From contig NZ_JBAJII010000002.1 in assembly GCF_036867195.1 (NCBI RefSeq), forward strand, positions 1 to 64,000: a DNA stretch of 64,000 bases, read 5' to 3'. The stretch is from Arthrobacter sp. Soc17.1.1.1 (lineage in GTDB: Bacteria; Actinomycetota; Actinomycetes; Actinomycetales; Micrococcaceae). The notes under the pieces are model-generated. The model was not told where the DNA came from, did not search any database, and was given only the letters and a program-made list of their open reading frames with translations. This document shows positions 1-64,000 of the stretch, in pieces (positions within the stretch are counted from its first letter, which is position 1; each line of letters opens with the position of its first letter). The translations under genes were made by a program, and so were the position numbers.

Positions 1-17
1 TCACCGGTTCCGGCGAC

Positions 18-665
18 ATGGGCAACGACATGGACAGCAACGCCCGTGGCGCAACCCCTGACCGCGGTGGTAGCTCGCTCACCATCCCAAGGTTCACAAC
101 TGCCCGGCCGTTCGGCCTGACCCTGCTCATCACAGGGATCATCGGTTGGGTTGCAGCCGGAATCCTCATCCTCGAGAAGCTCGAGCTCTACCGGAACCCG
201 GACCACGTCACCAGCTGCGACATCAACCCATGGGTGTCCTGCGGTCAGGTCATGGAAACCTGGCAATCCGAGCTCTTCGGCTTCCCCAACCCCTTCATCG
301 GGCTCGTCGGCTTCACGATCATCATCACCACCGGCATGGCTCTGCTCGCCGGCGCCCGGTTCGCCCACTGGTACTGGGCCGGCCTCCAGATAGGCGTCAC
401 ACTCGGCGCTGTCTTCGCGACCTGGCTCTGGAGCCAGGCCCTGTTCGACATCTACATCCTCTGCCTCTACTGCATGATCGTCTGGGCAGCGATGATCCCT
501 CTGGTCATCCTCACCACCGTCCGCAACATGGTTCACGGAGTCATCCCCGCACCCACCCCTGTGACCCGGTGGGTCGCTGACTGGGTAGGACCCATCATCG
601 TCATCACCTACCTCGCCGTCGCCGCGTCCGTGTTCTTCCGGTTCATCCACGTCTTCATCGACTGA
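18..665 (+). CDS. Vitamin K epoxide reductase (VKOR) family membrane protein
   Basis: Integral membrane thiol oxidoreductase, 215 aa. VKOR homologues reoxidise extracytoplasmic thiol oxidases such as DsbA using quinones, so a role in disulfide formation outside the membrane is expected. Seen: about five hydrophobic segments, the loop cysteine pair C67 and C75, and the redox CxxC motif C149-L-Y-C152 in a late helix, which is the family signature. The frame stays open to the left edge of the window and no clear ribosome binding site precedes the ATG, so the true start may lie upstream; a second ATG is at position 30. The next gene is TlpA-like, also a thiol protein, and a copper cluster follows after the IS, which suggests an envelope redox role linked to metal stress. 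Family call firm, physiological role inferred. Confidence 0.9.
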   Translation: MGNDMDSNARGATPDRGGSSLTIPRFTTARPFGLTLLITGIIGWVAAGILILEKLELYRNPDHVTSCDINPWVSCGQVMETWQSELFGFPNPFIGLVGFTIIITTGMALLAGARFAHWYWAGLQIGVTLGAVFATWLWSQALFDIYILCLYCMIVWAAMIPLVILTTVRNMVHGVIPAPTPVTRWVADWVGPIIVITYLAVAASVFFRFIHVFID

Positions 666-794
666 TCTCTGCCGAACGACCTTTGTCCATGATCACTTCT
701 CACCGGCCATCCTCAGCCACCGCAACACAGCCACAGCCACAGGACACCGGGTCGGGCGGATTTGCGATCACGGATGAGCGCGAAGGAGCTTCCC

Positions 795-1451
795 ATGTAT
801 GACACACCCCGACCCAACCCGACTCCCTCCCGAATGAGTCATCGGTTCGGCGTATTGCTCGTCGCCGCGTCGCTCGCCCTCACCGGCTGCACCGCAACAG
901 ATTCCCTGGCTCAACAAGCCGAAGCAGGAGACAACAAGAACTACATCGCCGGCGACGGGTCCGTTGCCGAATACTCACCCGAGAACCGAGGCGACCCGGT
1001 CAGTCTGGAGGGCACGCTCTTCGATGGAACACTCATCAGTCAAGACGACTGGGCAGGTGAGGTCGTGGTTTTGAACTTCTGGTACGCAGCCTGCGCACCC
1101 TGCCGCACCGAAGCCCCCACACTGAACACTGTCCACGAGCAATTCAAAGACCAAGGAGTGCGCTTCTACGGCGTCAACGTACGCGATGAGAAAGCTACAG
1201 CCGAGGCATTCGAACGGAACTTCGAAGTCACGTACCCGAGCTTCGATGACCGGGACGGAGGCATTTTGCTGAATCTCACCCAGTACGTCCCTCCCCAAGC
1301 CGTACCCACAACCTTGATCCTGGACCGGCAAGGCAGGGTATCGGCGCGCATCCTCGGCTTGGCCGAAGAAACTACCCTCACGACCCTGATCGAAGACGTA
1401 GCGACATCGATCTCACCGCCTACCAGTTCCGAGACACGCAGTTCGTCCTGA
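795..1451 (+). CDS. TlpA/ResA-like thioredoxin-fold lipoprotein
   Basis: Membrane-anchored extracytoplasmic thiol-disulfide oxidoreductase, 218 aa. The N-terminus is a lipoprotein signal ending in the lipobox LTGC (C32). The thioredoxin domain has the active site W-Y-A-A-C100-A-P-C103 and the cis-proline region P-P-Q-A-V-P-T-T near the C-terminus, as in TlpA/ResA proteins that reduce apocytochromes or other exported proteins. The frame is open from a TTG at 762, but the ATG at 795 follows an AAGGAG box with 7-nt spacing and gives a cleaner signal peptide. It lies 96 bp after the VKOR stop and probably works in the same redox branch. Reductase versus oxidase direction cannot be read from sequence. 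Confidence 0.9.
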   Translation: MYDTPRPNPTPSRMSHRFGVLLVAASLALTGCTATDSLAQQAEAGDNKNYIAGDGSVAEYSPENRGDPVSLEGTLFDGTLISQDDWAGEVVVLNFWYAACAPCRTEAPTLNTVHEQFKDQGVRFYGVNVRDEKATAEAFERNFEVTYPSFDDRDGGILLNLTQYVPPQAVPTTLILDRQGRVSARILGLAEETTLTTLIEDVATSISPPTSSETRSSS

Positions 1452-1633
1452 TTACCCTGCCCAACAAGACGCCGCATAGGCCCCGTCGAGCTTCCTCTGT
1501 GACACGAGCACGGAATATGAAGCCAGCGGCACGGCACCATCTGAGGGACGCGAAACACGAAGGAATTTGCCATTCGCCGCGGCAATCCCCACTACCGCCC
1601 CGCTCACGGTCACCGCGCGTGGACGGGGCCGAT

Positions 1634-1657
1634 GAGTATTTGAGTATTTGAGTGTTC
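1634..1657. repeat. Three tandem 8-bp iterons (GAGTATTT type)
   Basis: Units GAGTATTT, GAGTATTT and GAGTGTTC lie head to tail. Read on the other strand they are ACTCAAAT-type units, the same family as the four units at 3364-3395 in inverted orientation. Short head-to-tail repeats of this kind are typical binding sites for ribbon-helix-helix plasmid regulators; the ParB-C-like protein at 4906 is a candidate ligand (inference). Confidence 0.6.
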
Positions 1658-1662
1658 GACTA

Positions 1663-1692
1663 AAGGGCCGGAACCGATAGGTGTCGGCCCTT
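1663..1692 (+). terminator. Hairpin downstream of the TlpA-like gene
   Basis: AAGGGCCG (1663-1670) pairs with CGGCCCTT (1685-1692) across a 14-nt loop. No long T-run follows, so it is a plausible but weak intrinsic terminator between the redox genes and the non-coding element. Confidence 0.45.
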
Positions 1693-1710
1693 CGTCGTTG
1701 CGGGGGTTCT

Positions 1711-2069
1711 TGGCCGGCGGCCGCGGGTTGTTTCACCTGTAGTGCTTCCCTGCTCTCCGCCAGGGCTCCGAGCAGGGTAACGGTCCTTCGCTTCGCTCCG
1801 GCCTGATTGGGCTCGGGCACTCCTTCGTCGCACCCGACCCTGATCTGTCCACGACGTTTTTTGCTGCTGTCCTTCGGATTGTGCGCCCCCGCTCCACAGC
1901 GTCAACCGGCTCCGCCGGCATCGGGCACACCGATCCTGTCCGGCGCTCCTGCGTCGCTTATTTCCTCCCAGGATCGGCGCACCCTCGCACCTGCGGCGTT
2001 GAGCACTGCTCCGTCGGGGACGAGCGAGCGAGCTCGCCAGCAGGCAAAACACAACGGGGGAGAGGGGCC
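1711..2069 (+). ncRNA. Repeated non-coding element, copy 1 (possible structured RNA)
   Basis: About 360 nt between the TlpA-like gene and the gene at 2126, with no credible ORF. It shares ordered blocks with 5511-5840 and 14985-15306: a hairpin-prone CTTCGCTTCGCTC block, a T-run followed by GCTGCTGTCC and CGGAT (1857-1890), CGGCGCTCCTGCGTCGCT plus TATTTCCTC (1941-1968), and a tail with CTCCGTCGG, CCAGCAGGCAAAAC and a GGGGAGAGGGG purine run. CTCC(T)KCGTCG motifs recur inside each copy. Spacing between blocks changes by amounts not divisible by three, which argues against a protein. It lies about 55 nt upstream of the GTG of the next gene in the same orientation, so it could be a leader RNA, a stand-alone RNA or a DNA-level element. 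No known RNA family was recognised. Confidence 0.5.
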
Positions 2070-2125
2070 ACTGCTGGTCACCAAGGCCTCCGACCCCACC
2101 ACCTGCATCGATAAGGAGCAACACC

Positions 2126-2572
2126 GTGAACTCTATGAACACTGATACCGCAGTTCTGGTCAGCACCACCACGAAGGACACCGAGGAAATCATCACCGCC
2201 CCGGTCCTGCCGGTGGACGATCGCACCGGGGACGGGTACGACTGGCTCGATACCCTCACCGGCAGCCCGTGGAAGGTCATGGGCGCGTGGGGTACCGATG
2301 GATGGGACGCCGGGTCCTGGCCCTACGTCTTCTTCGCCACCGCCACCCACCGAGACGAGACCGGCACCCTGTACGGGTACGGGACCTACATCGAGGGCGA
2401 CACCTACACGCACTGGTACCGCGCCGAGGACGCCTGCCACAAGGCGATCACCGCAGAGGTCTTCTGGTACTGGAAGCACGGACAGGCAGACGGGCCGGCC
2501 CACCTGCCCGCCACGGCCGAGGAGCTGGACGACGAGTTCACCAAGCCCTACGGATGCATCCACCGCTGCTAG
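2126..2572 (+). CDS. Hypothetical plasmid protein
   Basis: 148 aa, not recognised. GTG start with AAGGAG 7 nt upstream. The N-terminal ~35 residues are Thr/Val-rich and probably disordered; the rest is a compact acidic domain rich in Trp and Tyr, with a Gly-Tyr-Gly-Thr-Tyr strand and a C-terminal C-I-H-R-C motif (Cys at 144 and 148) after an earlier Cys in the helix around residue 105. No signal peptide or TM segment. It is the first gene downstream of non-coding element copy 1 and is followed by a strong hairpin, so it may be a single-gene transcript. It is the first of a run of small plasmid housekeeping genes (NrdH, Ssb). Confidence 0.75.
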   Translation: MNSMNTDTAVLVSTTTKDTEEIITAPVLPVDDRTGDGYDWLDTLTGSPWKVMGAWGTDGWDAGSWPYVFFATATHRDETGTLYGYGTYIEGDTYTHWYRAEDACHKAITAEVFWYWKHGQADGPAHLPATAEELDDEFTKPYGCIHRC

Positions 2573-2586
2573 GACTCGCTGACGAA

Positions 2587-2620
2587 GGCCGCACCCCGCC
2601 CCAGCGGGCCGGGTGCGGCC
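2587..2620 (+). terminator. GC-rich hairpin terminator
   Basis: A perfect 10-bp stem, GGCCGCACCC (2587-2596) with GGGTGCGGCC (2611-2620), lies 15 nt after the stop of the gene ending at 2572. There is no T-tract, as is common in high-GC actinobacteria. Confidence 0.6.
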
Positions 2621-2675
2621 CCGGCCCTCGACCTCACCGGCCTCATCCCACTAGCCCGAAAGCAGGCACGCACTG

Positions 2676-2972
2676 ATGCCCGAAATGCTGTTCTCCATGA
2701 ACCGGACTATCACCCAGGCCGACTACGTCCGAATTGCCGTCGACGAAGACGCAATGCTCGCCTGGCTGCAGGAGAATCCCAAAGAGAACGACTGGATCCA
2801 GCCCGTCTACGACAAGGCCGACATATGCGCCGACGACGTCCGCCGCTACATCGAAGCCCACCCCGAGCTGCGCGACCACCGGCACTTCCACGAAGCAGCC
2901 GGAGAACCGCACGAGAGCTGGTCCCAGCTGGAAACCATCGGCCCAGCGGACGAAAACCAGGACCAAAGTTAG
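2676..2972 (+). CDS. Small acidic hypothetical protein
   Basis: 98 aa, not recognised. Soluble and acidic, with a helical central region containing the stretch ADDVRRYIEAHPELRDHRHF near residues 50-70. An in-frame ATG at 2697 is an alternative start; neither start has a strong ribosome binding site. It lies between an unknown gene and nrdH in the housekeeping block, all on the plus strand. Coding is supported by length, codon use and position only. Confidence 0.6.
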   Translation: MPEMLFSMNRTITQADYVRIAVDEDAMLAWLQENPKENDWIQPVYDKADICADDVRRYIEAHPELRDHRHFHEAAGEPHESWSQLETIGPADENQDQS

Positions 2973-3086
2973 CTCGATTTATGCTGTAAAACTGCTGTTT
3001 TTCAGATGAATAAACGGTAGAATTAGTACCAGCAGCACAGCAGTCGACTCTCACTAAAACCCACACGTAACCAAGGACTGAGCGCC

Positions 3087-3341
3087 ATGACCATCACCAT
3101 CTTCGAGAAGCCCACCGGGTGCTTCGGATGTAAGAAGACGAAGGAACTGTTCGACGCCGCCGGCGTCCAGTTCAACACCGTGGACATCACCACCAACGAC
3201 CAGGCCCTGGCCTACATCACCGACGAGCTCGGCTACAGCCAGGCACCCGTCGTGGTCTACGAAAAGGACGGCAGCGAGGACCACTGGTCCGGCCTGAACC
3301 CCACCAAGATCAACCAGGTCATCGCCCTCGACGGCAAGTAG
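3087..3341 (+). CDS. nrdH: NrdH-like glutaredoxin/redoxin
   Basis: 84-aa thioredoxin-fold redoxin. The active site is C12-F-G-C15 near the N-terminus, followed by the cis-Pro segment APVVVY and the C-terminal W-S-G-L-N-P-x-K-I motif typical of NrdH, which donates electrons to class Ib ribonucleotide reductase and is itself reduced by thioredoxin reductase. AAGGA lies 9-10 nt before the ATG. No nrdE/F/I genes are nearby; plasmid-borne NrdH-like proteins next to ssb may support DNA precursor supply or act as general reductants. Fold call firm, partner unknown. Confidence 0.88.
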   Translation: MTITIFEKPTGCFGCKKTKELFDAAGVQFNTVDITTNDQALAYITDELGYSQAPVVVYEKDGSEDHWSGLNPTKINQVIALDGK

Positions 3342-3363
3342 CCCAGCTGCGCCAGACGCCCTC

Positions 3364-3395
3364 ACTCATCTACTCAAATACTCATTCACTCATTC
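3364..3395. repeat. Four tandem 8-bp ACTCA iterons upstream of ssb
   Basis: Head-to-tail units ACTCATCT, ACTCAAAT, ACTCATTC and ACTCATTC lie directly between nrdH and ssb, about 40 nt before the ssb start. The same family occurs inverted at 1634-1657. They probably form an operator or partition site for a ribbon-helix-helix protein (inference). Confidence 0.65.
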
Positions 3396-3437
3396 AATGA
3401 CAACACCAGCACCCCATACGAAAGGCAGTTGAGCATC

Positions 3438-3986
3438 ATGGCAGGAGAAACGATCATCACCGTCATCGGGAACCTCACCGCGGATCCCGAACTCCGCTTC
3501 ACCCCCAGCGGGTCAGCGGTCGCGAACTTCACCATCGCGTCCACCCCGCGCACCTTCGACCGGCAGTCCAACGACTGGAAGGACGGGGAAACCCTGTTCC
3601 TGCGCTGCAACGTCTGGCGCGAATCGGCAGAGAATGTCGCCGAGACTCTGACCAAGGGAACCCGTGTCATCGCCCATGGCCGGTTGAAGTCCCGCAGCTA
3701 CGACACCAAGGAAGGCGAGAAGCGCACCGTCATGGAACTCGAGGTCGACGAGGTCGGGCCGAGCCTGCGCTACGCCTCGGCGAAAGTCACCCGCGTCCAG
3801 CGCAGCGGATCCGGCGGCGCCGGTGGAGGTAACGCCCAGGGCGGGGGAGGGTTCCAGGGAGGAGCGCAGCCCGGCAACACATGGCAGCAGCAACCCGCGG
3901 AAGATCCATGGGGAGCCCCCGCAGCGGCTCCTGCCGGCGGCGCCGGTGGGTGGGGCAACGGGCCGGAGAGCGAGCCGCCGTTCTAG
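3438..3986 (+). CDS. ssb: Single-stranded DNA-binding protein
   Basis: Plasmid-encoded SSB, 182 aa. Residues 1-~110 form the OB fold, with the conserved actinobacterial opening [20 protein letters not shown] and the W-x-R strand motif ([15 protein letters not shown]). A Gly/Gln-rich linker follows, then the acidic tip ESEPPF that recruits replication and repair proteins. The ATG at 3438 is chosen because SSBs of this group begin MAGE; an upstream in-frame TTG at 3429 is unlikely. On conjugative plasmids SSB coats the transferred strand in the recipient. The 8-bp iterons immediately upstream suggest control by a plasmid regulator. Confidence 0.95.
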
Positions 3987-4107
3987 CCCGCAGCTTTGCA
4001 CAGCATTGCGGGACAATCGTCGGTGGCCGGCCCTACGCTGGCCACCAACGCATCACGCTAATCACAGTGACCTGCCCTGTAGGGCGCCTAGTAGGAGAGA
4101 GAAACCC

Positions 4108-4566
4108 ATGACCAGCACCCCCGAGACGCAAGCGCTCACGAACGAGCATCACTGCGGGCTGAGGTCGTGGGCGAAAGGCACCTACACGATCGAGGCAGCA
4201 ACGGAATTGCTGATCCGGGCTCATGATGGCCGATTCGCCAAGCCGGGGCAGCCCTGGATCGGGATGGGCAGCCGCTGGCCCTATGTCGATTTCGAGGCGA
4301 TCGAGGAGAACCTTGGAGGGCTTTCCGGTGGCGAACGCCGGTTCATGCTGCTGGTCGCTTCCCTCGGCGACGGGGGAGCGCTGGTCGACCTCGGCGACGT
4401 CATCCCGGGCCTGGACCGTGACGTGCTGGCCCTCGTGCTCGCCGCGATCGCCCATGCCGGCGGAAGCCACGAACACTCAGGGTTCGAGTTCACCGAAGAC
4501 GGTATACCGACGTCCATCGTCCGCCTCGCCCGGCTCTACGACTGGCCTAACGGCAACATCATCTAA
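4108..4566 (+). CDS. Hypothetical protein
   Basis: 152 aa, not recognised. The ATG follows AGGAG with 10-nt spacing; the longer open frame starting at 3823 only reflects overlap with ssb and is not used. Seen: an N-terminal helical segment, a Trp/Pro-rich middle (QPWIGMGSRWPYVDF) and a C-terminal helical part with LGDVIPGLDRDVLALVLAAI. No Cys pairs, TM segment or nucleotide-binding motif. Recurrent small unknown proteins in this position next to ssb are common on actinobacterial plasmids, which is all that context offers. Confidence 0.75.
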   Translation: MTSTPETQALTNEHHCGLRSWAKGTYTIEAATELLIRAHDGRFAKPGQPWIGMGSRWPYVDFEAIEENLGGLSGGERRFMLLVASLGDGGALVDLGDVIPGLDRDVLALVLAAIAHAGGSHEHSGFEFTEDGIPTSIVRLARLYDWPNGNII

Positions 4567-4644
4567 AGCCGCTGCGCGGCACTCCAGCACGCAGGCGGAC
4601 GGCACGAAACCTAGGCGGTGCGCTGACACACTGGAAGGATGCTC

Positions 4645-4905
4645 ATGGACTCGCCAACGAGCGGACGCGTCGCGGAATGCGCCGAGTGCGATCGGACATC
4701 CCCACTGACCACTACCGGGAACGGAACACCCAAGCTCTGGGCCCATGTCGCGGATGAGCAGATCACCCTTTGCCCGCTGCACAAGTTCCAGCCGCCAGCA
4801 GAGTGGAAAGACCTTATTCAGACTTACAGCAGGGCTGACCTCGAACAGCTGCGCGGTGACACCAAGCCACCGCCGGCGGGAGCCTTCGATGACGAGGAGC
4901 AGTAG
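4645..4905 (+). CDS. Small protein with a Cys-rich N-terminus, possible zinc ribbon
   Basis: 86 aa. GAAGGA precedes the ATG at 4645 by about 6 nt; an ATG at 4639 sits directly on the ribosome binding site and is less likely. Near the N-terminus a C-x-x-C pair (CAEC) is followed about 30 residues later by CPLH, giving a possible Cys3-His zinc site. The C-terminus is acidic. The stop codon abuts the GTG of the next gene and the GAGGAG inside its 3' end serves as that gene's ribosome binding site, so the two are translationally coupled. Function unknown. Confidence 0.65.
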   Translation: MDSPTSGRVAECAECDRTSPLTTTGNGTPKLWAHVADEQITLCPLHKFQPPAEWKDLIQTYSRADLEQLRGDTKPPPAGAFDDEEQ

Positions 4906-5163
4906 GTGAGCAAGAGCAAACCGGCGTCTTTCACCCCGTACTTCGCGCAGGACGACGCCGACCAGGTGCGAGCTGCGTTCCTCGCCGCAGGACAGGCAGA
5001 GGGGTACCGGTCTGTGACAGACTTGATCGAAGCAGCTGTGATGCGTGAGGTGAAGCGCCTGCAGCGCAAGCACAACAACGGCAGGAAGTGGGAACCGGTA
5101 GCACCGGGAGCCCTCCGGCCAGGCCGACGGACTCTCGAGGAAGAGAAGAATCGGGCCCCATAG
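4906..5163 (+). CDS. ParB C-terminal-like (ribbon-helix-helix-type) DNA-binding protein
   Basis: 85 aa. The layout, a short beta stretch (ASFTPYF) followed by DDADQVRAAFLAAGQAEGYR, SVTDLIEAAVMREVKRLQRKHNNG and a Pro/Gly-rich tail with PGALRPGR, matches the C-terminal dimerisation and DNA-binding unit of actinobacterial plasmid ParB-like centromere-binding proteins, with no N-terminal region. It starts at GTG 4906 directly after the preceding stop. A small dimeric DNA binder of this kind is a good candidate ligand for the 8-bp iterons at 1634 and 3364. The family call rests on remembered sequence pattern, so it is moderate. Confidence 0.65.
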   Translation: MSKSKPASFTPYFAQDDADQVRAAFLAAGQAEGYRSVTDLIEAAVMREVKRLQRKHNNGRKWEPVAPGALRPGRRTLEEEKNRAP

Positions 5164-5200
5164 ATTTCCTCGATGCAGGGGAATGCAAGAAAAGCAGTAC

Positions 5201-5235
5201 GGAAGCGGGAGCTGGTGGTGCAGCCTCCCGCTTCC
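5201..5235 (+). terminator. Intrinsic terminator
   Basis: GGAAGCGGGAG pairs with CTCCCGCTTCC, extended by CTG/CAG with one bulge, and is followed by ACCTTTTAA. It closes the plus-strand housekeeping block and, read the other way, sits just after the stop of the minus-strand gene at 5241. Confidence 0.7.
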
Positions 5236-5240
5236 ACCTT

Positions 5241-5447
5241 TTAACCCTCCAGTAGCCGGCGGCCGCCACCGTGAACGGTCGCCCGCTTAGCCTTCCGGGC
5301 CCTCACGTACTGAGTGACGGCGATGCCCAGCCCCGCACCGCAACCAGCCAGCACCCCTCCCAGGTTCAGATCGAAGACCAGCATGGCGATCAACAGGATG
5401 CCGACGATGAGGGCGAGCTGTACGAAGAGATTGGCGAGGTCACGCAT
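5241..5447 (-). CDS. Small two-helix membrane protein
   Basis: 68 aa. Two predicted TM helices (FVQLALIVGILLIAMLVF and GGVLAGCGAGLGIAVTQYV) are followed by a basic tail RARKAKRATVHGGGRR. A GGGTGAG box lies about 5 nt before the ATG. A longer open frame extends upstream into non-coding element copy 2 but has no support. It converges on the terminator at 5201-5235. Unknown function; small membrane proteins of this form occur on many actinobacterial plasmids. Confidence 0.55.
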   Translation of the reverse strand: MRDLANLFVQLALIVGILLIAMLVFDLNLGGVLAGCGAGLGIAVTQYVRARKAKRATVHGGGRRLLEG

Positions 5448-5510
5448 GCAGCTCACCCTACGGTGAGCACGTTCCTGGCTGCCGCTGCGGCCCAGGGACA
5501 AACGATGCGG

Positions 5511-5840
5511 GGCCGGCGGCCGCGGGTGTGTCACCTGTAGTGCTTCCCTGGTCTCCGCTGGCGCTCCAACCAGGGAAACGGTCCTGCGCTTCGCTCCGGC
5601 CTGACAAGGCCCGGGCGCTCCTTCGTCGCACCCGACCCTGATGTTTTCTGCTGCTGTCCTTCGGATTATGCGCCCCCGCTCCACACCGTCAATCGCTGAC
5701 GCGACGGGGCCGGCCATAAACCTCTACGGCGCTCCTGCGTCGCTTATTTCCTTCGAGGTTTCATAGCAGGCCCTGCCCTTCGGGTTGACAGTGCTCCGTC
5801 GGGGACGAGCGAGCGAGCTCGCCGGCAGGCAAAAAACAAC
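5511..5840 (+). ncRNA. Repeated non-coding element, copy 2 (cut by an IS110 element)
   Basis: Closest relative of copy 1, with long nearly identical stretches: the opening GGCCGGCGGCCGCGGG, CACCTGTAGTGCTTCCCTG, GCGCTTCGCTCCGGCCTGA, the T-run/GCTGCTGTCC block (5643-5682), CGGCGCTCCTGCGTCGCTTA (5727-5746) and the CTCCGTCGGGGACGAGCG tail. Similarity stops sharply after AAAAAACAAC at 5840. The purine tail seen in copies 1 and 3 is missing and IS110-type sequence begins, so the IS probably inserted here or deleted the end. No protein-coding pattern is preserved between copies. Confidence 0.5.
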
Positions 5841-7330
5841 TGTGAGTCTTGACGGTGGCTGGTCTGGGACTAGCTGGCAGTGTTGATGCCGGTCGTTCTG
5901 CCTGGCGCGTGACTCGAAAAAACAATTGCCCCGCCAGGGTGCATTTCCCCCGACTTGTCCGCGCTGGGTGGAGCGGCCGGCGTTGACCTGTCCCACGACG
6001 GTGGCTTGATTAGAAGCCTGCCCGGCCCCTGCGGCTGTGGCTCATCACAGTATTGCCTCGACGTGACTCCTCCCAGGTCAGTGCCGGTCGCGATGCGACC
6101 AGTCTTGCCCGCTCGAAAGGAAGGAGGGTGGCCGCATTGACTATCGTTGCGCAGACCCGCCCATTCGTCATCGGCGTGGACTGCCACGCCCGCACCCACA
6201 CGTACGCCATCATTGAGGCCAGCACTAAGCAACGGGTCGCGTGCGAGCAGTTCCCGACCACGTCGGCAGGGCTTTCGCGCGCGCTTGCCTGGGTAGGCCG
6301 ACGGACAGGCGGGGATATGTCCTGTCTATGGGCCGTTGAGGGTATCGGCTCTTATGGTGCACGCCTGGCCAGGGCAGTAGCCGACGCCGGCTACGACGTC
6401 GCCGAAGCTCCAAGGATGAACGCCCGAGGGCGCCGGGGGATCGGTAAATCCGATCCGCTGGACGCCACCGCCATCGGAACCGCAGTCCTCAGCTTGGAGG
6501 AGTCCCAGCTCCGCGCCCCGCGCCGGGATGAAGGAACCCGTGCCGGGCTTAGGATCCTGAGCGCGGCTCGGGATCAGTTGACACGCGAACGAACAGTAAA
6601 CGTCAACGCACTCATCGCCTTACTCCGGGCACACGACCTGGGAATCGACGCTCGTAAACCGCTGGTTGCCGCCCAGATCGCCACAATCACCAGATGGCGG
6701 GAACGAGACGAGCCAATCGAGTTGCTGATCGCGCGTGAGGAAGCAGTCCGGTTGGCGCGCCGCGTTCTTGAAGTGACTACTCAGCTGACTGCAAACCAGA
6801 GGCGCATGACCGAACTGATCCAGCAAAGCCCAGCGGCGCCGCTGTTGGAGATGGTGGGCGCCGGTGCTGTCACTGTCGCCACCGTCCTGACAGCCTGGTC
6901 GCATCCAGGAAGGGTTCGCAGCGAAGCTGCCTTCGCCTCACTGGCAGGAGTGAATCCCTTGCCGGCTTCAAGCGGTAACACTGTCCGACACAGGCTCAAC
7001 CGGGGCGGGGATAGGCGCCTCAACCGTGCCTTGCATACCATCACCATGACCCGGATGGTCCACGATCCCGGAACTCGGGACTACGTCGCCAAACGCACCC
7101 AAGAAGGGCGGAGCTACCGCGAGATCCGCAGATCCCTCAAGCGCTACATCGCCCGAATCCTCTACCGCCAACTCAACGCCCTTTACGCCACCGCGGAACC
7201 GGCCCCATCCCACGTTGCTGGGGCAGATGGTTCAGATGGTGTCCTTTAGCGGATCCGCTCATGCGCATCCTGACGCGGTATGTGAATTGCACTACCCATA
7301 AGACCTCCGTATGTGTCGCGTGCCGCTCAT
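5841..7330 (+). mobile_element. IS110-family insertion sequence (ends approximate)
   Basis: The left boundary is placed where homology to the non-coding element ends. The right boundary is a guess about 80 nt after the transposase stop. IS110 elements lack clear terminal inverted repeats and make no consistent target duplication, so the ends cannot be fixed from one copy. The ~295-nt non-coding left end before the transposase is the region where IS110-group elements encode the guide (bridge) RNA that pairs with donor and target DNA. Confidence 0.6.
6137..7249 (+). CDS. IS110-family transposase
   Basis: 370-aa DEDD recombinase. The N-terminal RuvC-like domain has IGVDCHARTHTYAI with the first catalytic Asp, an acidic motif near AVEGIGSYG, and KSDPLDATAIG carrying the last two acidic residues. 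The C-terminal Transposase_20 domain has LLEMVGAGAVTVATVLTAW, FASLAGVNPLPASSG with the conserved Ser region, and the R-G-G-D-R-R-L-N motif. The TTG at 6137 is chosen because GGAGG ends 9 nt upstream; a GTG at 6128 touches the ribosome binding site and the 6053 start lacks one. The frame is intact, so the element could be active. It separates the housekeeping block from the copper cluster. Confidence 0.9.
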   Translation: MTIVAQTRPFVIGVDCHARTHTYAIIEASTKQRVACEQFPTTSAGLSRALAWVGRRTGGDMSCLWAVEGIGSYGARLARAVADAGYDVAEAPRMNARGRRGIGKSDPLDATAIGTAVLSLEESQLRAPRRDEGTRAGLRILSAARDQLTRERTVNVNALIALLRAHDLGIDARKPLVAAQIATITRWRERDEPIELLIAREEAVRLARRVLEVTTQLTANQRRMTELIQQSPAAPLLEMVGAGAVTVATVLTAWSHPGRVRSEAAFASLAGVNPLPASSGNTVRHRLNRGGDRRLNRALHTITMTRMVHDPGTRDYVAKRTQEGRSYREIRRSLKRYIARILYRQLNALYATAEPAPSHVAGADGSDGVL

Positions 7331-7413
7331 GGTAGGAAGCTCGAGGATTTTGATCTAGAGCGAGCAGCGGTTTGGATGATCAGAAGTGGTTGCCGACGTC
7401 CCAGCTGAGGCCT

Positions 7414-8292
7414 TCATCGCTGGAAGCCAAGGGGCTGGAAGGTCGCTCCGTTGTCACTGGAGACTTCGATTCCTTCGGCGGTCGCGACCCAGATGCGGTG
7501 TGTTTCGTCGTTGGTGTGCGCTGCGGCGATGGCCGCCGGTTCTCCTTCGACAGCACCGCGCTGTTCCCAGGTAAGGCCGGCATCTGAGCTGGCGTGAACT
7601 GTCCCGTCGGGGGTGACACCGATGGCAGTGTCGCCGGCGAAGGTCGTAAAAATCAGCAGGGGTGTGTCCGGCACGGTTTTCCAGGTCGCTCCGCTGTCCT
7701 CGGACCGGTAGAGGCCTTCTTCGGTGGTAGCGAGCACGGTCCCGCTGCTGGCTCCGGCCAGGTTGTAGGCGGGGACATTGTCTGCTGCGACGGTCCAGTG
7801 ATGACCGTCTGGGCTGGTGATGATCCTGCCTTCATGGCCGATCAATCCGTCACTGGTCGCAGCGAGGGCGTGGAAGTCTGTTTCGCCTTGGCGGGACACG
7901 GGCTCCCAGGTGCGGCCGTCGTCGGTGCTCGTGATCAGACCGACGGGGTCGGGGAGGTCAGTGCCAGGTCCTGGATGTCCTGAGGCGTAAAGGGTTCCAT
8001 CGCTGGTGGTGGTGAAGCCCATGAGGTCGATCGTGGGGCCGACCTGCTGGGCGGGGGACTGGGTGACGTCGAAGAGGCCGTCGTGTGTGGCTAGCAGGAT
8101 GCGGTTGGTACCGGGATCCACGCTCATGCCGTGGATATGCCCGGACGGGTAGTCCGCCGCTGACGCGGACTCCGCTGGTGTACCCGCTGGTGTGTCCTGG
8201 GAGGTCGAGGCGGGGGTGGTGCAGGCGCTGAGCAGCACGGCGAGGGCGGTGATCGAGCCAAGGCGTGCGATGCGGTACAGAGACGAAGACAA
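7414..8292 (-). CDS. F510_1955-like BNR-repeat lipoprotein
   Basis: 292 aa. A signal peptide ends in the lipobox LLSAC (C24), followed by a Thr/Ala-rich linker and a beta-propeller with BNR/Asp-box-like units (STDDGRTW, SEDSGATW, SSDAGLTW, SSDNGATF). This matches the F510_1955 glycosylhydrolase-like family, usually found with copper or metal resistance genes. No sialidase Arg triad was identified, so enzymatic activity is unproven. The TTG at 8292 is chosen because AAGGA lies 7 nt upstream; the open frame to 8442 gives no signal peptide. It is last in the minus-strand copper cluster and may bind or sense metal at the cell surface. Confidence 0.8.
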   Translation of the reverse strand: MSSSLYRIARLGSITALAVLLSACTTPASTSQDTPAGTPAESASAADYPSGHIHGMSVDPGTNRILLATHDGLFDVTQSPAQQVGPTIDLMGFTTTSDGTLYASGHPGPGTDLPDPVGLITSTDDGRTWEPVSRQGETDFHALAATSDGLIGHEGRIITSPDGHHWTVAADNVPAYNLAGASSGTVLATTEEGLYRSEDSGATWKTVPDTPLLIFTTFAGDTAIGVTPDGTVHASSDAGLTWEQRGAVEGEPAAIAAAHTNDETHRIWVATAEGIEVSSDNGATFQPLGFQR

Positions 8293-8296
8293 CAGG

Positions 8297-8343
8297 CAGT
8301 CCTTACAGGAAGCGTCGAAAAGACAGTCGATACAGGAACGGTC
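8297..8343 (-). repeat. Two 20-bp direct repeats overlapping a ribosome binding site
   Basis: CAGTCCTTACAGGAAGCGTC (8297-8316) and CAGTCGATACAGGAACGGTC (8324-8343) match at 16 of 20 positions and start 27 bp apart. The first covers the ribosome binding site of the F510-like lipoprotein gene. They could be a regulator-binding pair or a local duplication. Confidence 0.5.
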
Positions 8344-8389
8344 GCAGTAGCTGACCGGTGAACCGAGGAATCGGGGGAGTGGTCGAAAC

Positions 8390-8429
8390 GGTGCCGGTGT
8401 GGAGGGAACGGGGCCCCCACACCGGCACC
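8390..8429 (-). terminator. Strong hairpin between the DUF305 and F510-like genes
   Basis: A perfect 13-bp stem, GGTGCCGGTGTGG (8390-8402) with CCACACCGGCACC (8417-8429), has a 14-nt loop. A second smaller hairpin (CCGGTCC/GGACCGG, 8458-8476) lies next to it. Neither has a T-tract. It probably terminates or attenuates transcription coming from the DUF305 gene. Confidence 0.5.
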
Positions 8430-8513
8430 TGTCAGAGGGCAATCACATCCCTCGGACCCGGTCCTTGAGGGACCGGATCAAAGGGTGGATTGCGTGGTGT
8501 TGCTGGCCTGCGG

Positions 8514-9194
8514 TCAGAGGCCCGCGAGCAGCTCGTTCATCTCGTCGATTTCGGACTGCTGGGTGGCGACGATGGTTTCGGCCAGCTCGATCGCTTCGGG
8601 GTTCTCACCGTTGTCGATCTCGGTCTGAGCCATGCCGATCGCGCCCTCGTGGTGGGCTGTCATCGACTCCAGGAACATGCGGGACGCCTCAGTGCCTTCG
8701 GCAGATTCGAGGTCGGACATCTGCTCCTCGCTCATCATCCCCTCCATGGAATCGGAGTCAGATCCCATGTCGCCCATGGAGTGGCTTTCCATACCGCCTT
8801 CGGGCTGCATGGGCTCACCCCAGGCTTCCAGCCAACCGGTCATGGTCTCGATCTCGGGGCCCTGGGCGTCCTTGATCTTCGTCGCGAGGTCCGTAATTTC
8901 GGGGCTGATGCCGTCCTTGGCGAGCATCATGTCGCTCATCTCCACGGCCTGCTCGTGGTGGGGAATCATCATCTGCGCGAACATGACATCCGCGTCGTTG
9001 TGCTCCTCAGACACGGCATCAGCACTGGTGCTTGCAGACGCGTCGGCGGACGGGGACGTTTCAGCAGCGGCGCTCGAGGCAGGAGCAGCAGCCTCTGAGC
9101 TGGTGACACTAGTGGTGCCGGAGTCGGTGCCGCAGGCGGAGAGGGCGAAGGCTATCGCGAGGCTCAGGGCGGCAAGGGAAAGGTAACGCTTCAT
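8514..9194 (-). CDS. DUF305 lipoprotein (copper-associated)
   Basis: 226 aa. The signal peptide ends at LSAC (C21), followed by an Ala/Ser-rich linker and a DUF305 domain with two His-His motifs, MMIPHHEQAVEM and MTAHHEGAIGMA, which in this ferritin-like family are probable metal ligands. A Met/Gly/His-rich insert (GGMESHSMGDMGSDSDSMEGMM) lies between them and suits Cu(I) binding. The ATG at 9194 gives the signal peptide; an upstream ATG at 9212 is in frame. The neighbours are copper genes on the same strand, which supports extracellular copper buffering. Confidence 0.88.
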   Translation of the reverse strand: MKRYLSLAALSLAIAFALSACGTDSGTTSVTSSEAAAPASSAAAETSPSADASASTSADAVSEEHNDADVMFAQMMIPHHEQAVEMSDMMLAKDGISPEITDLATKIKDAQGPEIETMTGWLEAWGEPMQPEGGMESHSMGDMGSDSDSMEGMMSEEQMSDLESAEGTEASRMFLESMTAHHEGAIGMAQTEIDNGENPEAIELAETIVATQQSEIDEMNELLAGL

Positions 9195-9379
9195 GATGGT
9201 CAGATCCTTCAAAGCTCGAAAAAGTGGTGTGCTGTCAGTCGCTCACCCCTGCCCGAACAGGGCCAAGGGGTAAGGCAGCGCCGGCTACGCCGTCAATCAA
9301 CGTCGAGACGTCGAGGGCACGCGGGCATACGAGAGAGCTGGCCCTGCCACCGGTCATGCCGGAGTGCAGGCCGCGGATT

Positions 9380-9982
9380 CTACGTGCGACTGATGCAGAG
9401 TTGAGTCAGTGAAGGTGTGGGAGCTGGTCGGGATGCCCAGTACGCCACGGGTGGTCCGCGCCGGAACAGCGAGGACGTAAGGGCCCGTCCGGTCGGAGTG
9501 AGGAGCCAGGCGATACCGACCAGGACCATGGCCAGCACACACATACCCAATGCCATCTCGTTCGCGCAGCCCTCACCGCACCCTGCAAGCACTCCCTGAT
9601 CGCTGTGATCACCGGCCAGCTGGGTCAGTGCGGGCAGCAACTGCGTCGCGGAATCAGCGTGGGTGTGGCTGGACGACACTGCTGAGGGCACTGTTGCGGA
9701 GGCAGGATGGATGTCGGTGGAGCTCACCGTCGTGTTGTTCAACGTCGGGGTGCCACCGCTGTGGTGAGTTGTGGCCCCATGTCCTCCCATCCATACGTGC
9801 ATGGCGAGGATCCCGATGAGCACAGCGGCCAGACCGACGAATGAGAGCAGAGCAGAAAACAGGGAGGTCGGGGGTGTGCGGAGCAGTGCAAAAGGACGCG
9901 TTCCGGCGCTGATTCCCGTTCTCACTGCTTCCACCGTCCTTCCGCTTCCCTTGTTGCCATTGCTGTCGTTGCTGCGCCTCAT
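9380..9982 (-). CDS. DUF6153-like membrane protein in the copper cluster
   Basis: 200 aa. One N-terminal TM helix (FSALLSFVGLAAVLIGILAMHVWM) is followed by a His/Thr-rich external loop (GGHGATTHHSGG, SSSHTHADSA), then C-G-E-G-C before a second TM helix (ALGMCVLAMVLVGIAWLL) and a tail ending in LCISRT. This layout matches actinobacterial DUF6153 proteins, often near copper genes. The ATG at 9982 is chosen over the far 5' end of the frame because the extra 54 residues have no protein-like character. A metal-related envelope role is inferred from context. The C-terminal ISRT is shared with the protein at 14440. Confidence 0.7.
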   Translation of the reverse strand: MRRSNDSNGNKGSGRTVEAVRTGISAGTRPFALLRTPPTSLFSALLSFVGLAAVLIGILAMHVWMGGHGATTHHSGGTPTLNNTTVSSTDIHPASATVPSAVSSSHTHADSATQLLPALTQLAGDHSDQGVLAGCGEGCANEMALGMCVLAMVLVGIAWLLTPTGRALTSSLFRRGPPVAYWASRPAPTPSLTQLCISRT

Positions 9983-10158
9983 GCGGCTTCCCGACGTTTC
10001 CGGCGATGTCGGGATGACCACTCGTCGCCAGTAGGTTCTGCCCTCGTGTCTTGGCATCCAGCGTAACCAGGTGCCGCTGCGAGCACCGAACCTGATCAAG
10101 GAACAGATCGTCGAGCAGGTTCGGTGCTCCGGTAAAACACCCACAGGCGGCGGTGATT

Positions 10159-12369
10159 TCAGTGGGTGCTGATCCGTTCCGGGTCGAGGTCGATCCGGCG
10201 AAGCAGTTGCGCGTTCAAAGCGACGACGATCGTGGAGACACTCATGAGGACCGCGCCGGCGGCGGGGGAGAGCAGGATGCCGGCGAACGCCAGGACGCCT
10301 GCGGCCAGGGGGACGGCCAGCACGTTGTACCCGGTGGCCCAGATCAGGTTCTGAATCATCTTGCGGTAACTCGCCCTGGACAGGTCGATCAGCGCCAGCA
10401 CAGCCCTGGGGTCGTTCCCGGCGAGGACGACGCCGGCGGATTCCATCGCCACGTCCGTTCCCGCGCCGATCGCGATGCCGACCTCGGCCCGGGCGAGGGC
10501 TGGGGCGTCGTTCACGCCGTCGCCGACCATCGCGACCTTCAATCCGCGGGATTGCAGTTCGGTGACCTTGGAGTCCTTGTCCTGCGGCAGGACGTCGGCG
10601 AACACTTCGTCGATGCCCAGTTCCGCGCCGACGGTATCAGCGACCTGGCGTGCGTCCCCGGTGATCATCGCGACCTTCACCCCACGGGCCTGCAGGGCCT
10701 TCACCGCGGCCCGGGATTCTTCCCGCACCTTGTCCTCGAGCCGGACTGCACCGATCACGGCACCGTCGCGGATGACGTGCAGCACGGACGCGCCACGGCC
10801 CACCCATTCCTGCACCGTTCCATCAATGTCTGCAGGGGTAGTGAGTCCCAGTTCCTTGAGCATGTTCGGTCCGCCCACGGCGACATCATGGCCGTGGACG
10901 GTGGCGCGGACACCGCGCCCGGTCATGGACGCGAAACCCGTACCCGTGTAACCAAGGTCTGCAGCATCCGGGTTGGATCGTGCGGCGGTGACGATGGCCC
11001 GGGCGACCGGGTGCTCGCTGTCGGCCTCCGCGGCCCCCGCCAGGGCCAGGAGCTCGGCCTCTGCGACGCCGGTGATGGTGGTGGTCGCGGTGACGGCGTG
11101 CTGGCCCTCGGTGAGGGTCCCGGTCTTATCGAACAGGACAACGTCGATGGTGCGCATGCGTTCCAGGGCGATGCGGTTCTTGATCAGCACCCCGGCCTTC
11201 GCGGCACGCTCGGTGGAGATCGCGATCACCAGGGGGATCGCCAAGCCGAGCGCGTGCGGGCAGGCGATGACCAGCACCGTGACCGTCCGGACCACCGCGT
11301 CATCCGGGCTGCCCAGGAGCATCCACGCGATGAAGGTCAGGATCCCGGCGCCGAGGGCGAAGTAGAACAGCAGGGCAGCGGCCCGGTCCGCGAGAGCTTG
11401 CGCCCTCGAGGAGGAGGCCTGCGCCTCGGCGACCAGCCGCTGGATCCCGGCCAGGGTCGTCTCCGACCCGACGGCGTTCACCCGCACGCGGACCGCGTTA
11501 TCGACCGCTACCGTGCCGGCGACGACGGTCTCCCCGATCGTGCGGGAAACGGTTCGGGACTCGCCGGTGATCATCGACTCGTCGAACTCGGCCATCCCGT
11601 CGATGATTTGCCCGTCGGCGGGAACCCGAGCGCCGGAGCGCACGAGTACGACATCGCCAACCACCAAGGCGCTGACGGGCACGGTTTCGACACCGGAGGC
11701 GGTGACCTTGTCGGCCTCGTCGGGCAGCAGGGCTGCCAGGGCGTCCAGGGCCCCGGCGGCGGAACCGAGGGCCCGCATCTCCATCCAGTGGCCCAGGAGC
11801 ATGATGACGACTAGGAGGGCGAGCTCCCACCAGAAGTCCAGGTCGAACCCGCCGATGCCGAGGGTCGTGATCCAGGAGGCGATGAACGCGACGCTGATGG
11901 CCATCGCGATCAGCAGCATCATGCCGGGCTGCCGGGACTTCAGCTCCGTCAGCCCTCCCTTCAGGAACGGGGCGCCACCGTAGACGAAAATGACCGTGCC
12001 GAGGATCGGGGCGATCAGGGTGGAGCCCGGGAACTCCGGCGGTATGTACCCGAGGAGCATGGTGAACATGTGGCTGAAGGCGACCACGGGAACCGCGAGG
12101 ATCAGGTTGATCCAGAAGCGGTTCTTGAACATCGCGGTCGAGTGCCCGGCATGCTCCCCGTGGGAATGGACCTGATGATCCTCATCCATGCCATGACCCG
12201 CCCCGTGACCCTTGTGGCCCGCGTGATGGCTGGAGTCAGGATGTTGATCGGGATGTTCCTGAGTGGAGATCGCCGAGTGGGCGTGCTGGTCGGGCATGGC
12301 CTGGCCGTGCGTTGATTCCTGTTCGGCCGCGTGATGATGCTGGTTGTTGATGTTCTGGTTCTTGCTCAT
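10159..12369 (-). CDS. copB: CopB-type copper-translocating P-type ATPase
   Basis: 736-aa P1B-type ATPase that exports copper from the cytosol. Seen in order: a His-rich N-terminus (residues 1-76) replacing Cys-type metal-binding domains, the actuator motif TGES (268-271), the intramembrane metal motif C370-P-H (the CPH signature of CopB/P1B-3 pumps, often favouring Cu(II) or Cu/Ag), the phosphorylation site D414-K-T-G-T, the HP motif at 453-454 and GDGVND (616-621). A ribosome binding site (AAGGAAGAG) precedes the ATG. It lies 56 bp downstream of copZ, and the CsoR-type operator upstream of copZ should control both. The family is unmistakable; the Cu(I) versus Cu(II) preference is inferred. 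Confidence 0.95.
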   Translation of the reverse strand: MSKNQNINNQHHHAAEQESTHGQAMPDQHAHSAISTQEHPDQHPDSSHHAGHKGHGAGHGMDEDHQVHSHGEHAGHSTAMFKNRFWINLILAVPVVAFSHMFTMLLGYIPPEFPGSTLIAPILGTVIFVYGGAPFLKGGLTELKSRQPGMMLLIAMAISVAFIASWITTLGIGGFDLDFWWELALLVVIMLLGHWMEMRALGSAAGALDALAALLPDEADKVTASGVETVPVSALVVGDVVLVRSGARVPADGQIIDGMAEFDESMITGESRTVSRTIGETVVAGTVAVDNAVRVRVNAVGSETTLAGIQRLVAEAQASSSRAQALADRAAALLFYFALGAGILTFIAWMLLGSPDDAVVRTVTVLVIACPHALGLAIPLVIAISTERAAKAGVLIKNRIALERMRTIDVVLFDKTGTLTEGQHAVTATTTITGVAEAELLALAGAAEADSEHPVARAIVTAARSNPDAADLGYTGTGFASMTGRGVRATVHGHDVAVGGPNMLKELGLTTPADIDGTVQEWVGRGASVLHVIRDGAVIGAVRLEDKVREESRAAVKALQARGVKVAMITGDARQVADTVGAELGIDEVFADVLPQDKDSKVTELQSRGLKVAMVGDGVNDAPALARAEVGIAIGAGTDVAMESAGVVLAGNDPRAVLALIDLSRASYRKMIQNLIWATGYNVLAVPLAAGVLAFAGILLSPAAGAVLMSVSTIVVALNAQLLRRIDLDPERISTH

Positions 12370-12425
12370 GATGACTCTTCCTTTGGCCCCCCTTGAAGGG
12401 GGGACCCGTGCCTCTGCCGGTCGGC

Positions 12426-12785
12426 TTAGGCGGTCGTGAGCTGGTAGCCGGCCTTCTCGACGGCGTCCTGAACGGACGACGCCTCAAGGGGCTGGTTGCT
12501 GGTGACACTGACGGTCGATACGCCGCCAGGAACGAGAGCAATCTGGACATTCTCCACGCCGTTCAAGGCGCCGATGGCGCTGCTGACACGGCCGGCGCAG
12601 GAACCACAGGTCAGGCCGGTCACCGCGTAGTCGGCAGACACGGTGCCTTCGGTTGCCGGTTGCGCTGCAGTGACCTGCTGGGGTGCGCAGCACCCACACG
12701 ACCCTCCTGCAGGGGAGTTCACATCGGAGTTTTGGGTTCCGCTGATGTCGGTGAGGTTCATCGGGGTCCTGACAGTGTCAGTCAT
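12426..12785 (-). CDS. copZ: CopZ-like copper chaperone (HMA domain)
   Basis: 119 aa. The C-terminal heavy-metal-associated domain has the Cu(I)-binding motif G-L-T-C60-G-S-C63-A. It is preceded by an unusual N-terminal extension with a second cysteine cluster, GGSC30-G-C32-C33-A, that may add metal capacity. It carries Cu(I) to the adjacent ATPase. The ATG follows AGGAG with about 7-nt spacing. It is the first gene after the CsoR-type promoter at 12940-12969, with a leader of roughly 150 nt. Confidence 0.9.
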   Translation of the reverse strand: MTDTVRTPMNLTDISGTQNSDVNSPAGGSCGCCAPQQVTAAQPATEGTVSADYAVTGLTCGSCAGRVSSAIGALNGVENVQIALVPGGVSTVSVTSNQPLEASSVQDAVEKAGYQLTTA

Positions 12786-12939
12786 GGTGATCTCCTGCAA
12801 TTGGTGAACAGCGAAGTGTTGAGGTAGCCGCAGCGAGGAACGGGGGAACCTTCGGTGAGGCCCCGGTTCCATCGAGCGGTGCAGTTGACCTGTACGGCGT
12901 ACGTCCCGGGGAGGGGAGACAACCTTCTGAGGTGCTATT

Positions 12940-12969
12940 GAACTTATACCCCCGGGGGGTATTGGTCAA
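12940..12969 (-). promoter_or_regulatory. CsoR-type operator inside the copZ-copB promoter
   Basis: The palindrome ATACCCCCGGGGGGTAT (12946-12962) has the G-tract/C-tract form of copper-sensing CsoR operators. On the minus strand it sits between TTGACC (-35, 12969-12964) and TATAAG(TT) (-10, near 12948-12943), so binding would block RNA polymerase. No csoR gene is visible in the window; the regulator may be elsewhere on the plasmid or on the chromosome. Confidence 0.75.
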
Positions 12970-13233
12970 GGTGTAGTACTTCACACTCAAGGCGCCTGTC
13001 AGCGAGGGATTCTGGGCGCGTGGAAAGAAGGTTTCGCAGCACAGGAGGCGCTCTGGGAGCGCCCCTGCGGCTCCCCCGCCGTCATCGGTTGCCCCCAGCG
13101 GCGTCGGCGCGGCTCTGGCGGCCTCGGCCTACGGTCAGCTCGGCTTGGTCGAACAAGCGGAACCCGGCGGAACTGCCTTCGTAGTGGGCGGGGCACCCCC
13201 GCAGGGGCACCCCGACCATTGGCAGGAGGCCAT

Positions 13234-13827
13234 TCACTCCGATGCGTATCGGTCCAGGATCGACTGCATCTGGGCGATTTCTTCCTGCTGTGTTTCCACG
13301 ATCGCCTCACACAACTCCGTGATTTCCGGGTCCGTGATGTTGGATTCCTGGCACACCAGGATCGCGCGGGAGTGGTGCGGGATCATCGACTTCAGGAACT
13401 GTTCGTTCCCGACGAAGGTTTCTGTCCGCCCGAGGGCGAACACCCCGACGAAGAGCACAGCGAATCCGACCAGCATGGCGATGTTTGCTTTGGTGTTCTT
13501 GAACATTGACCACATGCCCACGACCATAACGATCGCCATCGCCCCCACCATGAGCAACGCCATCCAGAAGTTACTCAGGTTGAAGTAGAAGTGATCGATT
13601 GACCGGACCATGGACATCGACAGCGTCCACATCAGCCCGAGACTGACTAACAAGATGATCCCGAACTTCACATACATCCGGGCAGACCCGTGACCGGTGT
13701 GGTCCTTTTCTCCACTGGCAGCTTCGCCCCTACCGGTGGGTCGTTCCTGGTGATGGGGTTCGGTGTGCTTCTGCTTGCGTCCGGAGGCTCCTGCGCGGTG
13801 GCCGGACGTGTTCTCTGCTGAGTTCAC
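13234..13827 (-). CDS. Membrane-bound DUF305 protein
   Basis: 197 aa. A His-rich basic N-terminus (about 50 residues) is followed by three TM helices with many Met residues (LGLMWTLSMSMVRS, MALLMVGAMAIVMVVGMWSMF, IAMLVGFAVLFVGVFAL) and a C-terminal DUF305 half-domain with SMIPHHSRAILVC and ETQQEEIAQM. GAGGAG precedes the GTG by 6 nt. The Met-rich helices and HH motif suggest copper handling at the membrane. The gene upstream on the same strand encodes the Csp-like Cys-rich protein. It resembles the membrane-DUF305 proteins commonly seen in actinobacterial copper islands. Confidence 0.82.
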   Translation of the reverse strand: MNSAENTSGHRAGASGRKQKHTEPHHQERPTGRGEAASGEKDHTGHGSARMYVKFGIILLVSLGLMWTLSMSMVRSIDHFYFNLSNFWMALLMVGAMAIVMVVGMWSMFKNTKANIAMLVGFAVLFVGVFALGRTETFVGNEQFLKSMIPHHSRAILVCQESNITDPEITELCEAIVETQQEEIAQMQSILDRYASE

Positions 13828-13861
13828 GAAGTGCTCCTCGAAGTCGCGGGGGAAGGATGGG

Positions 13862-14272
13862 TTAGCCCAGTGTGGCCAGCAGCTCGTCGCAGGCCTTTTC
13901 GCAGCGGCGGCATGCTTCGGCGCAGACCCGGCAGTGATCGTGCATTTCGGCGTGCCGTTCACACTCATCACCGCAGGCCTTGCACGCTGTACGGCAGGCC
14001 TCCAGGACTGCGCGGGTGAGGTTCGCGTCGTACCCGGTGTGGCGGGACAGGGCCTTGCCGGTGGTCGCGCAAATATCAGCACAGTCCAGGTTGGTGCGGA
14101 TGCACGTTGTCAGCTCCGCGACCATGTCCTCGCTCAGGCAGGCATCAGCACAGGCAGTGCACGTCTGCGCGCATTCAAAGCAGGCCTCGATACACTCCGC
14201 CAGTTTGTCCTTATCCACTCCGCCCAGGTCCTTGGGGTAGGTGTCGAGCATCGACTTCACATGGTGTGTCAT
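13862..14272 (-). CDS. Csp-like four-helix-bundle copper storage protein (DUF326)
   Basis: 136 aa with 18 cysteines arranged in C-x2-C and C-x3-C steps along predicted helices (ECIEACFECAQTCTACADAC, ACRTACKACGDEC, CRVCAEACRRCEKAC). This is the pattern of Csp/DUF326 proteins, whose four-helix bundle core is lined with Cys that binds many Cu(I) ions. No signal peptide is seen, so it should be cytosolic. AGGAG lies 7 nt before the ATG; the longer open frame is not used. It fits next to the CopZ and CopB genes as an internal copper sink. Confidence 0.9.
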   Translation of the reverse strand: MTHHVKSMLDTYPKDLGGVDKDKLAECIEACFECAQTCTACADACLSEDMVAELTTCIRTNLDCADICATTGKALSRHTGYDANLTRAVLEACRTACKACGDECERHAEMHDHCRVCAEACRRCEKACDELLATLG

Positions 14273-14439
14273 TTGGTTCTCCTGATTCAGGGTGCGACTG
14301 ATCCACGTCAGCCGCTGGTTGGATCGCTTATCACTGGCATGCCCGGGCACGTTCCGGAAGCCCGGATGCCGACCAAGTCGGCAGGAAGCAACGCGATGGC
14401 ACGCCCAGAAAAAGCCAGGGCGCACACCGAAGGAGAAAT

Positions 14440-14850
14440 TTATGTGCGACTAATCGAAAGGGCCGTCAGCGACGGCTTGAGGTGGTCGCGTTTTTCCAGC
14501 GCCGGATCGAACAACCAGGGAGGCAGACGGCCATCGTCAGTCCGTGTTGGTGCAGCTCCCGCAGGCAACGCATCCGTCTGCCCGTCAGGCAGGGCCCGCT
14601 GGGATGCGACTGTTGCTGGCGCGGTGCTGACCTGCTGATGACAGCACGCATGGACGGAGGATGACTCCTGCGCGCCGGAAGCAGGGGTCATGTCGTCAGA
14701 GTTGGTGGTGGTCTGGCCCGGGGAATCCATGCCGACCATCGCAGCCATCATCCCAGCAGAATCGCGATGTTCCATCTGAAGGCACAGTGCGGCAGCCGCC
14801 GACGTTGTGAACGACACCAGCAGCGAAAAACCCAGCAGTACCCGCACCAC
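14440..14850 (-). CDS. Secreted or membrane-anchored Met/His-containing protein
   Basis: 136 aa. A hydrophobic N-terminal segment (VLLGFSLLVSFTTSAAAAL, signal peptide or anchor) is followed by a Met-rich stretch (MMAAMVGMDSPG), an H-A-C-C-H-Q motif and a Pro-rich tail ending in LTALSISRT. The GTG start is uncertain: the GGAGG box lies about 25 nt upstream and no better start codon is in frame. Same strand as the Csp-like gene. It was not assigned to a family; residue content and position suggest extracellular copper binding. An inverted repeat GTTCAC/GTGAAC (14921-14943) lies in its promoter region. Confidence 0.6.
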   Translation of the reverse strand: MVRVLLGFSLLVSFTTSAAAALCLQMEHRDSAGMMAAMVGMDSPGQTTTNSDDMTPASGAQESSSVHACCHQQVSTAPATVASQRALPDGQTDALPAGAAPTRTDDGRLPPWLFDPALEKRDHLKPSLTALSISRT

Positions 14851-14984
14851 CAGTCGTAAGGTGGTGACCGTCCTACCTCCTGCTGGTCCTAAGATCGTGA
14901 CTCCTCCGCCCGGCTCAACGGTTCACAAACCACCATAGTGAACACTAAGCATGCTGACCAGCAACACTTCTTCGGGCTGCTGAC

Positions 14985-15306
14985 ACCCGCCGGTAGCCTG
15001 AAGACTCTGGGTTCCGGCCTCGCCCAGCAGGCGCCCAGGCTTACTGCACGGGCCTCGCTTCGCTCGGGCTGTAGAAGCCATCTTTCTGTTTTGCTGCTGT
15101 CCTGACGGATCGTACGTGTCCGCTCCGACCTGTCTAGCCCCTCCTTCGTCGGGGCCTGCGGTGCAGAAAATGTCCCTGCGGCGCTCCTTCGTCGCTGATT
15201 TCCTCCGAGAATTCCCCGCCCCTTGCCCTCACGGGCAGACAAGCCTCCGTCGGCCACAGCTCCGCAAGCTCCGCCAGCAGCCAAAACAACGGGGAAGAGG
15301 GGAAGC
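14985..15306 (+). ncRNA. Repeated non-coding element, copy 3 (upstream of parB-like gene)
   Basis: The most diverged of three copies. The blocks keep their order: CTCGCTTCGCTCGGGC hairpin, TTTTGCTGCTGTCCT then CGGAT and CCGCTCC (15088-15127), CTCCTTCGTCGGGG, CGGCGCTCCTTCGTCGCT then GATTTCCTC (15179-15206), and CTCCGTCGG, CCAGCAGCCAAAAC, GGGGAAGAGGGG. Lengths between blocks differ from copies 1 and 2. It lies about 140 nt upstream of the ParB-like gene in the same orientation. The open frame starting at 15116 crosses it without conservation. A structured RNA, a leader or a DNA-level site are all possible. Confidence 0.5.
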
Positions 15307-15448
15307 TGGCCGGTCATCAAAGCCGCCGGTCCGCGCCCGACCCCTTTGCCAGCCGCTTGACAGACATAGAAGCGTCGGGGAAGGGCCACCACAGTCCCGC
15401 TGGCACACCACAGGCCCGGACCCACACCTACCAAGAAGGAACACAACC

Positions 15449-16963
15449 ATGTCTGTTCTGGAACAGATCAACCCAGCCACCCTCACCATCGACGTGAACG
15501 TGCGCGCCGAAGCGAACCTCGACAAGGCGTTCCTGTCCTCCATCAAGGAGCACGGCGTCATTCAGCCCGTCGTCGCTCACCGCATCGAGGACGGCACCGT
15601 GCACGTCCTATACGGGCAGCGGCGCACCCTCGCCGCCGTGGAGAACAACCTCGACACCATCCCGGTGTACGTGGTCGATTCCCTCACCGAAGCCGAGCGG
15701 CTCGCCAAGCAGATCGTGGAAAACGACCAGCGCCGCGAACTGACGGACAACGACCGCGCCGAAGCCTTCCACCAGCTGTCCCTGCTCGGTGTGTCAGCGA
15801 CGCAGATCGCCCGCAAGACCGGGGCGAGGAAGGCCACCGTGGACGCGGCCCTGAAAGTGCGCTCCGACGACACCGCGACCGCGTTCCTCGCCGCAGGGAT
15901 GACGCTGGACATGGCAGCAGTAATCGAGGAATTCGCCGGAGACACCGACGCAATCGAGAAGCTGGAAGCCGCTGCGAAGCAGGCCCCGCAGAGCTTCGAC
16001 CACACCGCGCAGCGCATCCGCGACGACCGGAAGCGGGAAGCCGCAGGCGCGGCAGCCAAGGCCGAAGCCGAAGCCGCAGGTCTGGCAATCATCGAGGACT
16101 CAGCGTTCACACACTACGACTACAAGGGTCCGATTGCTGACATCACCGACCTGCGCACCAAGACCGGGGAGCGGCTGACAGTCGAGGACGCGAACGCCGC
16201 CTACGTCCGGTGGACCTACTCAGGACTCGCGACGGCCTACGTCAACACCGATTGGAAGGCAGCAGGGTTCGTGAAGCCGGGCGCACCCCGGGCCGGGAAG
16301 ATGACCGAGGAGGAAAAAGCCGAACGCCGAACCGTGATCGAGAACAACAAGGCGTGGGACGCCGCTGAGGTGGTCCGCATCGAATTCGTGAAGGGACTGC
16401 TCAAAGGCAAGACACCCCCGAAGAACGCGCTCCGATTCATCGCGCAGGCCATGGCCTCCCACTCCAATACCGTGGCGAAGGGACTGAACGACGAGAGCGA
16501 TTTCTCCGCCGAACTGCTGACCGGCAAGACGACGGAGACTCGTTTCGGTGGGAACCGGGAACTGGTGAAGATCGCCAGCCGCCCGACCGCCCGGCATGAA
16601 ACGAACGTCCTTGCCATGGTTCTCGCCGGTTTCGAGAAAGGCACCTACCGCCAGTCATGGCGCGACGGCGGGGCCAGCACGAAGTTCTACCTGACCCAGC
16701 TCGCTACATGGGGATATAACCTCAGTGACGTGGAACGCCTGATCACTCACCCCGCCCCCAAGGTTGCACCCGAAGCCGCACCCGAAGAGGCTCCCGCCCC
16801 CGAGGTCACGCCTGAGGACGTTGCTGAGGACGGCGCGAGTGGAGCAGACACCGAGCAGGCCGACCCCGAGGATGCCGACACCGCCGACGAAGCGGAAGCC
16901 TTCGAGGAAATTCGCACCACGGAAGAGGAAATGATCGCGGAAGAGTTCGCCACCGCCGAGTAG
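15449..16963 (+). CDS. parB: ParB/RepB/Spo0J-family protein
   Basis: 504 aa. Residues ~5-100 form a ParB N-terminal nuclease/CTPase-like domain with IKEHGVIQPVVAHR and the box YGQRRTLAA. A linker with ENDQRRELTDNDRAEAFHQL leads into the HTH (VSATQIARKTGARKATVDAAL). A long C-terminal part follows with an acidic Glu/Ala/Pro tail from ~435. The ATG has AAGAAGGA 8 nt upstream. No parA adjoins it (the ParA/RHH pair is at 60.4-61.6 kb), so it may be a plasmid-specific ParB-like regulator rather than a partition protein. Element copy 3 precedes it and a strong hairpin follows. The family is clear, the role uncertain. Confidence 0.85.
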   Translation: MSVLEQINPATLTIDVNVRAEANLDKAFLSSIKEHGVIQPVVAHRIEDGTVHVLYGQRRTLAAVENNLDTIPVYVVDSLTEAERLAKQIVENDQRRELTDNDRAEAFHQLSLLGVSATQIARKTGARKATVDAALKVRSDDTATAFLAAGMTLDMAAVIEEFAGDTDAIEKLEAAAKQAPQSFDHTAQRIRDDRKREAAGAAAKAEAEAAGLAIIEDSAFTHYDYKGPIADITDLRTKTGERLTVEDANAAYVRWTYSGLATAYVNTDWKAAGFVKPGAPRAGKMTEEEKAERRTVIENNKAWDAAEVVRIEFVKGLLKGKTPPKNALRFIAQAMASHSNTVAKGLNDESDFSAELLTGKTTETRFGGNRELVKIASRPTARHETNVLAMVLAGFEKGTYRQSWRDGGASTKFYLTQLATWGYNLSDVERLITHPAPKVAPEAAPEEAPAPEVTPEDVAEDGASGADTEQADPEDADTADEAEAFEEIRTTEEEMIAEEFATAE

Positions 16964-16972
16964 CACCGGGCA

Positions 16973-17010
16973 CCGGTGGTGCAGGGAGATAGACGTCCCT
17001 GCACCACCGG
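16973..17010 (+). terminator. Terminator after the ParB-like gene
   Basis: A perfect 15-bp stem, CCGGTGGTGCAGGGA (16973-16987) with TCCCTGCACCACCGG (16996-17010), has an 8-nt loop, 9 nt after the stop codon. There is no T-run. Confidence 0.7.
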
Positions 17011-17216
17011 CCCGGGCCACGGGGAAGAACCGAGCGGTCAGCTCACCACAGGTGGGCGGGGCGGTTCGCCGCCGCTACGCGAACCTCGAGCTGTGGTCAC
17101 CGGCGCCGAACCGCCGTCCTCGCACCCACGCTCACTGAGGCTCAGGTGCCGCGCACCAGGTACGCGCGCCTTGGCCGCGCTGCACACCGACACGACCAGA
17201 AGAAAGGACTACGCAG

Positions 17217-17279
17217 ATGCGTCGCCCACAGAAGAGGGGGCCGACACAGTCGGCCCCCTCACTTCGTGCTGCCCGTTAG
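17217..17279 (+). CDS. Possible 20-aa small ORF
   Basis: ATG with AAAGGA 8 nt upstream, 20 codons, basic peptide beginning MRRPQKRGPT. The 11-bp hairpin at 17234-17260 lies inside it, so it may be a leader peptide or a chance ORF. It is convergent with the gene at 17292. Confidence 0.25.
   Translation: MRRPQKRGPTQSAPSLRAAR
17234..17260 (-). terminator. Hairpin terminator downstream of the coiled-coil gene
   Basis: GAGGGGGCCGA (17234-17244) pairs perfectly with TCGGCCCCCTC (17250-17260) across a 5-nt loop. It lies 31 nt past the stop of the minus-strand gene at 17292. Confidence 0.6.
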
Positions 17280-17291
17280 AGCGGCGCCCGT

Positions 17292-17720
17292 TTAGGCGGC
17301 CTTCGTCTCGGCGGCAACCTGGTCTGCGACGTCGTCCGCTGTTGCCGCCAGCGCAGGCTCGGTCCGCGCTTCGCCGGACGGTGAGCTGGTGTCGGCCCCT
17401 TCCAGGGCCCGCTTCATTTCGGCGGTACTGAGCCCGAGTCGAGCGGCGACCGCGGCCCGGCTCTCGCCGGTGTCGAGCATCTGCTGCACCTTCGCGCCAG
17501 CTTCTTTCGCGGCCGCCTCGGCGTCCTGCTCGGCTTTCGCCAGGATTGCATCGGCACGCTCCTGCGCCTCGGCGCGTATCTGCTCGGCCTGCTGCTCCTG
17601 CTCGAAGAACTCCGCCGCCAGGTCAATCAACCGCTCGTGCCGCTCGGTCAGCTCCTGAGCCTTCGCCCTCGCCTTTTCCCGTGCCGCTACCTGCTGCGCT
17701 GACTTCCTCGGTGCTGCCAT
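17292..17720 (-). CDS. Coiled-coil protein with C-terminal HTH-like segment, possible mobilisation accessory
   Basis: 142 aa. Residues ~5-85 form a long Ala/Glu/Lys/Arg-rich helix, probably a coiled coil. Then GESRAAVAARLGLSTAEMKRAL (residues ~84-105) has the form of a helix-turn-helix, and a disordered acidic tail follows. It is transcribed divergently from the MobF relaxase across a ~530-bp region with inverted repeats. Small DNA-binding proteins in this position often act as relaxosome accessory factors, which is the proposed role here (inference). GGGGAC before the ATG is a weak ribosome binding site. Confidence 0.7.
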   Translation of the reverse strand: MAAPRKSAQQVAAREKARAKAQELTERHERLIDLAAEFFEQEQQAEQIRAEAQERADAILAKAEQDAEAAAKEAGAKVQQMLDTGESRAAVAARLGLSTAEMKRALEGADTSSPSGEARTEPALAATADDVADQVAAETKAA

Positions 17721-17803
17721 GATGACTCGTCCCCTTCACTCATCCTGCGTTTCATACGCGCCCCGGTCGCGACTTGCGAACCGACGCACTCTCCTTGCCA
17801 AAC

Positions 17804-18002
17804 CTAACGGTTAGCGCCCGCCCACCACGGGCCGACCTCGACCGATCACCGACCATGCCCGACGTCACCGCCGGCGCCCGTGAGATACCCATGCGGACCT
17901 CGCTGACGCTCGGACTGGATCCAACGGACGTTGACCACACGTGGACAGCTCCGAGATATCCCAACGTCTCTTTGCTGCCCACCTGGTGGATAACGTCCGT
18001 TA
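17804..18002. other. Candidate oriT region between the accessory gene and relaxase
   Basis: This ~530-bp intergenic region has no credible gene. It contains the palindrome CTAACGGTTAG (17804-17814) and a 10-bp inverted pair AACGGACGTT (17923-17932) and AACGTCCGTT (17992-18001), with GTTAGCG repeated next to both features. oriT usually lies next to the relaxase gene and contains such repeats. The nic site was not identified. Confidence 0.4.
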
Positions 18003-18252
18003 GCGGTTCCACACAATCGAACGATCCGTGGATAACGAAAATCGTGTTACCCACCGCTCATTCTCATGTGCACAACCGCATCGAGATTCGATGGACCAAT
18101 CGTACTGGTTTCCACGGCGCGTAATCTTGGTTTCCTCCTTCGTCGTCACCATGCGATTTCACACACTTCCAACCAGCACAATCTGTCACACCTTATGCAT
18201 CCTGATGAGTGAGGTCGACCGCGCGCCGATTTTGCGCGAGAATGAGCCGGTG

Positions 18253-21200
18253 ATGACCGTCCATAAGCTCAGTGCTGGGGACGGCTACGCCTACTACACT
18301 TCTGAGGTCGCCAGCGCCGACGAGCTCCGAGCGGGCGACCGTGAGCTGGGGGACTACTACACCGTTGAGGGCATGCCACCGGGCCAGTGGGTCGGACACT
18401 CCGAACAGCTGCTGGGGGTCTCCGGTGAGGTCAGCGAAACTCAAATGAAAGCCCTGTTCGGTGAGGGCATGCACCCTGAAGCCGCGAGCATCCTCGCCGC
18501 CGGGGGCATGACCGCGCAGATCAAACTGGGTCAGAAGTACCACCAGTACGGAGCTGCCAATACGGAGATGACCCGCCGGATCGACGAGGAAGTGGCCCGA
18601 TTCCGGCGCACCAACGGACCCGCGTGGAGCGGCCCGGAGAACGCCGAGAAGGTTCTGCCGACCGAGGTCATGCACGAGATTCGGTTCCGGGTGGGCGGCG
18701 AGATGTTCCGGGCGTCACACGGTCGGAACTCCCGCAGCAACGAGGAGCTGGCACGGTATGTGACTGCGCAGACCACCCCCTCGAAACAGACCGTCGCCGG
18801 GTATGACCTGGTGTTCTCGCCCGCCAAATCGGTGTCCCTGCTGTGGGCACTCGGTGGCGACGAAGCCCGGAAGGCCATCGAGACCGCACACAACGAAGCG
18901 ATCGCCGAGACGATCACTTTCCTCGAGAAGAACGCCACCTACACGCGCCGTGGGAAGAACGGGGTCCGTCAGATCGACGTCGACGGCGGGCTGGTCGCCA
19001 CCCAGTTCCGGCACTACGACTCCCGCGCCGGGGACCCCCAGCTGCACGACCATGTCGTCATCGCCAACAAGGTGCGAGGCGACGACGGGAAGTGGTCCTC
19101 CCTCGACGGACGCACCCTCTACAAGATGAACGTCGCCGCGTCAGAAACCTACAACGCGAAGGTCATCGAGAAGGTCTGTGCGTCCCTCGGCGTCAGCACA
19201 GTGGCCCGCACAGCCGGTGGCGGAGAACCCATCTACGAGGTCGCCGGCATCGACCTGGACACCATTCACCGGGCATCCTCACGACGGTCAGACATCGCCA
19301 GAACCATCGGCAGACTGGAAGCCGAGTTCGCCGACAAGCACGGGTACGCGCCCAGCGACAAGCAGAAGATCGCCCTCGCGCAGCAAGCCACTCTGGAGAC
19401 AAGGCCGGAGAAGAAGAGTGCCCGCCGTCTGTCGGAGCTGGTCGAGGAATGGCAGCAGGACTACAGCTCGAGCACGAACATGCCGGTCGGACCTGACCTG
19501 CTCGAGCACGTCCGCAACGCGAGCACAGGAACGCCCGTAGGTGCACTGGTCAACGACCTCGACGTCCACGAACACGCACGCCTGGTTGTCCACGAGCTGG
19601 CCGCGAAGCGTGCCGTCTGGGGACGGAACCACGTCATCGCCCAGACCCGCAGGCACCTCAAAGAAGCCTTCCCCGGACAGACCATCACCGACGAGACCGT
19701 GGAGAACGTCACCCGGGAAGCCACCGGGACGCACAGCCTCCAGGTCACCCCGGACACGATTACACCGAAGCTGGCCGAGTTCCTACGCGCCGACGGCACG
19801 AGTCAGTTCCAGCAGGCCGACGTCACCCTGTTCACCTCGCAGGAGGTGTTGAACGCCGAGCACCGGGTCCTGGCTGCAGGACAGAAGATCGTCATCCCGG
19901 CCGTGTCAGCTGAACGCTTCGACACTCTGTTGTCACAGCACGTCGAGGCCGCCGCCGCCAACGGGGCGCCAGTGTTGTCGCAGGGTCAGATCGACCTCGC
20001 ACGCGCCTTCGCGACCGACGAGAAGCTGCTGACCCTCGGCATCGGACCCGCCGGCGCGGGCAAGACCACGAGCCTGTCCCTGGCCGCTGACGCCGTCCGT
20101 GACAGCGGCGGGAAGGTCATCGGACTCGCACCCACCGCAGCGGCCGCCGCCGTGATGTCCAAGGACATCGGAGCGGACGCGACAACGATCGACGCGTTCC
20201 TCATCTCCCACCGAAACCAGCAGGGCCAGCAGAACCAGCAAAACAGTATGGCCAAGGACGGCCACGACAACGGCGGGTCCACCTTCGCTCTCGGTGCCGG
20301 AGACGTGATCATCGTCGATGAGGCAGGGATGGTCACCACGCCGAAACTCGCCGAGGTCGTCGCGGTCGCCGCGCGCAACGGTGCCGTGGTGCGTGCAATA
20401 GGTGATGACCGGCAGCTCGGAGCCATCGGCTCCGGCGGCGCGCTGCGCCTGCTCAACAACGAGGTCGGAGCAGTCCGCCTCGAGGAGGTCCACCGCTTCC
20501 ACACCGAAGGCGAAGCGGAGGCTTCCCTGGCCCTCCGGGAACCGGCAACCGTCGGAGCTGACACCCCCTTCCGCTGGTACGTCGAGAACCAGCGTGTCAC
20601 TGCTGGCACCACCGAAGCCATGACCCAGGATGCTTTCACCGCGTGGATGACCGACACCGCAGCAGGTAAGACGTCGCTGATGATCGCCACCGACAATGCC
20701 ACCGTCACGGACCTCAACGCCCGCGCCCAAGCCGCCCGCATCGCTACAGGTGACCTCACTGACGGGGCAGGCCCGATCACGGAAGCGACGCCATCCGTGG
20801 TCCTCCGCGATGGGCTCCGTGCCTACCCCGGCGACACCGTCGTCACCCGCAGGAACGACCGGACGTTGCAGCTCAACCAGGGCAAGGACTTCGTCAAAAA
20901 CAACGACGTCTGGACCGTGGAACATGTCACCGCCAACCCCACCACCGACCACGCAGCAGCACAGCCGGAGACACAGGACCGGCAGCGGGTGACCCTCCGT
21001 CACACTGGCCACCGGGGACGTATCACTGTCGACGCCGACTACCTGAACGAGCTCGGACAGCTCGGCTACGCCGCGACCGTGCACCGCGCCCAGGGCGCCA
21101 CCGTGGACACCGCACACGCGATCCTCGACGAGCGGACCGACCGCGCCGGCGCCTACGTCGCCGCCACCCGCGGACGCGAGACGAACAAGCTTTACGTCGC

Positions 21201-23055
21201 TCTCGGCGACGACAACGACCAGACCGTCACCCGCGACAGCGTCCTCGCGTCGATCACCGCAAACTACGACCGGACCCTGTCCGCCCACGAAACAGTCCGC
21301 GCCGAAGCCGTCCGCACCGGTGACGTCGCCACCGTCGCCGGCGTCTACAACGAGGTCGAAGCAGCAGCATGGACCGCGAAGACCCGGGGTATCGCGCAGG
21401 ACGTCATGGGGCAGGAAGCCGCCGCTGCATTCACCTCGCACGAGTCATGGGGCGCCGTTGCCACGCACCTGCGGCGGGCTGAGAACGAGGGCCTGGACGC
21501 GTCTACGGTCCTCGCTCAGGCGTACCGGGAACGAGGGTTCGCAGGCGCCGACGACGCAACCGCCGTCCTCGCTTTCCGCGTGGAGAATCGGATCGACACC
21601 GCGCAGCAGATCCGGGCGAACACCGGACAGCGGCAGCTCGGTGCCCTCACCGACGATCACCTCGACCGCCTCGCGCAGCAGGCCGAGAAGCACGCCGAGG
21701 GCGCTGCCGCCGGTCAGCTCCGCCGGACACCCGGTGAAGCTCACATGGACACCGAATGGGCTGCCCGGCCGTTCGCGCTCCTGTACACCAGCAGACTCAC
21801 CGAGACACGCGACAACGTTGCGGAACGGTTGCAGTCCCTCGACCCGACCGCCTCAATCAGTGCCGCGACGAGGAAAGAGCAGTGGATGGTGAAGACCATG
21901 ACCCTCGAGCTCGAGCGCAGGCAGGATCTCTCCCCGACGCAGACAGCGATCGAACGCACCGCCCGTGGTGAGGATCCCCGCAGCGCCCACCAGGTCACGA
22001 TCGCCGAGGCAATCCGCCAGGAGCGCCAGCTACGCGAGGCCGGCATCCCCAGCACCAGCAGTCGGACGGTCACCAGTGCCGGCGGCGCAGGGTTCGACCG
22101 GTCCACCATCAGCGAGGACCTCGCACCGTCCGTGCTCCTGCAGGACGCACGGGTGCCGGTCGAGTACAGGGATGAACTTGACCGGCTTCGGGCACACCTC
22201 GGACAGCGGGTCGCTGTACGCGGCGCGCAACTCGCCGAGGAACAACCGGCGTGGGCGGCCGCACTCGGACCGGTGCCGGCGAAGGAGTCCAAGGCCGCCG
22301 AATGGCATGGCATCGCGGCCGAGACCGAGGCGTATCGGAACCGGTACAACATCGGGACTCGCGAGACGGCGATGATCCCGAAGCAGTACCAGGACGACCC
22401 TGTCGCGCAGCGGTTGGTCGAGCGTGCCACGGCTCTGCACAAGCACAGCGCCCTCACACAGGTCCCGCCGCGCAGCGCCGCCCAGGTGCAGCAGACAACC
22501 GACGAAGCAGCGATCACCGACCGCATGACCGCGAATCAGGCCGCAGCGCGCAGGGCTATCGAACGCCTCCAGGCCGAACGTGCCGCTGCCAGCGACCCGC
22601 TGCCGGCACCGCAGCAGCGCGAAGCGCGCATCGTCGGCGCCCTACAGTCCACTGACTTTGTGCCGGCCGCTGTGCAGTCCGCGGCGACACCTGAGGTGCA
22701 GCCGCAACGCTCCGCGACGGAAGAGGCCGCGATCGCACGCGCGATCGCACGGCATCGGGCAGTTGCGGAGAAGTCCGCAGGGACGTCGTCCTCCGACACG
22801 TCCGGATCCGGCGAGGCAACCGGGCGGTCAACGAGCTCCCAGAAGAAGGAGAGCGCCGCGAGTCAGGAAAAGGGTGGCACCGCACAGGATGCAGCGCGGA
22901 AGAAAGAAAGGAGTCAGCGGCAAACCGAGTTGATTCAGAGCAGGAAAGCTACCGCCTCCGAGCGTCAGGCCCGGGAAGCGGCATCAGGCAAGAACGATTC
23001 CGCTGCCGCGAAGCATCGAGCTGAGCAGGCAAAAAACAGCGGCCGGTCACTGTAG
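18253..23055 (+). CDS. traA: MobF-family (TrwC/TraI-like) relaxase-helicase
   Basis: 1600-aa conjugative relaxase fused to a helicase. The start is ATG 18253 because MTVHKLSAGDGYAYYTSEVAS is the canonical MobF opening with catalytic Tyr candidates Y12, Y14 and Y15. The metal-binding His triad is H254 (FRHYD), H265 and H267 (QLHDH). The RecD-like helicase part has Walker A GPAGAGKTTS (~598-607) and Walker B VIIVDEAG (~685-692), then a UvrD-C-like segment with GYAATVHRAQGATVDTAH. The last ~250 residues are charged and repetitive. It nicks oriT, stays covalently bound to the strand and is pumped with it through the T4SS encoded at 42-55 kb. A diverged fragment of a related gene lies at 25577. 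Confidence 0.95.
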   Translation: MTVHKLSAGDGYAYYTSEVASADELRAGDRELGDYYTVEGMPPGQWVGHSEQLLGVSGEVSETQMKALFGEGMHPEAASILAAGGMTAQIKLGQKYHQYGAANTEMTRRIDEEVARFRRTNGPAWSGPENAEKVLPTEVMHEIRFRVGGEMFRASHGRNSRSNEELARYVTAQTTPSKQTVAGYDLVFSPAKSVSLLWALGGDEARKAIETAHNEAIAETITFLEKNATYTRRGKNGVRQIDVDGGLVATQFRHYDSRAGDPQLHDHVVIANKVRGDDGKWSSLDGRTLYKMNVAASETYNAKVIEKVCASLGVSTVARTAGGGEPIYEVAGIDLDTIHRASSRRSDIARTIGRLEAEFADKHGYAPSDKQKIALAQQATLETRPEKKSARRLSELVEEWQQDYSSSTNMPVGPDLLEHVRNASTGTPVGALVNDLDVHEHARLVVHELAAKRAVWGRNHVIAQTRRHLKEAFPGQTITDETVENVTREATGTHSLQVTPDTITPKLAEFLRADGTSQFQQADVTLFTSQEVLNAEHRVLAAGQKIVIPAVSAERFDTLLSQHVEAAAANGAPVLSQGQIDLARAFATDEKLLTLGIGPAGAGKTTSLSLAADAVRDSGGKVIGLAPTAAAAAVMSKDIGADATTIDAFLISHRNQQGQQNQQNSMAKDGHDNGGSTFALGAGDVIIVDEAGMVTTPKLAEVVAVAARNGAVVRAIGDDRQLGAIGSGGALRLLNNEVGAVRLEEVHRFHTEGEAEASLALREPATVGADTPFRWYVENQRVTAGTTEAMTQDAFTAWMTDTAAGKTSLMIATDNATVTDLNARAQAARIATGDLTDGAGPITEATPSVVLRDGLRAYPGDTVVTRRNDRTLQLNQGKDFVKNNDVWTVEHVTANPTTDHAAAQPETQDRQRVTLRHTGHRGRITVDADYLNELGQLGYAATVHRAQGATVDTAHAILDERTDRAGAYVAATRGRETNKLYVALGDDNDQTVTRDSVLASITANYDRTLSAHETVRAEAVRTGDVATVAGVYNEVEAAAWTAKTRGIAQDVMGQEAAAAFTSHESWGAVATHLRRAENEGLDASTVLAQAYRERGFAGADDATAVLAFRVENRIDTAQQIRANTGQRQLGALTDDHLDRLAQQAEKHAEGAAAGQLRRTPGEAHMDTEWAARPFALLYTSRLTETRDNVAERLQSLDPTASISAATRKEQWMVKTMTLELERRQDLSPTQTAIERTARGEDPRSAHQVTIAEAIRQERQLREAGIPSTSSRTVTSAGGAGFDRSTISEDLAPSVLLQDARVPVEYRDELDRLRAHLGQRVAVRGAQLAEEQPAWAAALGPVPAKESKAAEWHGIAAETEAYRNRYNIGTRETAMIPKQYQDDPVAQRLVERATALHKHSALTQVPPRSAAQVQQTTDEAAITDRMTANQAAARRAIERLQAERAAASDPLPAPQQREARIVGALQSTDFVPAAVQSAATPEVQPQRSATEEAAIARAIARHRAVAEKSAGTSSSDTSGSGEATGRSTSSQKKESAASQEKGGTAQDAARKKERSQRQTELIQSRKATASERQAREAASGKNDSAAAKHRAEQAKNSGRSL

Positions 23056-23108
23056 CCGTAAGGAAAGGCTCAGGGACTCCGGCCGAAATCGCGATCACGC
23101 ACGAAGCG

Positions 23109-24272
23109 CTAGTCCGAGATGACAGCTGACGGTGCGGCATTGTCCGGAGCGAAGACTGCGTATACGTTGCATTTGCCTTCCGAGCAGTGGTACATCCATG
23201 ACGGGTCGAAGTTCTTGTATCGGCGGACAAAACCCTTAGTAGCCTGATCGCTGTTGAAGTAGCGCTTGTAGGTTTTGTTGTGCGAGCAAATGGGTGTATC
23301 CGAGCCGTCGTCGAAGTTGTCGTACCCGCCGCGGGAATCTCCGACTTTGCGGTGGTACCGGCTCTCTCCCGGCTTCAGGTCCCGGGATGCCCTCGGGCCG
23401 GAGTCGTCCTCCGCCTTAAAGTTGCTGAGTTCCGCGGCAAGCTGCTGGAAGACCTGGCCGTACGTCTGCGTACGTGCGTCGACCGATACCGATTCGGGCA
23501 CTTTGCCGTCTTCGCCCTGCGGGAGCTTCCCCGAATACGGGTCGAGGGTGAACAACCGCATCAGCTTCCGAGGAATACCTTTCGGGATGTTCGTTCCCTT
23601 GTCGAAGACCACCCTTCCGTCGAACGCCTCCGTCAGAAGACGAATGTCTTCCTTCCAGTGCTTCGGCGCATCCTTTGTCGAGAGGTCAAGCAAGTCCCCG
23701 AGCACCAATACTGTGTGCGGGAACGAGCGCTTCGAGCGATTCGCTCCGAGACCACGCACCAAGTTGATGTAGTGCACCATTAGGTCACCGATGTCCGCGC
23801 TCTCCTCCATGTCGAGGATGTGGCAGGACAAAGTGAACTCAGCCACCGCAGCGCAAACCGCGACCCCACCAGTAGGGTGATGACGTTTGCGGACCGTCGT
23901 CCGCAGCGATACCAATATCTCCACAGGCCGGCCGGCGGCCTCGTCACGGCGGATGACAACCGCCTGCACCACCTCCACGTGATCTTTTGACCCGGCGGAC
24001 AGAGCCAACGACGGCGCACTGAGGACTTCAGCGACAGCGGCCCGTGCGTCGGAGCGGTCTAGCCCCTCTGCGTCCAACGCGCCAGCGGCCTTCTCGACCA
24101 TCTCCTCCACGAACGCGTAGCTGGAACGTACCTCAAGCGCGTCCCGTAGTAGTGTCGTCGGCCGTCGCTCTGCCACCCACGCATCCAGAACGCCCTGCGG
24201 TGAGCTGGGAAGCTCATGCAGGGTGAGGAACGTGAGCGCACCGACAACAGGGTGCGCAGAGGAAGCGGCCAT
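23109..24272 (-). CDS. Unknown protein, partner of the OST-HTH protein
   Basis: 387 aa, not recognised. The N-terminal half is helical; the middle has beta-rich stretches (VEVVQAVVIRR, VEILVSLRTTVRKRHH, VAVCAAVAEFTLSC). The last ~75 residues contain a possible metal-binding set, CSHNKTYKRYF followed by MYHCSEGKC. No signal peptide, TM segment or known catalytic motif was identified. It starts 5 nt after the stop of the upstream OST-HTH gene, and GGAG inside that gene's 3' end serves as its ribosome binding site, so the two are co-translated. Their position between the relaxase gene and a relaxase remnant marks them as plasmid cargo. RNA-related regulation or defence are possibilities, with no direct evidence. 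Confidence 0.75.
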   Translation of the reverse strand: MAASSAHPVVGALTFLTLHELPSSPQGVLDAWVAERRPTTLLRDALEVRSSYAFVEEMVEKAAGALDAEGLDRSDARAAVAEVLSAPSLALSAGSKDHVEVVQAVVIRRDEAAGRPVEILVSLRTTVRKRHHPTGGVAVCAAVAEFTLSCHILDMEESADIGDLMVHYINLVRGLGANRSKRSFPHTVLVLGDLLDLSTKDAPKHWKEDIRLLTEAFDGRVVFDKGTNIPKGIPRKLMRLFTLDPYSGKLPQGEDGKVPESVSVDARTQTYGQVFQQLAAELSNFKAEDDSGPRASRDLKPGESRYHRKVGDSRGGYDNFDDGSDTPICSHNKTYKRYFNSDQATKGFVRRYKNFDPSWMYHCSEGKCNVYAVFAPDNAAPSAVISD

Positions 24273-24277
24273 CCGCG

Positions 24278-25168
24278 TTACAACTCCAGCAAGTACGCGG
24301 CGGGAATCTGAAGCTGGGAGAGCTCCGCGAGGCTCATCTTGTCGATCACGGCATGCAGGCGAACGCGCAGCTGCGCGATTTCCACGTTGGCGGTTTCCGC
24401 ATTAGTGGGGCTTGCCGTTTCTCCCGCTGATACCAGTACAGGCTCCAACGACAGAGTGCGAGGTGCTGGGGTGCGAGGCGCCCTATCGAGGATGGTCATC
24501 GGCGGGAGCTTCGATTCCGCAGCCCACTCAGCGGCGTGTTCCGTCACCTTCTCACGCAGCCGAGTCCGCCACGCTACATCGAGGTCGACCGCGCCGAGTG
24601 CACGCTTGAACGCGCCCGGCGCAGTTTCTTTCAGCGATTCCAATAGCACGTGCTGCTTCTTCTTGGACTGATCGTTCGCGAAATCGACCATCCACTCCAG
24701 CTGCCGCTGCATGGGCACCGGGTCAATCTTCACGAACTTCTCCGGCGTCACTTCCCAGAGGGGAGTGCCCGTGTCGTCGGTGGGAACGAAGATGGCGCGG
24801 CGGTTGCGTCGATCCCAGTAGCGTAAGCCGTTGTCCCAGGTCACCAGAGTTGTCCACAGGTCCGAACGCAACCAGCCCTGCTCCACGGGCCGCTTCTCTG
24901 ACACAGCGGTCGTGGGAATGATGTGAGGGTGGCCGTCGACGGTCACGAGTTCGAAGCGGCCCGCATCATGGCCGGCTCGAAGAAGCTCGATGAACTTCTT
25001 ATAGCCGAACGAGCGTTCGGTGAAGTTGGGGTAGGTGAGAGTCAGAACGCTTTTCGCGCGCGGCCCATATAGCACATGGCCAGCCGCGGCCGAGGATCGC
25101 GCTGCCTCCTGAAGGACGTCGAAGACCTCAGTGAGGTCAGGTGTCGGAGTCGATACAGTGTCAGTCAA
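24278..25168 (-). CDS. OST-HTH (LOTUS)-domain protein
   Basis: 296 aa from a TTG at 25168 with GGAG 6 nt upstream; a GTG at 25180 is in frame but lacks a ribosome binding site. Residues ~12-84 match the OST-HTH/LOTUS fold: a helix, then LYGPRAKSVLTLTYPNF, the hallmark F-G-Y-K-K-F-I-E-L-L-R and a terminal strand FELVTVDGHPHI. Such winged-helix domains bind RNA or partner proteins. A Trp-rich region (WLRSDLWTTLVTW, LRYWDRRNRRA) and a long helical C-terminus of unknown type follow. No NYN nuclease domain, the usual bacterial companion, is present. It forms a two-gene operon with the unknown protein at 23109. A hairpin at 25189-25222 lies just upstream. Confidence 0.7.
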   Translation of the reverse strand: MTDTVSTPTPDLTEVFDVLQEAARSSAAAGHVLYGPRAKSVLTLTYPNFTERSFGYKKFIELLRAGHDAGRFELVTVDGHPHIIPTTAVSEKRPVEQGWLRSDLWTTLVTWDNGLRYWDRRNRRAIFVPTDDTGTPLWEVTPEKFVKIDPVPMQRQLEWMVDFANDQSKKKQHVLLESLKETAPGAFKRALGAVDLDVAWRTRLREKVTEHAAEWAAESKLPPMTILDRAPRTPAPRTLSLEPVLVSAGETASPTNAETANVEIAQLRVRLHAVIDKMSLAELSQLQIPAAYLLEL

Positions 25169-25188
25169 GTTGATCTCCACGGTTGCAT

Positions 25189-25222
25189 GGAAATAGCCCT
25201 CGCGAAGCCGCGAAGGCTATTC
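25189..25222 (-). repeat. Inverted repeat in the 5' region of the OST-HTH operon
   Basis: GGAAATAGCC followed by TCGCG pairs with CGCGA followed by GGCTATTCC. It sits about 20 nt upstream of the OST-HTH start, so it could be an operator or a leader hairpin that masks translation. Confidence 0.5.
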
Positions 25223-25576
25223 CAAAGATCGTGAGATCGTCCACGAATGATGCAGTTGACCCCGCCGACTGTCGCCGAAGCTCCAGAAGGCCCCCTTAGG
25301 TTCGCGGACATCGGGTTGACTAGTCGTCCGATGTCCGGCAAGAAGACTTTGGCTAGGATTCGTTTCCAACCATGTCGACTCACCTGAGGTCTGCCAAACC
25401 CTCCTGTGAGGGCTGACGATCTGTATTTACTTTCGGGTGGAGAACTGGTGTGTCCACCTGCATCTAGATTATAGACGAGCCACGAGCTCAGTCAAATTCA
25501 TCCTGATTCCGGAAGTTGCCGGGCGTTGCCACAGAGGTGGTGGCCTGCAGAGGGGCAGGCAATCGACCTGACTTAG

Positions 25577-25880
25577 CCCGTCGACGCCTCGACCAGAAAG
25601 CCACAGTTGACTGTGCAGGCGATGCCCGTCGAACTGGAACGCCGCCCGGATCTCTACCCGACGCAGGCCGCGGTCGAGCGCACAGCACGCGGGGAGGATC
25701 CCCGCACCACCCACCAGGTCATCATCGGTGAAGCAGTCCGGCACCAGCAGCAAATCCGCTCCGTCGCACTGCCACAGGCCGATGGACCGATCACGCCTCC
25801 GGCGGCCGTCGGACGGTCAGCGACGACCTCGCATGGTCCATGCTCCTGAGCGACGAGCTGGTGCTGCCAGTGCAGTCACT
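25577..25880 (+). pseudogene. Relaxase (MobF) fragment
   Basis: In frame from about 25577, the translation S-T-R-K-P-Q then VELERRPDL, TARGEDPR and HQVIIGEAVR lines up with residues ~1215-1265 of the intact relaxase (T-R-K-E-Q-W, LELERRQDL, TARGEDPR, HQVTIAEAIR). Homology continues after a frameshift near 25815 (TVSDDLAWSMLL against TISEDLAPSVLL in the intact gene). Both ends are missing. Divergence from the intact copy is too high for a recent duplication, so it is a remnant of another plasmid's relaxase gene left beside the cargo genes. Confidence 0.75.
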
Positions 25881-26118
25881 CGTGCGTGCACTTGGGCTGG
25901 GGCCTGCTTTGGGGTCAACCTGCTAATGAAGTGGTAGTGCTTTGGTAGGGGAGCGGTACCAAAGTCCGTAGCAGTCGTTTGCCCCCTGGCGAGCTACGCA
26001 ACCCTGTAAGTTCGGTACTTCCGGCCCTCACGATGGCGTGAGTAAGAATGTTTACTGCGGTGCAACGTTCCTCTGAGCCTGATCACTCGGTCCTGCTGAT
26101 GCTGGAAGGATGATGCTC
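25881..26118. other. Intergenic region with one iteron-like site
   Basis: No gene is seen. GTAAGTTCGGTACTTCCGG (26007-26025) resembles the palindromic iterons of the rep/par region at 60-63 kb (compare GGAAGTTCGGTACTCCG at 60333). It may be an outlying binding site or part of the remnant plasmid DNA. Confidence 0.35.
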
Positions 26119-27159
26119 ATGACTTCTGCCGACGTTGCCCTGCCAGATGAGTACGGATCGACGCTGCGGGCTTTGAAGGAACGCGTGCGAGGCGCACGCC
26201 AGAAGGCTCACCGGGCCGTGAACACCGAGCTGATCAGCCTGTACTGGCACTTGGGCCACGAGATCTTGGTTCGGCGCGAGCGACAGGGCTGGGGCGCCGG
26301 TGTCATGAAGAGGCTGGCGGAGGACCTGCGTGCAGAGTTCCCGGACATGACCGGTCTGTCGCGCAGCAACCTGCAGTACATGCGGGCCTTCGCGGCGGCG
26401 TGGGAGGAGGAAGCAATTGTCCAACAGCCTGTTGGACAATTGCCGTGGGGCCACGTCGTCACTTTGCTCGACAAGCTCGATGGGCCTGATGCGCGTAACT
26501 GGTATGCCGCGGCGGCCGTGCAGTACGGATGGTCGAGAAACGTCCTGGCGAACATGATCATGAACAAGTCGATGGAGCGTACTGGAACCGCGCCATCGAA
26601 CTTCACGCGCAGCCTGCCTGCGCCCGACTCCGAGCTGGCCCAGCAGACAGCCAAGGACCCCTATGCGTTCGAGTTCCTCGGCCTCTCCGGTGAAGTAGCT
26701 GAGCGCGACCTCGAACAAGCACTCATGGATCGCATCGTCGACACACTCCGGGAGCTCGGTCCCGGCTTCGCCTTCGTCGGCCGGCAGGTGCACCTCGAAG
26801 TCGAAGGCGACGACTTCTACATAGACCTGCTGTTCTTCCACGTCGAGCAACTGCGCTACTTCGTCATCGAGCTCAAGACTGGTAAGTTCCTGCCCGAGTA
26901 CGCTGGCAAGCTCAACTTCTATGTTGCCCTCGTTGACGACAAGCTCCGCCGCGAAGCACACAACGACACGGTCGGCATCCTGATCTGCGGCAGCAAGAAC
27001 GATCACACCGTTCGATACGCCCTCGGAAGGTCGGAGTCGCCGATGGCCGTGTCGACCTACACATACGAGAGCCTGCCACCCGCGGAGCAACGCGCCTTGC
27101 CTGCTGCTGATGACCTCACTGCAGCCTTCGACCAGATCAGCTCGAACGGCAGCGAGTAG
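26119..27159 (+). CDS. YhcG/DUF1016-family PDDEXK nuclease
   Basis: 346 aa. The N-terminal YhcG domain (~1-150) has NTELISLYWHLGHEI, LSRSNLQYMRAFA and the LPWGHV motif. The C-terminal PDDEXK nuclease-like domain (~180-315) has FAFVGRQVHLEVEGDDFYID with the catalytic Asp and FVIELKTGKF with E-x-K, then KLNFYVALVDDKL. The family is mobile and is suspected to act in DNA processing or defence, with no settled function. The ATG at 26119 is chosen because GAAGGA lies about 9 nt upstream; ATGs at 26110 and 26113 overlap that box. It stands alone between the relaxase remnant and the Tat genes. A 29-nt DNA palindrome lies within the coding region. Confidence 0.88.
   Translation: MTSADVALPDEYGSTLRALKERVRGARQKAHRAVNTELISLYWHLGHEILVRRERQGWGAGVMKRLAEDLRAEFPDMTGLSRSNLQYMRAFAAAWEEEAIVQQPVGQLPWGHVVTLLDKLDGPDARNWYAAAAVQYGWSRNVLANMIMNKSMERTGTAPSNFTRSLPAPDSELAQQTAKDPYAFEFLGLSGEVAERDLEQALMDRIVDTLRELGPGFAFVGRQVHLEVEGDDFYIDLLFFHVEQLRYFVIELKTGKFLPEYAGKLNFYVALVDDKLRREAHNDTVGILICGSKNDHTVRYALGRSESPMAVSTYTYESLPPAEQRALPAADDLTAAFDQISSNGSE
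26414..26442. repeat. Perfect 29-nt palindrome inside the YhcG gene
   Basis: CAATTGTCCAACAG, one central C, then CTGTTGGACAATTG. It encodes the residues around VQQPVGQLPWG, a normal part of the family, but the DNA symmetry exceeds what the protein requires. It could be a regulator or self-cleavage site, or a hairpin in the mRNA. Confidence 0.8.
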
Positions 27160-27359
27160 GGGTATTCGTCAACATAGGTTGACATAACAGTCGTTATCGG
27201 CGATTGCTCGAATAGGACGCGAGCGGGCTTAATTCCCTGCCACATGCAGCGGGGCGCGGGTTGCATGGGCGATTCAGTGCCCCTCGCTTTTTGCGACCGG
27301 CTGCACATGGCGGGGAGCATTACATCGGCTTGTCCATTAGAGGCCGGCCAGGGGTGAGG
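27160..27359. other. Convergent intergenic region
   Basis: It lies between the plus-strand nuclease gene and the end of minus-strand tatC. No gene, clear terminator or repeat was recognised. Confidence 0.5.
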
Positions 27360-28199
27360 CTAGAGGGCGTCCAGAGGTGAGGCGGTGTCGGCGCCGGCCT
27401 CGACGGCCGCCTCCCGGGCGGCGTTGCGCCGGGCGCGCCGCCGGTCGTTGAGCAGGCACAGCCCGATGGCGACGAAGAACAGCAGCAGCAGCGGCACGGC
27501 GAGGTAGAACATGCTCAGCGCGTCCCCTCCGGGCGCGGCCATCGCGGCGAACAGGCACACCAGGAACACGGTGATCCGCCAGGCCTTGAGGATCTGCTTC
27601 CCGGACACCAGGCCCACCATGTTCAGGCCCACGAGGATCACGGGCAGCAGGAACGCGATGCCGAACGCGAGCATGAGCCGCAGGACGAAGGTGAAGTACA
27701 CGGAGACGCTGATGTAGTTGGAGAAGTCCTCGGGCGTGAACTCCGTCAGGACCCGCACCGCGTTGGGCAGGATCAGCCAGGCCAGGGTGATGCCGCCGAG
27801 GAACAGGGGGAAGGCGACGGCGATGAACGCCAGCGCGATCCGGCGTTCCTTGGTCTTCAGCCCCGGGGTGATGAACGCCCACAACTGGTACAGCCACACG
27901 GGGCTGGAGAGCACCAGGCCTAGGAAGACCGAGACCTGGATGAGCAGGTCGAACGGCGAGGCGGCGCTGTCGAAGTTCAGCGACGCGGTCCTGCCCTCCT
28001 GGGCGTTGATCGCGATGATCGGCGCGGCCAGTGCCCGCAGGACGGGCTCGTAGACGAAGAACCCGGCCACCGTGCCGAGGATGACGGCGATCGCCGACTT
28101 GAAGAGCCGGTTGCGGGCCTCGCGGAGGTGCTCCTTGAGGGCCATCCGCCCCTCGGGGTTGGCCTTCCTGCCGCGCGGGCGGCCCTTTGCTGGTGACAC
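27360..28199 (-). CDS. tatC: Twin-arginine translocase subunit TatC
   Basis: 279-aa polytopic receptor of the Tat pathway, which moves folded proteins with RR signals across the membrane. Six TM helices and the TatC hallmarks are seen: the N-terminal HLREARNRL motif, LSSPVWLYQLWAFITPGLKTKERR and FLGGITLAWLILP. The C-terminus is basic and then acidic. The start is a GTG at 28199 with a weak ribosome binding site; ATG 28145 (MALKEHLREARNRL) is an alternative and matches the usual TatC start better. It is last in tatB-tatA-tatC, downstream of the nan genes on the same strand. A plasmid copy is unusual because chromosomes normally carry tatAC. Confidence 0.93.
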   Translation of the reverse strand: MSPAKGRPRGRKANPEGRMALKEHLREARNRLFKSAIAVILGTVAGFFVYEPVLRALAAPIIAINAQEGRTASLNFDSAASPFDLLIQVSVFLGLVLSSPVWLYQLWAFITPGLKTKERRIALAFIAVAFPLFLGGITLAWLILPNAVRVLTEFTPEDFSNYISVSVYFTFVLRLMLAFGIAFLLPVILVGLNMVGLVSGKQILKAWRITVFLVCLFAAMAAPGGDALSMFYLAVPLLLLFFVAIGLCLLNDRRRARRNAAREAAVEAGADTASPLDAL

Positions 28200-28214
28200 C
28201 GGGACGTGTCCGAC

Positions 28215-28613
28215 CTACTGGCCGGCGGCGGGGGAACTGCCCTGCTGCGACGGGCCTGCCTGGGTGCCTTCGGTGCGGCCCTCGGCCGCGTGGTGCGGTG
28301 CCTGCTGGCCGTACTGCTGGCCGGGCTGGGCCGGGTGCTGCACGGGCTGGCCCGGGTGCTGCACGGGCGTCTGGTAGGTCGGGGTGTAGGTCTGCGCGTT
28401 GGCCGGTGGAGCGGGGTTGCTGACGACCCGGCCCTCCACGGGATCCGTCCCGGCGTCCGGGGTGTTGTTCTCGTCCTTCATCTGCTTCACCTCGGACTTG
28501 AAGATCCGCAGGGACTGACCGACGCTGCGCGCCAGGCCCGGCAGCTTCGGAGCGCCGAACAGAACGATCGCAAGAACGATGATGATGACGATGTGCCAGC
28601 CTTCGAGCCTCAT
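28215..28613 (-). CDS. tatA: Twin-arginine translocase subunit TatA
   Basis: 132 aa. A short N-terminal TM helix (WHIVIIIVLAIVLF) is followed by the hinge motif F-G-A-P-K-L-P, an amphipathic helix (LARSVGQSLRIFKSEVKQMK) and a long Pro/Gln-rich tail typical of actinobacterial TatA. It forms the pore-lining oligomer. Its ATG overlaps the tatB stop in an ATGA junction, so translation is coupled. Confidence 0.93.
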   Translation of the reverse strand: MRLEGWHIVIIIVLAIVLFGAPKLPGLARSVGQSLRIFKSEVKQMKDENNTPDAGTDPVEGRVVSNPAPPANAQTYTPTYQTPVQHPGQPVQHPAQPGQQYGQQAPHHAAEGRTEGTQAGPSQQGSSPAAGQ

Positions 28614-29017
28614 GACGGTAAGCCTTTCGTTGGGTGCTGCAGTGTTGTGTGAGGAGTCTGGTGCGGTACCGGGCTGGCAGACGCTGCAACCGGTGCGGCG
28701 CTGATATCACCGGGCAGATCCTCGAGGAGTGCGTCCTTGATGATGGTGCGGGGGTCGTACCGACGCGGGTCGAGGGTCCGCCAATCGATGTCCGCGATCT
28801 CGTCGCCGAGCTCCTCGGTCAGTTGGTTTTTGGCGCCCGTGGCCAGTGCCCGGAGGTTCCGAACGAGGGTCGCCAGGTTGGAGGCGTAGGAGGGCAGCTT
28901 GTCCGGTCCCAGGATGAGGACGACGAGCAAGCCGAGGATGAGAGCCTCAAGGCCGTTGATTCCGATCACACCGGCGCTCCGTCCGGACCCAGCTCCGACG
29001 GCCACCGCCGGTGACAC
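28610..29017 (-). CDS. tatB: Twin-arginine translocase subunit TatB
   Basis: 135 aa. The TM helix NGLEALILGLLVVLILGPDKLP carries the G-P-x-K-L-P hinge characteristic of TatB rather than TatA, and a long amphipathic helix (YASNLATLVRNLRALATGAKNQL) and a variable tail follow. TatB and TatC form the signal-peptide receptor. The first ~16 residues of the frame look non-native; a GTG giving M-I-G-I-N-G-L at about 28969 is a likely alternative start. The gap to the upstream esterase gene is only 28 nt, which joins tat to the nan operon. Confidence 0.85.
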   Translation of the reverse strand: MSPAVAVGAGSGRSAGVIGINGLEALILGLLVVLILGPDKLPSYASNLATLVRNLRALATGAKNQLTEELGDEIADIDWRTLDPRRYDPRTIIKDALLEDLPGDISAAPVAASASPVPHQTPHTTLQHPTKGLPS

Positions 29018-29045
29018 GGCTCGGGCGGCGCGGCTAGCTTCCTGT

Positions 29046-29978
29046 TCAGCATGACGGGTGCAGCGCTTTGGTCAGGGCCCTGTTCCGGTCGGTAAGGGTT
29101 TGAGCGCCAAGGGAGGAGGTGGGGCAGTTCAGTTCGTACCCGTGGTAAGCGCCTGGGTAGACATGAAGTTCGGTCGGTACTCCGGCGTTGCTGAGCCGGG
29201 TGGCGTAATTGATGTCCTCATCGCGGAAAAGGTCGAGGTCCCCTACCTGAATGAGCGTCGGTGGCAGAGCGGCAAGGTCTTCTGCGGCCGCCGGGGCAGC
29301 ATAGATGGGCGGGGAAGGTTGACCGGCGCCGAGGTAGCACTGCCATGCGAACTGGCTGTGGGCACGGTTCCAGGTGGGTATGTCATGGAACTCGCGTGAT
29401 GAATTGGAGGTGTGGGTGTGATCGAGCATCGGGTACATCAGGTATTGGAAAGCGATGCGCGGTCCGCCGTTGTCTCGGTTGAGCAAGGTCAGCCCCGCGG
29501 CTAATCCTCCTCCGGCGCTCGATCCTGCTACGGCTACCCGGTGAGGATCGATGGACAGGACCTCCGCTGAAGCGAAGAGCCACTGCAGGCCTGCGTGGAC
29601 GTCATCCAAGGGGGCCGGAAATGGATGTTCCGGGGACAGCCGGTAGTCCACGGCAACAACGACGGCACCGGTTTCCCCGCTCAGGACCGTGCAGTAAGGG
29701 GTGTCATGGTCGACGCTTCCGGCGATCATCCCACCGCCATGGATCCAGTAGATCGCGGGGTGGGGGCCTGCGCCGGCGGGAGTAAAGACCCGCAGTCTCA
29801 GCCCGTCGGTAATCCGGTCCTGGAAGGTCACGCCTGAGCAGTCTGCGTACGTGGTGTCCGCGGTGGTCTTGCTGCGGAATGAGTGCAGCTCGTCGATGGT
29901 GGTCGGCGGTGGGAAGGCCTCGGAGAAGTCCAGGCCCGGCAGGAGCTCCGGGTCGACGCGGTCAATGAAAGATTTCAT
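29046..29978 (-). CDS. Alpha/beta hydrolase, HSL-type esterase (possible sialate O-acetylesterase)
   Basis: 310 aa. It is a hormone-sensitive-lipase-type esterase, with the oxyanion motif H80-G-G-G, nucleophile motif G-S-S154-A-G, the acidic residue in QVGDLDLFRDED and the catalytic His in YPGAYHGYE. No signal peptide, so it is cytosolic. Its ATG overlaps the nanE stop (ATGA). Placed inside a sialic acid operon, the likely role is removal of O-acetyl groups from imported sialic acids, a job done by unrelated enzymes (NanS-type) in other bacteria. The fold is firm; the substrate is inferred from context. Confidence 0.88.
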   Translation of the reverse strand: MKSFIDRVDPELLPGLDFSEAFPPPTTIDELHSFRSKTTADTTYADCSGVTFQDRITDGLRLRVFTPAGAGPHPAIYWIHGGGMIAGSVDHDTPYCTVLSGETGAVVVAVDYRLSPEHPFPAPLDDVHAGLQWLFASAEVLSIDPHRVAVAGSSAGGGLAAGLTLLNRDNGGPRIAFQYLMYPMLDHTHTSNSSREFHDIPTWNRAHSQFAWQCYLGAGQPSPPIYAAPAAAEDLAALPPTLIQVGDLDLFRDEDINYATRLSNAGVPTELHVYPGAYHGYELNCPTSSLGAQTLTDRNRALTKALHPSC

Positions 29979-30649
29979 GGTGCCAGCGCCGCGGCGAACC
30001 AGCTGGTGATTGTGGTGGGGTGTGTGATCGCGGTACCGACGACGACGGCAAACGCGCCTGCCTCCAGCGCCGATTTGCCTTGGGCGGGTGTGTGGATGCG
30101 GCCCTCCGCGATCAAGGGGGCATTCAGCTCGCGGGCTGCGATCTCGCGGATGAGTTCAAGATCGGGCCCGGATGTCTTCGGCCGTTCCCCGGTGTAGCCG
30201 GCGAGGGTGGTACCGATAAGGTCGGCGCCTGCTTCGACGGCAGCTATGGCATCGGCGACCGAACCGCAGTCGGCCATGACGAGAGCGTTGGACGTCTCGT
30301 GGACACCGGTGATGGTGTCCTTCAGCGATAGTCCGTCAGGACGTGGTCGCCTCGTACCGTCCAGGGCGACGATGTGGGCTCCGGCGTGGGCGCACGCGAG
30401 GGCATGATGCAGGGTGGGGGTGATGAAAACGCCTTCGTGGCCGTCCTTCCAGAGCCCGATGATGGGAACTTCGACGGCCGACCGGACGGCTTGGATGTCC
30501 CCCAGCCCTTGGACGCGGACCGCTGCTGCGCCGCCGATGACAGCTGATTGGGCTACCTGCGCGGTCGTCCGAGGGTCGCGCATCGGCTCCCCGGGGTAAG
30601 CCTGGCAGGACACGATCAGGGAGGAGCGGAGGCTTTCAGGCGTGAACAT
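29975..30649 (-). CDS. nanE: N-acetylmannosamine-6-phosphate 2-epimerase
   Basis: 224-aa TIM-barrel enzyme converting ManNAc-6-P to GlcNAc-6-P. Family stretches are seen: LIVSCQAYPGEPM with the opening active-site region, GGAAAVRVQG, PIIGLWKDG (catalytic Lys), IVALDGT, ADCGS, GADLIGTTLAGYTG and LIAEGRIHTPAQ. The ATG at 30649 follows AAGGA with 5-nt spacing and overlaps the 3' end of nanK by 14 nt; ATG 30673 is less likely. It links nanA/nanK products to nagA/nagB on the divergent strand. Confidence 0.94.
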   Translation of the reverse strand: MFTPESLRSSLIVSCQAYPGEPMRDPRTTAQVAQSAVIGGAAAVRVQGLGDIQAVRSAVEVPIIGLWKDGHEGVFITPTLHHALACAHAGAHIVALDGTRRPRPDGLSLKDTITGVHETSNALVMADCGSVADAIAAVEAGADLIGTTLAGYTGERPKTSGPDLELIREIAARELNAPLIAEGRIHTPAQGKSALEAGAFAVVVGTAITHPTTITSWFAAALAP

Positions 30650-31598
30650 GCTGTCCTTCCGGAGTGGAAACAAGCTCTAACGCCTTCCGCGCGGCGCCCC
30701 GGATGGCTGCGGTTGCACCGAGCTGCGCCGGGACGATCGGCAGGTCTGTGAGGGGAAACAGAAGCTCCTCGCGTGCGGCGTCTTCCATGGCGTCCCACCA
30801 GAGGGGGCCGGCCGAGGCAAGCCCTCCTCCGACCACCACGATGTGCGGATCGAAGATATTGGCGAGACCGCCGATGGCCTGACCGGCTGCTGTTGCCCCG
30901 CGCTCAAGGGCAGCCGCGGCGAGTGGATCTCCCGCAACTGCCAGGCGGTAGACCCCGCGCGTGTCTGTGGCCAGTTCTCCCCCCATCCGCCGGAAGGCCG
31001 AGTAGATGGCCGGACCGGAGGCGATCGCCTCAACATGTCCTGCTCCCCCGCAGCTGCAGCGGAGCGGTTCACCGTTCTCGTAGGCGTGGGGGGAGGCGAA
31101 GTGGCCGACGTGACCGGCAGTGTTTGTCGCGCCTTGCAAGCATTCGCCGTGCAGGACATAGCTGCCGCCCACGCCGGTGCCCATACCGATGAACAGGACG
31201 CTACTGGTGCCCGCGCCTGCGCCGAGCCAGCTCTCGCCCAGCGCATGGGCGTGCACATCGTTGATCGCCGTGCTCCGCAAACCGGTTCTGTCGGTCAGTT
31301 CAGCGGTGAGCTGCGTTCCGGCCCAACCCTGGATTGCTTCCGTTGCGGAGATCACGACGCCACGAACGGAGTCGATGACTCCGGCCGCGCCGACACCGAG
31401 TGCTTGAACGACGAGATCCTGCTGCTCGGCCTCATCCCGCAGAGATGCGACCAGCGCTGTTATCGCGTCAAGAACAGCGTGGGCTCCGTTCTGCGACGGA
31501 GTGCCAACGGTGCGGTGGAAGGTTGCGGTGCCGGTGGCGTCGACGACCGCCCCTGCGATCTTCGTTCCACCCACGTCGAGGCCGATGACATGTGGCAT
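30636..31598 (-). CDS. nanK: ROK-family N-acetylmannosamine kinase
   Basis: 320-aa sugar kinase. ATP-binding GLDVGGTKIAG lies at the N-terminus, the catalytic Asp region is in TAINDVHAHALGE, and the ROK signature spans GTGVGGSYVLHGECLQGATNTAGHVGHF. The ROK zinc motif, usually C-x-C-G-x-x-G-C, here reads CSCGGAGHVEA, with His in place of the last Cys. ManNAc kinase is assigned because the gene is flanked by nanA and nanE. It starts 5 nt after the nanA stop. Confidence 0.9.
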   Translation of the reverse strand: MPHVIGLDVGGTKIAGAVVDATGTATFHRTVGTPSQNGAHAVLDAITALVASLRDEAEQQDLVVQALGVGAAGVIDSVRGVVISATEAIQGWAGTQLTAELTDRTGLRSTAINDVHAHALGESWLGAGAGTSSVLFIGMGTGVGGSYVLHGECLQGATNTAGHVGHFASPHAYENGEPLRCSCGGAGHVEAIASGPAIYSAFRRMGGELATDTRGVYRLAVAGDPLAAAALERGATAAGQAIGGLANIFDPHIVVVGGGLASAGPLWWDAMEDAAREELLFPLTDLPIVPAQLGATAAIRGAARKALELVSTPEGQHVHA

Positions 31599-31603
31599 CG
31601 GGA

Positions 31604-32536
31604 TCAGAGCAGACCGTTGTGCTCAAGGACAAGGCGGATGGCGCGCGTCTCGTTGTCATTGAGTTGTGCCATGGGCGCGGACATCAGGTTTGTGTCGATG
31701 ACGCCCAGGAGCATCAGTGCAGTCTTGAACGCGCCCAGACCGCCGGCACCGGGTGAGACCCGCCCTGGAGTTGGCGTGTAAACGATGTTGAACAGGTTGG
31801 CGAGCCGGTCCTGTTCACGGGCCGCTGCCGCATAGTCGCCCCGCTGGGTTGCCCCATACAGTGCCGCGTACGCTGCCGGGTCGACATTGCCCAGGCCCGG
31901 CACGACGCCGTGCGCCCCGCTGAGGAGCGCCCCGTCGACAACGACCTCATGTCCGGTGAACACCGCGAAGTCCGCTATGTCCTTGGTCGCCAAGAGGAGT
32001 TGACGGAACGCGACGTCGTCCCCCGAGGAGTCCTTCACGCCTGCCAGGACGCCGTCCTGTGCAAGGGTGACCAGCATGTCCAGTGGCAGCTTGAAGTGGG
32101 TGCGGACGGGGACGTCATAGGCGAACAGGGGCACGTCGAATGCGGCGTGCAGGGCGCGGAAATGGGTGTCCGTTTCGCGTGCGTCGGAGATGGCGTAGAA
32201 CTGCGACGTGGCGACGATGGCGTCGGCGCCGAGGCCGATCAGACGCCGTCCTTCATCGATGACCCGTGCTGTCGTCTGCTCGTTGGCACCGGCGATTAGA
32301 GGTACGGCGCCGGCGTTCACGCCGGCGATGGTCCGCACGACGGTGTCGCGTTCGTCGTTGGTGAGGTAGGGCACCTCGGCCGAGGACCCGAGCACGAAGA
32401 GCCCTGCGACGCCTCCCTCGAGCAGATATTTGGTGAGCCGCTCCAGGGAGGCGGTGTCGATTGCACCGTCCTTGGTGCGGGGAGTGACGACCGGTGGGAT
32501 GACACCGTGGAAGCGGGACTTCAGTGCATTAGGCAA
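31604..32536 (-). CDS. nanA: N-acetylneuraminate lyase (DapA/NanA superfamily)
   Basis: 310-aa class I aldolase. The Schiff-base Lys is K168 (AGVKDSSGD), the active-site Tyr is Y140 (FAYDVPVRT), and the substrate-carboxylate loop LGSSAE (49-54) is in the position of the family G-T/S-T-G-E. It cleaves Neu5Ac into pyruvate and ManNAc. Dihydrodipicolinate synthase shares the fold, but nanK, nanE and a transporter in the same operon favour the lyase. The next gene upstream is the ABC ATPase, 20 nt away. Confidence 0.9.
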   Translation of the reverse strand: MPNALKSRFHGVIPPVVTPRTKDGAIDTASLERLTKYLLEGGVAGLFVLGSSAEVPYLTNDERDTVVRTIAGVNAGAVPLIAGANEQTTARVIDEGRRLIGLGADAIVATSQFYAISDARETDTHFRALHAAFDVPLFAYDVPVRTHFKLPLDMLVTLAQDGVLAGVKDSSGDDVAFRQLLLATKDIADFAVFTGHEVVVDGALLSGAHGVVPGLGNVDPAAYAALYGATQRGDYAAAAREQDRLANLFNIVYTPTPGRVSPGAGGLGAFKTALMLLGVIDTNLMSAPMAQLNDNETRAIRLVLEHNGLL

Positions 32537-32556
32537 AGGATTCTCCAGTACGTGAG

Positions 32557-33357
32557 TTAGATGTGCAGAAGACTTGGAGCTGCTCCGAGGAGGCTCTTTG
32601 TGTAGTCATTGGTGGGGTGTTCGAAGACCTCGCGGGCGGGGCCTTGCTCGACGATGCGGCCGAAGTACATGACGCAGATGCGGTCCGAGACGTACCGGAC
32701 GGTCTGGATGTCGTGGGAGATGAAGACCATGCCGAGGTTGAGGTCCTTCTTCAAATCGGCCAGGAGGTTGAGGACCTGGGCGCGCACGGACACGTCCAGT
32801 GCCGAGGTCGGTTCATCGGCGACGATGACGGACGGGTCCAGACTGAGGGCGCGGGCAATCGCGACTCTCTGGCGTTGCCCTCCGGAAACCTGGTGAGGGG
32901 TGACCTCTGCGGCGGACTGGGGTAGCCCGACGAGGTGCAGGAGATCCTTCACCTTCGCGTCGCGGGATTGCTGGTCACCGATCCCGTGGACCTGCAGCGG
33001 GTCCGTGAGGATGTCGTGGATGGTCATCCTCGGGTTGAGGGCGGTGGATGGGTCCTGGAAGACCACGCCGACGTCGCGGCCGAAGAGTTTCTTCGATGCG
33101 GATGCTCGGGTGTTGACCTTCGTCCCCCGGAAGAGGACTTCACCGGAGGTGGGCTCCTGCAACCCGACCAGGACGGATGCGAGGGTTGATTTGCCGCAGC
33201 CGGACTCCCCGACGATGCCGACCGTCTCTCCACGGCTGATGGTGAAATCGATGCCGTCGACCGCTTTGACGATGTTGGGGCGGAACAGGGATCCCGAGCG
33301 GGCGCGGTGGTGAACCCTGATGTCCGTCAGTTCAAGCACTGGGGTGGTGTCGGTCAT
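32557..33357 (-). CDS. Oligopeptide-type ABC transporter ATP-binding protein (OppF/DppF-like)
   Basis: 266 aa. Walker A is GESGCGKST, the Q-loop region is [20 protein letters not shown], the signature is [15 protein letters not shown], Walker B is [13 protein letters not shown] and the switch His is in FISHD. The C-terminal oligopeptide-transporter extension ([26 protein letters not shown]) is present. Its ATG overlaps the stop of the permease-ATPase fusion (ATGA). It is the second ATPase of the importer, presumably energising sialic acid uptake. Confidence 0.93.
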
Positions 33358-35489
33358 GACTGGTGCCTCGCTGTCGTGCTGGTGTCGACGAGTACGTCCT
33401 GATGATGTGTCTCATGGCTCGCCCAGAAATGGTCTGTATCGCCCACGCGGACGAAGTCGAGGACCTGGTTGGGGTCGGCATCGGGGCGCAGAGAACGCTC
33501 GGCGAAGCGGTCGCCAGGCGCGAAGTCTTTCGGCGATGGGACGGTGCCCTGGATTTGATGCAGGCGTTCGGCGCCTGCTTCGATGGAGAGAACCGCGCCC
33601 AGCAAACCTCTGGTGTATTCATGTCGGGGGTTGGACAGCAGCTCGGGTACGTCCCCGGACTCCACGACCTGCCCGGCATACATGACTGTCACCCGGTGGG
33701 CGAGGGATGCGACCAGGGCCAGATCATGGCTGACGAACACCATCGCGAAACCGAGCTGTTCCCGCAGTTCGTTGAGCAGGTCGACAACCTGCTTCTGGAC
33801 AGTGACGTCCAGGGCGGTCGTCGGCTCGTCCGCGACCACGATCTTCGGTGAGCGGGAGAGCGCCATCGCGATGAGCACGCGCTGGCGTTGCCCGCCGGAG
33901 AGTTCATGCGGGTAGCTCTTGAGGGTGCGGTCCGGGTCGAGTTTGACGAGTTCCAGGAGCTCCCGGGGGCTCTTGCGGCCATTGCGCTGCGTGAGCTGGC
34001 GCATCTGGTCCTTGATGAGCATGGAGGGGTTCAGCGAACTGAGGGCATCCTGGTACACCATGGCGATCTGCTCACCGCGCAGGCCCTTGTAGAGGCGGTC
34101 GCGGTCCCTGGGATCGTTGGTCAGCAGCTCTTTGCCGTTGAACGTGATCGATCCCGAGAGTTGGGCGGTGCGCGGCAGAAGCCCCATGATGGCCAGCGAG
34201 GTGATCGACTTTCCGCAGCCCGATTCTCCAACGAGGCCCATGGTCTCGCCCTCCCGCACGGTGAAGCTCACCCGGTCCACGATCGCGGTGTCCCCATACC
34301 GCTCCGGGAAGCGGATCGAGAGGTCTTTGACCTCCAGGATGACGGGAGCGGTGTCGGCGACAGCGGGCAGACGGTCGGTCCGCCGCGCTTCAACGGCGGC
34401 GAGCATGTCCAGTTCCACGGCGAGAGCTTCCAGGGAACCGGGTGTGTGCACATTCGCCCCAGCTGCCGAGCCGATCACGGACACATTGTCGGACCTTGGA
34501 TCGCCGTCCATCTGGGTCAGCGACGTGCCGGTGGCATCGAGGGCGGAGGGCTGGGCTGCTGTGGCGACGGCTTGGATTGCGGCAGGCGCCGGAGCGTTGT
34601 TCCGGCGGCGCTTGGAGGTACCGGGGTTGACCATCGCATCGGTGAGCCCCTCGGCCAGGATGTTCAGGGCGAGAACGGTCAACAGGATCGTGATGCCACC
34701 GAAGGTGGTGGGCCACCAGGCTCCACTGAAGACGACATTGCGTCCGTCCGACATGACATTGCCCCAGGAGGCAGCCGGCTGCTGGACGCCTGCTCCGAGG
34801 AAGGACAGGGATGCTTCGAGGATGATCGCGTCGGCGACCATGACGGTGGCGAAGACGAGGATCGGCGCGGCGCAGTTCCGTGCAATGTGTTTGAGCAGGA
34901 TGTAAGTGCGTCCCGCTCCGATGACGCGCTCGGCGCGGACGTAGTCCTCGCCGTATTGAGCGAGGACGTTCGCGCGTACAACCCGCGCCAACTGTGGGGT
35001 GTAAACAATGGCGATCGCGAGGATGATGACCGGGACGGTGGAGCCGAACAAATTGAGGGAGTGCTCCCGCAGTGCGAACAGCAGTGCCGCGGCCAGTGCG
35101 ATGCCCGGGAAGGCCATCATGATGTCCAGGATCCGCATCACAGTTTCACTGACGAATTTCCGTGACGTGGCCGCGATAGCCCCAAGGATGGCTCCCAGGA
35201 TGAGGGCCAGGGCCACAGCGCCCAGGCCGATCGAGATGGATACACGCGCGCCGAAGAGCATCCGGGAGAGGACGTCATAGCTCGACCCGTCGGTGCCGAA
35301 GGGGTGCTCACCGCTTGGCGCCAGCACGGGAGCTGTTGACTCGTTCTCCCCGTAGGGAGCTAGGTATGGGCCGATGATGGCGATCAGCACGATGAAGGCA
35401 AGGAATCCGAGCGCGAGCCTGGAGGTGAGGTTCAGTGCGGTGAAGCGGGCCCCGGTGGTGCTGAGTCGATCGGCTAGTCCGTTGCGCAT
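33354..35489 (-). CDS. ABC permease-ATPase fusion (DppC-DppD type)
   Basis: 711 aa joining two subunits that are usually separate. Residues ~1-290 are a DppC-like permease with an N-terminal TM, the DGSSYDVLSRMLFGAR motif and the EAA loop (GAGRTYILLKHIARNCAAPI). A ~90-residue Ala/Thr-rich linker follows. Residues ~395-700 are an ATPase with Walker A GESGCGKS, signature [15 protein letters not shown] and Walker B VVADEPTTALD plus the Opp C-terminal extension. The reading frame is continuous with a low-complexity linker, so it is a real fusion and not a missed stop. Similar fused components are known in actinobacterial peptide-type sialic acid importers (from memory). Confidence 0.93.
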   Translation of the reverse strand: MRNGLADRLSTTGARFTALNLTSRLALGFLAFIVLIAIIGPYLAPYGENESTAPVLAPSGEHPFGTDGSSYDVLSRMLFGARVSISIGLGAVALALILGAILGAIAATSRKFVSETVMRILDIMMAFPGIALAAALLFALREHSLNLFGSTVPVIILAIAIVYTPQLARVVRANVLAQYGEDYVRAERVIGAGRTYILLKHIARNCAAPILVFATVMVADAIILEASLSFLGAGVQQPAASWGNVMSDGRNVVFSGAWWPTTFGGITILLTVLALNILAEGLTDAMVNPGTSKRRRNNAPAPAAIQAVATAAQPSALDATGTSLTQMDGDPRSDNVSVIGSAAGANVHTPGSLEALAVELDMLAAVEARRTDRLPAVADTAPVILEVKDLSIRFPERYGDTAIVDRVSFTVREGETMGLVGESGCGKSITSLAIMGLLPRTAQLSGSITFNGKELLTNDPRDRDRLYKGLRGEQIAMVYQDALSSLNPSMLIKDQMRQLTQRNGRKSPRELLELVKLDPDRTLKSYPHELSGGQRQRVLIAMALSRSPKIVVADEPTTALDVTVQKQVVDLLNELREQLGFAMVFVSHDLALVASLAHRVTVMYAGQVVESGDVPELLSNPRHEYTRGLLGAVLSIEAGAERLHQIQGTVPSPKDFAPGDRFAERSLRPDADPNQVLDFVRVGDTDHFWASHETHHQDVLVDTSTTARHQS

Positions 35490-35491
35490 GA

Positions 35492-36451
35492 TTACACCGT
35501 CCGGATTCTGGGGTTGATGAGCAGGTAGAGAAGGTCAACGACGATGTTGACGAGGACGAAGGCGACCGCGATGGTCAAGACCGCCCCCTGAACCAGATTC
35601 GTGTCCGAGGTGGTGAGCCCGACGACGATCAGATCACCCATACCGTTGAGGCTGAAAATTTTCTCAATGACCACTGCCCCGCCGAGGAGGTAACCGACCC
35701 GCAGGCCCAGCACGGTGACGGGTGTGACCAGGGCGTTGCGCAGGACGTTGCGTGCGACGACAGTCCGGTAGGGGACACCGTTGCCGATGGCGGTACGGAC
35801 GTAGTCGCGATCAAGTTCCTCCACCATCGACGTTCGGACGACCCTGATCAGGGACGCCGAAACAGGGATACCAAGGGCGAGGGCCGGGAGAGCCATGGAG
35901 TAGAGCCATCCCACAAAGCCGTACTGGTCCGCCCAGGCCAGACCGCCGGTAGGGAAAATGGAGCCCTCCGGCAGGGCAAACCACTGAATGAGGAGGATCG
36001 CCAGCCAGAAGGAGGGCGTGGCGATGGCCGCGATGGAGAAGATGCGGATGGCCTGATCGGGCCAGCGGTCGCGGTAGAGGGCGCCTGTGATACCGAGGGT
36101 GAGGGCCAGGACAACAGCGAGCAGGATCCCAAGGAAGGTCAGCTGAAGGGTGACCGGGAACGCGGTGGCGATCTTAGTGGCCACGGATTCTTCAGGCGGG
36201 TTGGTAACACCGAAGTCGAGGCGGATGACGCCACTGAGGTAGCGAAGGAACTGGATGACGAGGGGAGCATTCAGGCCGCGCTCTTCCCGCCAGGCCTCCT
36301 TTGCCTCCTCGCTGGCGTTCTCTCCCAGAACTGCGGTCGCGCGGTCCGCGGGAACGACGGACAGGACGATAAAGACCATGATGGTCACGCCGAGCAGCAT
36401 GATCGGCAAGACAGCGAGCCGTCGCCCTAGGAGGCGGATGAACGTGGTCAC
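35492..36451 (-). CDS. ABC transporter permease (DppB-like)
   Basis: 319-aa inner-membrane permease with six TM helices. The N-terminal LLGRRLAVLPIMLLGVTIMVF is typical of DppB/OppB, the EAA loop is near VRTAIGNGVPYRTVVARNVLRNALVTPV, and a C-terminal YLLINPRIR motif is present. Its stop lies 2 nt from the start of the fused permease-ATPase. It pairs with that permease domain to form the channel. Confidence 0.93.
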   Translation of the reverse strand: MTTFIRLLGRRLAVLPIMLLGVTIMVFIVLSVVPADRATAVLGENASEEAKEAWREERGLNAPLVIQFLRYLSGVIRLDFGVTNPPEESVATKIATAFPVTLQLTFLGILLAVVLALTLGITGALYRDRWPDQAIRIFSIAAIATPSFWLAILLIQWFALPEGSIFPTGGLAWADQYGFVGWLYSMALPALALGIPVSASLIRVVRTSMVEELDRDYVRTAIGNGVPYRTVVARNVLRNALVTPVTVLGLRVGYLLGGAVVIEKIFSLNGMGDLIVVGLTTSDTNLVQGAVLTIAVAFVLVNIVVDLLYLLINPRIRTV

Positions 36452-36519
36452 TCAATAACTCCGATACAGGGAAGTGCTGGCGGGGCGCCGGGTGTGACGC
36501 CCCGCCATCTGTCAACTGG

Positions 36520-38133
36520 CTACTTGCGCCCTACACCGATGAAGGAGACACCCGTGGTGGGCAACGGCTGGAAGCCATCGAGCGCGTTGCTGTCCCAGGC
36601 GGTGGGGAGCTTGCGGTGGAACAACGGGTACAGGGGGACCTCGTCGGACACGATGTCGACGACCTCGGCGTGAACGTCCTTGGCGTCCTTGGCGTCGAGT
36701 TGGACCGCCTCATTAAGCTTCTTCTGCACCTCGGCGTACGCGGGTGCGGTATTCCAGCCGGCACGGTTTTCCATCCAGGTTGCGCCCCGGTAGAACCAGC
36801 TCAGGAGGATGTCACCGTCATTGCCGAACACGGACGGGTCGCCCGGTGCGCAGAGGACGTCGAAGTTCTTTCCGCCGACTTTTTCCGGCGCGTAAACCGC
36901 GGCCGACTGGAGGATCTCCAGGGTCGTGTTCACGCCGATCGCATCCCAGTATTCCTTGATCAGGGGCACGACCCGCGCCACCCAGCCGGTGTCTGTGGAG
37001 GTCAGGGTGACAGTCATGTCCTGGAGACCGGCGTCCTGCAGGAGGGATTTCGCCTTCGCAGCGTCGTAGCCGTAGGTCGTGGACGCTTTGCTGTAGGAGG
37101 GGTGCCCTTCCTGGAAATAGGACGTCGCGGCTGTCGCGTTGCCCAACAGGGCCTTGGTGATGACCGCGTCCGTGTCAATTGCGTAGTGCAGCGCCTGACG
37201 CACCCGCTTGTCCGAGAACTTTTCGGACTGGCAGTTGAACATGAGGAACAGCAGGCCGAAGGACTGCACCGATTCGACGTCCACCTTGCCGGCGAGCTGG
37301 TCGACGTCCAGGTAGGGGACGTCTTCGATGACCTGGGTCCGTGAGGGCACGGCGGCGACGCGTGCAGCAGGATCGGCCAACAGGAGCCACGTCATGTCCT
37401 GCACCCTGGCCGGGTACGTGCCGTTGTAGGCGTCGAACTTCTTGAAGACGATGCGGTCTTCCTTGACGGCGGAGACCAGGCTGTAGGGGCCGGAACCGAT
37501 TGGCGCGAGGTCAAAGGCGGCAGGGTCAGCGGTCACGGCTGCTTCAGGGACGACCTTGATGACGGAGATGCGCTCACTGAAGCCCGGGAAAGGGTATTTC
37601 AGGTTGAACTGAACCGTGGTGGCATCCTTGGCGGTGACGCTGTCGATGAAGGGAATGAAGCCCGCGAAAAGCGACTTGTTGGCGGGGTCGAGGACCCTGG
37701 TGAAGGAGAAGACCACGTCAGCGGGAGTAACTGCTTCTCCGTTGTGGAAAGTTGCCCCTTCGCGGAGCCGGACCTCATAGGTGGTGTCGTCCACCTTCGT
37801 CGGTTCAGCCGCGGCAAGGGCCACGTAGGGCTCACGCGTGGCGGGATGGAGTTCCATCAGGCCTTCGAAGATATGCAGGTTCGCGGCCTGGGGCGTCGCT
37901 CCCGTGGCCAGCATCGGATCGAACCCGGTCGAGAGCTGGTAGGAGATACCGGCCTCGATGGAGCCCGTGCCCTCAGCCGCGCCGGTGCCGGCGGGCGCTG
38001 GGCTGCCACCGGGGCTGCAAGCAGAAATCGATCCTGCAAAGGCAGCAGCGGCACCCATGACGCCTGCCAGTTTCAGGAAATTCCGGCGACTGGAGTCACT
38101 TACCAGCCCGGTCGATTCGAAAGTGTTGCTCAT
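36520..38133 (-). CDS. Tat-dependent ABC substrate-binding lipoprotein (SBP family 5)
   Basis: 537 aa. The N-terminus has a twin-arginine signal S15-R-R-N-F-L-K, a hydrophobic stretch and a lipobox ending S-I-S-A-C39, so it should be exported folded by Tat and then lipidated. The mature part is an extracellular solute-binding protein family 5, with the N-terminal conserved ATPQAANLHIFEGLMEL and REGATFHNGEAVTPADVVFSF. Family 5 proteins bind peptides, nickel or, in some actinobacteria, sialic acid. First gene of the minus-strand nan operon, downstream of the promoter/operator at 38158-38278. The tat genes at the other end of the same operon could serve it. Confidence 0.92.
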   Translation of the reverse strand: MSNTFESTGLVSDSSRRNFLKLAGVMGAAAAFAGSISACSPGGSPAPAGTGAAEGTGSIEAGISYQLSTGFDPMLATGATPQAANLHIFEGLMELHPATREPYVALAAAEPTKVDDTTYEVRLREGATFHNGEAVTPADVVFSFTRVLDPANKSLFAGFIPFIDSVTAKDATTVQFNLKYPFPGFSERISVIKVVPEAAVTADPAAFDLAPIGSGPYSLVSAVKEDRIVFKKFDAYNGTYPARVQDMTWLLLADPAARVAAVPSRTQVIEDVPYLDVDQLAGKVDVESVQSFGLLFLMFNCQSEKFSDKRVRQALHYAIDTDAVITKALLGNATAATSYFQEGHPSYSKASTTYGYDAAKAKSLLQDAGLQDMTVTLTSTDTGWVARVVPLIKEYWDAIGVNTTLEILQSAAVYAPEKVGGKNFDVLCAPGDPSVFGNDGDILLSWFYRGATWMENRAGWNTAPAYAEVQKKLNEAVQLDAKDAKDVHAEVVDIVSDEVPLYPLFHRKLPTAWDSNALDGFQPLPTTGVSFIGVGRK

Positions 38134-38157
38134 CTATGCGCCTCACCCTTCAGGTAC

Positions 38158-38278
38158 TTATCGGACGTAGGATGTCCAACCGTTGTCCCGAAACTGTAAG
38201 GTTCATCACAGCGACGCGTCAAGCGAGCGAAGGCGGGTGAGAGGGACGTCTTCCGAAGACATGGGACATCCGATAACC
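38158..38278. promoter_or_regulatory. Divergent promoter/operator region of the nan-nag island
   Basis: On the minus strand, TTGACG (38222-38217) and TACAGT (38198-38193) are spaced 18 nt and form a good promoter for the transporter-nan operon. TTATCGGA with GATGTCC (38158-38177) and its inverted partner GGACATCCGATAACC (38264-38278) flank the promoter and are the likely operator for the adjacent GntR regulator. Confidence 0.6.
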
Positions 38279-38342
38279 TGCATACGGGATTGGATCCAGA
38301 TCGGATGCGATCACCTTCGTACTGTCCCCCAGGAGGACCTGC

Positions 38343-39080
38343 ATGAGTTCGCCCGCCATTGGGTTGCCACCCGCACGCTTCAGTGCCCAGAACCGCTCCC
38401 GCGCCCTACAGGCCGAAATCATGGAGCTGATCCTCGAGCGCGACCTGAAGGCCGGGGACCCGCTTCCCACCGAGAATGAACTGGCGCAGGCCCTGGGTAT
38501 CGGCCGGAACACTCTGCGGGAGGCACTGAAGGTGCTCCAGGCACTCGGAGTCGTAGAAATCAGGCACGGTTTCGGCATGTTCGTCGCGCCGCGAAACTTT
38601 GATGCCCTCGCCGATGGCTTGACGTTCCGAGGCAGGCTCTCCTTGCGGCACGAGGGGCAGGAGGCCCTCCAGCTCGTCGATGTCCGACAGGCGCTGGAGG
38701 CCGGCCTCATTGGAGAGGCGATGGATCTCATCACCCCCGAACACCTCGACGAGATCGAGGCAACTGTGCGCCAAATGGAATCACTGGCGGAAGACGGGGA
38801 GGTCTTCACCTCGGTCGACGAGCACTTCCATTTTCAACTCTTCGAGCCGCTGGATAACGAGTTGCTTTCCAATCTCATGTCCGTTTTTTGGAAGGTCTAC
38901 AGCAAGATCCATACGGAGTTGGGCGGCGATCCGTTGATTGACCTGGTTGAGACGGCCGCCATTCACCGGGCCATCTTCGAAGCGGTCAAGGCCGGGGATA
39001 AGGCATTGGCCTCGGAGCGACTGAAGCGACACTTCGATGGCATTCGGTCCGAGCTGTCCAAGCTGCGGGACGCCTCATGA
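38343..39080 (+). CDS. GntR/FadR-family transcriptional regulator
   Basis: 245 aa. The N-terminal winged helix (residues ~20-82) has LPTENELAQALGIGRNTLRE and a wing VVEIRHGFGMFV. The C-terminal FCD domain is all-helical with a DVRQALEAG start and a metal/ligand set of Asp/His residues (VDEHFHFQLFEPL, AAIHRAIFEAV). AGGAGG precedes the ATG by about 6 nt. Divergent from the transporter-nan operon and overlapping nagB by ATGA, it is the likely repressor of both, released by a sialic acid or amino-sugar intermediate (ligand not visible). Confidence 0.92.
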   Translation: MSSPAIGLPPARFSAQNRSRALQAEIMELILERDLKAGDPLPTENELAQALGIGRNTLREALKVLQALGVVEIRHGFGMFVAPRNFDALADGLTFRGRLSLRHEGQEALQLVDVRQALEAGLIGEAMDLITPEHLDEIEATVRQMESLAEDGEVFTSVDEHFHFQLFEPLDNELLSNLMSVFWKVYSKIHTELGGDPLIDLVETAAIHRAIFEAVKAGDKALASERLKRHFDGIRSELSKLRDAS

Positions 39081-39823
39081 GCAGCGACACCCTGCGGCAT
39101 CCTACGGTCCCTGTAGTGCACCGCGTCGACGCGAGGAGCATCGGAGATGCAGCAGCCGACATCGTCATTGACACCATTCAGGCGACGCCCACTCCTGTGA
39201 TCGGTGTCGCCACCGGTTCCTCGCCGTCACCGCTCTATTCGGCGCTTTCTGCTAGAACGAGCGATTTCAGTGCAGTGACCTGGTTCGCTCTCGACGAGTA
39301 CATCGGGCTTCCGGCCCATCACCCGCAAAGCTACGCAGAAGTCCTGCGACGCGAAATTATCGAGCCGCTCGGACTCGACCCCGCGACCGTTCACTTGCCC
39401 AATCCGCAGGTGAACGACCTCGATCAATCAGCCGCTGCCTACGAAGGGCTCATCGCTTCGGCGGGCGGCATTGATCTGCAGATCCTAGGTATCGGCCGCA
39501 ACGGGCACCTCGCGTTCAACGAGCCAGGAGCGCCCCTGAACTCCCGAACCAGGGTGGAACAGCTCACGGAAGATACCCGCCGGGCCAACCAACGATTCTT
39601 CGACTCACTGGCGGACGTACCGACCCATTGCCTCACGCAAGGCCTCGGCACCATTCTCGAGGCCCGCCACCTCCTCCTCATCGCGCAGGGAAGCGAGAAA
39701 GCCGAAGCCCTCTACAACGCGCTGACCGGACCGGTCACTGCCAGCTGCCCCGCCTCCGTCCTTCAACTCCACGAACGGGTCACCGTCCTCGTCGATGATT
39801 CAGCAGGCGCACTGCTCGTCTAA
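39077..39823 (+). CDS. nagB: Glucosamine-6-phosphate deaminase
   Basis: 248 aa. NagB signatures are the phosphate loop GVATGSSPSPLY, the catalytic FALDEYIG, and GIGRNGHLAFNEPG with the ring-opening His. It converts GlcN-6-P to fructose-6-P and ammonia, the last step of the pathway. The C-terminus is shorter than in E. coli NagB and lacks the allosteric lid region. ATGA overlap with the GntR gene. Confidence 0.94.
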   Translation: MSSDTLRHPTVPVVHRVDARSIGDAAADIVIDTIQATPTPVIGVATGSSPSPLYSALSARTSDFSAVTWFALDEYIGLPAHHPQSYAEVLRREIIEPLGLDPATVHLPNPQVNDLDQSAAAYEGLIASAGGIDLQILGIGRNGHLAFNEPGAPLNSRTRVEQLTEDTRRANQRFFDSLADVPTHCLTQGLGTILEARHLLLIAQGSEKAEALYNALTGPVTASCPASVLQLHERVTVLVDDSAGALLV

Positions 39824-39886
39824 TCAAGTCACTCAACCACCGCCACACATTTATACGGCTCTCTCCAGTAGTGGAACGGATCGTCC

Positions 39887-41218
39887 TTGGTCACACATCA
39901 TGCCCAACCCACCAACCACCAGCTGGAGGATGTGGGCTCGAAGAACTCTGCCGGTCCTGGTCCGTCACGCCTCGTCCTTCTGGGAACGGCAGTCACCCCG
40001 CAGGGAGTCATTGATCGTGCATCGGTTGTAGTCGACGGTGCCACGCTGATCCACGCCGGCCCTACCGAAGCGTTCAGACCGGCGGACACAGATGTCGTCA
40101 TGCACCTGGCAGAGGAAGAGGTTCTCGTGCCCGGTCTCGTGGACATCCACTGCCATGGAGCCTTCGGCGTCGACTTCTCCACCGCCAACGCCAACGAAGC
40201 GCGGCAGGCGATCCGCAAGCTTCACGCCGCGGGCAGCACCACACTCGTCGCCAGCCTCGTCACCGCAGCCCCGGACATCCTTATCCGGCAACTGGACATG
40301 CTGGCGGACCTCGTCGATGAGGGCCTGCTGGCAGGACTGCACCTGGAGGGACCCTTCCTCGCCGAAGCCCGCTGCGGGGCACAAAATCCCCGGTGGCTCC
40401 GCGAGCCCGACCTCGTCCTCACCCAGTCACTCATCAGTAGCGCGCGCGGCCACCTCACGACTATGACTTATGCACCTGAGTTGCCGGGAGCCGATGAGCT
40501 GGTCAGACTCCTCGTACACAACGACGTCGTCCCGTCCCTCGGGCACACAGCCTGCTCACCCCTCGAAGCAAATCACTCCCTGAGCCTTGCACGCCAGCAG
40601 CTATCTGCCCGAAGCGGCACGAAGGACTGGCCGCGCCCGACAGTCACTCATCTCTTCAATGCCATGGAGCCTTTGCATCACCGCTCCCCCGGAGCCTTGC
40701 CCGCCTGCCTCCGGGCCGCGAGGGCCGGCAACGCCGTCGTTGAGCTCATCGCGGACAACACACACCTGCACCCCGACATCGTCGCGACGATGTTCGAACT
40801 CCTCGGAGCCGCCAACATCGCACTGGTCACCGACTCCATGGCCGCTGCGGGCCTCCACGACGGGCTATATCGGCTGGGCCCCACCGAGGTCATCGTTCAG
40901 GACGGCGTGGCACGCGTGGCCGAGACAGGAGCCATCGCCGGCGGTACCGCAAGCATGCTCGACCTCCTGCGGAACACGACCCGCGCAGGCGTCACCCTCG
41001 ACGACGCCGTCACTGCAGCAGCCCACACACCAGGGAACCTCCTCAGCCGCGCACCAAGGGTCGGGCAACTCAGGGAGAACCACGCCGCGGACCTTCTGAT
41101 TCTTGACGCGAATCTCGAACCCGACTACGTGATGCGTCAGGGACAGTGGGTCGGCCGGCAGCCTGGGGAATCAGCCTCACCTCATCATGGAGCTGGCTAT
41201 GCCGCCGATCGTCCCTGA
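39887..41218 (+). CDS. nagA: N-acetylglucosamine-6-phosphate deacetylase
   Basis: 443 aa, amidohydrolase fold. Metal and catalytic motifs are VDIHCHGAFGVDF, LHLEGPFLAEARCGAQN, SLGHT, THLFNAMEPLHHR and LVTDSMAAAG with the catalytic Asp. It removes acetate from GlcNAc-6-P to give GlcN-6-P for nagB. The TTG start at 39887 is weakly supported; a GTG at 39932 has GGAGGA only 1 nt upstream. The first ~40 residues do not look conserved, so the true start remains open. Confidence 0.92.
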   Translation: MVTHHAQPTNHQLEDVGSKNSAGPGPSRLVLLGTAVTPQGVIDRASVVVDGATLIHAGPTEAFRPADTDVVMHLAEEEVLVPGLVDIHCHGAFGVDFSTANANEARQAIRKLHAAGSTTLVASLVTAAPDILIRQLDMLADLVDEGLLAGLHLEGPFLAEARCGAQNPRWLREPDLVLTQSLISSARGHLTTMTYAPELPGADELVRLLVHNDVVPSLGHTACSPLEANHSLSLARQQLSARSGTKDWPRPTVTHLFNAMEPLHHRSPGALPACLRAARAGNAVVELIADNTHLHPDIVATMFELLGAANIALVTDSMAAAGLHDGLYRLGPTEVIVQDGVARVAETGAIAGGTASMLDLLRNTTRAGVTLDDAVTAAAHTPGNLLSRAPRVGQLRENHAADLLILDANLEPDYVMRQGQWVGRQPGESASPHHGAGYAADRP

Positions 41219-42167
41219 CCGCCGCTACGTCGTGGGGGCCTACGCGGCCTCGCCCGCCCACCAGGACTGGCACCCCGAACTCGAACGCCAGTATCTCGAG
41301 GCGGTGGCATCGCTGCCTCAGGTGGCAGCGCTGGAACTGCCCTGGATCGACAGTCTCCATCCCCACGACGAAGGATGGCTCCTCCAATATCTGCCCCGCG
41401 GAATGGATGTCGTCCTGACCGACATACCGGGCACTGCACAAAGATGTGCCCGGGACCCGGACGTCGGCCTTGCATCTCTGAGCGCGGACGGCAGGGCACA
41501 CGCACTCAAGGTCCTCGCGACGCTCCACCGTGATGTGCAGAAACTCAACGATCATCTGGGCAGACGTGCCGTCCGGGTCATCGAACTGCACTCAGCCCCG
41601 CGTGCGGCACGCGGTTCGGCGGGAAACTTCGCGCGATCGCTAGATGAGCTCTCCGCGTGGAACTGGGACGGGGCAGCACTCGTCGTCGAACACTGTGACG
41701 CGGAGATCCCCGGTCAACAGCCCGAGAAAGGCTACCTGACCCTGGCCGATGAACTGGAAGCAATCAAACAGTCAGGCTCACGCGTGGGCATAAGCCTCAA
41801 TTGGGGTCGCTCAGCCATCGAGCTGCGCGACGCCGACCGCGTCACTGAACACATCGAAACAGCGGCCCGATCGGGGCTCCTGCGTGGCCTTATGGTCTCT
41901 GGTGCTTCCGACCAGCCCAGCACTTTTGGTCCCGCGTGGATTGACGCTCACCACCCCTTCCAAGCCTCTCCCCGACATCCACTCGGCGAACCTACTTCCC
42001 TGCTCACCGAGGCGCGCCTGACTGACGCCCTCGTCGCTGCAGGTCCTCTCGCCTGGACCGGAGTAAAGGTAGGATGCGCCGACCGGAGCGCCACCGTCAG
42101 GCAACGCGTCACCATGATTGCCGACGCTCTCGACGCTCTAGCCCGCTGCCAGCTCGAACTCGTTTAA
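41199..42167 (+). CDS. DUF4862 family protein (TIM-barrel-like)
   Basis: 322 aa from ATG 41199, chosen because GGAG lies 5 nt upstream; ATG 41187 has none. It overlaps the end of nagA by 20 nt. The segments YVVGAYAASPA, ALELPWID, RVIELHSAPR, ALVVEHCDA and VGISLNWGRSAIE match the DUF4862 family, with a barrel reminiscent of sugar isomerases. Such genes often accompany amino-sugar operons, but no activity is established. It could handle a modified sialic acid or an anomeric form; that is inference. Confidence 0.8.
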   Translation: MPPIVPDRRYVVGAYAASPAHQDWHPELERQYLEAVASLPQVAALELPWIDSLHPHDEGWLLQYLPRGMDVVLTDIPGTAQRCARDPDVGLASLSADGRAHALKVLATLHRDVQKLNDHLGRRAVRVIELHSAPRAARGSAGNFARSLDELSAWNWDGAALVVEHCDAEIPGQQPEKGYLTLADELEAIKQSGSRVGISLNWGRSAIELRDADRVTEHIETAARSGLLRGLMVSGASDQPSTFGPAWIDAHHPFQASPRHPLGEPTSLLTEARLTDALVAAGPLAWTGVKVGCADRSATVRQRVTMIADALDALARCQLELV

Positions 42168-42328
42168 GCTCCCACACCAGCTGCTGCGTGGTTTTGCGTC
42201 GATAGCTAACGAAGTCGATCTCCGCTGAGAGGGAAACGCGCTTTCACGCGCTCGATGCAGATGCACGTGAACACAGAGACACTGAAGCATCAAGAGTGGC
42301 TTGGCTGGGGGATGCATTGCAGCCCGCG

Positions 42329-42727
42329 TCACCATCCCCACGTGGATGCTGGCTGTTCGGCCGACAGGATCCGCCGGGCGGTCCTTTTAACGTGCGCGGT
42401 GCCGCATTCTCCAAACGGGCCGCGCTTGGCAAAGAGGACGGTAGCGTGGCGGTCGAAGTGATCAATCCACCACGACGACATGCCACGGTTCGCCTGTGCC
42501 TCGAGCCACTGCTCATATAGGGCGCGGAGCCTGTCGACGGCTTCGGGGTGGTTCCACCATTGGGAGCACCAGTACTGGTTCTGGGACCGGTCCACCGATT
42601 CGAGCATCCCGACCAGGACCTCCACCCAGTCCACCAACTCCTCAGGCGTGAACGCGAAGTCCTCTCCCCCGTTCTGACCGTTAGGTTCAGTACCATCCGC
42701 GGCGGGATCACTGGTAGCTCCGGTCAT
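42329..42727 (-). CDS. DUF4913 family protein
   Basis: 132 aa. An acidic N-terminus is followed by a compact domain with Y-W-C-S-Q-W-W-N-H-P-E-A, LRALYEQWLEAQ, MSSWWIDHFD and HATVLFAKRGPFGECG, the pattern of DUF4913 proteins found in actinobacterial conjugative elements. Its ATG overlaps the stop of the coupling protein gene (ATGA), so it is the last gene of the transfer operon. Its role in transfer is unknown. Confidence 0.85.
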   Translation of the reverse strand: MTGATSDPAADGTEPNGQNGGEDFAFTPEELVDWVEVLVGMLESVDRSQNQYWCSQWWNHPEAVDRLRALYEQWLEAQANRGMSSWWIDHFDRHATVLFAKRGPFGECGTAHVKRTARRILSAEQPASTWGW

Positions 42728-44412
42728 GACGCGTTTCCAACTTTCGCTGCCTTGATGCGCCCGACTGTGGGTTTGATGCGGCCACTCATGGCCTTATCTC
42801 GGAACCAGGGCACCGTGCGGACGATGGCTCCGCCTCCGTTGGAAGTCTTCACCCATGCACGGTTGGCGGGAAGTTCGGAGAGCTGGGAGACGGACATGAT
42901 GTCCCGCCGCTGGGTCTGTATGGACCGGGACGACCCATTCCTGGAAGTCGAGCTACTGCGAACCTTCGCGTCGTACTGACCGATCGTCTTGGACAGTGAT
43001 TCGAGGAATTGTGTGTCGTCGGAACCACCGCCGTAGACCTTGATTGCGGCAGCCGACCAGAGGGTGTCCCACCCGGTGCGCTCGAGCATCGCCATCCCCT
43101 GCCCGCGAGTCTGGAAGTAGGAGCTGACGACGATGCCCATGGACCCGAAGAACGAATACCACTCAGGCAGCTGCTTGAGCTTGACGACGTTCCCGACCTC
43201 GTCCAGGTCAGCGACCAGCGGCACCGGCAGGCGACCACCGGCACGACGGGCGGCCTGCTGCGCGGCCGTGAACACCGCGTAGACGAGCGTGGACACGAAC
43301 GCTGCGCCGGAACCGGCGGAGTCCTGCGCGAGCAGGATCAGGGTGTCCTTCCCGGTGAGGAACCGGGCCGGATCGAACACCGGGACGCCCGGGGTGGGCG
43401 TCGACCATGCCGCAAGCTCGTCGTGGACGAGGGCGGAGGCCATGCGCTGGGCGCTGGCGGCAACGGACCCGCGGGTGTCGTCCGGTTGGGCGCTCATTCC
43501 CTTCAATGCGGATGCCGGACCCGCATGGCCTGCCCGCTCGAGCAGTTCGGCCGGCTCCATGAAGTCCGCTGAGGACACCCACCGCAGGACCTCCTTCACC
43601 GTGCCGCCGCTTTTCGCGGCGGCGAGAAGGCACCAGGCCAGGAAGTCACGTCCCTGCGAGTCGAACTGGGCATCCCCCTTGCCTTGCCCGGCGTTCGGCG
43701 CGGAGGAGGTTTCGAAGATCGACGCGACCTCGCCGGCGCTCACGGTATCGGTGACGATCGTGAGCGGGTTGAAAATCATGGCCGGACGGTGGCTGTCGCG
43801 CCAGATCCGCTGCGGGTCGAACAGCCACACCGTCCCGGTCTCGGAGCGGGCGGCCAGGACCTCGGCGACACCGTCGACCTTGTTACTGGTCATCAGGTAC
43901 GCGCCGGGGGCCTCCAGGGCGTGACGGACGACCTGCGTCGTCGTCTTACCCCGCCCGGTCCCCCACACATGGGTCGAGCACTCACGCCAACCCTGGATAA
44001 CCGCCTTGGTACCGGTGTCGCCCGTGTACCCGATCGTCAGGCCCGGGCCGATCATGACTGCATCCGGGTGGAGGCGGACTGCTTCGGTGAGGCGGGCATC
44101 GAGCATCGCTGGGCGCATCTTTCCGCCAGGGCTCATCCGTCGGGATGCCTCGGCGGTCCTGGACGCCGGGCGGGTGCTCCACCACGCAAAGGCAGCGATA
44201 ACCACGACCGCTTCGGCGCCGAGCAACCAGCTCGCGGCCGCCGGCCACGAATCCCCGGTGGCAAGACCGATCGCCAGTGCGATCGGGTTCCATGACAGGT
44301 CGGTGGGAACCGGTGTGAAGGCTTCCCCAAGGTGGATCAGGGCGACCGCGACGAACGTGGCCAGGACCAAAAACGAGAACGCGATAACAGGGCCGTTCTC
44401 CTCGTTCCTCAT
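42724..44412 (-). CDS. Type IV coupling protein (TraG/VirD4-like ATPase)
   Basis: 562 aa. Two N-terminal TM helices (residues ~8-28 and ~60-80) anchor a cytosolic ATPase with Walker A G151-T-G-R-G-K-T157 and Walker B PLVADLDEVGN. A TraM-recognition-like segment precedes a disordered basic C-terminus. It links the relaxosome made by the MobF protein to the secretion channel. A short tandem duplication of GAACCGATGA-type sequence lies at the junction with the VirB4 gene, 10 nt upstream. Confidence 0.9.
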   Translation of the reverse strand: MRNEENGPVIAFSFLVLATFVAVALIHLGEAFTPVPTDLSWNPIALAIGLATGDSWPAAASWLLGAEAVVVIAAFAWWSTRPASRTAEASRRMSPGGKMRPAMLDARLTEAVRLHPDAVMIGPGLTIGYTGDTGTKAVIQGWRECSTHVWGTGRGKTTTQVVRHALEAPGAYLMTSNKVDGVAEVLAARSETGTVWLFDPQRIWRDSHRPAMIFNPLTIVTDTVSAGEVASIFETSSAPNAGQGKGDAQFDSQGRDFLAWCLLAAAKSGGTVKEVLRWVSSADFMEPAELLERAGHAGPASALKGMSAQPDDTRGSVAASAQRMASALVHDELAAWSTPTPGVPVFDPARFLTGKDTLILLAQDSAGSGAAFVSTLVYAVFTAAQQAARRAGGRLPVPLVADLDEVGNVVKLKQLPEWYSFFGSMGIVVSSYFQTRGQGMAMLERTGWDTLWSAAAIKVYGGGSDDTQFLESLSKTIGQYDAKVRSSSTSRNGSSRSIQTQRRDIMSVSQLSELPANRAWVKTSNGGGAIVRTVPWFRDKAMSGRIKPTVGRIKAAKVGNAS

Positions 44413-44422
44413 CGGTTCGCCT

Positions 44423-45964
44423 TCATCGGTTCACCTTCGCCTGCGCAGCAGCCCACGCCTGGTTCGTGTTGTGGGCCCTGAGTTCGCCGGCGGTGAGGTT
44501 CACCTGGAATGGCACACCGGGTTCGGACCCGGTTTTCAGCATGAACCGGCCCCGTCCGGGAGGCGGGGAGACCTGATTGGTGTTCGGGTTCATCGACCCT
44601 TCGGCCGACCAGCCGACCAGCATCGCCTTCTCCCGCTCGGAGACGGGGAACACCGTTTCCAGCAGGTCCATCTCGTTTTGCGCCAGCCCGCCGAGGATCT
44701 TCACGGATGAGCGTTCCACGAAGCCGGTGGCGATTTTCGTCAGCTCGTCCGTGGACAGCTGCAGGTCCTTCATGGAGTGCGTGATCATCAGCTGCCCTAG
44801 GCCCTTGGTCCGGTTCAGGCGGGTGATGGAGTCGATCTGGTGCACCAGCAGCTCGCTCGCGCGCAGGGACTGCCACAGCTCGTCCATGATCATCAGGTGA
44901 TGACGCTCCTCCATCAAACCGGCGTCAGCCAGGGTCTTCGCGGCCGAGATGCCGGCCTGCCCGTAGGACCAGCACACCGTCTGCACCGCTGCGCGCAGCG
45001 TGAGCTGGGATTCGTCAATGAGGGAAATGTCGAAGTCGACGGAGGTATCGATCTTCATCTCCTTTGTGGTCTGCTGGCAGAACACGTCCCCGAACGGGCC
45101 GTGCTCGCCGAGGGCGTTCAGGCCCGCCAGGAGGTTCTTGACCTGCGGCAGGTATTCCTTGAAGTCCTCGATGAGCAGCGCCGACTGGATTTGCGGTGGC
45201 GCGGACTTGATGGCGTCGACGACGTCGCCGACCAGTGGCTGCCGGTCCTCGGCTTCTGCCTTTTCGGCGGCCAGGGCGATTGCCATGGACAGCACCGTTT
45301 GTTCCTGCTTCTTCGCATCCAATGGTTCCTTGAAGACTAGTTCGATGAGCCCGGTGAGGGTCATCAGGCGCCGGGCGTGGATCTCGGCGCGCATCTGCCG
45401 TTGCATCGGGGCCGGGAGGCGTTCGAGTTCCCGCCAGAGCGGGCCGGCGTCGAGCGGGTTGATCGCCCCGACGCCGGGGGCGACCTGCACGACCTGCCCG
45501 TTGGTTTCCAGGACCACGCCGGCGAAGTCGGGTTTGAGGTCCCCTGCCACGAGGATCAGGAACCCCTGGTCGATCAGGGCCAGTGCCATGCGGACGGCGA
45601 CCGATGACTTCCCCCGCCCGTTCAGGCCCAGGATGAACCCGGACGGCGAGGAGATGATGCCGTGCAGGAACAGGCTGATCGGATCCCCGCACACCACAGA
45701 GCTGTTGAGCAGGTTCCGGCCCAGGACAGCACCGACCAGCGGCGAGGAAGTGCCGACGCAGAACGGCCACAGGCCCGCGGTCTGGTTCGAGGTGGCCGTG
45801 AACTCCGGCGGAGGTTCGACCCACGTCACCATGCCGCCCTCTTGGACCCGCATGCCCTTCTCCGTAAGCTGCGGGAAGGATGCAGCGGTAACTGCGGCTG
45901 CCGTCTCGGAGCGGCCCAGGAACTGGTCCATGACCTTGTCGACGATTCTGTCGAGCGCGGACAT
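44423..45964 (-). CDS. VirB4-like conjugation ATPase
   Basis: 513 aa. Walker A is G113-L-N-G-R-G-K-S120 and Walker B is LMIMDELWQ (~360-370). The long helical region between and the C-terminal GLAQNEMDLLETVFPVSEREK are typical of actinobacterial VirB4 proteins, which energise substrate transfer and pilus assembly. It starts at the stop of the SCO6880 gene. Together with the T4CP it is one of the two motor ATPases; no VirB11 was seen. Confidence 0.9.
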   Translation of the reverse strand: MSALDRIVDKVMDQFLGRSETAAAVTAASFPQLTEKGMRVQEGGMVTWVEPPPEFTATSNQTAGLWPFCVGTSSPLVGAVLGRNLLNSSVVCGDPISLFLHGIISSPSGFILGLNGRGKSSVAVRMALALIDQGFLILVAGDLKPDFAGVVLETNGQVVQVAPGVGAINPLDAGPLWRELERLPAPMQRQMRAEIHARRLMTLTGLIELVFKEPLDAKKQEQTVLSMAIALAAEKAEAEDRQPLVGDVVDAIKSAPPQIQSALLIEDFKEYLPQVKNLLAGLNALGEHGPFGDVFCQQTTKEMKIDTSVDFDISLIDESQLTLRAAVQTVCWSYGQAGISAAKTLADAGLMEERHHLMIMDELWQSLRASELLVHQIDSITRLNRTKGLGQLMITHSMKDLQLSTDELTKIATGFVERSSVKILGGLAQNEMDLLETVFPVSEREKAMLVGWSAEGSMNPNTNQVSPPPGRGRFMLKTGSEPGVPFQVNLTAGELRAHNTNQAWAAAQAKVNR

Positions 45965-47496
45965 TAGAGGGCCTTCCTGACGTCGGAGGAGATGGTGGCC
46001 AGGTGCTCTGGCACGAGGCCGAGCCCGAGGTTGAAGGAGAACGCAGCGTCGTCGTTATAGTCACACGACCGCATGCGGATCTGGATACCGGTGGCCGCGT
46101 TGCGCATAATCTTCGCTTCCACCGCCTGCAGCTGCTCCGGGCTCTCGACCGTCGCGGTGACACCGATGGCGAAGCGCACCAGCGCGGCCCCTTCGGCTTG
46201 CTCCCGCTCGGCCTTGCGTGCCTTCTCGAGGGCGATGATCTGCGAACTGGTTGGACGGCGGCCCTTTTGGTTCGTGGCAAACTGCGCATTGGTGAGTGCT
46301 TGCGCGACCTGCTGCGCTGACTTCTCCGGCGGCTGAGGGCGGTAGAACACGGTGACACGCTTCTGCAGCATGCTCGCATCCGGGCCCAGCAGGGCCACCA
46401 GTGCGTTCTCGCGGAACGTCCCGGCCGGCGGCCGGAACATCTGCCATGACTTGCTCGTAACCCCGGCGTGGTCGTACCGGCCCGGGTAGCCAATCGTCCG
46501 GGCGGCCGAGGGTCCGACCTCGTGCCAGCCCAGGCCGGTTCCGTCGCCGGAGAGGCGGGCGCGTTCGACAGCAGCCGCGGCGTGCGGGTTGAACGCGACA
46601 TAGGTCTGGTCGGTGAGGTCAGCCGCCCGCATGAGTGACACGCTGCCCGCGCCGACGTCCTCGAGTTCTTCCTTGAATCCCTGTAGGAGCGACTTCACAT
46701 CGGCCACCAGTTCCTCGGCGGAGCGTTCCGGTGCCCTGTCCCCGTCATTGGCCTTGCCGCTGAACGTCAGCGCCACCCACTGCTCGAGCTTGGGCACATC
46801 GAGGTTGAGGTTGTTCACCACGTCATCCATTACCTGACGGGCAAAGGCGGGCACCTCGTGGGATCCGGCCTGCTGCCGTGCCACCGCGATAGCGTCAGGC
46901 AGGCGTTCACCCGGATCAGTCGTCGACTGTGTCGTCACCGCAATCTGCTCGACCCGTGCGTTGGAACCGGCGTCGCGCTGGAACGCGGCCCATGACCCTA
47001 CGAGCCGGTTGACACGGTCCTGATCCAGCAGGCCCAGCCCCGAGGAGTTGGTGGAGAAGAAGACAGTTCCTGTCCTCAGTTTTGGATGCCACAGCATGAC
47101 ACCCTCGTTGCCGAACAGGTCCTGAAAGTCGATCAGCTCGGTCGCGGCCAGTAGGCCAGGAGCACGGAACGAACCGTCTGGGATCTGCGAGACGGGCCCG
47201 GACTTGTAGACGGTCTTCCCGACTTTCTTGGCCTTGGCGTGCATGCTGCGCGCCAGCCACCGCTCAGGCTTGGAACGACCGTGACGGTCCTTCGAGCCGA
47301 GGATCGTGGCGGCGATGAATGCGACCAGGGCGATGCCGACGGCGACCCAAATCTGCGAGGCCATGATCGCGATGAACACCCCGACGGCTCCCGCGCCCAG
47401 AACGACGGTCGAGGCCATCGAGAACCCCATCAGACCCGCCGTCCGGTCTTCTGCGATGTTGCCGTACTGCCGGACGATTGTCTGTTCCGTACTCAC
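45964..47496 (-). CDS. SCO6880 family conjugation protein
   Basis: 510 aa. Two adjacent TM helices near the N-terminus (~22-65) are followed by a large cytosolic region with WLARSMHAKAKKVGKTVYKSG, AVTTQSTTDPGE and FRPPAGTFRENALVALLGP. This matches the SCO6880 (PrgI/VirB4-N-like) family, which in actinobacterial T4SS clusters sits next to the VirB4 gene. It probably supplies the membrane-proximal part of the channel motor. The overlapping start with the VirB6-like gene supports one operon. Confidence 0.87.
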   Translation of the reverse strand: MSTEQTIVRQYGNIAEDRTAGLMGFSMASTVVLGAGAVGVFIAIMASQIWVAVGIALVAFIAATILGSKDRHGRSKPERWLARSMHAKAKKVGKTVYKSGPVSQIPDGSFRAPGLLAATELIDFQDLFGNEGVMLWHPKLRTGTVFFSTNSSGLGLLDQDRVNRLVGSWAAFQRDAGSNARVEQIAVTTQSTTDPGERLPDAIAVARQQAGSHEVPAFARQVMDDVVNNLNLDVPKLEQWVALTFSGKANDGDRAPERSAEELVADVKSLLQGFKEELEDVGAGSVSLMRAADLTDQTYVAFNPHAAAAVERARLSGDGTGLGWHEVGPSAARTIGYPGRYDHAGVTSKSWQMFRPPAGTFRENALVALLGPDASMLQKRVTVFYRPQPPEKSAQQVAQALTNAQFATNQKGRRPTSSQIIALEKARKAEREQAEGAALVRFAIGVTATVESPEQLQAVEAKIMRNAATGIQIRMRSCDYNDDAAFSFNLGLGLVPEHLATISSDVRKAL

Positions 47497-49160
47497 TGGT
47501 CATCCCCACTTTCCACTGCGCGTTCCATGTCCCTGACTGCGTTCTGCATCGCGTACTCGATGCGTTGCTGGCTCTGGGCCGACTTATCCGCCCCCGATGG
47601 CGCACCGGCTCGGAAACCCTCAGCCGTCGGAGAGGTCGCGGGTGCGGCCCCAGGAGCTTCCGTTGGAGGCTTGTCACCTGTTGCTGCGGGCTCTGCACCG
47701 CTTGGACCTCCAGCTGACGAGCTACCATCACCGGTACCGGATGGTGCTTCCGCCGGCGATTCCGAAGGTGCGCCGGTTCGTTCCGCCTGCGGCGGCGCAC
47801 CCGTTGGGCCGTTCGAACCACCGGGTGCGCTGTTTCCGCCAGCACCGCTGTCGGCACTGCCTGCACCAGTACCGGCATCATCGACCGGTGACGTCTCCGC
47901 CCCGGATCGTTCCGGGCGCTGCTCTGCGCCCGAAGGACCACCAGAACCCCCACCGGGACCTTCACTGGGACCCCCAGCACTTCCTCCGGGTCCCCCGCTG
48001 GTACTACCTGCACCGGAGGCGCCGCTTCCGCCTCCACTGGCTGGGATGGCACTACCGCTGGATCCTCCTACTGCTCCTGTGCCGGCGGCTGGAGACGTTT
48101 CCGCGGCGGCAGTTGCACCAGTTGCGGCGCCTCCACCCGTAGCGGCTGCTTCCCCGGCCATTGCTGCGGCCCCTCCACCAGTGACGGCGGCCGCGCCCCC
48201 ACCACCACCTGCAGCTGCTGCACCAGCGGCCGCACCCACCCCTCCGGTGATTGCTCCGAGGGCGACGGCACCGCCGACCATGGCCAGGCCGGAGGCCCCC
48301 ATGCCCTGCGGTCCTGCACTGACGGCAGGGACCAGGACCTTGGCGAGGGCCGGCATGGCGATGCAGGCGCTGCTGATGATGACGAGGCCGGTGATCAGGC
48401 CGATCGCGGTGTTCCCGAGTTCGTTGTCTGCGCTGCCGTTGATGCCATTCAGGAGCGCGAGTCCCGCCCCGTACAGGATCGCCGCAGCAGGCTTGAAGAG
48501 GACGACGGCCGCTAACCAACCCACGGCCTTGTCGAAGGACTTCCGGCCGCGTTCGGTCTGCGATGTGGCCGCGAAGATCGGCAGAACCCCGCACAGTGCG
48601 ATCGCCGCACCGTAGGAGAAGATGACGATGACCGCGTTGATGATCGCCCCGAGCAGGGCCAGCGGCACGACGAACAGGATGATGCCGGCGAGCTGCATGG
48701 TCATCGTGGTTCCCGCGATGGCATCGAGGCCCATCGCTGATCCGAGCCCGTCCTCCTGCGCAGACCCGGAAATGGTGGTCACCAGCCACGGTGCGAGGAC
48801 GTCGGTCACACCGAACAGGAGGCCCACCATTGGAACGGCCAGCGCCGTGGTGAGGATGGTCCGCACCATGCCCATGATCAGGCTCTCTGTAGAGGCGCGG
48901 TCCTGGTCCCGGGCGAGCTTAATGAGCGCGAACGCCGTCCCGATGACACCGGCCATCCCGACGAAGATCAACGTCGACTGCTGGATACGATCGGTCGCGG
49001 ACCCAGCACCCATCGACGGTGCACCGATCTTCAACCACCACGCACCGACGAAGTTGATCATCTCCGTCAGGACCTGCACCAGCCAGCCCGCAAGGAACTG
49101 GATCAGCTTCTGGATCGCACTGCCTGCAACGCCTTCGAGGACGTCCCCAATGTTTGGCAT
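47493..49160 (-). CDS. VirB6/TrbL-like polytopic channel protein
   Basis: 555 aa. Residues 1-~300 contain about seven TM helices (for example LIFVGMAGVIGTAFALIKLA, LIGTxI-type segments and IALCGVLPIFAA), followed by a Gly/Ala-rich region and a ~200-residue disordered Pro/Ser/Gly tail. This is the architecture of actinobacterial TrbL/VirB6-type inner-membrane channel proteins. The start is ATG 49160, overlapping the previous stop by one nucleotide (TGATG). The upstream ATG 49178 would overlap further. Confidence 0.85.
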   Translation of the reverse strand: MPNIGDVLEGVAGSAIQKLIQFLAGWLVQVLTEMINFVGAWWLKIGAPSMGAGSATDRIQQSTLIFVGMAGVIGTAFALIKLARDQDRASTESLIMGMVRTILTTALAVPMVGLLFGVTDVLAPWLVTTISGSAQEDGLGSAMGLDAIAGTTMTMQLAGIILFVVPLALLGAIINAVIVIFSYGAAIALCGVLPIFAATSQTERGRKSFDKAVGWLAAVVLFKPAAAILYGAGLALLNGINGSADNELGNTAIGLITGLVIISSACIAMPALAKVLVPAVSAGPQGMGASGLAMVGGAVALGAITGGVGAAAGAAAAGGGGGAAAVTGGGAAAMAGEAAATGGGAATGATAAAETSPAAGTGAVGGSSGSAIPASGGGSGASGAGSTSGGPGGSAGGPSEGPGGGSGGPSGAEQRPERSGAETSPVDDAGTGAGSADSGAGGNSAPGGSNGPTGAPPQAERTGAPSESPAEAPSGTGDGSSSAGGPSGAEPAATGDKPPTEAPGAAPATSPTAEGFRAGAPSGADKSAQSQQRIEYAMQNAVRDMERAVESGDDQ

Positions 49161-49975
49161 CAGACCTTTGGCCCCCATTCGATATAGGGCTGTCCCTGGT
49201 ACAGATCCGAAGTCATGAAGGTTGTTCCGGAAGCCGGATCAAGCTTCCAATCGCCGTCTTCCCACAGCAGGTCAGCCTGCAGGGAGACCTGCCCGACAAG
49301 ACCGTCGGCCGTAGGAACCTCGTAAATCAGGCGGTATGAAGCGGCGTCCTCGGAGTAGAAGTTTTGGGCATATCCGATGAGGGTAGAGGCTGCGGATGCG
49401 GTGCCGTCGGCGCCCTGTTCCAGGCCGTCGCGGATACGCTTCGCTTTCTCAGCGAGCCGGTCGCGGTCCGGTCCCTCAGCAATGGCAACTTCTACATCAT
49501 CAGCTGCCTCCTCGCTTACGGAAGGATCCAGGGCCATCGCATAGGTTGCTGCTGCCATGAGGGAACCTGCTTCGGTATGCGCGAAGCCGACACGGAGTCC
49601 GGAGGGCCGCTTCTCGCAACCGCCGAACTCCGAGAACGGGATCACGTTGTATCCGCCGATTACCCATTCCTCGACCGCTAGCGCACTGTCAGCAACAGAG
49701 ACGGTGTCGCTGCTGAGGTCCGCCTGGCAGTCCCACGCGGCGTCCGCTTCCTCGACGGGTGCTGCCGTCGCGGAGGCGGACGCGGACGCCGACGCCGGTG
49801 CTGTCTGCGTTGCAGCGGTGGTTGGGTCCGCTGCTGGTTCGTCGTTGCTGGGGAAGAGGAATACCCGCAGGCCCCATGCGAGGAAGCCGACCAGCACCAG
49901 GGCCAGCAGCATCGCGGCAGCGCCGAACCACTTCGGGCGGGCCTTTGGTTCCTGGGTGGTGTCCTGTGTGCTCAT
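49160..49975 (-). CDS. Bitopic conjugation protein (single TM, extracytoplasmic domain)
   Basis: 271 aa. A cytosolic N-terminus, one TM helix (FGAAAMLLALVLVGFLAWGL), an Ala/Ser/Thr linker and a ~190-residue external domain with two Cys (WDCQADL, FGGCEKR) that may form a disulfide. The C-terminal part (SYRLIYEVPTADGLVGQVSLQADLLWEDGDWKLD) resembles NTF2-like domains of VirB8/TcpC-type proteins. A structural role in the transfer channel is proposed from fold pattern and position in the operon. Confidence 0.8.
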   Translation of the reverse strand: MSTQDTTQEPKARPKWFGAAAMLLALVLVGFLAWGLRVFLFPSNDEPAADPTTAATQTAPASASASASATAAPVEEADAAWDCQADLSSDTVSVADSALAVEEWVIGGYNVIPFSEFGGCEKRPSGLRVGFAHTEAGSLMAAATYAMALDPSVSEEAADDVEVAIAEGPDRDRLAEKAKRIRDGLEQGADGTASAASTLIGYAQNFYSEDAASYRLIYEVPTADGLVGQVSLQADLLWEDGDWKLDPASGTTFMTSDLYQGQPYIEWGPKV

Positions 49976-50015
49976 CGTCTGTCCTTTTCTCGATCAGATG
50001 GGTGGACGTTGTTGC

Positions 50016-50321
50016 TCAGGTGATTGCAGTCCACACTGCACCCGAAGCACCCAGCAGGCAGGCCGCGACCATAGGCCAGATGGGTGCCTCGATCTCGTTG
50101 CCCTGCCGACGGTTCCTGCCCGCCGCGACAAGGCCGAAGATGAAGAACACGAACAGGACCAGACCCGCACCCCACAGAATCCAGCCGATGACGGTGGTCA
50201 TGCCCTCCATGCCGGGGGGCTGCGTCGGGGTGAAGGTCTGAGCTGAGAGCGATCCTTCACGGGCCGGGGTGAGCGCGTTGATGGTGGTCAGGGTGTGTGC
50301 TGCCAGAGTGTTTCCGAACAT
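50016..50321 (-). CDS. Small two-TM conjugation protein (pilin/VirB2-like)
   Basis: 101 aa. After an N-terminal region that may be a cleaved signal, there are two TM helices (IGWILWGAGLVLFVFFIFGLVAAG and MVAACLLGASGAVWTAI) separated by a short basic loop GRNRRQGNE. The size and topology match VirB2/TrbC-like pilin subunits, and the operon position fits. No conserved pilin motif was identified. Confidence 0.75.
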   Translation of the reverse strand: MFGNTLAAHTLTTINALTPAREGSLSAQTFTPTQPPGMEGMTTVIGWILWGAGLVLFVFFIFGLVAAGRNRRQGNEIEAPIWPMVAACLLGASGAVWTAIT

Positions 50322-50336
50322 GGAAGTTTGCCTTTC

Positions 50337-50945
50337 TCAGTGCCCGGAGCGGGCGATCTTTTCGATTTTCCGGAGCACGCTTTTCAGCCGTGTCCCGGAA
50401 ACTTGTGGGGTGACGCCAACCTCGTGCCACGAGGGTTCATACGGCGCCGTCATGGCCACCGGGAACATCCGCGCAACCCCGCGCGCGAAGTCCAGGGTCG
50501 GCTTCGTCAGCCGATTCTTGGGCCGGTCGTGGACGATCACCAGGCCGACCAGTTCATAGGGCAGCTGCCCGGACGCGGACTTGCGGGCCAGCTGCTGCGC
50601 GGCCTCGAGCGAGGACGCACTGGTCGAGCAGACCAACAGGGCCCGGCCCGCGTAGGTCGGACGCCGCTCGGATTCATCGACGACGTTCTCCGAGCACAGG
50701 CCCGCGAGGGTGCTGGTGCCGACGCCACCGGAGGCACCGACTAGCCACAAGGTCGCGCTGGTCACCGCTACGGGGGCTGCTGGTTCGGCTTCATCGACAG
50801 GCTCGGCGGCGAGGGTCTGCTGAATGTTCCGCGGGCCCCTCAGCGACTCGCGCTGCCCGAGGATCGGGTCATCGTCGATCGGGTCTTCCTGCGGCTCGAC
50901 CTCCGGCTCGTTGACGAACGGATTGCGCTGCGGGGTCACGGTCAC
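50337..50945 (-). CDS. DUF6668-like P-loop-type protein
   Basis: 202 aa. A disordered acidic N-terminus (~60 residues) precedes LWLVGASGGVGTSTLAGL, a degenerate Walker-A-like motif (no Lys before the Thr/Ser), and VGLVIVHDRPKN. This matches DUF6668 proteins encoded next to MinD/ParA-like ATPases in actinobacterial conjugative clusters. Its GTG/ATG start overlaps the ParA-like stop. Nucleotide binding is doubtful because the P-loop Lys is absent. Confidence 0.75.
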   Translation of the reverse strand: MTVTPQRNPFVNEPEVEPQEDPIDDDPILGQRESLRGPRNIQQTLAAEPVDEAEPAAPVAVTSATLWLVGASGGVGTSTLAGLCSENVVDESERRPTYAGRALLVCSTSASSLEAAQQLARKSASGQLPYELVGLVIVHDRPKNRLTKPTLDFARGVARMFPVAMTAPYEPSWHEVGVTPQVSGTRLKSVLRKIEKIARSGH

Positions 50946-52366
50946 AGTCCCTCCGCGATCTGCGCGGCTGCCCGGAGCCAGGCGCGGCGGGTCTGCGGGA
51001 GCATCGAGGAGAACCGGATCCTGCCCTCGATCAGCGACGGATCGTAGGGCACCGTGACGACCGACTTCACGAACGGGCGGAAGGACTCAGCGAGCTCGTT
51101 CAGCTTCGCCGGACCGTGGGACGGGGTGCAGCCCAAGACGATCACCAGGGCGCGGTCCGCCAACGACTGCGCGTGCTCGTTGCCCGCCCGCAGGGCGCTG
51201 AGGACCCGGGATGCGCCTTCGGCTGCGTCGTCGACGGACTTGACCGGGATGACGACCTGATCGGAGTGCCCGATCATGGCCTCCCAGTTGTCCCCGCGCT
51301 CGGTGTTGCCCGAGTCCATGAGAATCAACCGGTAATACTTCGCGGCCACCGAGTAGAGGCGGTGGACCTCGTCACCGGTGACCTCGTGTCGCTTCTTCGC
51401 ACCCGACCGGTCATCGGAGCGAAGGACGTCGTACTGGTCCGAGGGCTGGTGGTGGATGTAGGACGCCAGATCCCCGGCACGCGCGCCGGCGGTCATAAAG
51501 TAGCCGGTCTGCTCGAGAAGGTCGACCACCGTCGCCTCATGGCCGGCGTCAAAGGTCCGCCATCCCAGCGACCCGAGCGAGTCGTTGTTGTCCCACGCCA
51601 GGACACCGGAGCCGCCGAGTCGGGCGAACACAGCGGACAGGCAGATCACCGTCGGCGTCTTACCCGCCCCGCCCTTGGGGTTCAGGACTGTGATCGTGCG
51701 GGGCCCGGCCCGGTGCTGAGAGACGGTCTTCTCGTCGCGGCGCTGCTCCAACTCCGCCGGCGAAGCGGCGAGCTTCAACCCGAACTGATTCAGCAGACCA
51801 CGGACCCCAACCTGTGCCGGTGAGTCGGCGTCCGGCCGGTCGACGAACGATGGCATCGCCATCCTGCGGGTCGGCAGTGGTCCCACCGTCTCTACCGGGA
51901 CCACTGCCGATATGACGGCTGATGCAACGACGGTTTCCGGTGCCGTCGCTTCCGTGGCCACGGAAGCCTCAACGGGAGCGGGAGCAGGAGCGGGAGCAGG
52001 AGCAGGAGTGGCAACAGGTGCTGGTGCTTCCGCCGTGGCCTCTGGCACGGTCAACTCTTTTGGCGTCACCGGGGACACCGCATGTTCGATTGCCTCGGCG
52101 GACTGTACTGGCCCGCTTTCCGTAGGTTCACTCTCAGCGTCCTGCTCGATGACGGCGCCGTTGGTCTGAACGAGGATCGTGCGGGAGCCGGATGGGTCCT
52201 CGATGTGCAGTTCGGTGGCGGTGCTCGTCTCGGCCGCGAGGTCGGTCGCGGTGCTCATGACGGATCGACGGGCTTCCATGACCGAGGGGTAGCCGGCGGT
52301 GGTTTTCTCGCCTCCCAGATCAAGCTCGAGGGTGCCGGCCGGGTCGATGACAGCGGTCATTCTCAT
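50942..52366 (-). CDS. ParA/MinD-like ATPase of the transfer operon
   Basis: 474 aa. The first ~200 residues are low-complexity with an Ala/Pro repeat (PAPAPAPAPA at ~121-130). The deviant Walker A K231-G-G-A-G-K-T-P-T is followed by ILMDSGNTERGD (Walker A' / switch region) and a C-terminal MinD-like region. The start ATG 52366 overlaps the previous stop (TGATG), with AAGGAG 8 nt upstream. Such ATPases in conjugation operons are thought to position the transfer machinery; this is separate from the partition ParA at 60953. The Pro after GKT is unusual. Confidence 0.85.
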   Translation of the reverse strand: MRMTAVIDPAGTLELDLGGEKTTAGYPSVMEARRSVMSTATDLAAETSTATELHIEDPSGSRTILVQTNGAVIEQDAESEPTESGPVQSAEAIEHAVSPVTPKELTVPEATAEAPAPVATPAPAPAPAPAPVEASVATEATAPETVVASAVISAVVPVETVGPLPTRRMAMPSFVDRPDADSPAQVGVRGLLNQFGLKLAASPAELEQRRDEKTVSQHRAGPRTITVLNPKGGAGKTPTVICLSAVFARLGGSGVLAWDNNDSLGSLGWRTFDAGHEATVVDLLEQTGYFMTAGARAGDLASYIHHQPSDQYDVLRSDDRSGAKKRHEVTGDEVHRLYSVAAKYYRLILMDSGNTERGDNWEAMIGHSDQVVIPVKSVDDAAEGASRVLSALRAGNEHAQSLADRALVIVLGCTPSHGPAKLNELAESFRPFVKSVVTVPYDPSLIEGRIRFSSMLPQTRRAWLRAAAQIAEGL

Positions 52367-53916
52367 CAAGGGTTCTCCTTCGGGGAAACAGTCGAGGTGG
52401 GGCTCGGAGTAGAAGTCGGGGTGGGTGTTGCTGTGGGTCGGGGTGCGACCTGTGTTAGCGCATACAGCAGGCCGGTGGATGAGCCTTCGGCCCTAGTGAT
52501 TGCCTTGCCGTTATCGGTGATGGCGTCGGGGATCGCTGCCCGGGCGGCGTCGGTCGTCGTTTCGGTGACGCCCTGCGCGTTGATCCGCAGCTGCTCGGTG
52601 TTGGTGGTGACCCAGGCGTAACCGGCGGCGAGCTTTCCGGCTCCGGGCAGGCGGTGGGCCTGCTTCGCGTCGACGTCGACCAGGACCGTGCCGGCCATCA
52701 GTAGGCCGTTTTCCCGGTCCACCTGGATACCGGAGGTGGAGACGTCGGTTCCTTCGACGTCGACGATGCCGACCTGCGTCGCTTCCGTCGCATCGGCGGC
52801 ATCTCCAAGGGCGTAGAAGCCGATGCTGGTGGTGTCGTTGGTCTTCCATGCCGCGACGACCGTCCCGTTCACGGATCCGAGGACCGTGACCAGTTCCGCC
52901 CCTGCCGACGGCGCAGGCAACTTCGCCGGGGCTGGCAGGGCCTCCGAGTCCTGCGTGACGCGCCAGATCCGGCCGGAGCGCGTGTCCGCTGCCACCAGGT
53001 CGTCTCCAAGAGCTTCAATGGGTTCAGCGGCTGCCGGGACCACCCGTGCCGCTGTACTGCCGTCGGCTGCGATGATCAGTGTCCGCTTGTTCGGTAGGTC
53101 CACTCGAGGAGCCGTCCCGCCGTCCAGGACGATCGTTCCGTCCTTGGGGACGTCGACGCGGATCGGGTCCGCCCCGTCGCCGAACAGCACCAGCTCGCGG
53201 GTTGCTGCGGCCGCTACCCTGGACTGCCCATCGAGGGTGAACAGGGCGAGCTGCGCGACCGTGAACGGAGCGGTGCGCGTCCACCGCTCCACACCCGTCC
53301 GAGGGTCATGCCCGATCAGCTCTGAGCCGTCCACGCTCACCGGCTGTCCTGAGGGGTCTAAAATCGCCTTCACAGTGGATCCGGTCATCGGCGTTGTCCA
53401 GTCACCGTAGGTGTCCCACCCGGCAGGAGCCGGGACCGGCAGCTGCGCGGGAGGCGGCGTGTAGACCGTCGCCACCGGCTCGGCTGTTCTGTCCTGCAGC
53501 GTAGAGAAGGCGCTGAAACCAACCGTGGCCGCCAGGACGCCTGCGTTCCCCCACAGCACAGCCTTACGGCGCGCAGGCGTACGACGACGTGCAGACTTCG
53601 ACCCGGTACGGGCAGTACCAGCACCTGCGCCGCCGGCAGTACCGGTGGAGGTGGTGTCTTCCCGTTCCTCGAGCGTGCCCAGCTCGGCGTCGACGACCAT
53701 CTCGTAGACGTCGCCGTCCTCGGTAAGTCCCTGCACCCGGCACGCAGCCAAGCCCAGACGCCGACACGCTTCGGCCGCCGCATCGGCGGCCACGTCGGCT
53801 GCAGATGCCTCGTCGAGCACCGGGTAGGTGAGGACGTCGCCGTTCGCGTCCGCGACGATTTCGCCCTCCCCGATGGTGAGGCGGATGACGGGCCAGGAAT
53901 GCACTGCCGGAGTCAC
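52366..53916 (-). CDS. Membrane-anchored protein with beta-propeller-like external region
   Basis: 516 aa from GTG 53916, which overlaps the preceding stop (GTGA); the longer frame to 53988 reads into the upstream gene. A ~120-residue cytosolic N-terminus (WPVIRLTIGEGEIVADANGDVLTYPVLDEA) and one TM helix (AVLWGNAGVLAATVGFSAFS) precede an external domain with repeated beta strands and G-x-D-P motifs, possibly a PQQ-like propeller. The C-terminus is Thr/Pro-rich. Not assigned to a named family; an envelope component of the transfer system is inferred from operon position. Confidence 0.75.
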   Translation of the reverse strand: MTPAVHSWPVIRLTIGEGEIVADANGDVLTYPVLDEASAADVAADAAAEACRRLGLAACRVQGLTEDGDVYEMVVDAELGTLEEREDTTSTGTAGGAGAGTARTGSKSARRRTPARRKAVLWGNAGVLAATVGFSAFSTLQDRTAEPVATVYTPPPAQLPVPAPAGWDTYGDWTTPMTGSTVKAILDPSGQPVSVDGSELIGHDPRTGVERWTRTAPFTVAQLALFTLDGQSRVAAAATRELVLFGDGADPIRVDVPKDGTIVLDGGTAPRVDLPNKRTLIIAADGSTAARVVPAAAEPIEALGDDLVAADTRSGRIWRVTQDSEALPAPAKLPAPSAGAELVTVLGSVNGTVVAAWKTNDTTSIGFYALGDAADATEATQVGIVDVEGTDVSTSGIQVDRENGLLMAGTVLVDVDAKQAHRLPGAGKLAAGYAWVTTNTEQLRINAQGVTETTTDAARAAIPDAITDNGKAITRAEGSSTGLLYALTQVAPRPTATPTPTSTPSPTSTVSPKENP

Positions 53917-54575
53917 TTGCCCTCCCCCGTCCTCGAGCCGGGCATCGCGGCGGTCATGTGGCGGGTCTGGTGCCCGACGACGTCCCACCGACCGTCGGTC
54001 TTCTCGAGGTACACGGTCACCTGCCGGTGACCGCCGCCGTCCAGTGGTGTCTCGTCACGGGCTACCCAGCGCCACGTCACGTCGATGACCCGAGTCGCCT
54101 TGTCCGGGGTGACGTTCTGCGTGGCGTCACCGATCGCCGGAACCGCCCGGGGCACGCTGTAAGCGCCGTGTTTGGCTGGTTCCAACCATTCGCCGTTGCT
54201 CGCGTTGCGCTCAGGCTCGACCTGGTTCGCCGCCCACTGATCGCTCATCAGTGGAATGGCGCGCACCGCGGCCGCCGTCTCGGTGCGGTCCACCGTCGTG
54301 TCCCACGAATGCAGCATCAGTGCCGCGACCCGGGCGGTCGAGTCGGCGTCGGACCGGTCGGCATCTTCCGGGGATGCGAACGTGTTGCCGCCCAGGATCT
54401 CCTCGGCAGGGAGTGAGGTGTAGGAACCCTCGTAGACCTCCGTAGGAGCCGAAATCGGGGCCACGTCCTCCGATGCCGGTGCGTCGGCGGCGCAGCTGGT
54501 CAGCGGGACCAGTGCCATCATCGAGACCGCCAGAGCGGCGGCCCGGTACAGGGGTGTGTGTGAGCGGCGGGTCAT
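53913..54575 (-). CDS. Conjugation lipoprotein
   Basis: 220 aa. The signal peptide ends in the lipobox L-T-S-C28. The mature part has an NTF2-like C-terminus (DVTWRWVARDETPLDGGGHRQVTVYLEKTDGRWDVV), as in VirB8-type or accessory T4SS proteins. The ATG at 54575 overlaps the stop of the transglycosylase gene (ATGA). Surface-anchored channel component is the best guess. Confidence 0.8.
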   Translation of the reverse strand: MTRRSHTPLYRAAALAVSMMALVPLTSCAADAPASEDVAPISAPTEVYEGSYTSLPAEEILGGNTFASPEDADRSDADSTARVAALMLHSWDTTVDRTETAAAVRAIPLMSDQWAANQVEPERNASNGEWLEPAKHGAYSVPRAVPAIGDATQNVTPDKATRVIDVTWRWVARDETPLDGGGHRQVTVYLEKTDGRWDVVGHQTRHMTAAMPGSRTGEGK

Positions 54576-55690
54576 CGCACCCACGCTCCTTTCTCTTTCA
54601 GGATCGGTTCCGGGTCGAGGTTCCAGCCCTGGTACGGGTAGACGACCTCCGGTGCTTCCGGTTTGTAAATCTCGAAGTGCAGGTGCGTGGCGACCAACCC
54701 GAGACCGGCCTTGTTGCCCTCGGTGCCGACGACGTCGCCGCGCTTCAACCTGTCCCCCACGGCCACGCTGTAGGCGTTGAGGTGGCAGAACGCGAACCCG
54801 AAATCGGGATCGTCGCCGTCCTCCTTGGCGATCACACACCCGTCCTTGTCGTTGAACCCCGTGATGCGCAGGTCAGTCGGTGCGATGACCGGTCCGCCGT
54901 TGCCGTAGCCGACACCCGGAGAGGACAAATCCACCCCGACGTGGTCCTGCGCCCAAGCGGGCAGGGTCGGTATGTTCCGGTGGCCGTAGCCGGAGGTGAA
55001 GACGCCGCCTGGGAGCGGGTTGGTCCACTCGCCGTCGCCGAGGTCGCCGTTCCACGCGATCGTGCCCGCCGGTGCCGTGCAGTCGGCGGAAAAGTCGCCC
55101 TGCCCGGAGGAAAGGATCTTCTCGACGTACTGCTGGGTCTCCGTGAACGCGGGAATGCCCTTGGCTGCCTGCACAGCACCCGGGCCAGCGTTATAGGCCG
55201 CGAGCGTCAGTCGCACCAGCAGGTCGGCGTCGTCACCGGCCAGCGGCTGCACCTGCCCTTTCAGGGCCGCCATGTAGCGGCCGTAGGCAGGGATGGCGTC
55301 CTCGGCTGAGAACGGGTCGCCGCCCTGCCCGTACATTGCCCAGGTGCCGGGCATGAACTGAGCGACACCCTGGGCCCCTGCAGGACTCCGCGCGCCTTCG
55401 TTCCAGCCCGATTCCTGCTTGAGCTGCGCCGCCACCACACTCACCGGCAGGCCCGCTGTCTTCGCGGCGGCGTCGACCAGGTCGCCCCAGCCGTTTGGCA
55501 TTGCCGGCGTCGAGGTGAGGTTACCGACGGTTTCGCCGACTGCCGAGACGACGCACGCAGCGGGCTTCTCCTCGGTCTGTGTGAGGATCGCAGCTCCCGC
55601 GATGCCCGCGACGGGCAGGCCAGCCAGGAGAGGTACAAGGATCGCCAGGGCCAGTAGCGGTGACGCTCCATGCTTGTCGTCTTCGTCCAC
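54572..55690 (-). CDS. Cell-wall hydrolase: lytic transglycosylase plus M23 peptidase
   Basis: 372 aa. An N-terminal TM anchor (LLALAILVPLLAGLPVAGIAGAAI) is followed by an SLT domain with catalytic Glu in AAQLKQESGWNEGARSPAGAQG and FMPGTW, and then an LytM/M23 peptidase domain with Y-G-H-R-N, QDHVGVDLSS and the HLHFE metal motif. It opens the thick cell wall for the conjugation channel (VirB1-like role). The GTG at 55690 follows GGGAGG with 5-nt spacing; the ATG at 55717 lacks one. First gene of the 13-kb minus-strand transfer operon. Confidence 0.93.
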   Translation of the reverse strand: MDEDDKHGASPLLALAILVPLLAGLPVAGIAGAAILTQTEEKPAACVVSAVGETVGNLTSTPAMPNGWGDLVDAAAKTAGLPVSVVAAQLKQESGWNEGARSPAGAQGVAQFMPGTWAMYGQGGDPFSAEDAIPAYGRYMAALKGQVQPLAGDDADLLVRLTLAAYNAGPGAVQAAKGIPAFTETQQYVEKILSSGQGDFSADCTAPAGTIAWNGDLGDGEWTNPLPGGVFTSGYGHRNIPTLPAWAQDHVGVDLSSPGVGYGNGGPVIAPTDLRITGFNDKDGCVIAKEDGDDPDFGFAFCHLNAYSVAVGDRLKRGDVVGTEGNKAGLGLVATHLHFEIYKPEAPEVVYPYQGWNLDPEPILKEKGAWVR

Positions 55691-55740
55691 TGCTACCTCC
55701 CAGCGGCGTGAAGGCACAGACTGGTTAGGGTCTGCCCGGT

Positions 55741-55864
55741 AAAATTTGAGACGTGAAGAAAGGGGGATGAAACCAATTCCTTAGTTCTTACAATAGCTTA
55801 AATTTTGACATCCTCGCTAGATGGGCGTGCCGTGCCCATTTAGTGCTCTCTTGAAGGAGGTGCC
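55741..55864. promoter_or_regulatory. Divergent promoter region between transfer operon and regulator
   Basis: An AT-rich stretch, unlike its surroundings, contains TTGACA at 55805-55810 (plus strand) and an inverted pair ATGGGC (55821-55826) and GCCCAT (55834-55839). AAATTTGAGA and AAATTTTGACA near both ends suggest paired promoter elements. The HTH protein at 55865 probably binds here and controls both directions. -10 boxes were not identified with confidence. Confidence 0.45.
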
Positions 55865-56593
55865 GTGGCTGTTTCTGGTTCTGACTTCAAGCGTTGGCTC
55901 GAAGGTCGCGGCATCACCACCTCGGCGAGTGAGCTGGGCCGCCTGACCGGATTGCATCGCGTCACGGTGGGCAACCAGATCCGGCGCGGTAACGTCCCCG
56001 AATCGACCGTGGTCGGCGTGGCCCGAGGCGTCGGTATCGACCCAGTCACGGCATTGGCCGATTTCAAGGACTACGAAGACCTCGACAGCCGGCCCCGCAC
56101 ACCAACGGCCGCGGAAGTCCTCAGCCAGGTCCACCACGCCGACCTCATGGTCGAGCTGCAGCACCGCTTCCACGAAGACCTGTTCCCCCGGAACGACAAG
56201 GTCAAAATCGACTTTCCCCACGACGGTTCCCATCGAGCGTGGATCGACGCCATCGACACCGGCGACGTCCGGCACGACGTGGCCGAAAAAACAGGAACGG
56301 CGATCACCTACCTGTTCAACCAGCTCTCGGAAAACAAGCTCACCCCCATCCAGGCGGTCACTGCTGCCCGGGTCAGCGGGACGTCGATGGTCGCGGGGCT
56401 TGTCGTCGTCGGACTCATCACCATGGAAGAGGGCGACTGGCCCGAGGACATCCGGGAGACAGCCCTGATGGTGATGAAGAACGAGGACCTGGTCGAACTC
56501 ATCCAACAACGACTGAACCTCCTCCAGCGCCGCCTCCGGCAGCGCAAGGAAGCTCTCGAATACGCGGAGAAACTCACGGACCTGATCGGATGA
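55865..56593 (+). CDS. XRE/HTH-type regulator
   Basis: 242 aa. The N-terminal HTH is FKRWLEGRGITTSASELGRLTGLHRVTVGNQIRRG (residues ~6-42), as in regulators that pair with an ATP-independent ligand or partner. A central acidic region and a C-terminal coiled coil (LVELIQQRLNLLQRRLRQRKEALEYAEKL) follow. GAAGGAGG precedes the GTG by 4 nt. It overlaps the 7-TM gene by ATGA. Divergent orientation from the transfer operon makes it the likely switch of conjugation. Binding partner and signal are unknown. Confidence 0.8.
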   Translation: MAVSGSDFKRWLEGRGITTSASELGRLTGLHRVTVGNQIRRGNVPESTVVGVARGVGIDPVTALADFKDYEDLDSRPRTPTAAEVLSQVHHADLMVELQHRFHEDLFPRNDKVKIDFPHDGSHRAWIDAIDTGDVRHDVAEKTGTAITYLFNQLSENKLTPIQAVTAARVSGTSMVAGLVVVGLITMEEGDWPEDIRETALMVMKNEDLVELIQQRLNLLQRRLRQRKEALEYAEKLTDLIG

Positions 56594-57360
56594 ACGACAG
56601 CATCTACGTCATTTCAGTCAGCTTCATGCTGATCTTCCTCGGTGGACTGACGTTCCACCGCATGACCTCCAGGCGCACACCCGAAGGCGCGCGGGCACTG
56701 CTGCGACCCAGTGGCCGGCTGGCTCTCATGGGAGTGCTGCTGACCGCCGCCTACGTCTTCTCCCTGCCGGGCGTCTATCAGGTGCTGGAGGCCATCGTGC
56801 CTATCTCCAACGGCACCGACTTCATCGCCAAATGCTGCGCTATGACCGCTGTAGGGGTCCTAGGCGTGCACCTCGCCGTCGCCTACGGCTCAGAGACGGC
56901 TACCACCTGGATCGTTGGAAAGCGCGGCCTCCTGGTGGGCGTGATCGCGGCCTCAGGGGTGCTCTTCACGCTCCTCGTGGCGGATACCCCCGAGGCGTCA
57001 CCCCGCTTGGAGATGTACCAAGAGCAGCGCGCGGTGGAACTGAACGAGTGGATTGTCCTCGCCTACACCGCCTACGTACTGGTGCCCCTCCTGCTGCCGG
57101 TCTTCCGCGACAGCCGCAGGAACCCTCTGCGCTTCGGCCGACTGGCCTCGAGGTTGATCTTCGTTGGCTTCATCCTCTCGATCGGACGCGCCCTGGCCTA
57201 CCCGCTGGAACTACGGGCGGGGGCTGAAGCGTTCTACATCTTCGAGCTGGTCACGCACGTATCGACAGCCTGCGTCGTCCTCGGACTGTGGGCTTTCGCC
57301 TTCGCCAGGTCACGCCAGCTGGCACGCAAGACCTTCGACACCGGTCTGTCGATCAAGTGA
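56590..57360 (+). CDS. Seven-TM membrane protein of the regulator operon
   Basis: 256 aa with about seven TM helices (IYVISVSFMLIFLGGLTF, LALMGVLLTAAYVFSLPG, FIAKCCAMTAVGVLGVHLAVAYG and further). The form resembles MAB_1171c/DUF6545 proteins, which accompany XRE regulators and ImmA-like genes in actinobacteria; this assignment is tentative. ATGA overlap with the regulator. It might sense a surface signal or donor-recipient contact and inform the HTH protein. Confidence 0.7.
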   Translation: MNDSIYVISVSFMLIFLGGLTFHRMTSRRTPEGARALLRPSGRLALMGVLLTAAYVFSLPGVYQVLEAIVPISNGTDFIAKCCAMTAVGVLGVHLAVAYGSETATTWIVGKRGLLVGVIAASGVLFTLLVADTPEASPRLEMYQEQRAVELNEWIVLAYTAYVLVPLLLPVFRDSRRNPLRFGRLASRLIFVGFILSIGRALAYPLELRAGAEAFYIFELVTHVSTACVVLGLWAFAFARSRQLARKTFDTGLSIK

Positions 57361-57370
57361 GGAGTGGAAC

Positions 57371-57679
57371 GTGAGTCAGACACCACCAGAGGCCAAGATC
57401 GCGGTAGAGCGGATCCTGACCAAGGCGAACCCGGAGAACGAGGCCGCCTACGCTGTCATCTTCCGTGCCGTGAAAATCTGCATCGAGGCCGGGATGAACC
57501 GCCGGCAGACTGCCCGGTACCTCGGCGTCTCCGCCCGCAGGATCGACAAGCACGGCCAATACTTCCGCACAGCGAAGTCGGTCAGGACCATGTTTGGAGA
57601 AGCCTTCCGATCCACCTCGATCGACGTCCCAGCAGAAGACGCTCAGGCGAAGCTGATCCAGTGGGCGTGGAAGAGCTAG
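57371..57679 (+). CDS. Small HTH protein
   Basis: 102 aa. The HTH is GMNRRQTARYLGVSARRIDKHGQYF (residues ~40-64), a layout like sigma-region-4 or transposase-type HTHs. GTG start with GGAG 6 nt upstream and 10 nt after the previous stop, so it is third in the regulator operon. The same regulatory circuit is inferred. Family not named. Confidence 0.75.
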   Translation: MSQTPPEAKIAVERILTKANPENEAAYAVIFRAVKICIEAGMNRRQTARYLGVSARRIDKHGQYFRTAKSVRTMFGEAFRSTSIDVPAEDAQAKLIQWAWKS

Positions 57680-57698
57680 CCGCGCACTAATTGCTATG

Positions 57699-57737
57699 GA
57701 TTGAAGGACTGTGCCATATTGGTACAGTCCTTCAATC
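57699..57737 (+). terminator. Long perfect inverted repeat after the regulator operon
   Basis: GATTGAAGGACTGT (57699-57712) and ACAGTCCTTCAATC (57724-57737) with an 11-nt loop that is itself nearly symmetric. It is a terminator or an operator; the AT content differs from the GC-rich hairpins elsewhere. Confidence 0.65.
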
Positions 57738-57750
57738 GTTAGGAGGCCAG

Positions 57751-57864
57751 ATGCAGCCCACCGGCAGAAAGGGGAGCGTGTGCCAAGACACGGCCACTCA
57801 CGACTCTCCCCTGCAGGGCGACCGCGAAACGACACAAAAACAGTTTTGCCGTAATGCTTCGTAG
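57751..57864 (+). CDS. Possible 37-aa small ORF
   Basis: ATG preceded by a perfect AGGAGG 4 nt upstream. The peptide starts MQPTGRKGSVCQDT, has two Cys, and ends at TAG 57862. No homologue is known to me. The strong ribosome binding site directly after a terminator makes it worth noting as a small gene or leader. Confidence 0.4.
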   Translation: MQPTGRKGSVCQDTATHDSPLQGDRETTQKQFCRNAS

Positions 57865-57913
57865 TCACTGAGCGTGGTGTTAGGTTCGGAGTGTCCGGAA
57901 AAGAAACTGTTTT
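57837..57913. repeat. Inverted pair AAAACAGTTT / AAACTGTTTT
   Basis: AAAACAGTTT (57837-57846) and AAACTGTTTT (57904-57913) lie 57 bp apart upstream of the small gene at 58014. Looped operator or chance; AT-rich relative to the region. Confidence 0.35.
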
Positions 57914-58013
57914 CGCTCACGCGAGAATCGAGACCGCAAGGTCGCTGGACATCTGGAACTGATCACGAAGCGAAGGCCCCTGGGGCCAGCAGATTCAAAG
58001 GACAGTGGTAATC

Positions 58014-58253
58014 ATGGCTGTGACAGCAGACGGTCGAGTTGGACCTGGCCGCAGGCACAAGGGTGACCGCAAGCTCATTGGCTTTCGCTTGGCGACGGAG
58101 AAGGCCAACACGGTGCGGGAGATCGCATCCGCTGAGGGCTTTGAGCACGTCAGCGACTGGGTAGCCTCCGTTGTCGAAGATCGCATCCAGCACACCGACC
58201 TCACCAAGCCCAACCAGCAGGAGGCTCTGCCTATCGGCCGCCTCGCCTCTTAA
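58014..58253 (+). CDS. Small RHH-like plasmid protein
   Basis: 79 aa. RRHKGDRKLIGFRLATEKANTVREIASAEGFEHVSDWVASVVEDRI has the strand-helix-helix form of ribbon-helix-helix proteins. AAAGGA lies 11 nt before the ATG. It lies between the regulator operon and rep, with its own terminator. Antitoxin, copy-number control or partition are possible. No toxin gene is adjacent. Confidence 0.65.
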   Translation: MAVTADGRVGPGRRHKGDRKLIGFRLATEKANTVREIASAEGFEHVSDWVASVVEDRIQHTDLTKPNQQEALPIGRLAS

Positions 58254-58260
58254 CGAAGAG

Positions 58261-58283
58261 AAGGCCCGCCGTAGGCGGGCCTT
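58261..58283 (+). terminator. Intrinsic terminator
   Basis: AAGGCCCGCC (58261-58270), loop GTA, GGCGGGCCTT (58274-58283): perfect 10-bp stem starting 7 nt past the stop codon. Confidence 0.8.
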
Positions 58284-58356
58284 CGAAGACTTCGACTCAC
58301 AACCTGTGTTTGCTTGCCGGCTGATCAGGAAGTAAGTCCAACAAACGTCTTTTCCC

Positions 58357-60270
58357 TTGGGAGGAGCGGACCTCTGTCATTCCTTCAGGAGGAATACCAT
58401 CACTTTACCCCAGCATGGCTGGGCCTTGCCAGACTTACAGAGTTCGGGCGTGTCGCTTGTCAAAGACGAGCCCTCGGTCGTATGGGCTGCACTAGCACCC
58501 CTCCTGGCAGGTCAGCCCCGTGTGAGGCTGTCGCGAGACGCCGGTAGAAGCTACCCGCAAAAGTTCGAGCGGGATCTCACCGATGCACTGCCGACCGTGC
58601 CCGCAGCTGTCCGCGTCTTCGGCAAGGACGGCTCCTGCCGCGCGCTCTTCTTCGACTTCGACGCCTCCAAGGGAGGCCTGGCCCAGGTCACAGCTGACGT
58701 CCGGGCCCTGCAGGAATGGCTGCACCGCCTCGGCGCCCGCTGGATCGAGGACTTCTCCCCGAACGGCGGACGTCACGTCTACGTGCCACTGGCCGACCCG
58801 GCGACCTTCACCGATGCCCGGGAGCTCGTTGAGGCGCTGGGCAACAGGCTTCCGAGCCTCGACAGGACGCCCCACCAGAACCTCCTCCACGGGTGCATGC
58901 GCGTGCCCGGGAGCCGGCACAAGACAGGCGGCCACCAGCAGCTCGCCATGAGCCTGTCGATGGCCTACGACGTCGCACGCCGGCCCAACGCCTCGACCGT
59001 CTGGGCGGCGATGCGCCGCGACCTCCGGGACGAGATCCAGGCTGCCCGGGCCCTTCGCCTCGAAGCGGTGGCCCCCGTGCTCGAAACGTCCACAGCGGAC
59101 ACGATGGACGTCTCTTCGGCTCCCCGGATGTCCCAGGCCATGCAGAGCATCGCGCGCACAGGGCTGTACGACGCCAACCGCTACGGCAGCAACTCCGAGG
59201 CCCGCCAGGCAGTCATCACGGGAGCTGCTGCTGCCGGACTGGACGCCACCGACATCTACCGCCGCATGACCCAGGGGATCTGGCCCGGCCTCGCGTCCTT
59301 CTACGCCCGCTACAGCTCGGGCAACAGAGTCCAGGCACTTCAGCGCGACCTCGCTGCTTCACATCGGCACCTCAAATCAAAGGCCACAAACACCGCAAGG
59401 CAGAGCAGTGACCATAAAAACCCCACTAGCCAGCCACATACACAGCCGCCCGTACTACACCGTGGTAATTCCACGCTCGTCGATTCTGCCGCCGAGCATC
59501 GATTCATCAGGACCTGGCGAAACGCCGCTTCGCTGGTTGAGCAGACAATGGGTTCCTCAAGGGCTGACCTCGCACGAAGGATGGTGCTCAGGGCACTGGG
59601 AGCCGCGGCACATATGACCGGGGGATCGGTCGTCGAGTTCGGGGTCCGATCATTGGCTGTCGCGACAGGGCTCGATCACACCACTGTGGCCGGTCATCTG
59701 CGCGCGCTTCGATCGGCGGCCAACCCCCTCATCGCCCTGCTCGAGAAGGCAAAGGGGACGCGGGGAGATCAGTACGAGCTCACCATCCCGGATTCGCTCA
59801 AAGATAGTGCCGGAGATTTGGCTTGGAAGAAGGGCAAGTTGCATGCCCTCCGGCCTGCCTTCAGGGAGCTCGGCTTCCCTGCCGCGTTCGTGTACGAGGC
59901 GTTGGAGACGTCGGCCACTCCCCTATCGACGGCTGAGCTCGTCCGCATCACGAGGCTCTCCCGCACCACGGTCAGCGAGTCCCTCGAGATCCTCGCTGCG
60001 TGGAACCTCGCGACTCGCGGGCGTGCAGGATGGACCATGGAGGCTTCCACCAGCCTGTCCACGGTTGCCGAGTGCCTGGGCGTCCTGGAGGACGTCGCAG
60101 CACAGGTGAAGTTCTACAGGACGCAGCGCGCAGTCTGGCGGGAATGGCTCGCTGGGCGTGCTCCGGATGCGCTGTTCCCCTCCCCCGATGACGACTACCC
60201 GTGGGAGACGTACGAGGGACCGCCCGACGACCTATCCCTCGCGGATTTAGCGTTCAGGCCGGCGGGCTGA
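58357..60270 (+). CDS. Plasmid replication protein with prim-pol (AEP) domain
   Basis: 637 aa if the TTG at 58357 is used. The AEP primase-polymerase motifs are F-F-D100-F-D102 and S134-P-N-G-G-R-H140, followed by CMRVPGSRHK, as in archaeo-eukaryotic primases. A C-terminal part (~395-580) has winged-helix elements (LAVATGLDHTTVAGHLRALR, STAELVRITRLSRTTVSESLEIL). The start is uncertain: a strong AGGAGG at 58388 has no usual start codon at the right distance, and GTG 58450 lies right after an iteron-like ACTTACAGAGTTCGGG (58433-58448). This is the likely initiator of the plasmid; such Reps bind iterons and prime replication. Confidence 0.82.
   Translation: MGGADLCHSFRRNTITLPQHGWALPDLQSSGVSLVKDEPSVVWAALAPLLAGQPRVRLSRDAGRSYPQKFERDLTDALPTVPAAVRVFGKDGSCRALFFDFDASKGGLAQVTADVRALQEWLHRLGARWIEDFSPNGGRHVYVPLADPATFTDARELVEALGNRLPSLDRTPHQNLLHGCMRVPGSRHKTGGHQQLAMSLSMAYDVARRPNASTVWAAMRRDLRDEIQAARALRLEAVAPVLETSTADTMDVSSAPRMSQAMQSIARTGLYDANRYGSNSEARQAVITGAAAAGLDATDIYRRMTQGIWPGLASFYARYSSGNRVQALQRDLAASHRHLKSKATNTARQSSDHKNPTSQPHTQPPVLHRGNSTLVDSAAEHRFIRTWRNAASLVEQTMGSSRADLARRMVLRALGAAAHMTGGSVVEFGVRSLAVATGLDHTTVAGHLRALRSAANPLIALLEKAKGTRGDQYELTIPDSLKDSAGDLAWKKGKLHALRPAFRELGFPAAFVYEALETSATPLSTAELVRITRLSRTTVSESLEILAAWNLATRGRAGWTMEASTSLSTVAECLGVLEDVAAQVKFYRTQRAVWREWLAGRAPDALFPSPDDDYPWETYEGPPDDLSLADLAFRPAG
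58433..58448. repeat. Iteron-like site at the 5' end of rep
   Basis: ACTTACAGAGTTCGGG matches sites at 60278 and 61711 (TTACAGAGTTC core). It sits directly upstream of GTG 58450, so it may be an autoregulatory operator if rep starts there. Confidence 0.45.
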
Positions 60271-60277
60271 TGACGAA

Positions 60278-60353
60278 ATTACAGAGTTCGGGAGATACGA
60301 GGTGCAAAGAGCGGGAGTGGTGTCCTAACTTCGGAAGTTCGGTACTCCGTAGT
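60278..60353. repeat. Two iterons between rep and the partition genes
   Basis: ATTACAGAGTTCGGGA (60278-60293) and AACTTCGGAAGTTCGG followed by TACTCCGTAGT (60327-60353) belong to the same family as the large array upstream of parA. They lie in the convergent gap between rep and the RHH gene. Confidence 0.6.
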
Positions 60354-60361
60354 CCTGTAGG

Positions 60362-60949
60362 TCAATAGCGCGGGTCGAGGCCACAGGAAGCGCGGATCTC
60401 GTTCTCCGTCACTCCCCCGAGCTCGTCCTGGTGCTGCAACAGCAGGTCGATGGCGGTACGAATCAGGGTGTTGTCCGTGATGCGTTCCGGGCCCTTCTTC
60501 CCCTTGTTGATCTTCATGCGGAGCGTCGTCAGAGCCAGCACCTGATCCCCGTAGACACGGACCTCCTTGCGGTCCATTTCCTCCCACGACGGCTTCTTCG
60601 CGGCTTTGGGCTCCGCCGCTGTGGCCCGCTCCCCCGCGGGCTTCTCAGGCTGCGGAGCCGCCTGCTTGGGCGCCGCCGGAACAGCCTCCTGTTGAGCGCG
60701 AGGAGCTGGCTCCGGGGCGGGCTCAACAGGCTCGGGAACCGCCTGGGCCGCCGGCCGGGTTGTTGATGGTTCCTGGACCGCCGTAGCGACCGCTGACGAT
60801 GGCGCGGCCGGCGCGGCTACGGGCAGAGTGGCTCCCACTCCCCTACCCGTGCTGCGATCTGCCTCGTCCTGCTGGTCGCGCTGCATGGCGGCAAGCATTT
60901 CCTGGCTGCCCTGGTTCAGCAGCCCCTTCAACCCCTTCTTGACCGCCAT
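60362..60949 (-). CDS. RHH-type partition protein (ParB functional analogue)
   Basis: 195 aa. A basic N-terminus (MAVKKGLKGLLNQ), a ~110-residue Ala/Pro/Glu-rich disordered linker, and a C-terminal segment (KEVRVYGDQVLALTTLRMKINKGKKGPERITDNTLIRTAIDLLLQH) with the strand-helix-helix of ribbon-helix-helix centromere binders. An N-terminal tail that stimulates the partner ATPase is usual in such proteins. Stop-to-start spacing with parA is 3 nt. The iterons around it are the likely centromere. Confidence 0.8.
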   Translation of the reverse strand: MAVKKGLKGLLNQGSQEMLAAMQRDQQDEADRSTGRGVGATLPVAAPAAPSSAVATAVQEPSTTRPAAQAVPEPVEPAPEPAPRAQQEAVPAAPKQAAPQPEKPAGERATAAEPKAAKKPSWEEMDRKEVRVYGDQVLALTTLRMKINKGKKGPERITDNTLIRTAIDLLLQHQDELGGVTENEIRASCGLDPRY

Positions 60950-60952
60950 GAT

Positions 60953-61612
60953 CTACCTCGTCTCCTGATTGGCCCAGATGCTCAAGAGCTCCCGGGCAAC
61001 GTCCTTGTAGTCCGCGCCGGCCTTTTCGGCCGCCCGCGTCTTGTCATAAGTAGTCACGACCTGACCGGTAAGCGGTGCACGCTCGTGCACCTTGTAGGAC
61101 CGCACATACGACTTGCAGACCTTCAGGCCAGCGTCGCGCAGCTCGTCCTGGGCGTCCGTGGCATCGACCAGGGACCTCGAGTCGACCTTCGTGATGACGA
61201 CCCGGTAGTCCACTCCCCCGGGCTCGACAATGCTGTTGAACGTGTTGACCAGAGGCAGCATGGCCAGTGCCGTTGGCTCGGTCGGCAGGATCACGAAGTC
61301 CGAATTGGCCACGACGGCCTTCAGAACCGCCATGTTCTCCAGGTTTCCGGGAGTATCGACGAAGATCGTGTCGTAATCCGCACCGCGTAGCTGAGCGAGG
61401 ACCTCCACGTCCGTCTCCGCGACGACGTCGAAAGGCAGCCGGCGGTCATCAGGAAGTTCTTCCGCCGTGGTCGCCCACGAGGTGACGGACAGCTGCGGAT
61501 CAACATCCACGACGAGCACGCGTGAGTGCTCGGCGACCACCGACGCCAGGTTCATGACGGTCGTGGACTTACCGGCGCCGCCCTTTTGGTTGATGACAGA
61601 GACAACTCTCAT
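60953..61612 (-). CDS. parA: ParA partition ATPase
   Basis: 219 aa, short type Ib-like ParA without an N-terminal HTH. The deviant Walker A is K10-G-G-A-G-K-S-T17, Walker A' is VLVVDVDPQLS and Walker B is TIFVDTPG. The ATG at 61612 is the normal ParA start (MRVVSVINQKGG); a longer open frame to 61741 reads through the iteron at 61705. With the RHH protein and the adjacent iteron array it forms the plasmid's partition system. Confidence 0.93.
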   Translation of the reverse strand: MRVVSVINQKGGAGKSTTVMNLASVVAEHSRVLVVDVDPQLSVTSWATTAEELPDDRRLPFDVVAETDVEVLAQLRGADYDTIFVDTPGNLENMAVLKAVVANSDFVILPTEPTALAMLPLVNTFNSIVEPGGVDYRVVITKVDSRSLVDATDAQDELRDAGLKVCKSYVRSYKVHERAPLTGQVVTTYDKTRAAEKAGADYKDVARELLSIWANQETR

Positions 61613-61704
61613 GTCGCACGGATCCTTCGCTGCAATGACAAATGGTCCGGCTGCAGTAGGAATCTGCGTGTGCATTAGACGGAGCAGCCACAGGGCCACC
61701 CAAG

Positions 61705-62980
61705 GTACGGAACTTACAGAGTTCCAGCTGTCAGCCGGCAAGCTAACGGACCCAACCTACCAGTGGGCCCCTCCCCCACCCCGGAAGAACCGCCGGTGAG
61801 TTCCGACGTACCGGAGTCTGTAGGTTTGTACTTGCAAAGGAGCGAGGTACCGAACTCCGGAACTACGAGAGTTCCGAAGGATCAAGCTTGCCGCGAGATC
61901 CTACTCGCGCGTGAGCCACAACCGACAGCACGAACTTCCGAAGTTTGGCAGATTGGGAAAACGGTACTCCGGAGCTGGACCAGGCGCTGCACCACCAGAC
62001 TCCCGAGGTTTGTAGGCTGGCGGCCAAGTGTTGCTGAGGGGGCGGGAGCACTGCCGAAACTTCGGAGTTACTGAGTCCGGAACTTTGGAAGGACGGGGCC
62101 TAGTCAACTCGTGGGTGGCTGACTGGCGAGGTGCGGGAGCTTGGACAGCTGAGCTGTAGGCGACTTCACCACTGCCAAACCTCCGAAGTCCGGAAGGACT
62201 GAACTCGGGCGGGGTGGGCTCCCATGGTCCCCTACTTCCGAGGTTTGGGGCTTTCGTCGACGCGTACTCAAGTGTCGAACTGCCGGACTCCGGAAGTTCG
62301 AAAGATCCGAAGCCCGGGCACGCCTGGCCATGGTGGTGATGATCTGCTGAGCGCTGGTGTTCCGCTCGATCGGGTCTGTTGCTGCCCTTGCTTCCGAACT
62401 CCGGAAGTACGGAAGTACGGAAGTACGGAAGTACGGAAGGATCAAGATTCGGAACTTCCCGATTTAGGTGTTTATCGACTGCCAAGTTGAGGTCCGAGGC
62501 GGTTGCTGGTGCACATTGCCGAACCCCCGACGTTCGGAAGCACTGATCCTCGGGACATCCTGACCCTGGTGGTTACGAACGGCCGATGTCTGGTGTCTCG
62601 TGCCGGTACGGGGTCGTGCCGCCGGTTTGGCCGAACTTCCGAAGTCCGGAAGACACGGACTCCGGATTTCTCTGAGTCTGGAGGCTCCGAACTGCCGAGC
62701 TGCGGAAGGCTGCACGGACACAAGAGTTGGACATTGATACTCCCAAACGTCCGAAGTTCGGAAGGACCAGACCCCGGTGCTGCTTGAGCCTGGCTAACCC
62801 CAAATGCGGGGGCCTGGAAGCTCGACTGCGTGCATACATCCGTGCCCGTACTGCCGAACTTCCGGAGTTTAGAAGACAATGCTGTCGGAGGTTACGAACT
62901 GCGGAAGCTCGGGAGTGCCTCCCAGCATCCTTGCTGCCGGTGGCCGTCGGCAGTACCGAACTTCCGAGGTTCGGAGGTGC
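61705..62980. repeat. Array of ~18-20 palindromic iterons upstream of parA
   Basis: Degenerate copies of GAACTTCCGAAGTTCGG recur about every 35-110 bp over 1.3 kb: centres near 61716, 61815, 61860, 61877, 61937, 61967, 62005, 62060, 62080, 62183, 62236, 62290, 62400-62450, 62530, 62640, 62690, 62752, 62863, 62897 and 62963. No gene in this stretch is credible despite long open frames. It is probably the partition centromere and/or iteron-type replication control; the same motif flanks rep. Confidence 0.8.
62403..62434. repeat. Four tandem GGAAGTAC units
   Basis: GGAAGTAC is repeated four times without interruption inside the iteron array, followed by GGAAGG. It probably arose by slippage of one iteron half-site and could vary in number between plasmid copies. 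Confidence 0.9.
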
Positions 62981-63167
62981 GATGGTTCGGCTGCCTCTGA
63001 GTAGATGGACCGGCCGCGTGGGGAGCGTTTGCTCGAAGCGGTGGGGGAGGGACTGGAATGACTCGCTGTGGGGCGGCCTGCGGGCGCTGCGACTTCGCAG
63101 CGGAGCGTCGGCGGTGGCAATGCCGCGAGGTCGTGAGCGGGCGAAGTAGGGCAATCCCGGGTACGAA

Positions 63168-63196
63168 AGAGCCCCGGCGGTTGCGACCGGGGCTCT
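63168..63196 (-). terminator. Hairpin terminator
   Basis: AGAGCCCCGG (63168-63177) and CCGGGGCTCT (63187-63196) with a 9-nt loop; on the minus strand TTTCG follows. It lies 15 nt beyond the small minus-strand ORF at 63211. Confidence 0.65.
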
Positions 63197-63210
63197 GACG
63201 TGCTGGCGGA

Positions 63211-63336
63211 CTACAGGGCCGGCGAAGGCTCTGCCTTGAGCTGCTCGTCGATCATCGCGCGGATCTGCCGCAGGGTCTCTGGGGAGTGGTCCGCGAGCTG
63301 GCGTGCTGCGAACTGGCGCACGTTGTTCTCGCGCAT
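63211..63336 (-). pseudogene. Short minus-strand ORF, probably a decayed gene end
   Basis: 41 codons, MRENNVRQFAARQLADHSPE then TLRQIRAMIDEQLKAEPSPAL, a credible helical protein end with a terminator after it. In the same frame just upstream, R-I-E-S-Q-L-D-L-L is interrupted by a TAG two codons before the ATG, so a longer gene was probably broken. Function not recognised. Confidence 0.4.
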
Positions 63337-63540
63337 CGTCTAAAGCAGGTCGAGCTGGGACTCGATGCGGACCGGTGCGTCCGGACGCCGTCTGCCATGT
63401 AGTCCGCGTTGGAATCTTGGATCCAGTCGGCCAAACGGACGGTACCGAGCGTATAAACATACAGACGACCGGAGCCTTCACAGATGGATGTGCTAGGTGA
63501 GAGCGCTCCTGAGCCAGCTCCGACATGGAGAGGTGAGTCA

Positions 63541-63688
63541 GTGAGGACTCCGGCCCTTGCGCAGTGTTGCATTTGCCACACCACAAGCTTCAGGTGAGGG
63601 ATGGCTCCTGCCCGAGCGCTGGGTATACCGGACGATTACCGTCGAAGTCGGCCGCTACTGCTGCCCCAACCACGCCAACAAAGCCTGA
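63541..63688 (+). other. Possible gene remnant
   Basis: One frame reads EGWLLPERWVYRTITVEVGR then YCCPNHANKA and a stop, with no start codon or ribosome binding site. It looks like the C-terminal end of a small protein with a Cys-Cys motif. Low confidence. Confidence 0.25.
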
Positions 63689-64000
63689 CCAATCCCCGCC
63701 CTGACGAGCCCTCCGTTTTGATGGCCTGCGTGTCAGGATGCCGTGGTGGACAGGAGCTCACCGAATACCCAGTTAAGGTTTCAGGTACTCGCGGCGACCT
63801 CGTCCCTCCAGGACTGATGCTCACACGCAGCTGAGAGGAAACCTGACGTGGGGGAGTGCACCGTCAGGGCCATGAACAAAGCCGCCAGGGTAGTGGCAAT
63901 CGACAGACCAATTCGTAGACGTTCGGGTTGGGTGGTGTGTCGGCGCCACCGAACCTCCAGTGCCAAAACATTCAGGCGCTGATGGCATTCCTTGTCACGA
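63689..64000. other. Right end of window without recognised features
   Basis: No ORF with protein-like character, repeat or hairpin was recognised here. Confidence 0.4.

Follow-up and report, generated by a model that had tools for sequence, protein, structure and literature searches.

A repeated element of Arthrobacter plasmids with a strand-specific, covarying fold: a probable single-stranded DNA promoter of the conjugative leading region

The window, by which we mean the whole 64,000-nt stretch of DNA analysed here, belongs to a 180,591-base contig (C2) of the 4.2-Mb genome of Arthrobacter sp. Soc17.1.1.1. It contains three copies of a non-coding element, together with genes for a single-stranded DNA-binding protein (SSB), a ParB-like protein and a MobF relaxase:

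1711..2069, plus strand: copy 1, upstream of a cluster with NrdH and SSB; no annotated gene lies beneath the match in relatives H1 and H2
2126..2572, plus strand: first gene after copy 1, in a family that makes up 39 of 169 downstream ORFs and 47% identical to its representative
3087..3341, plus strand: NrdH-like glutaredoxin (PF00462)
3438..3986, plus strand: SSB (PF00436)
5511..5840, plus strand: copy 2, its 3′ end interrupted by an IS110-family insertion
14985..15306, plus strand: copy 3, before the ParB-like gene; the limits are those of the original prediction, with the match at 15089-15302
15449..16963, plus strand: ParB-like protein after copy 3 (PF02195)
17890..18130 (approximate), unstranded: candidate oriT, a conserved non-coding block just before mobF with the hairpin CATCGA-GAT-TCGATG, picked out by eye
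18250..23055, plus strand: MobF relaxase-helicase (TrwC PF08751, AAA_30; from Pfam), with a putative start codon

The original prediction had described three copies in one orientation at these positions, two of them close and one diverged, and blastn together with reading of the sequence bears out three homologous copies, all on the plus strand. Copies 1 and 2 are indeed close (82% identity over query positions 2-345 of 359, E = 2.8e-87; 81.7% over 349 alignment columns). Copy 3 is diverged as described (69% over 15089-15302, E = 2.6e-9), but its clear homology is limited to the 3′ two-thirds, with one more 23-nt block matching further 5′ (E 0.024). The CTCC(T)KCGTCG motif is present by eye in every window copy, copies 1 and 3 stand as proposed upstream of genes (the NrdH/SSB cluster and the ParB-like gene, respectively), and copy 2 is truncated, as had been noticed, by an insertion sequence, here an IS110-family insertion immediately past AAAACAAC. 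Contig C4 of the same genome carries two further copies on its minus strand (43462-43757 and 40944-41111), and contig C5 carries one diverged copy found by profile search (37257-37376).

Several copies in other replicons are interrupted as well. The IS110-family insertions share one position in the element, between AAAACAAC and TGTGAGTC (window 5831-5850 and loci L002, L013, L043, L068, L090 and L091); an insertion occupies this point in 9 of 184 distinct copies, with 12 junction matches in the loci examined, some of them overlapping, and the 3′ end of the element looks like the target site of the IS110 group concerned. At L022, L025, L034:35255, L071, L150 and L201, the 3′ arm of the helix that we call P1 is exchanged for TGACAACATCATTGAGA-like sequence, which probably belongs to the end of a further insertion and would mark a second fixed position at which the element is cut. 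One element copy in L018, within 1602-1866, contains more than 40 consecutive C.

The element family is widespread in Micrococcaceae plasmids, where its recurrence is far above chance. Blastn against PLSDB found 97 places in 45 plasmids of Arthrobacter, Pseudarthrobacter, Paenarthrobacter and Citricoccus, and a profile search found at most six copies in a plasmid. Matches occur in 24 of 57 genomes, counting the source genome, and in 93 of 295 Micrococcaceae genomes (17 of 32 genera), many of the weakest matches in the latter count covering only some 27 nt of the core or coming from diverged relatives on chromosomes. Scanning one genome per species for the core pattern returned at least 119 stretches, of which those in Pseudomonas, Oleiagrimonas and others resemble coding sequence or chance by eye. 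Nesterenkonia, Aeromicrobium, Rothia and Intrasporangium contain diverged relatives that share the core. A class-wide profile scan matched 9 of 394 genomes, with the six outside the family being weak (best E 1.7e-7), and a pattern scan of viral contigs gave three chance-like matches. Diverged relatives are also chromosomal, lying before DUF4192 genes, and a PF03432 search found no relaxase of this type near them. Around the chromosomal DUF4192 copies with the element (L220-L224; four of the five regions read, as ORF lists) we noted by eye recombinase, transposase or restriction-modification-like genes, and several of these DUF4192 copies are broken or degenerate. Contigs labelled Vibrio cholerae strain 35D (L072, L109) also contain an Arthrobacter-type element, and probably derive from a mislabelled or contaminated assembly.

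For structural analysis, 158 elements were reduced to 106 by removing copies shorter than 180 nt, longer than 280–290 nt or more than 92% identical. Alignment A1 consisted of 45 of 51 listed references, and alignment A2 of 46 of 60 sequences sampled from 88 and thinned by hand, which with window copies 1 and 2 gives 48 rows. On the minus-strand alignment of 48 sequences, RNAalifold, limited here by its use of RNA parameters, predicted 39 pairs, 28 of which show changes on both sides; five pairs added by hand for the helix of the −35 box discussed below make up a 44-pair structure in which 92.2% of 2100 cells are paired. The original prediction had asked for covariation across homologues, and this was found: 31 of the 44 pairs in the 48-row alignment show changes in both partners, where shuffles average 20.0, and on each of five measures the observed value was reached by 0 of 500 shuffles, which ignore shared ancestry. 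When one arm is slid by 1–3 columns, pairing falls to 35–46%. The core hairpin has an invariant interior, and its stems are very different between copies yet still complementary. Pair 79/209 of the −35 helix shows no pairing in 17 of 48 rows, part of which looks like misalignment. Single-sequence folds of copy 1 are no stabler than shuffles (z of −0.28 for the DNA minus strand, +0.28 for the DNA plus strand and +0.47 for the RNA plus strand), and with DNA parameters RNAalifold returned next to no consensus structure for either strand; as the fold energies of copy 1 are shuffle-like, the structural case rests on covariation, and stability is not used as evidence. A decayed protein-coding gene, also tried as an explanation, was rejected in view of the both-side changes in 31 of 44 pairs. 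The main parts of the fold in copy 1 are:

1857..1869, minus strand: 3′ arm of helix P1 on the putative transferred strand; plus-strand letters TTTTTTGCTGCTG; helix 1, with 97.9% of cells paired and six core pairs
2038..2050, minus strand: 5′ arm of helix P1; plus-strand letters CAGCAGGCAAAAC; covariation helix 1
1870..1878, minus strand: GNA-triloop hairpin TCC-GAA-GGA, immediately following the hidden −10 box; helix 10, paired in 48 of 48 rows
1929..1978, minus strand: main covarying hairpin, with stems 1929-1938/1969-1978 and a tandem-GA/GNA motif at 1945-1957; helices 7-9

By eye, many copies end in GCCAGC and are followed some 25–40 nt downstream on the plus strand by GCTGGC or CTGCTGG. 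The 5′ arm of P1 could pair with this downstream segment instead, so that two mutually exclusive folds are possible.

The fold prefers one strand. The motif reads GCTCCTnCGTCGC on the plus strand and GC-GA-C-GNA-G-GA-GC on the minus strand, where a stem is followed by a tandem G·A, a single Watson-Crick pair and a GNA loop; on the plus strand, the same positions would place T·C and C·T mismatches where the tandem G·A stands. Tandem G·A pairs are stable. Hairpins of this tandem-GA/GNA type number 165 on the minus strand (in 94 of 106 elements), 0 on the plus strand and 1.2 per shuffled set. Of 162 loops, 155 are GNA, the loop-closing pair is C-G in 84 of 99 rows and G-C in 12, and the outer stems vary (ACCCGGT/ACCGGGT, GCCCC/GGGGC, TGC/GCA). 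Plain GNA hairpins of three or more pairs follow the same pattern, with 260 on the minus strand, 18 on the plus strand and 61 in shuffles. Among 49 pairs predicted for both strands, 202 cells (28 pairs) are G·T on the minus strand, compared with 100 cells (10 pairs) that are A·C. The hairpin after the −10 box pairs in 48 of 48 rows, its loop being three bases long in 33 and four in 15. Both GNA and GNNA loops have been described as forming extraordinarily stable DNA mini-hairpins (PMC4686876).

The minus strand also carries a promoter-like sequence, with a −10-like hexamer beside the GNA hairpin and a −35-like hexamer 16 nt further up. We scanned the 106 elements freely for TTGACA-N16-18-TATAAT, requiring A at −11 and T at −7 and scoring 12 bases, and on the minus strand 90% of elements score at least 8 and 68% at least 9, compared with 3% and 1% on the plus strand and 8% and 1% in shuffles. 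The 48-row alignment, which was built without a promoter anchor, has A at −11 in 48 of 48 rows, T at −7 in 48 of 48 and A at −8 in 47 of 48, and its −35 columns read T in 47 rows, T in 25 or A in 20, G in 46, A in 40, C in 38 and G in 35. When elements are anchored on the hairpin, which itself includes the final two −10 letters, the anchor is present in 100 of 106 (six lack it), A occupies −11 in 98, and 16 is the best spacer in 93 of 100. The consensus fold leaves five of the six −10 positions unpaired and places the −35 box within helix 3, where its second base covaries with its partner in some rows and is unpaired in 17 of 48. The in silico folds of copies 1 and 2 are predicted to reconstitute a −35 and −10 pair directed at the gene, and the DNA minimum-energy fold of copy 3 departs from the consensus picture around −10. 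The promoter scan placed the boxes on the minus strand of the window as follows:

1878..1883, minus strand: copy 1 hidden −10, CACAAT, on the putative transferred strand
1900..1905, minus strand: copy 1 hidden −35, TTGACG, with a 16-nt spacer
5665..5670, minus strand: copy 2 hidden −10, CATAAT
5687..5692, minus strand: copy 2 hidden −35, TTGACG, with a 16-nt spacer
15109..15114, minus strand: copy 3 hidden −10, TACGAT
15131..15136, minus strand: copy 3 hidden −35, TAGACA, with a 16-nt spacer

The N16 spacing is kept in diverged relatives such as TTGTGC-N16-TATGAT (L067, score 8) and TTGTCG-N16-TAGAAT (L205, score 9), and TTGCGT-N16-GATNAT occurs in L063, L088, L192, L242 and L243. Diverged relatives mostly score 7, barely above the shuffled mean of 6.2, and the scan found no boxes in L076 and none where expected in L195. 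As a positive control, the same scan of the F plasmid ssb and ygeA regions gave at best 7 of 12 on either strand, so that it fails to recover the boxes of the F single-stranded promoter, Frpo, itself. The gene upstream of many copies runs in the same direction by eye in annotation tables, and the hidden promoter is therefore generally no ordinary divergent promoter.

The original prediction had offered either a structured RNA or a large DNA-level element. An RNA, whether a 5′ leader or a small RNA on either strand, would account for the strong covariation and for a near-constant leader length, and yet on the plus strand it would have to do without the motif hairpins (0, against 165 on the minus strand), with fewer wobble pairs and with hardly any forward double-strand promoter, which scores at least 9 of 12 in 1 of 101 elements and at least 8 in three. 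Rfam likewise offers no match: at gathering score it finds 0 families in the window, a check that the original prediction had called for, and eight sub-threshold matches in five copy-bearing loci are chance-like. A minus-strand RNA meets a different difficulty, as the sole minus-strand promoter that we found has most of the structured part on its 5′ side, and an RNA made from it in double-stranded DNA would accordingly begin beyond most of the structure and lack it. GNA loops are a known extra-stable form of DNA (PMC4686876), which may also speak against an RNA, and overall we regard the RNA reading as very improbable. The DNA-level reading is supported and can be made specific, as a covarying structure on the putative transferred strand.

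The orientation of the element follows that of the relaxase gene. Across 26 replicons (23 PLSDB plasmids and contigs C2, C4 and C5), 83 of 84 element profile matches lie on the relaxase strand, and the single off-strand match is weak (E = 0.005); relaxases were recognised by TrwC PF08751 or PF03432, and the PLSDB sample is 23 of 45 records. Measured around circular records, the distance from the relaxase to the closest upstream element is at most 15 kb in 20 of the 26 replicons and 19–57 kb in the other six. Contig C3 has a relaxase and zero element matches. From the orientation of the relaxase gene we infer that the minus strand is the transferred strand. The block before mobF, which is highly conserved in the window, L034 and L035 and contains repeated GTGGATAAC and a perfect hairpin, is a candidate for the oriT of these MOBF plasmids.

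The element is also closely tied to the gene that follows it. From the end of the model to the annotated start codon, the distance is 62–74 nt in 41 of 43 copies, with exceptions of 55 and 17 nt, a count made by hand from independent annotation that omits W16:115729 (inside an annotated gene) and W04:32553 (196 nt from a counted copy, with which it is in tandem). Copy 3 is an outlier, its start codon being 157 nt away. When ORFs were picked without bias, 60 of 98 starts fell 85–99 nt from GCCAGCA, the others being scattered (IS-cut copies, wrong ORFs), and a pick biased by a score term favouring 92 nt put 148 of 169 starts within 80–102 nt. Four families make up 142 of the 169 downstream ORFs, which include near-identical plasmids: ParB-like proteins (45, including window copy 3), the 2126-2572 family (39, with no Pfam match at E 0.01 for the 2126-2572 product), DUF4192 (37) and DprA (21). 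In Nesterenkonia, one copy stands before an ArdC N-domain protein, and establishment-type neighbours, which characterise the class of leading-region promoters, are represented by the SSB cluster and by ParB-like, DprA and ArdC N-domain proteins.

That ParB-like genes are such frequent neighbours (45 of 169) would also suit a double-stranded regulatory or partition site, either an operator array or a parS-like site for the ParB-like protein, and repeats in print have been connected with a shared mechanism of partitioning and conjugation (PMC10494377). Such a site would leave the co-changing arms and the strand-specific motifs without a reason, however, and the F leading region also has a ParB-domain protein; of the readings considered, we give this one the least credence and hold it to be extremely unlikely.

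Judging from computation on sequence alone, where the structure, its strand preference, the hidden promoter, the polarity and the gene adjacency can all be read, we think it highly likely that each copy is a single-stranded DNA promoter of the conjugative leading region, similar to Frpo in function. During transfer, the minus strand, as the putative transferred strand, would enter the recipient 5′ end first, starting from an oriT beside the relaxase gene. In the folded single strand, the 3′ arm of P2 would provide a paired −35 (TTGACG/TAGACG) and a mostly unpaired −10 (TANAAT) as the non-template strand, while the 5′ arm of P2 and the single-stranded DNA beyond it would serve as template, and the GN(N)A-loop hairpins would probably hold the fold against SSB. 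Host RNA polymerase, from a start site predicted some 85–110 nt ahead of the start codon, could then read the adjacent leading gene (the SSB cluster, ParB-like, DUF4192, DprA or ArdC-type) before the second strand exists. By the geometry of the predicted fold, the promoter would run away from the gene in double-stranded DNA and towards it only after the minus strand has folded; since the boxes face away from the gene in double-stranded DNA, expression would be early and transient.

The same strand, fold and promoter would also serve a single-strand initiation site (sso/ssi), at which the folded strand primes complementary-strand synthesis through RNA polymerase or a primase and the adjacency to genes is secondary. 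The title of the Frpo paper itself names both promoter and priming roles, the folded sso of F and of Gram-positive rolling-circle plasmids are said to be promoters for primer RNA (PMC4595007), and several copies per plasmid (up to six) could hasten conversion. Priming alone, however, would need neither a near-constant distance to the start codon (62–74 nt in 41 of 43 copies) nor a position before four recurrent gene families, and we consider it unlikely to be the main function.

A promoter active in the single strand finds its closest parallel in enteric plasmids, where the single-stranded DNA promoters reported as characterised are those of F and ColIb-P9 (PMC9849209, PMC11541004). F is described as having Frpo twice, before ssb and ygeAB, the copies being 92% identical and separated by some 5 kb; as single strands they are predicted to form stem-loops that contain a −35 and a −10, and the copies are required for early expression in the recipient (PMC9849209). 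As reported for the Frpo/ssi sequences of F and ColIb-P9, these are related non-coding copies kilobases apart and upstream of ssb or other leading genes, and folding of the transferred strand unites the −35 and −10 and aims them at the gene (PMC9849209, PMC11541004). In layout the window resembles F: related copies separated by a few kilobases stand ahead of an SSB cluster and of a ParB-like gene, and a MobF relaxase gene lies nearby. The three window copies compared with the regions upstream of ssb and ygeA gave a best blastn match of E 0.024 over 21 nt, and with no detectable homology to the F regions, the element is not of the Frpo sequence family; we place it in the functional class as a proposed independent member. 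It differs from Frpo in its multi-helix fold with GNA/tandem-GA modules, in boxes whose spacer is almost always 16 nt and which a plain scan detects here and misses in F, and in its occurrence on actinobacterial MOBF and MOBP plasmids, with up to six copies each.

Other systems share parts of this design. The promoters of the phage N4 virion RNA polymerase are single-stranded DNA hairpins whose loop needs a G:C closing pair, a 5′ G and a 3′ A, and SSB is reported to leave the template-strand promoter hairpin unmelted (PMC4496689). The C-GNA-G loop type of the N4 vRNAP promoters is present in the Arthrobacter element; N4 differs in using its own polymerase and one short hairpin, whereas the sigma70-like boxes here suggest the host enzyme. 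Gram-positive sso, such as sso1 of ICEBs1, are likewise folded single-stranded DNA, and host RNA polymerase is said to transcribe several of them (PMC4595007), but they are described as priming sites with no tie to a start codon. The EGeRS of pLS20 are repeats before establishment operons of a Gram-positive conjugative plasmid; for EGeRS1, in contrast, the authors argue against a single-stranded DNA promoter, since there the transferred strand is the non-template strand (PMC8708921).

The repeats themselves have been noticed before. Mihasan and Brandsch (2016), as cited by PMC10494377 and PMC6305408, described ‘conserved DNA-repeats’ in Arthrobacter plasmids, which are reported to lie 5′ of DUF4192, DprA and ParB in 12 plasmids and to reflect a common mechanism of partitioning and conjugation (PMC10494377), and are named as part of conjugal transfer modules (PMC6305408). 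These are very probably the present element, as the three genes are the same and pNtRoot-type plasmids are among the PLSDB matches. The view that the element matches no recognised family stands for Rfam, with 0 matches in the window, but not for the literature, where the repeats are already in print. In the citing papers they are treated as a marker of common partitioning and conjugation; as far as can be told, the strand, the fold, the hidden promoter, the polarity and the wider family are new here. A search of the literature, with most subscription journals outside its coverage, found no reading of such a sequence as a single-stranded DNA promoter in Arthrobacter or other actinobacteria.

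Going beyond the individual copies, we lean towards the broader view that the family is an independently evolved class of single-stranded DNA promoters in actinobacterial conjugative plasmids, with two relaxase classes, and in genomic islands. The class would act as a strand-state switch built from sigma-A boxes, GN(N)A/tandem-GA scaffolds that resist SSB and a pre-opened −10, and would perhaps also prime the second strand. A published survey of leading regions is reported to have found no Frpo-like sequence by similarity in islands from insect metagenomes and S. pneumoniae, with candidates emerging from a looser search (PMC11541004). If our reading is true, single-stranded DNA promoters arose at least twice and would be no enterobacterial peculiarity. 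The clear consensus, with its fold, boxes, spacing and many natural variants, would open the mechanism to direct testing, and the element would help to locate, in actinobacterial plasmids, the leading regions and the genes for early establishment or anti-defence, among whose products DUF4192, the plasmid DprA and the 2126-2572 family would be proteins worth testing.
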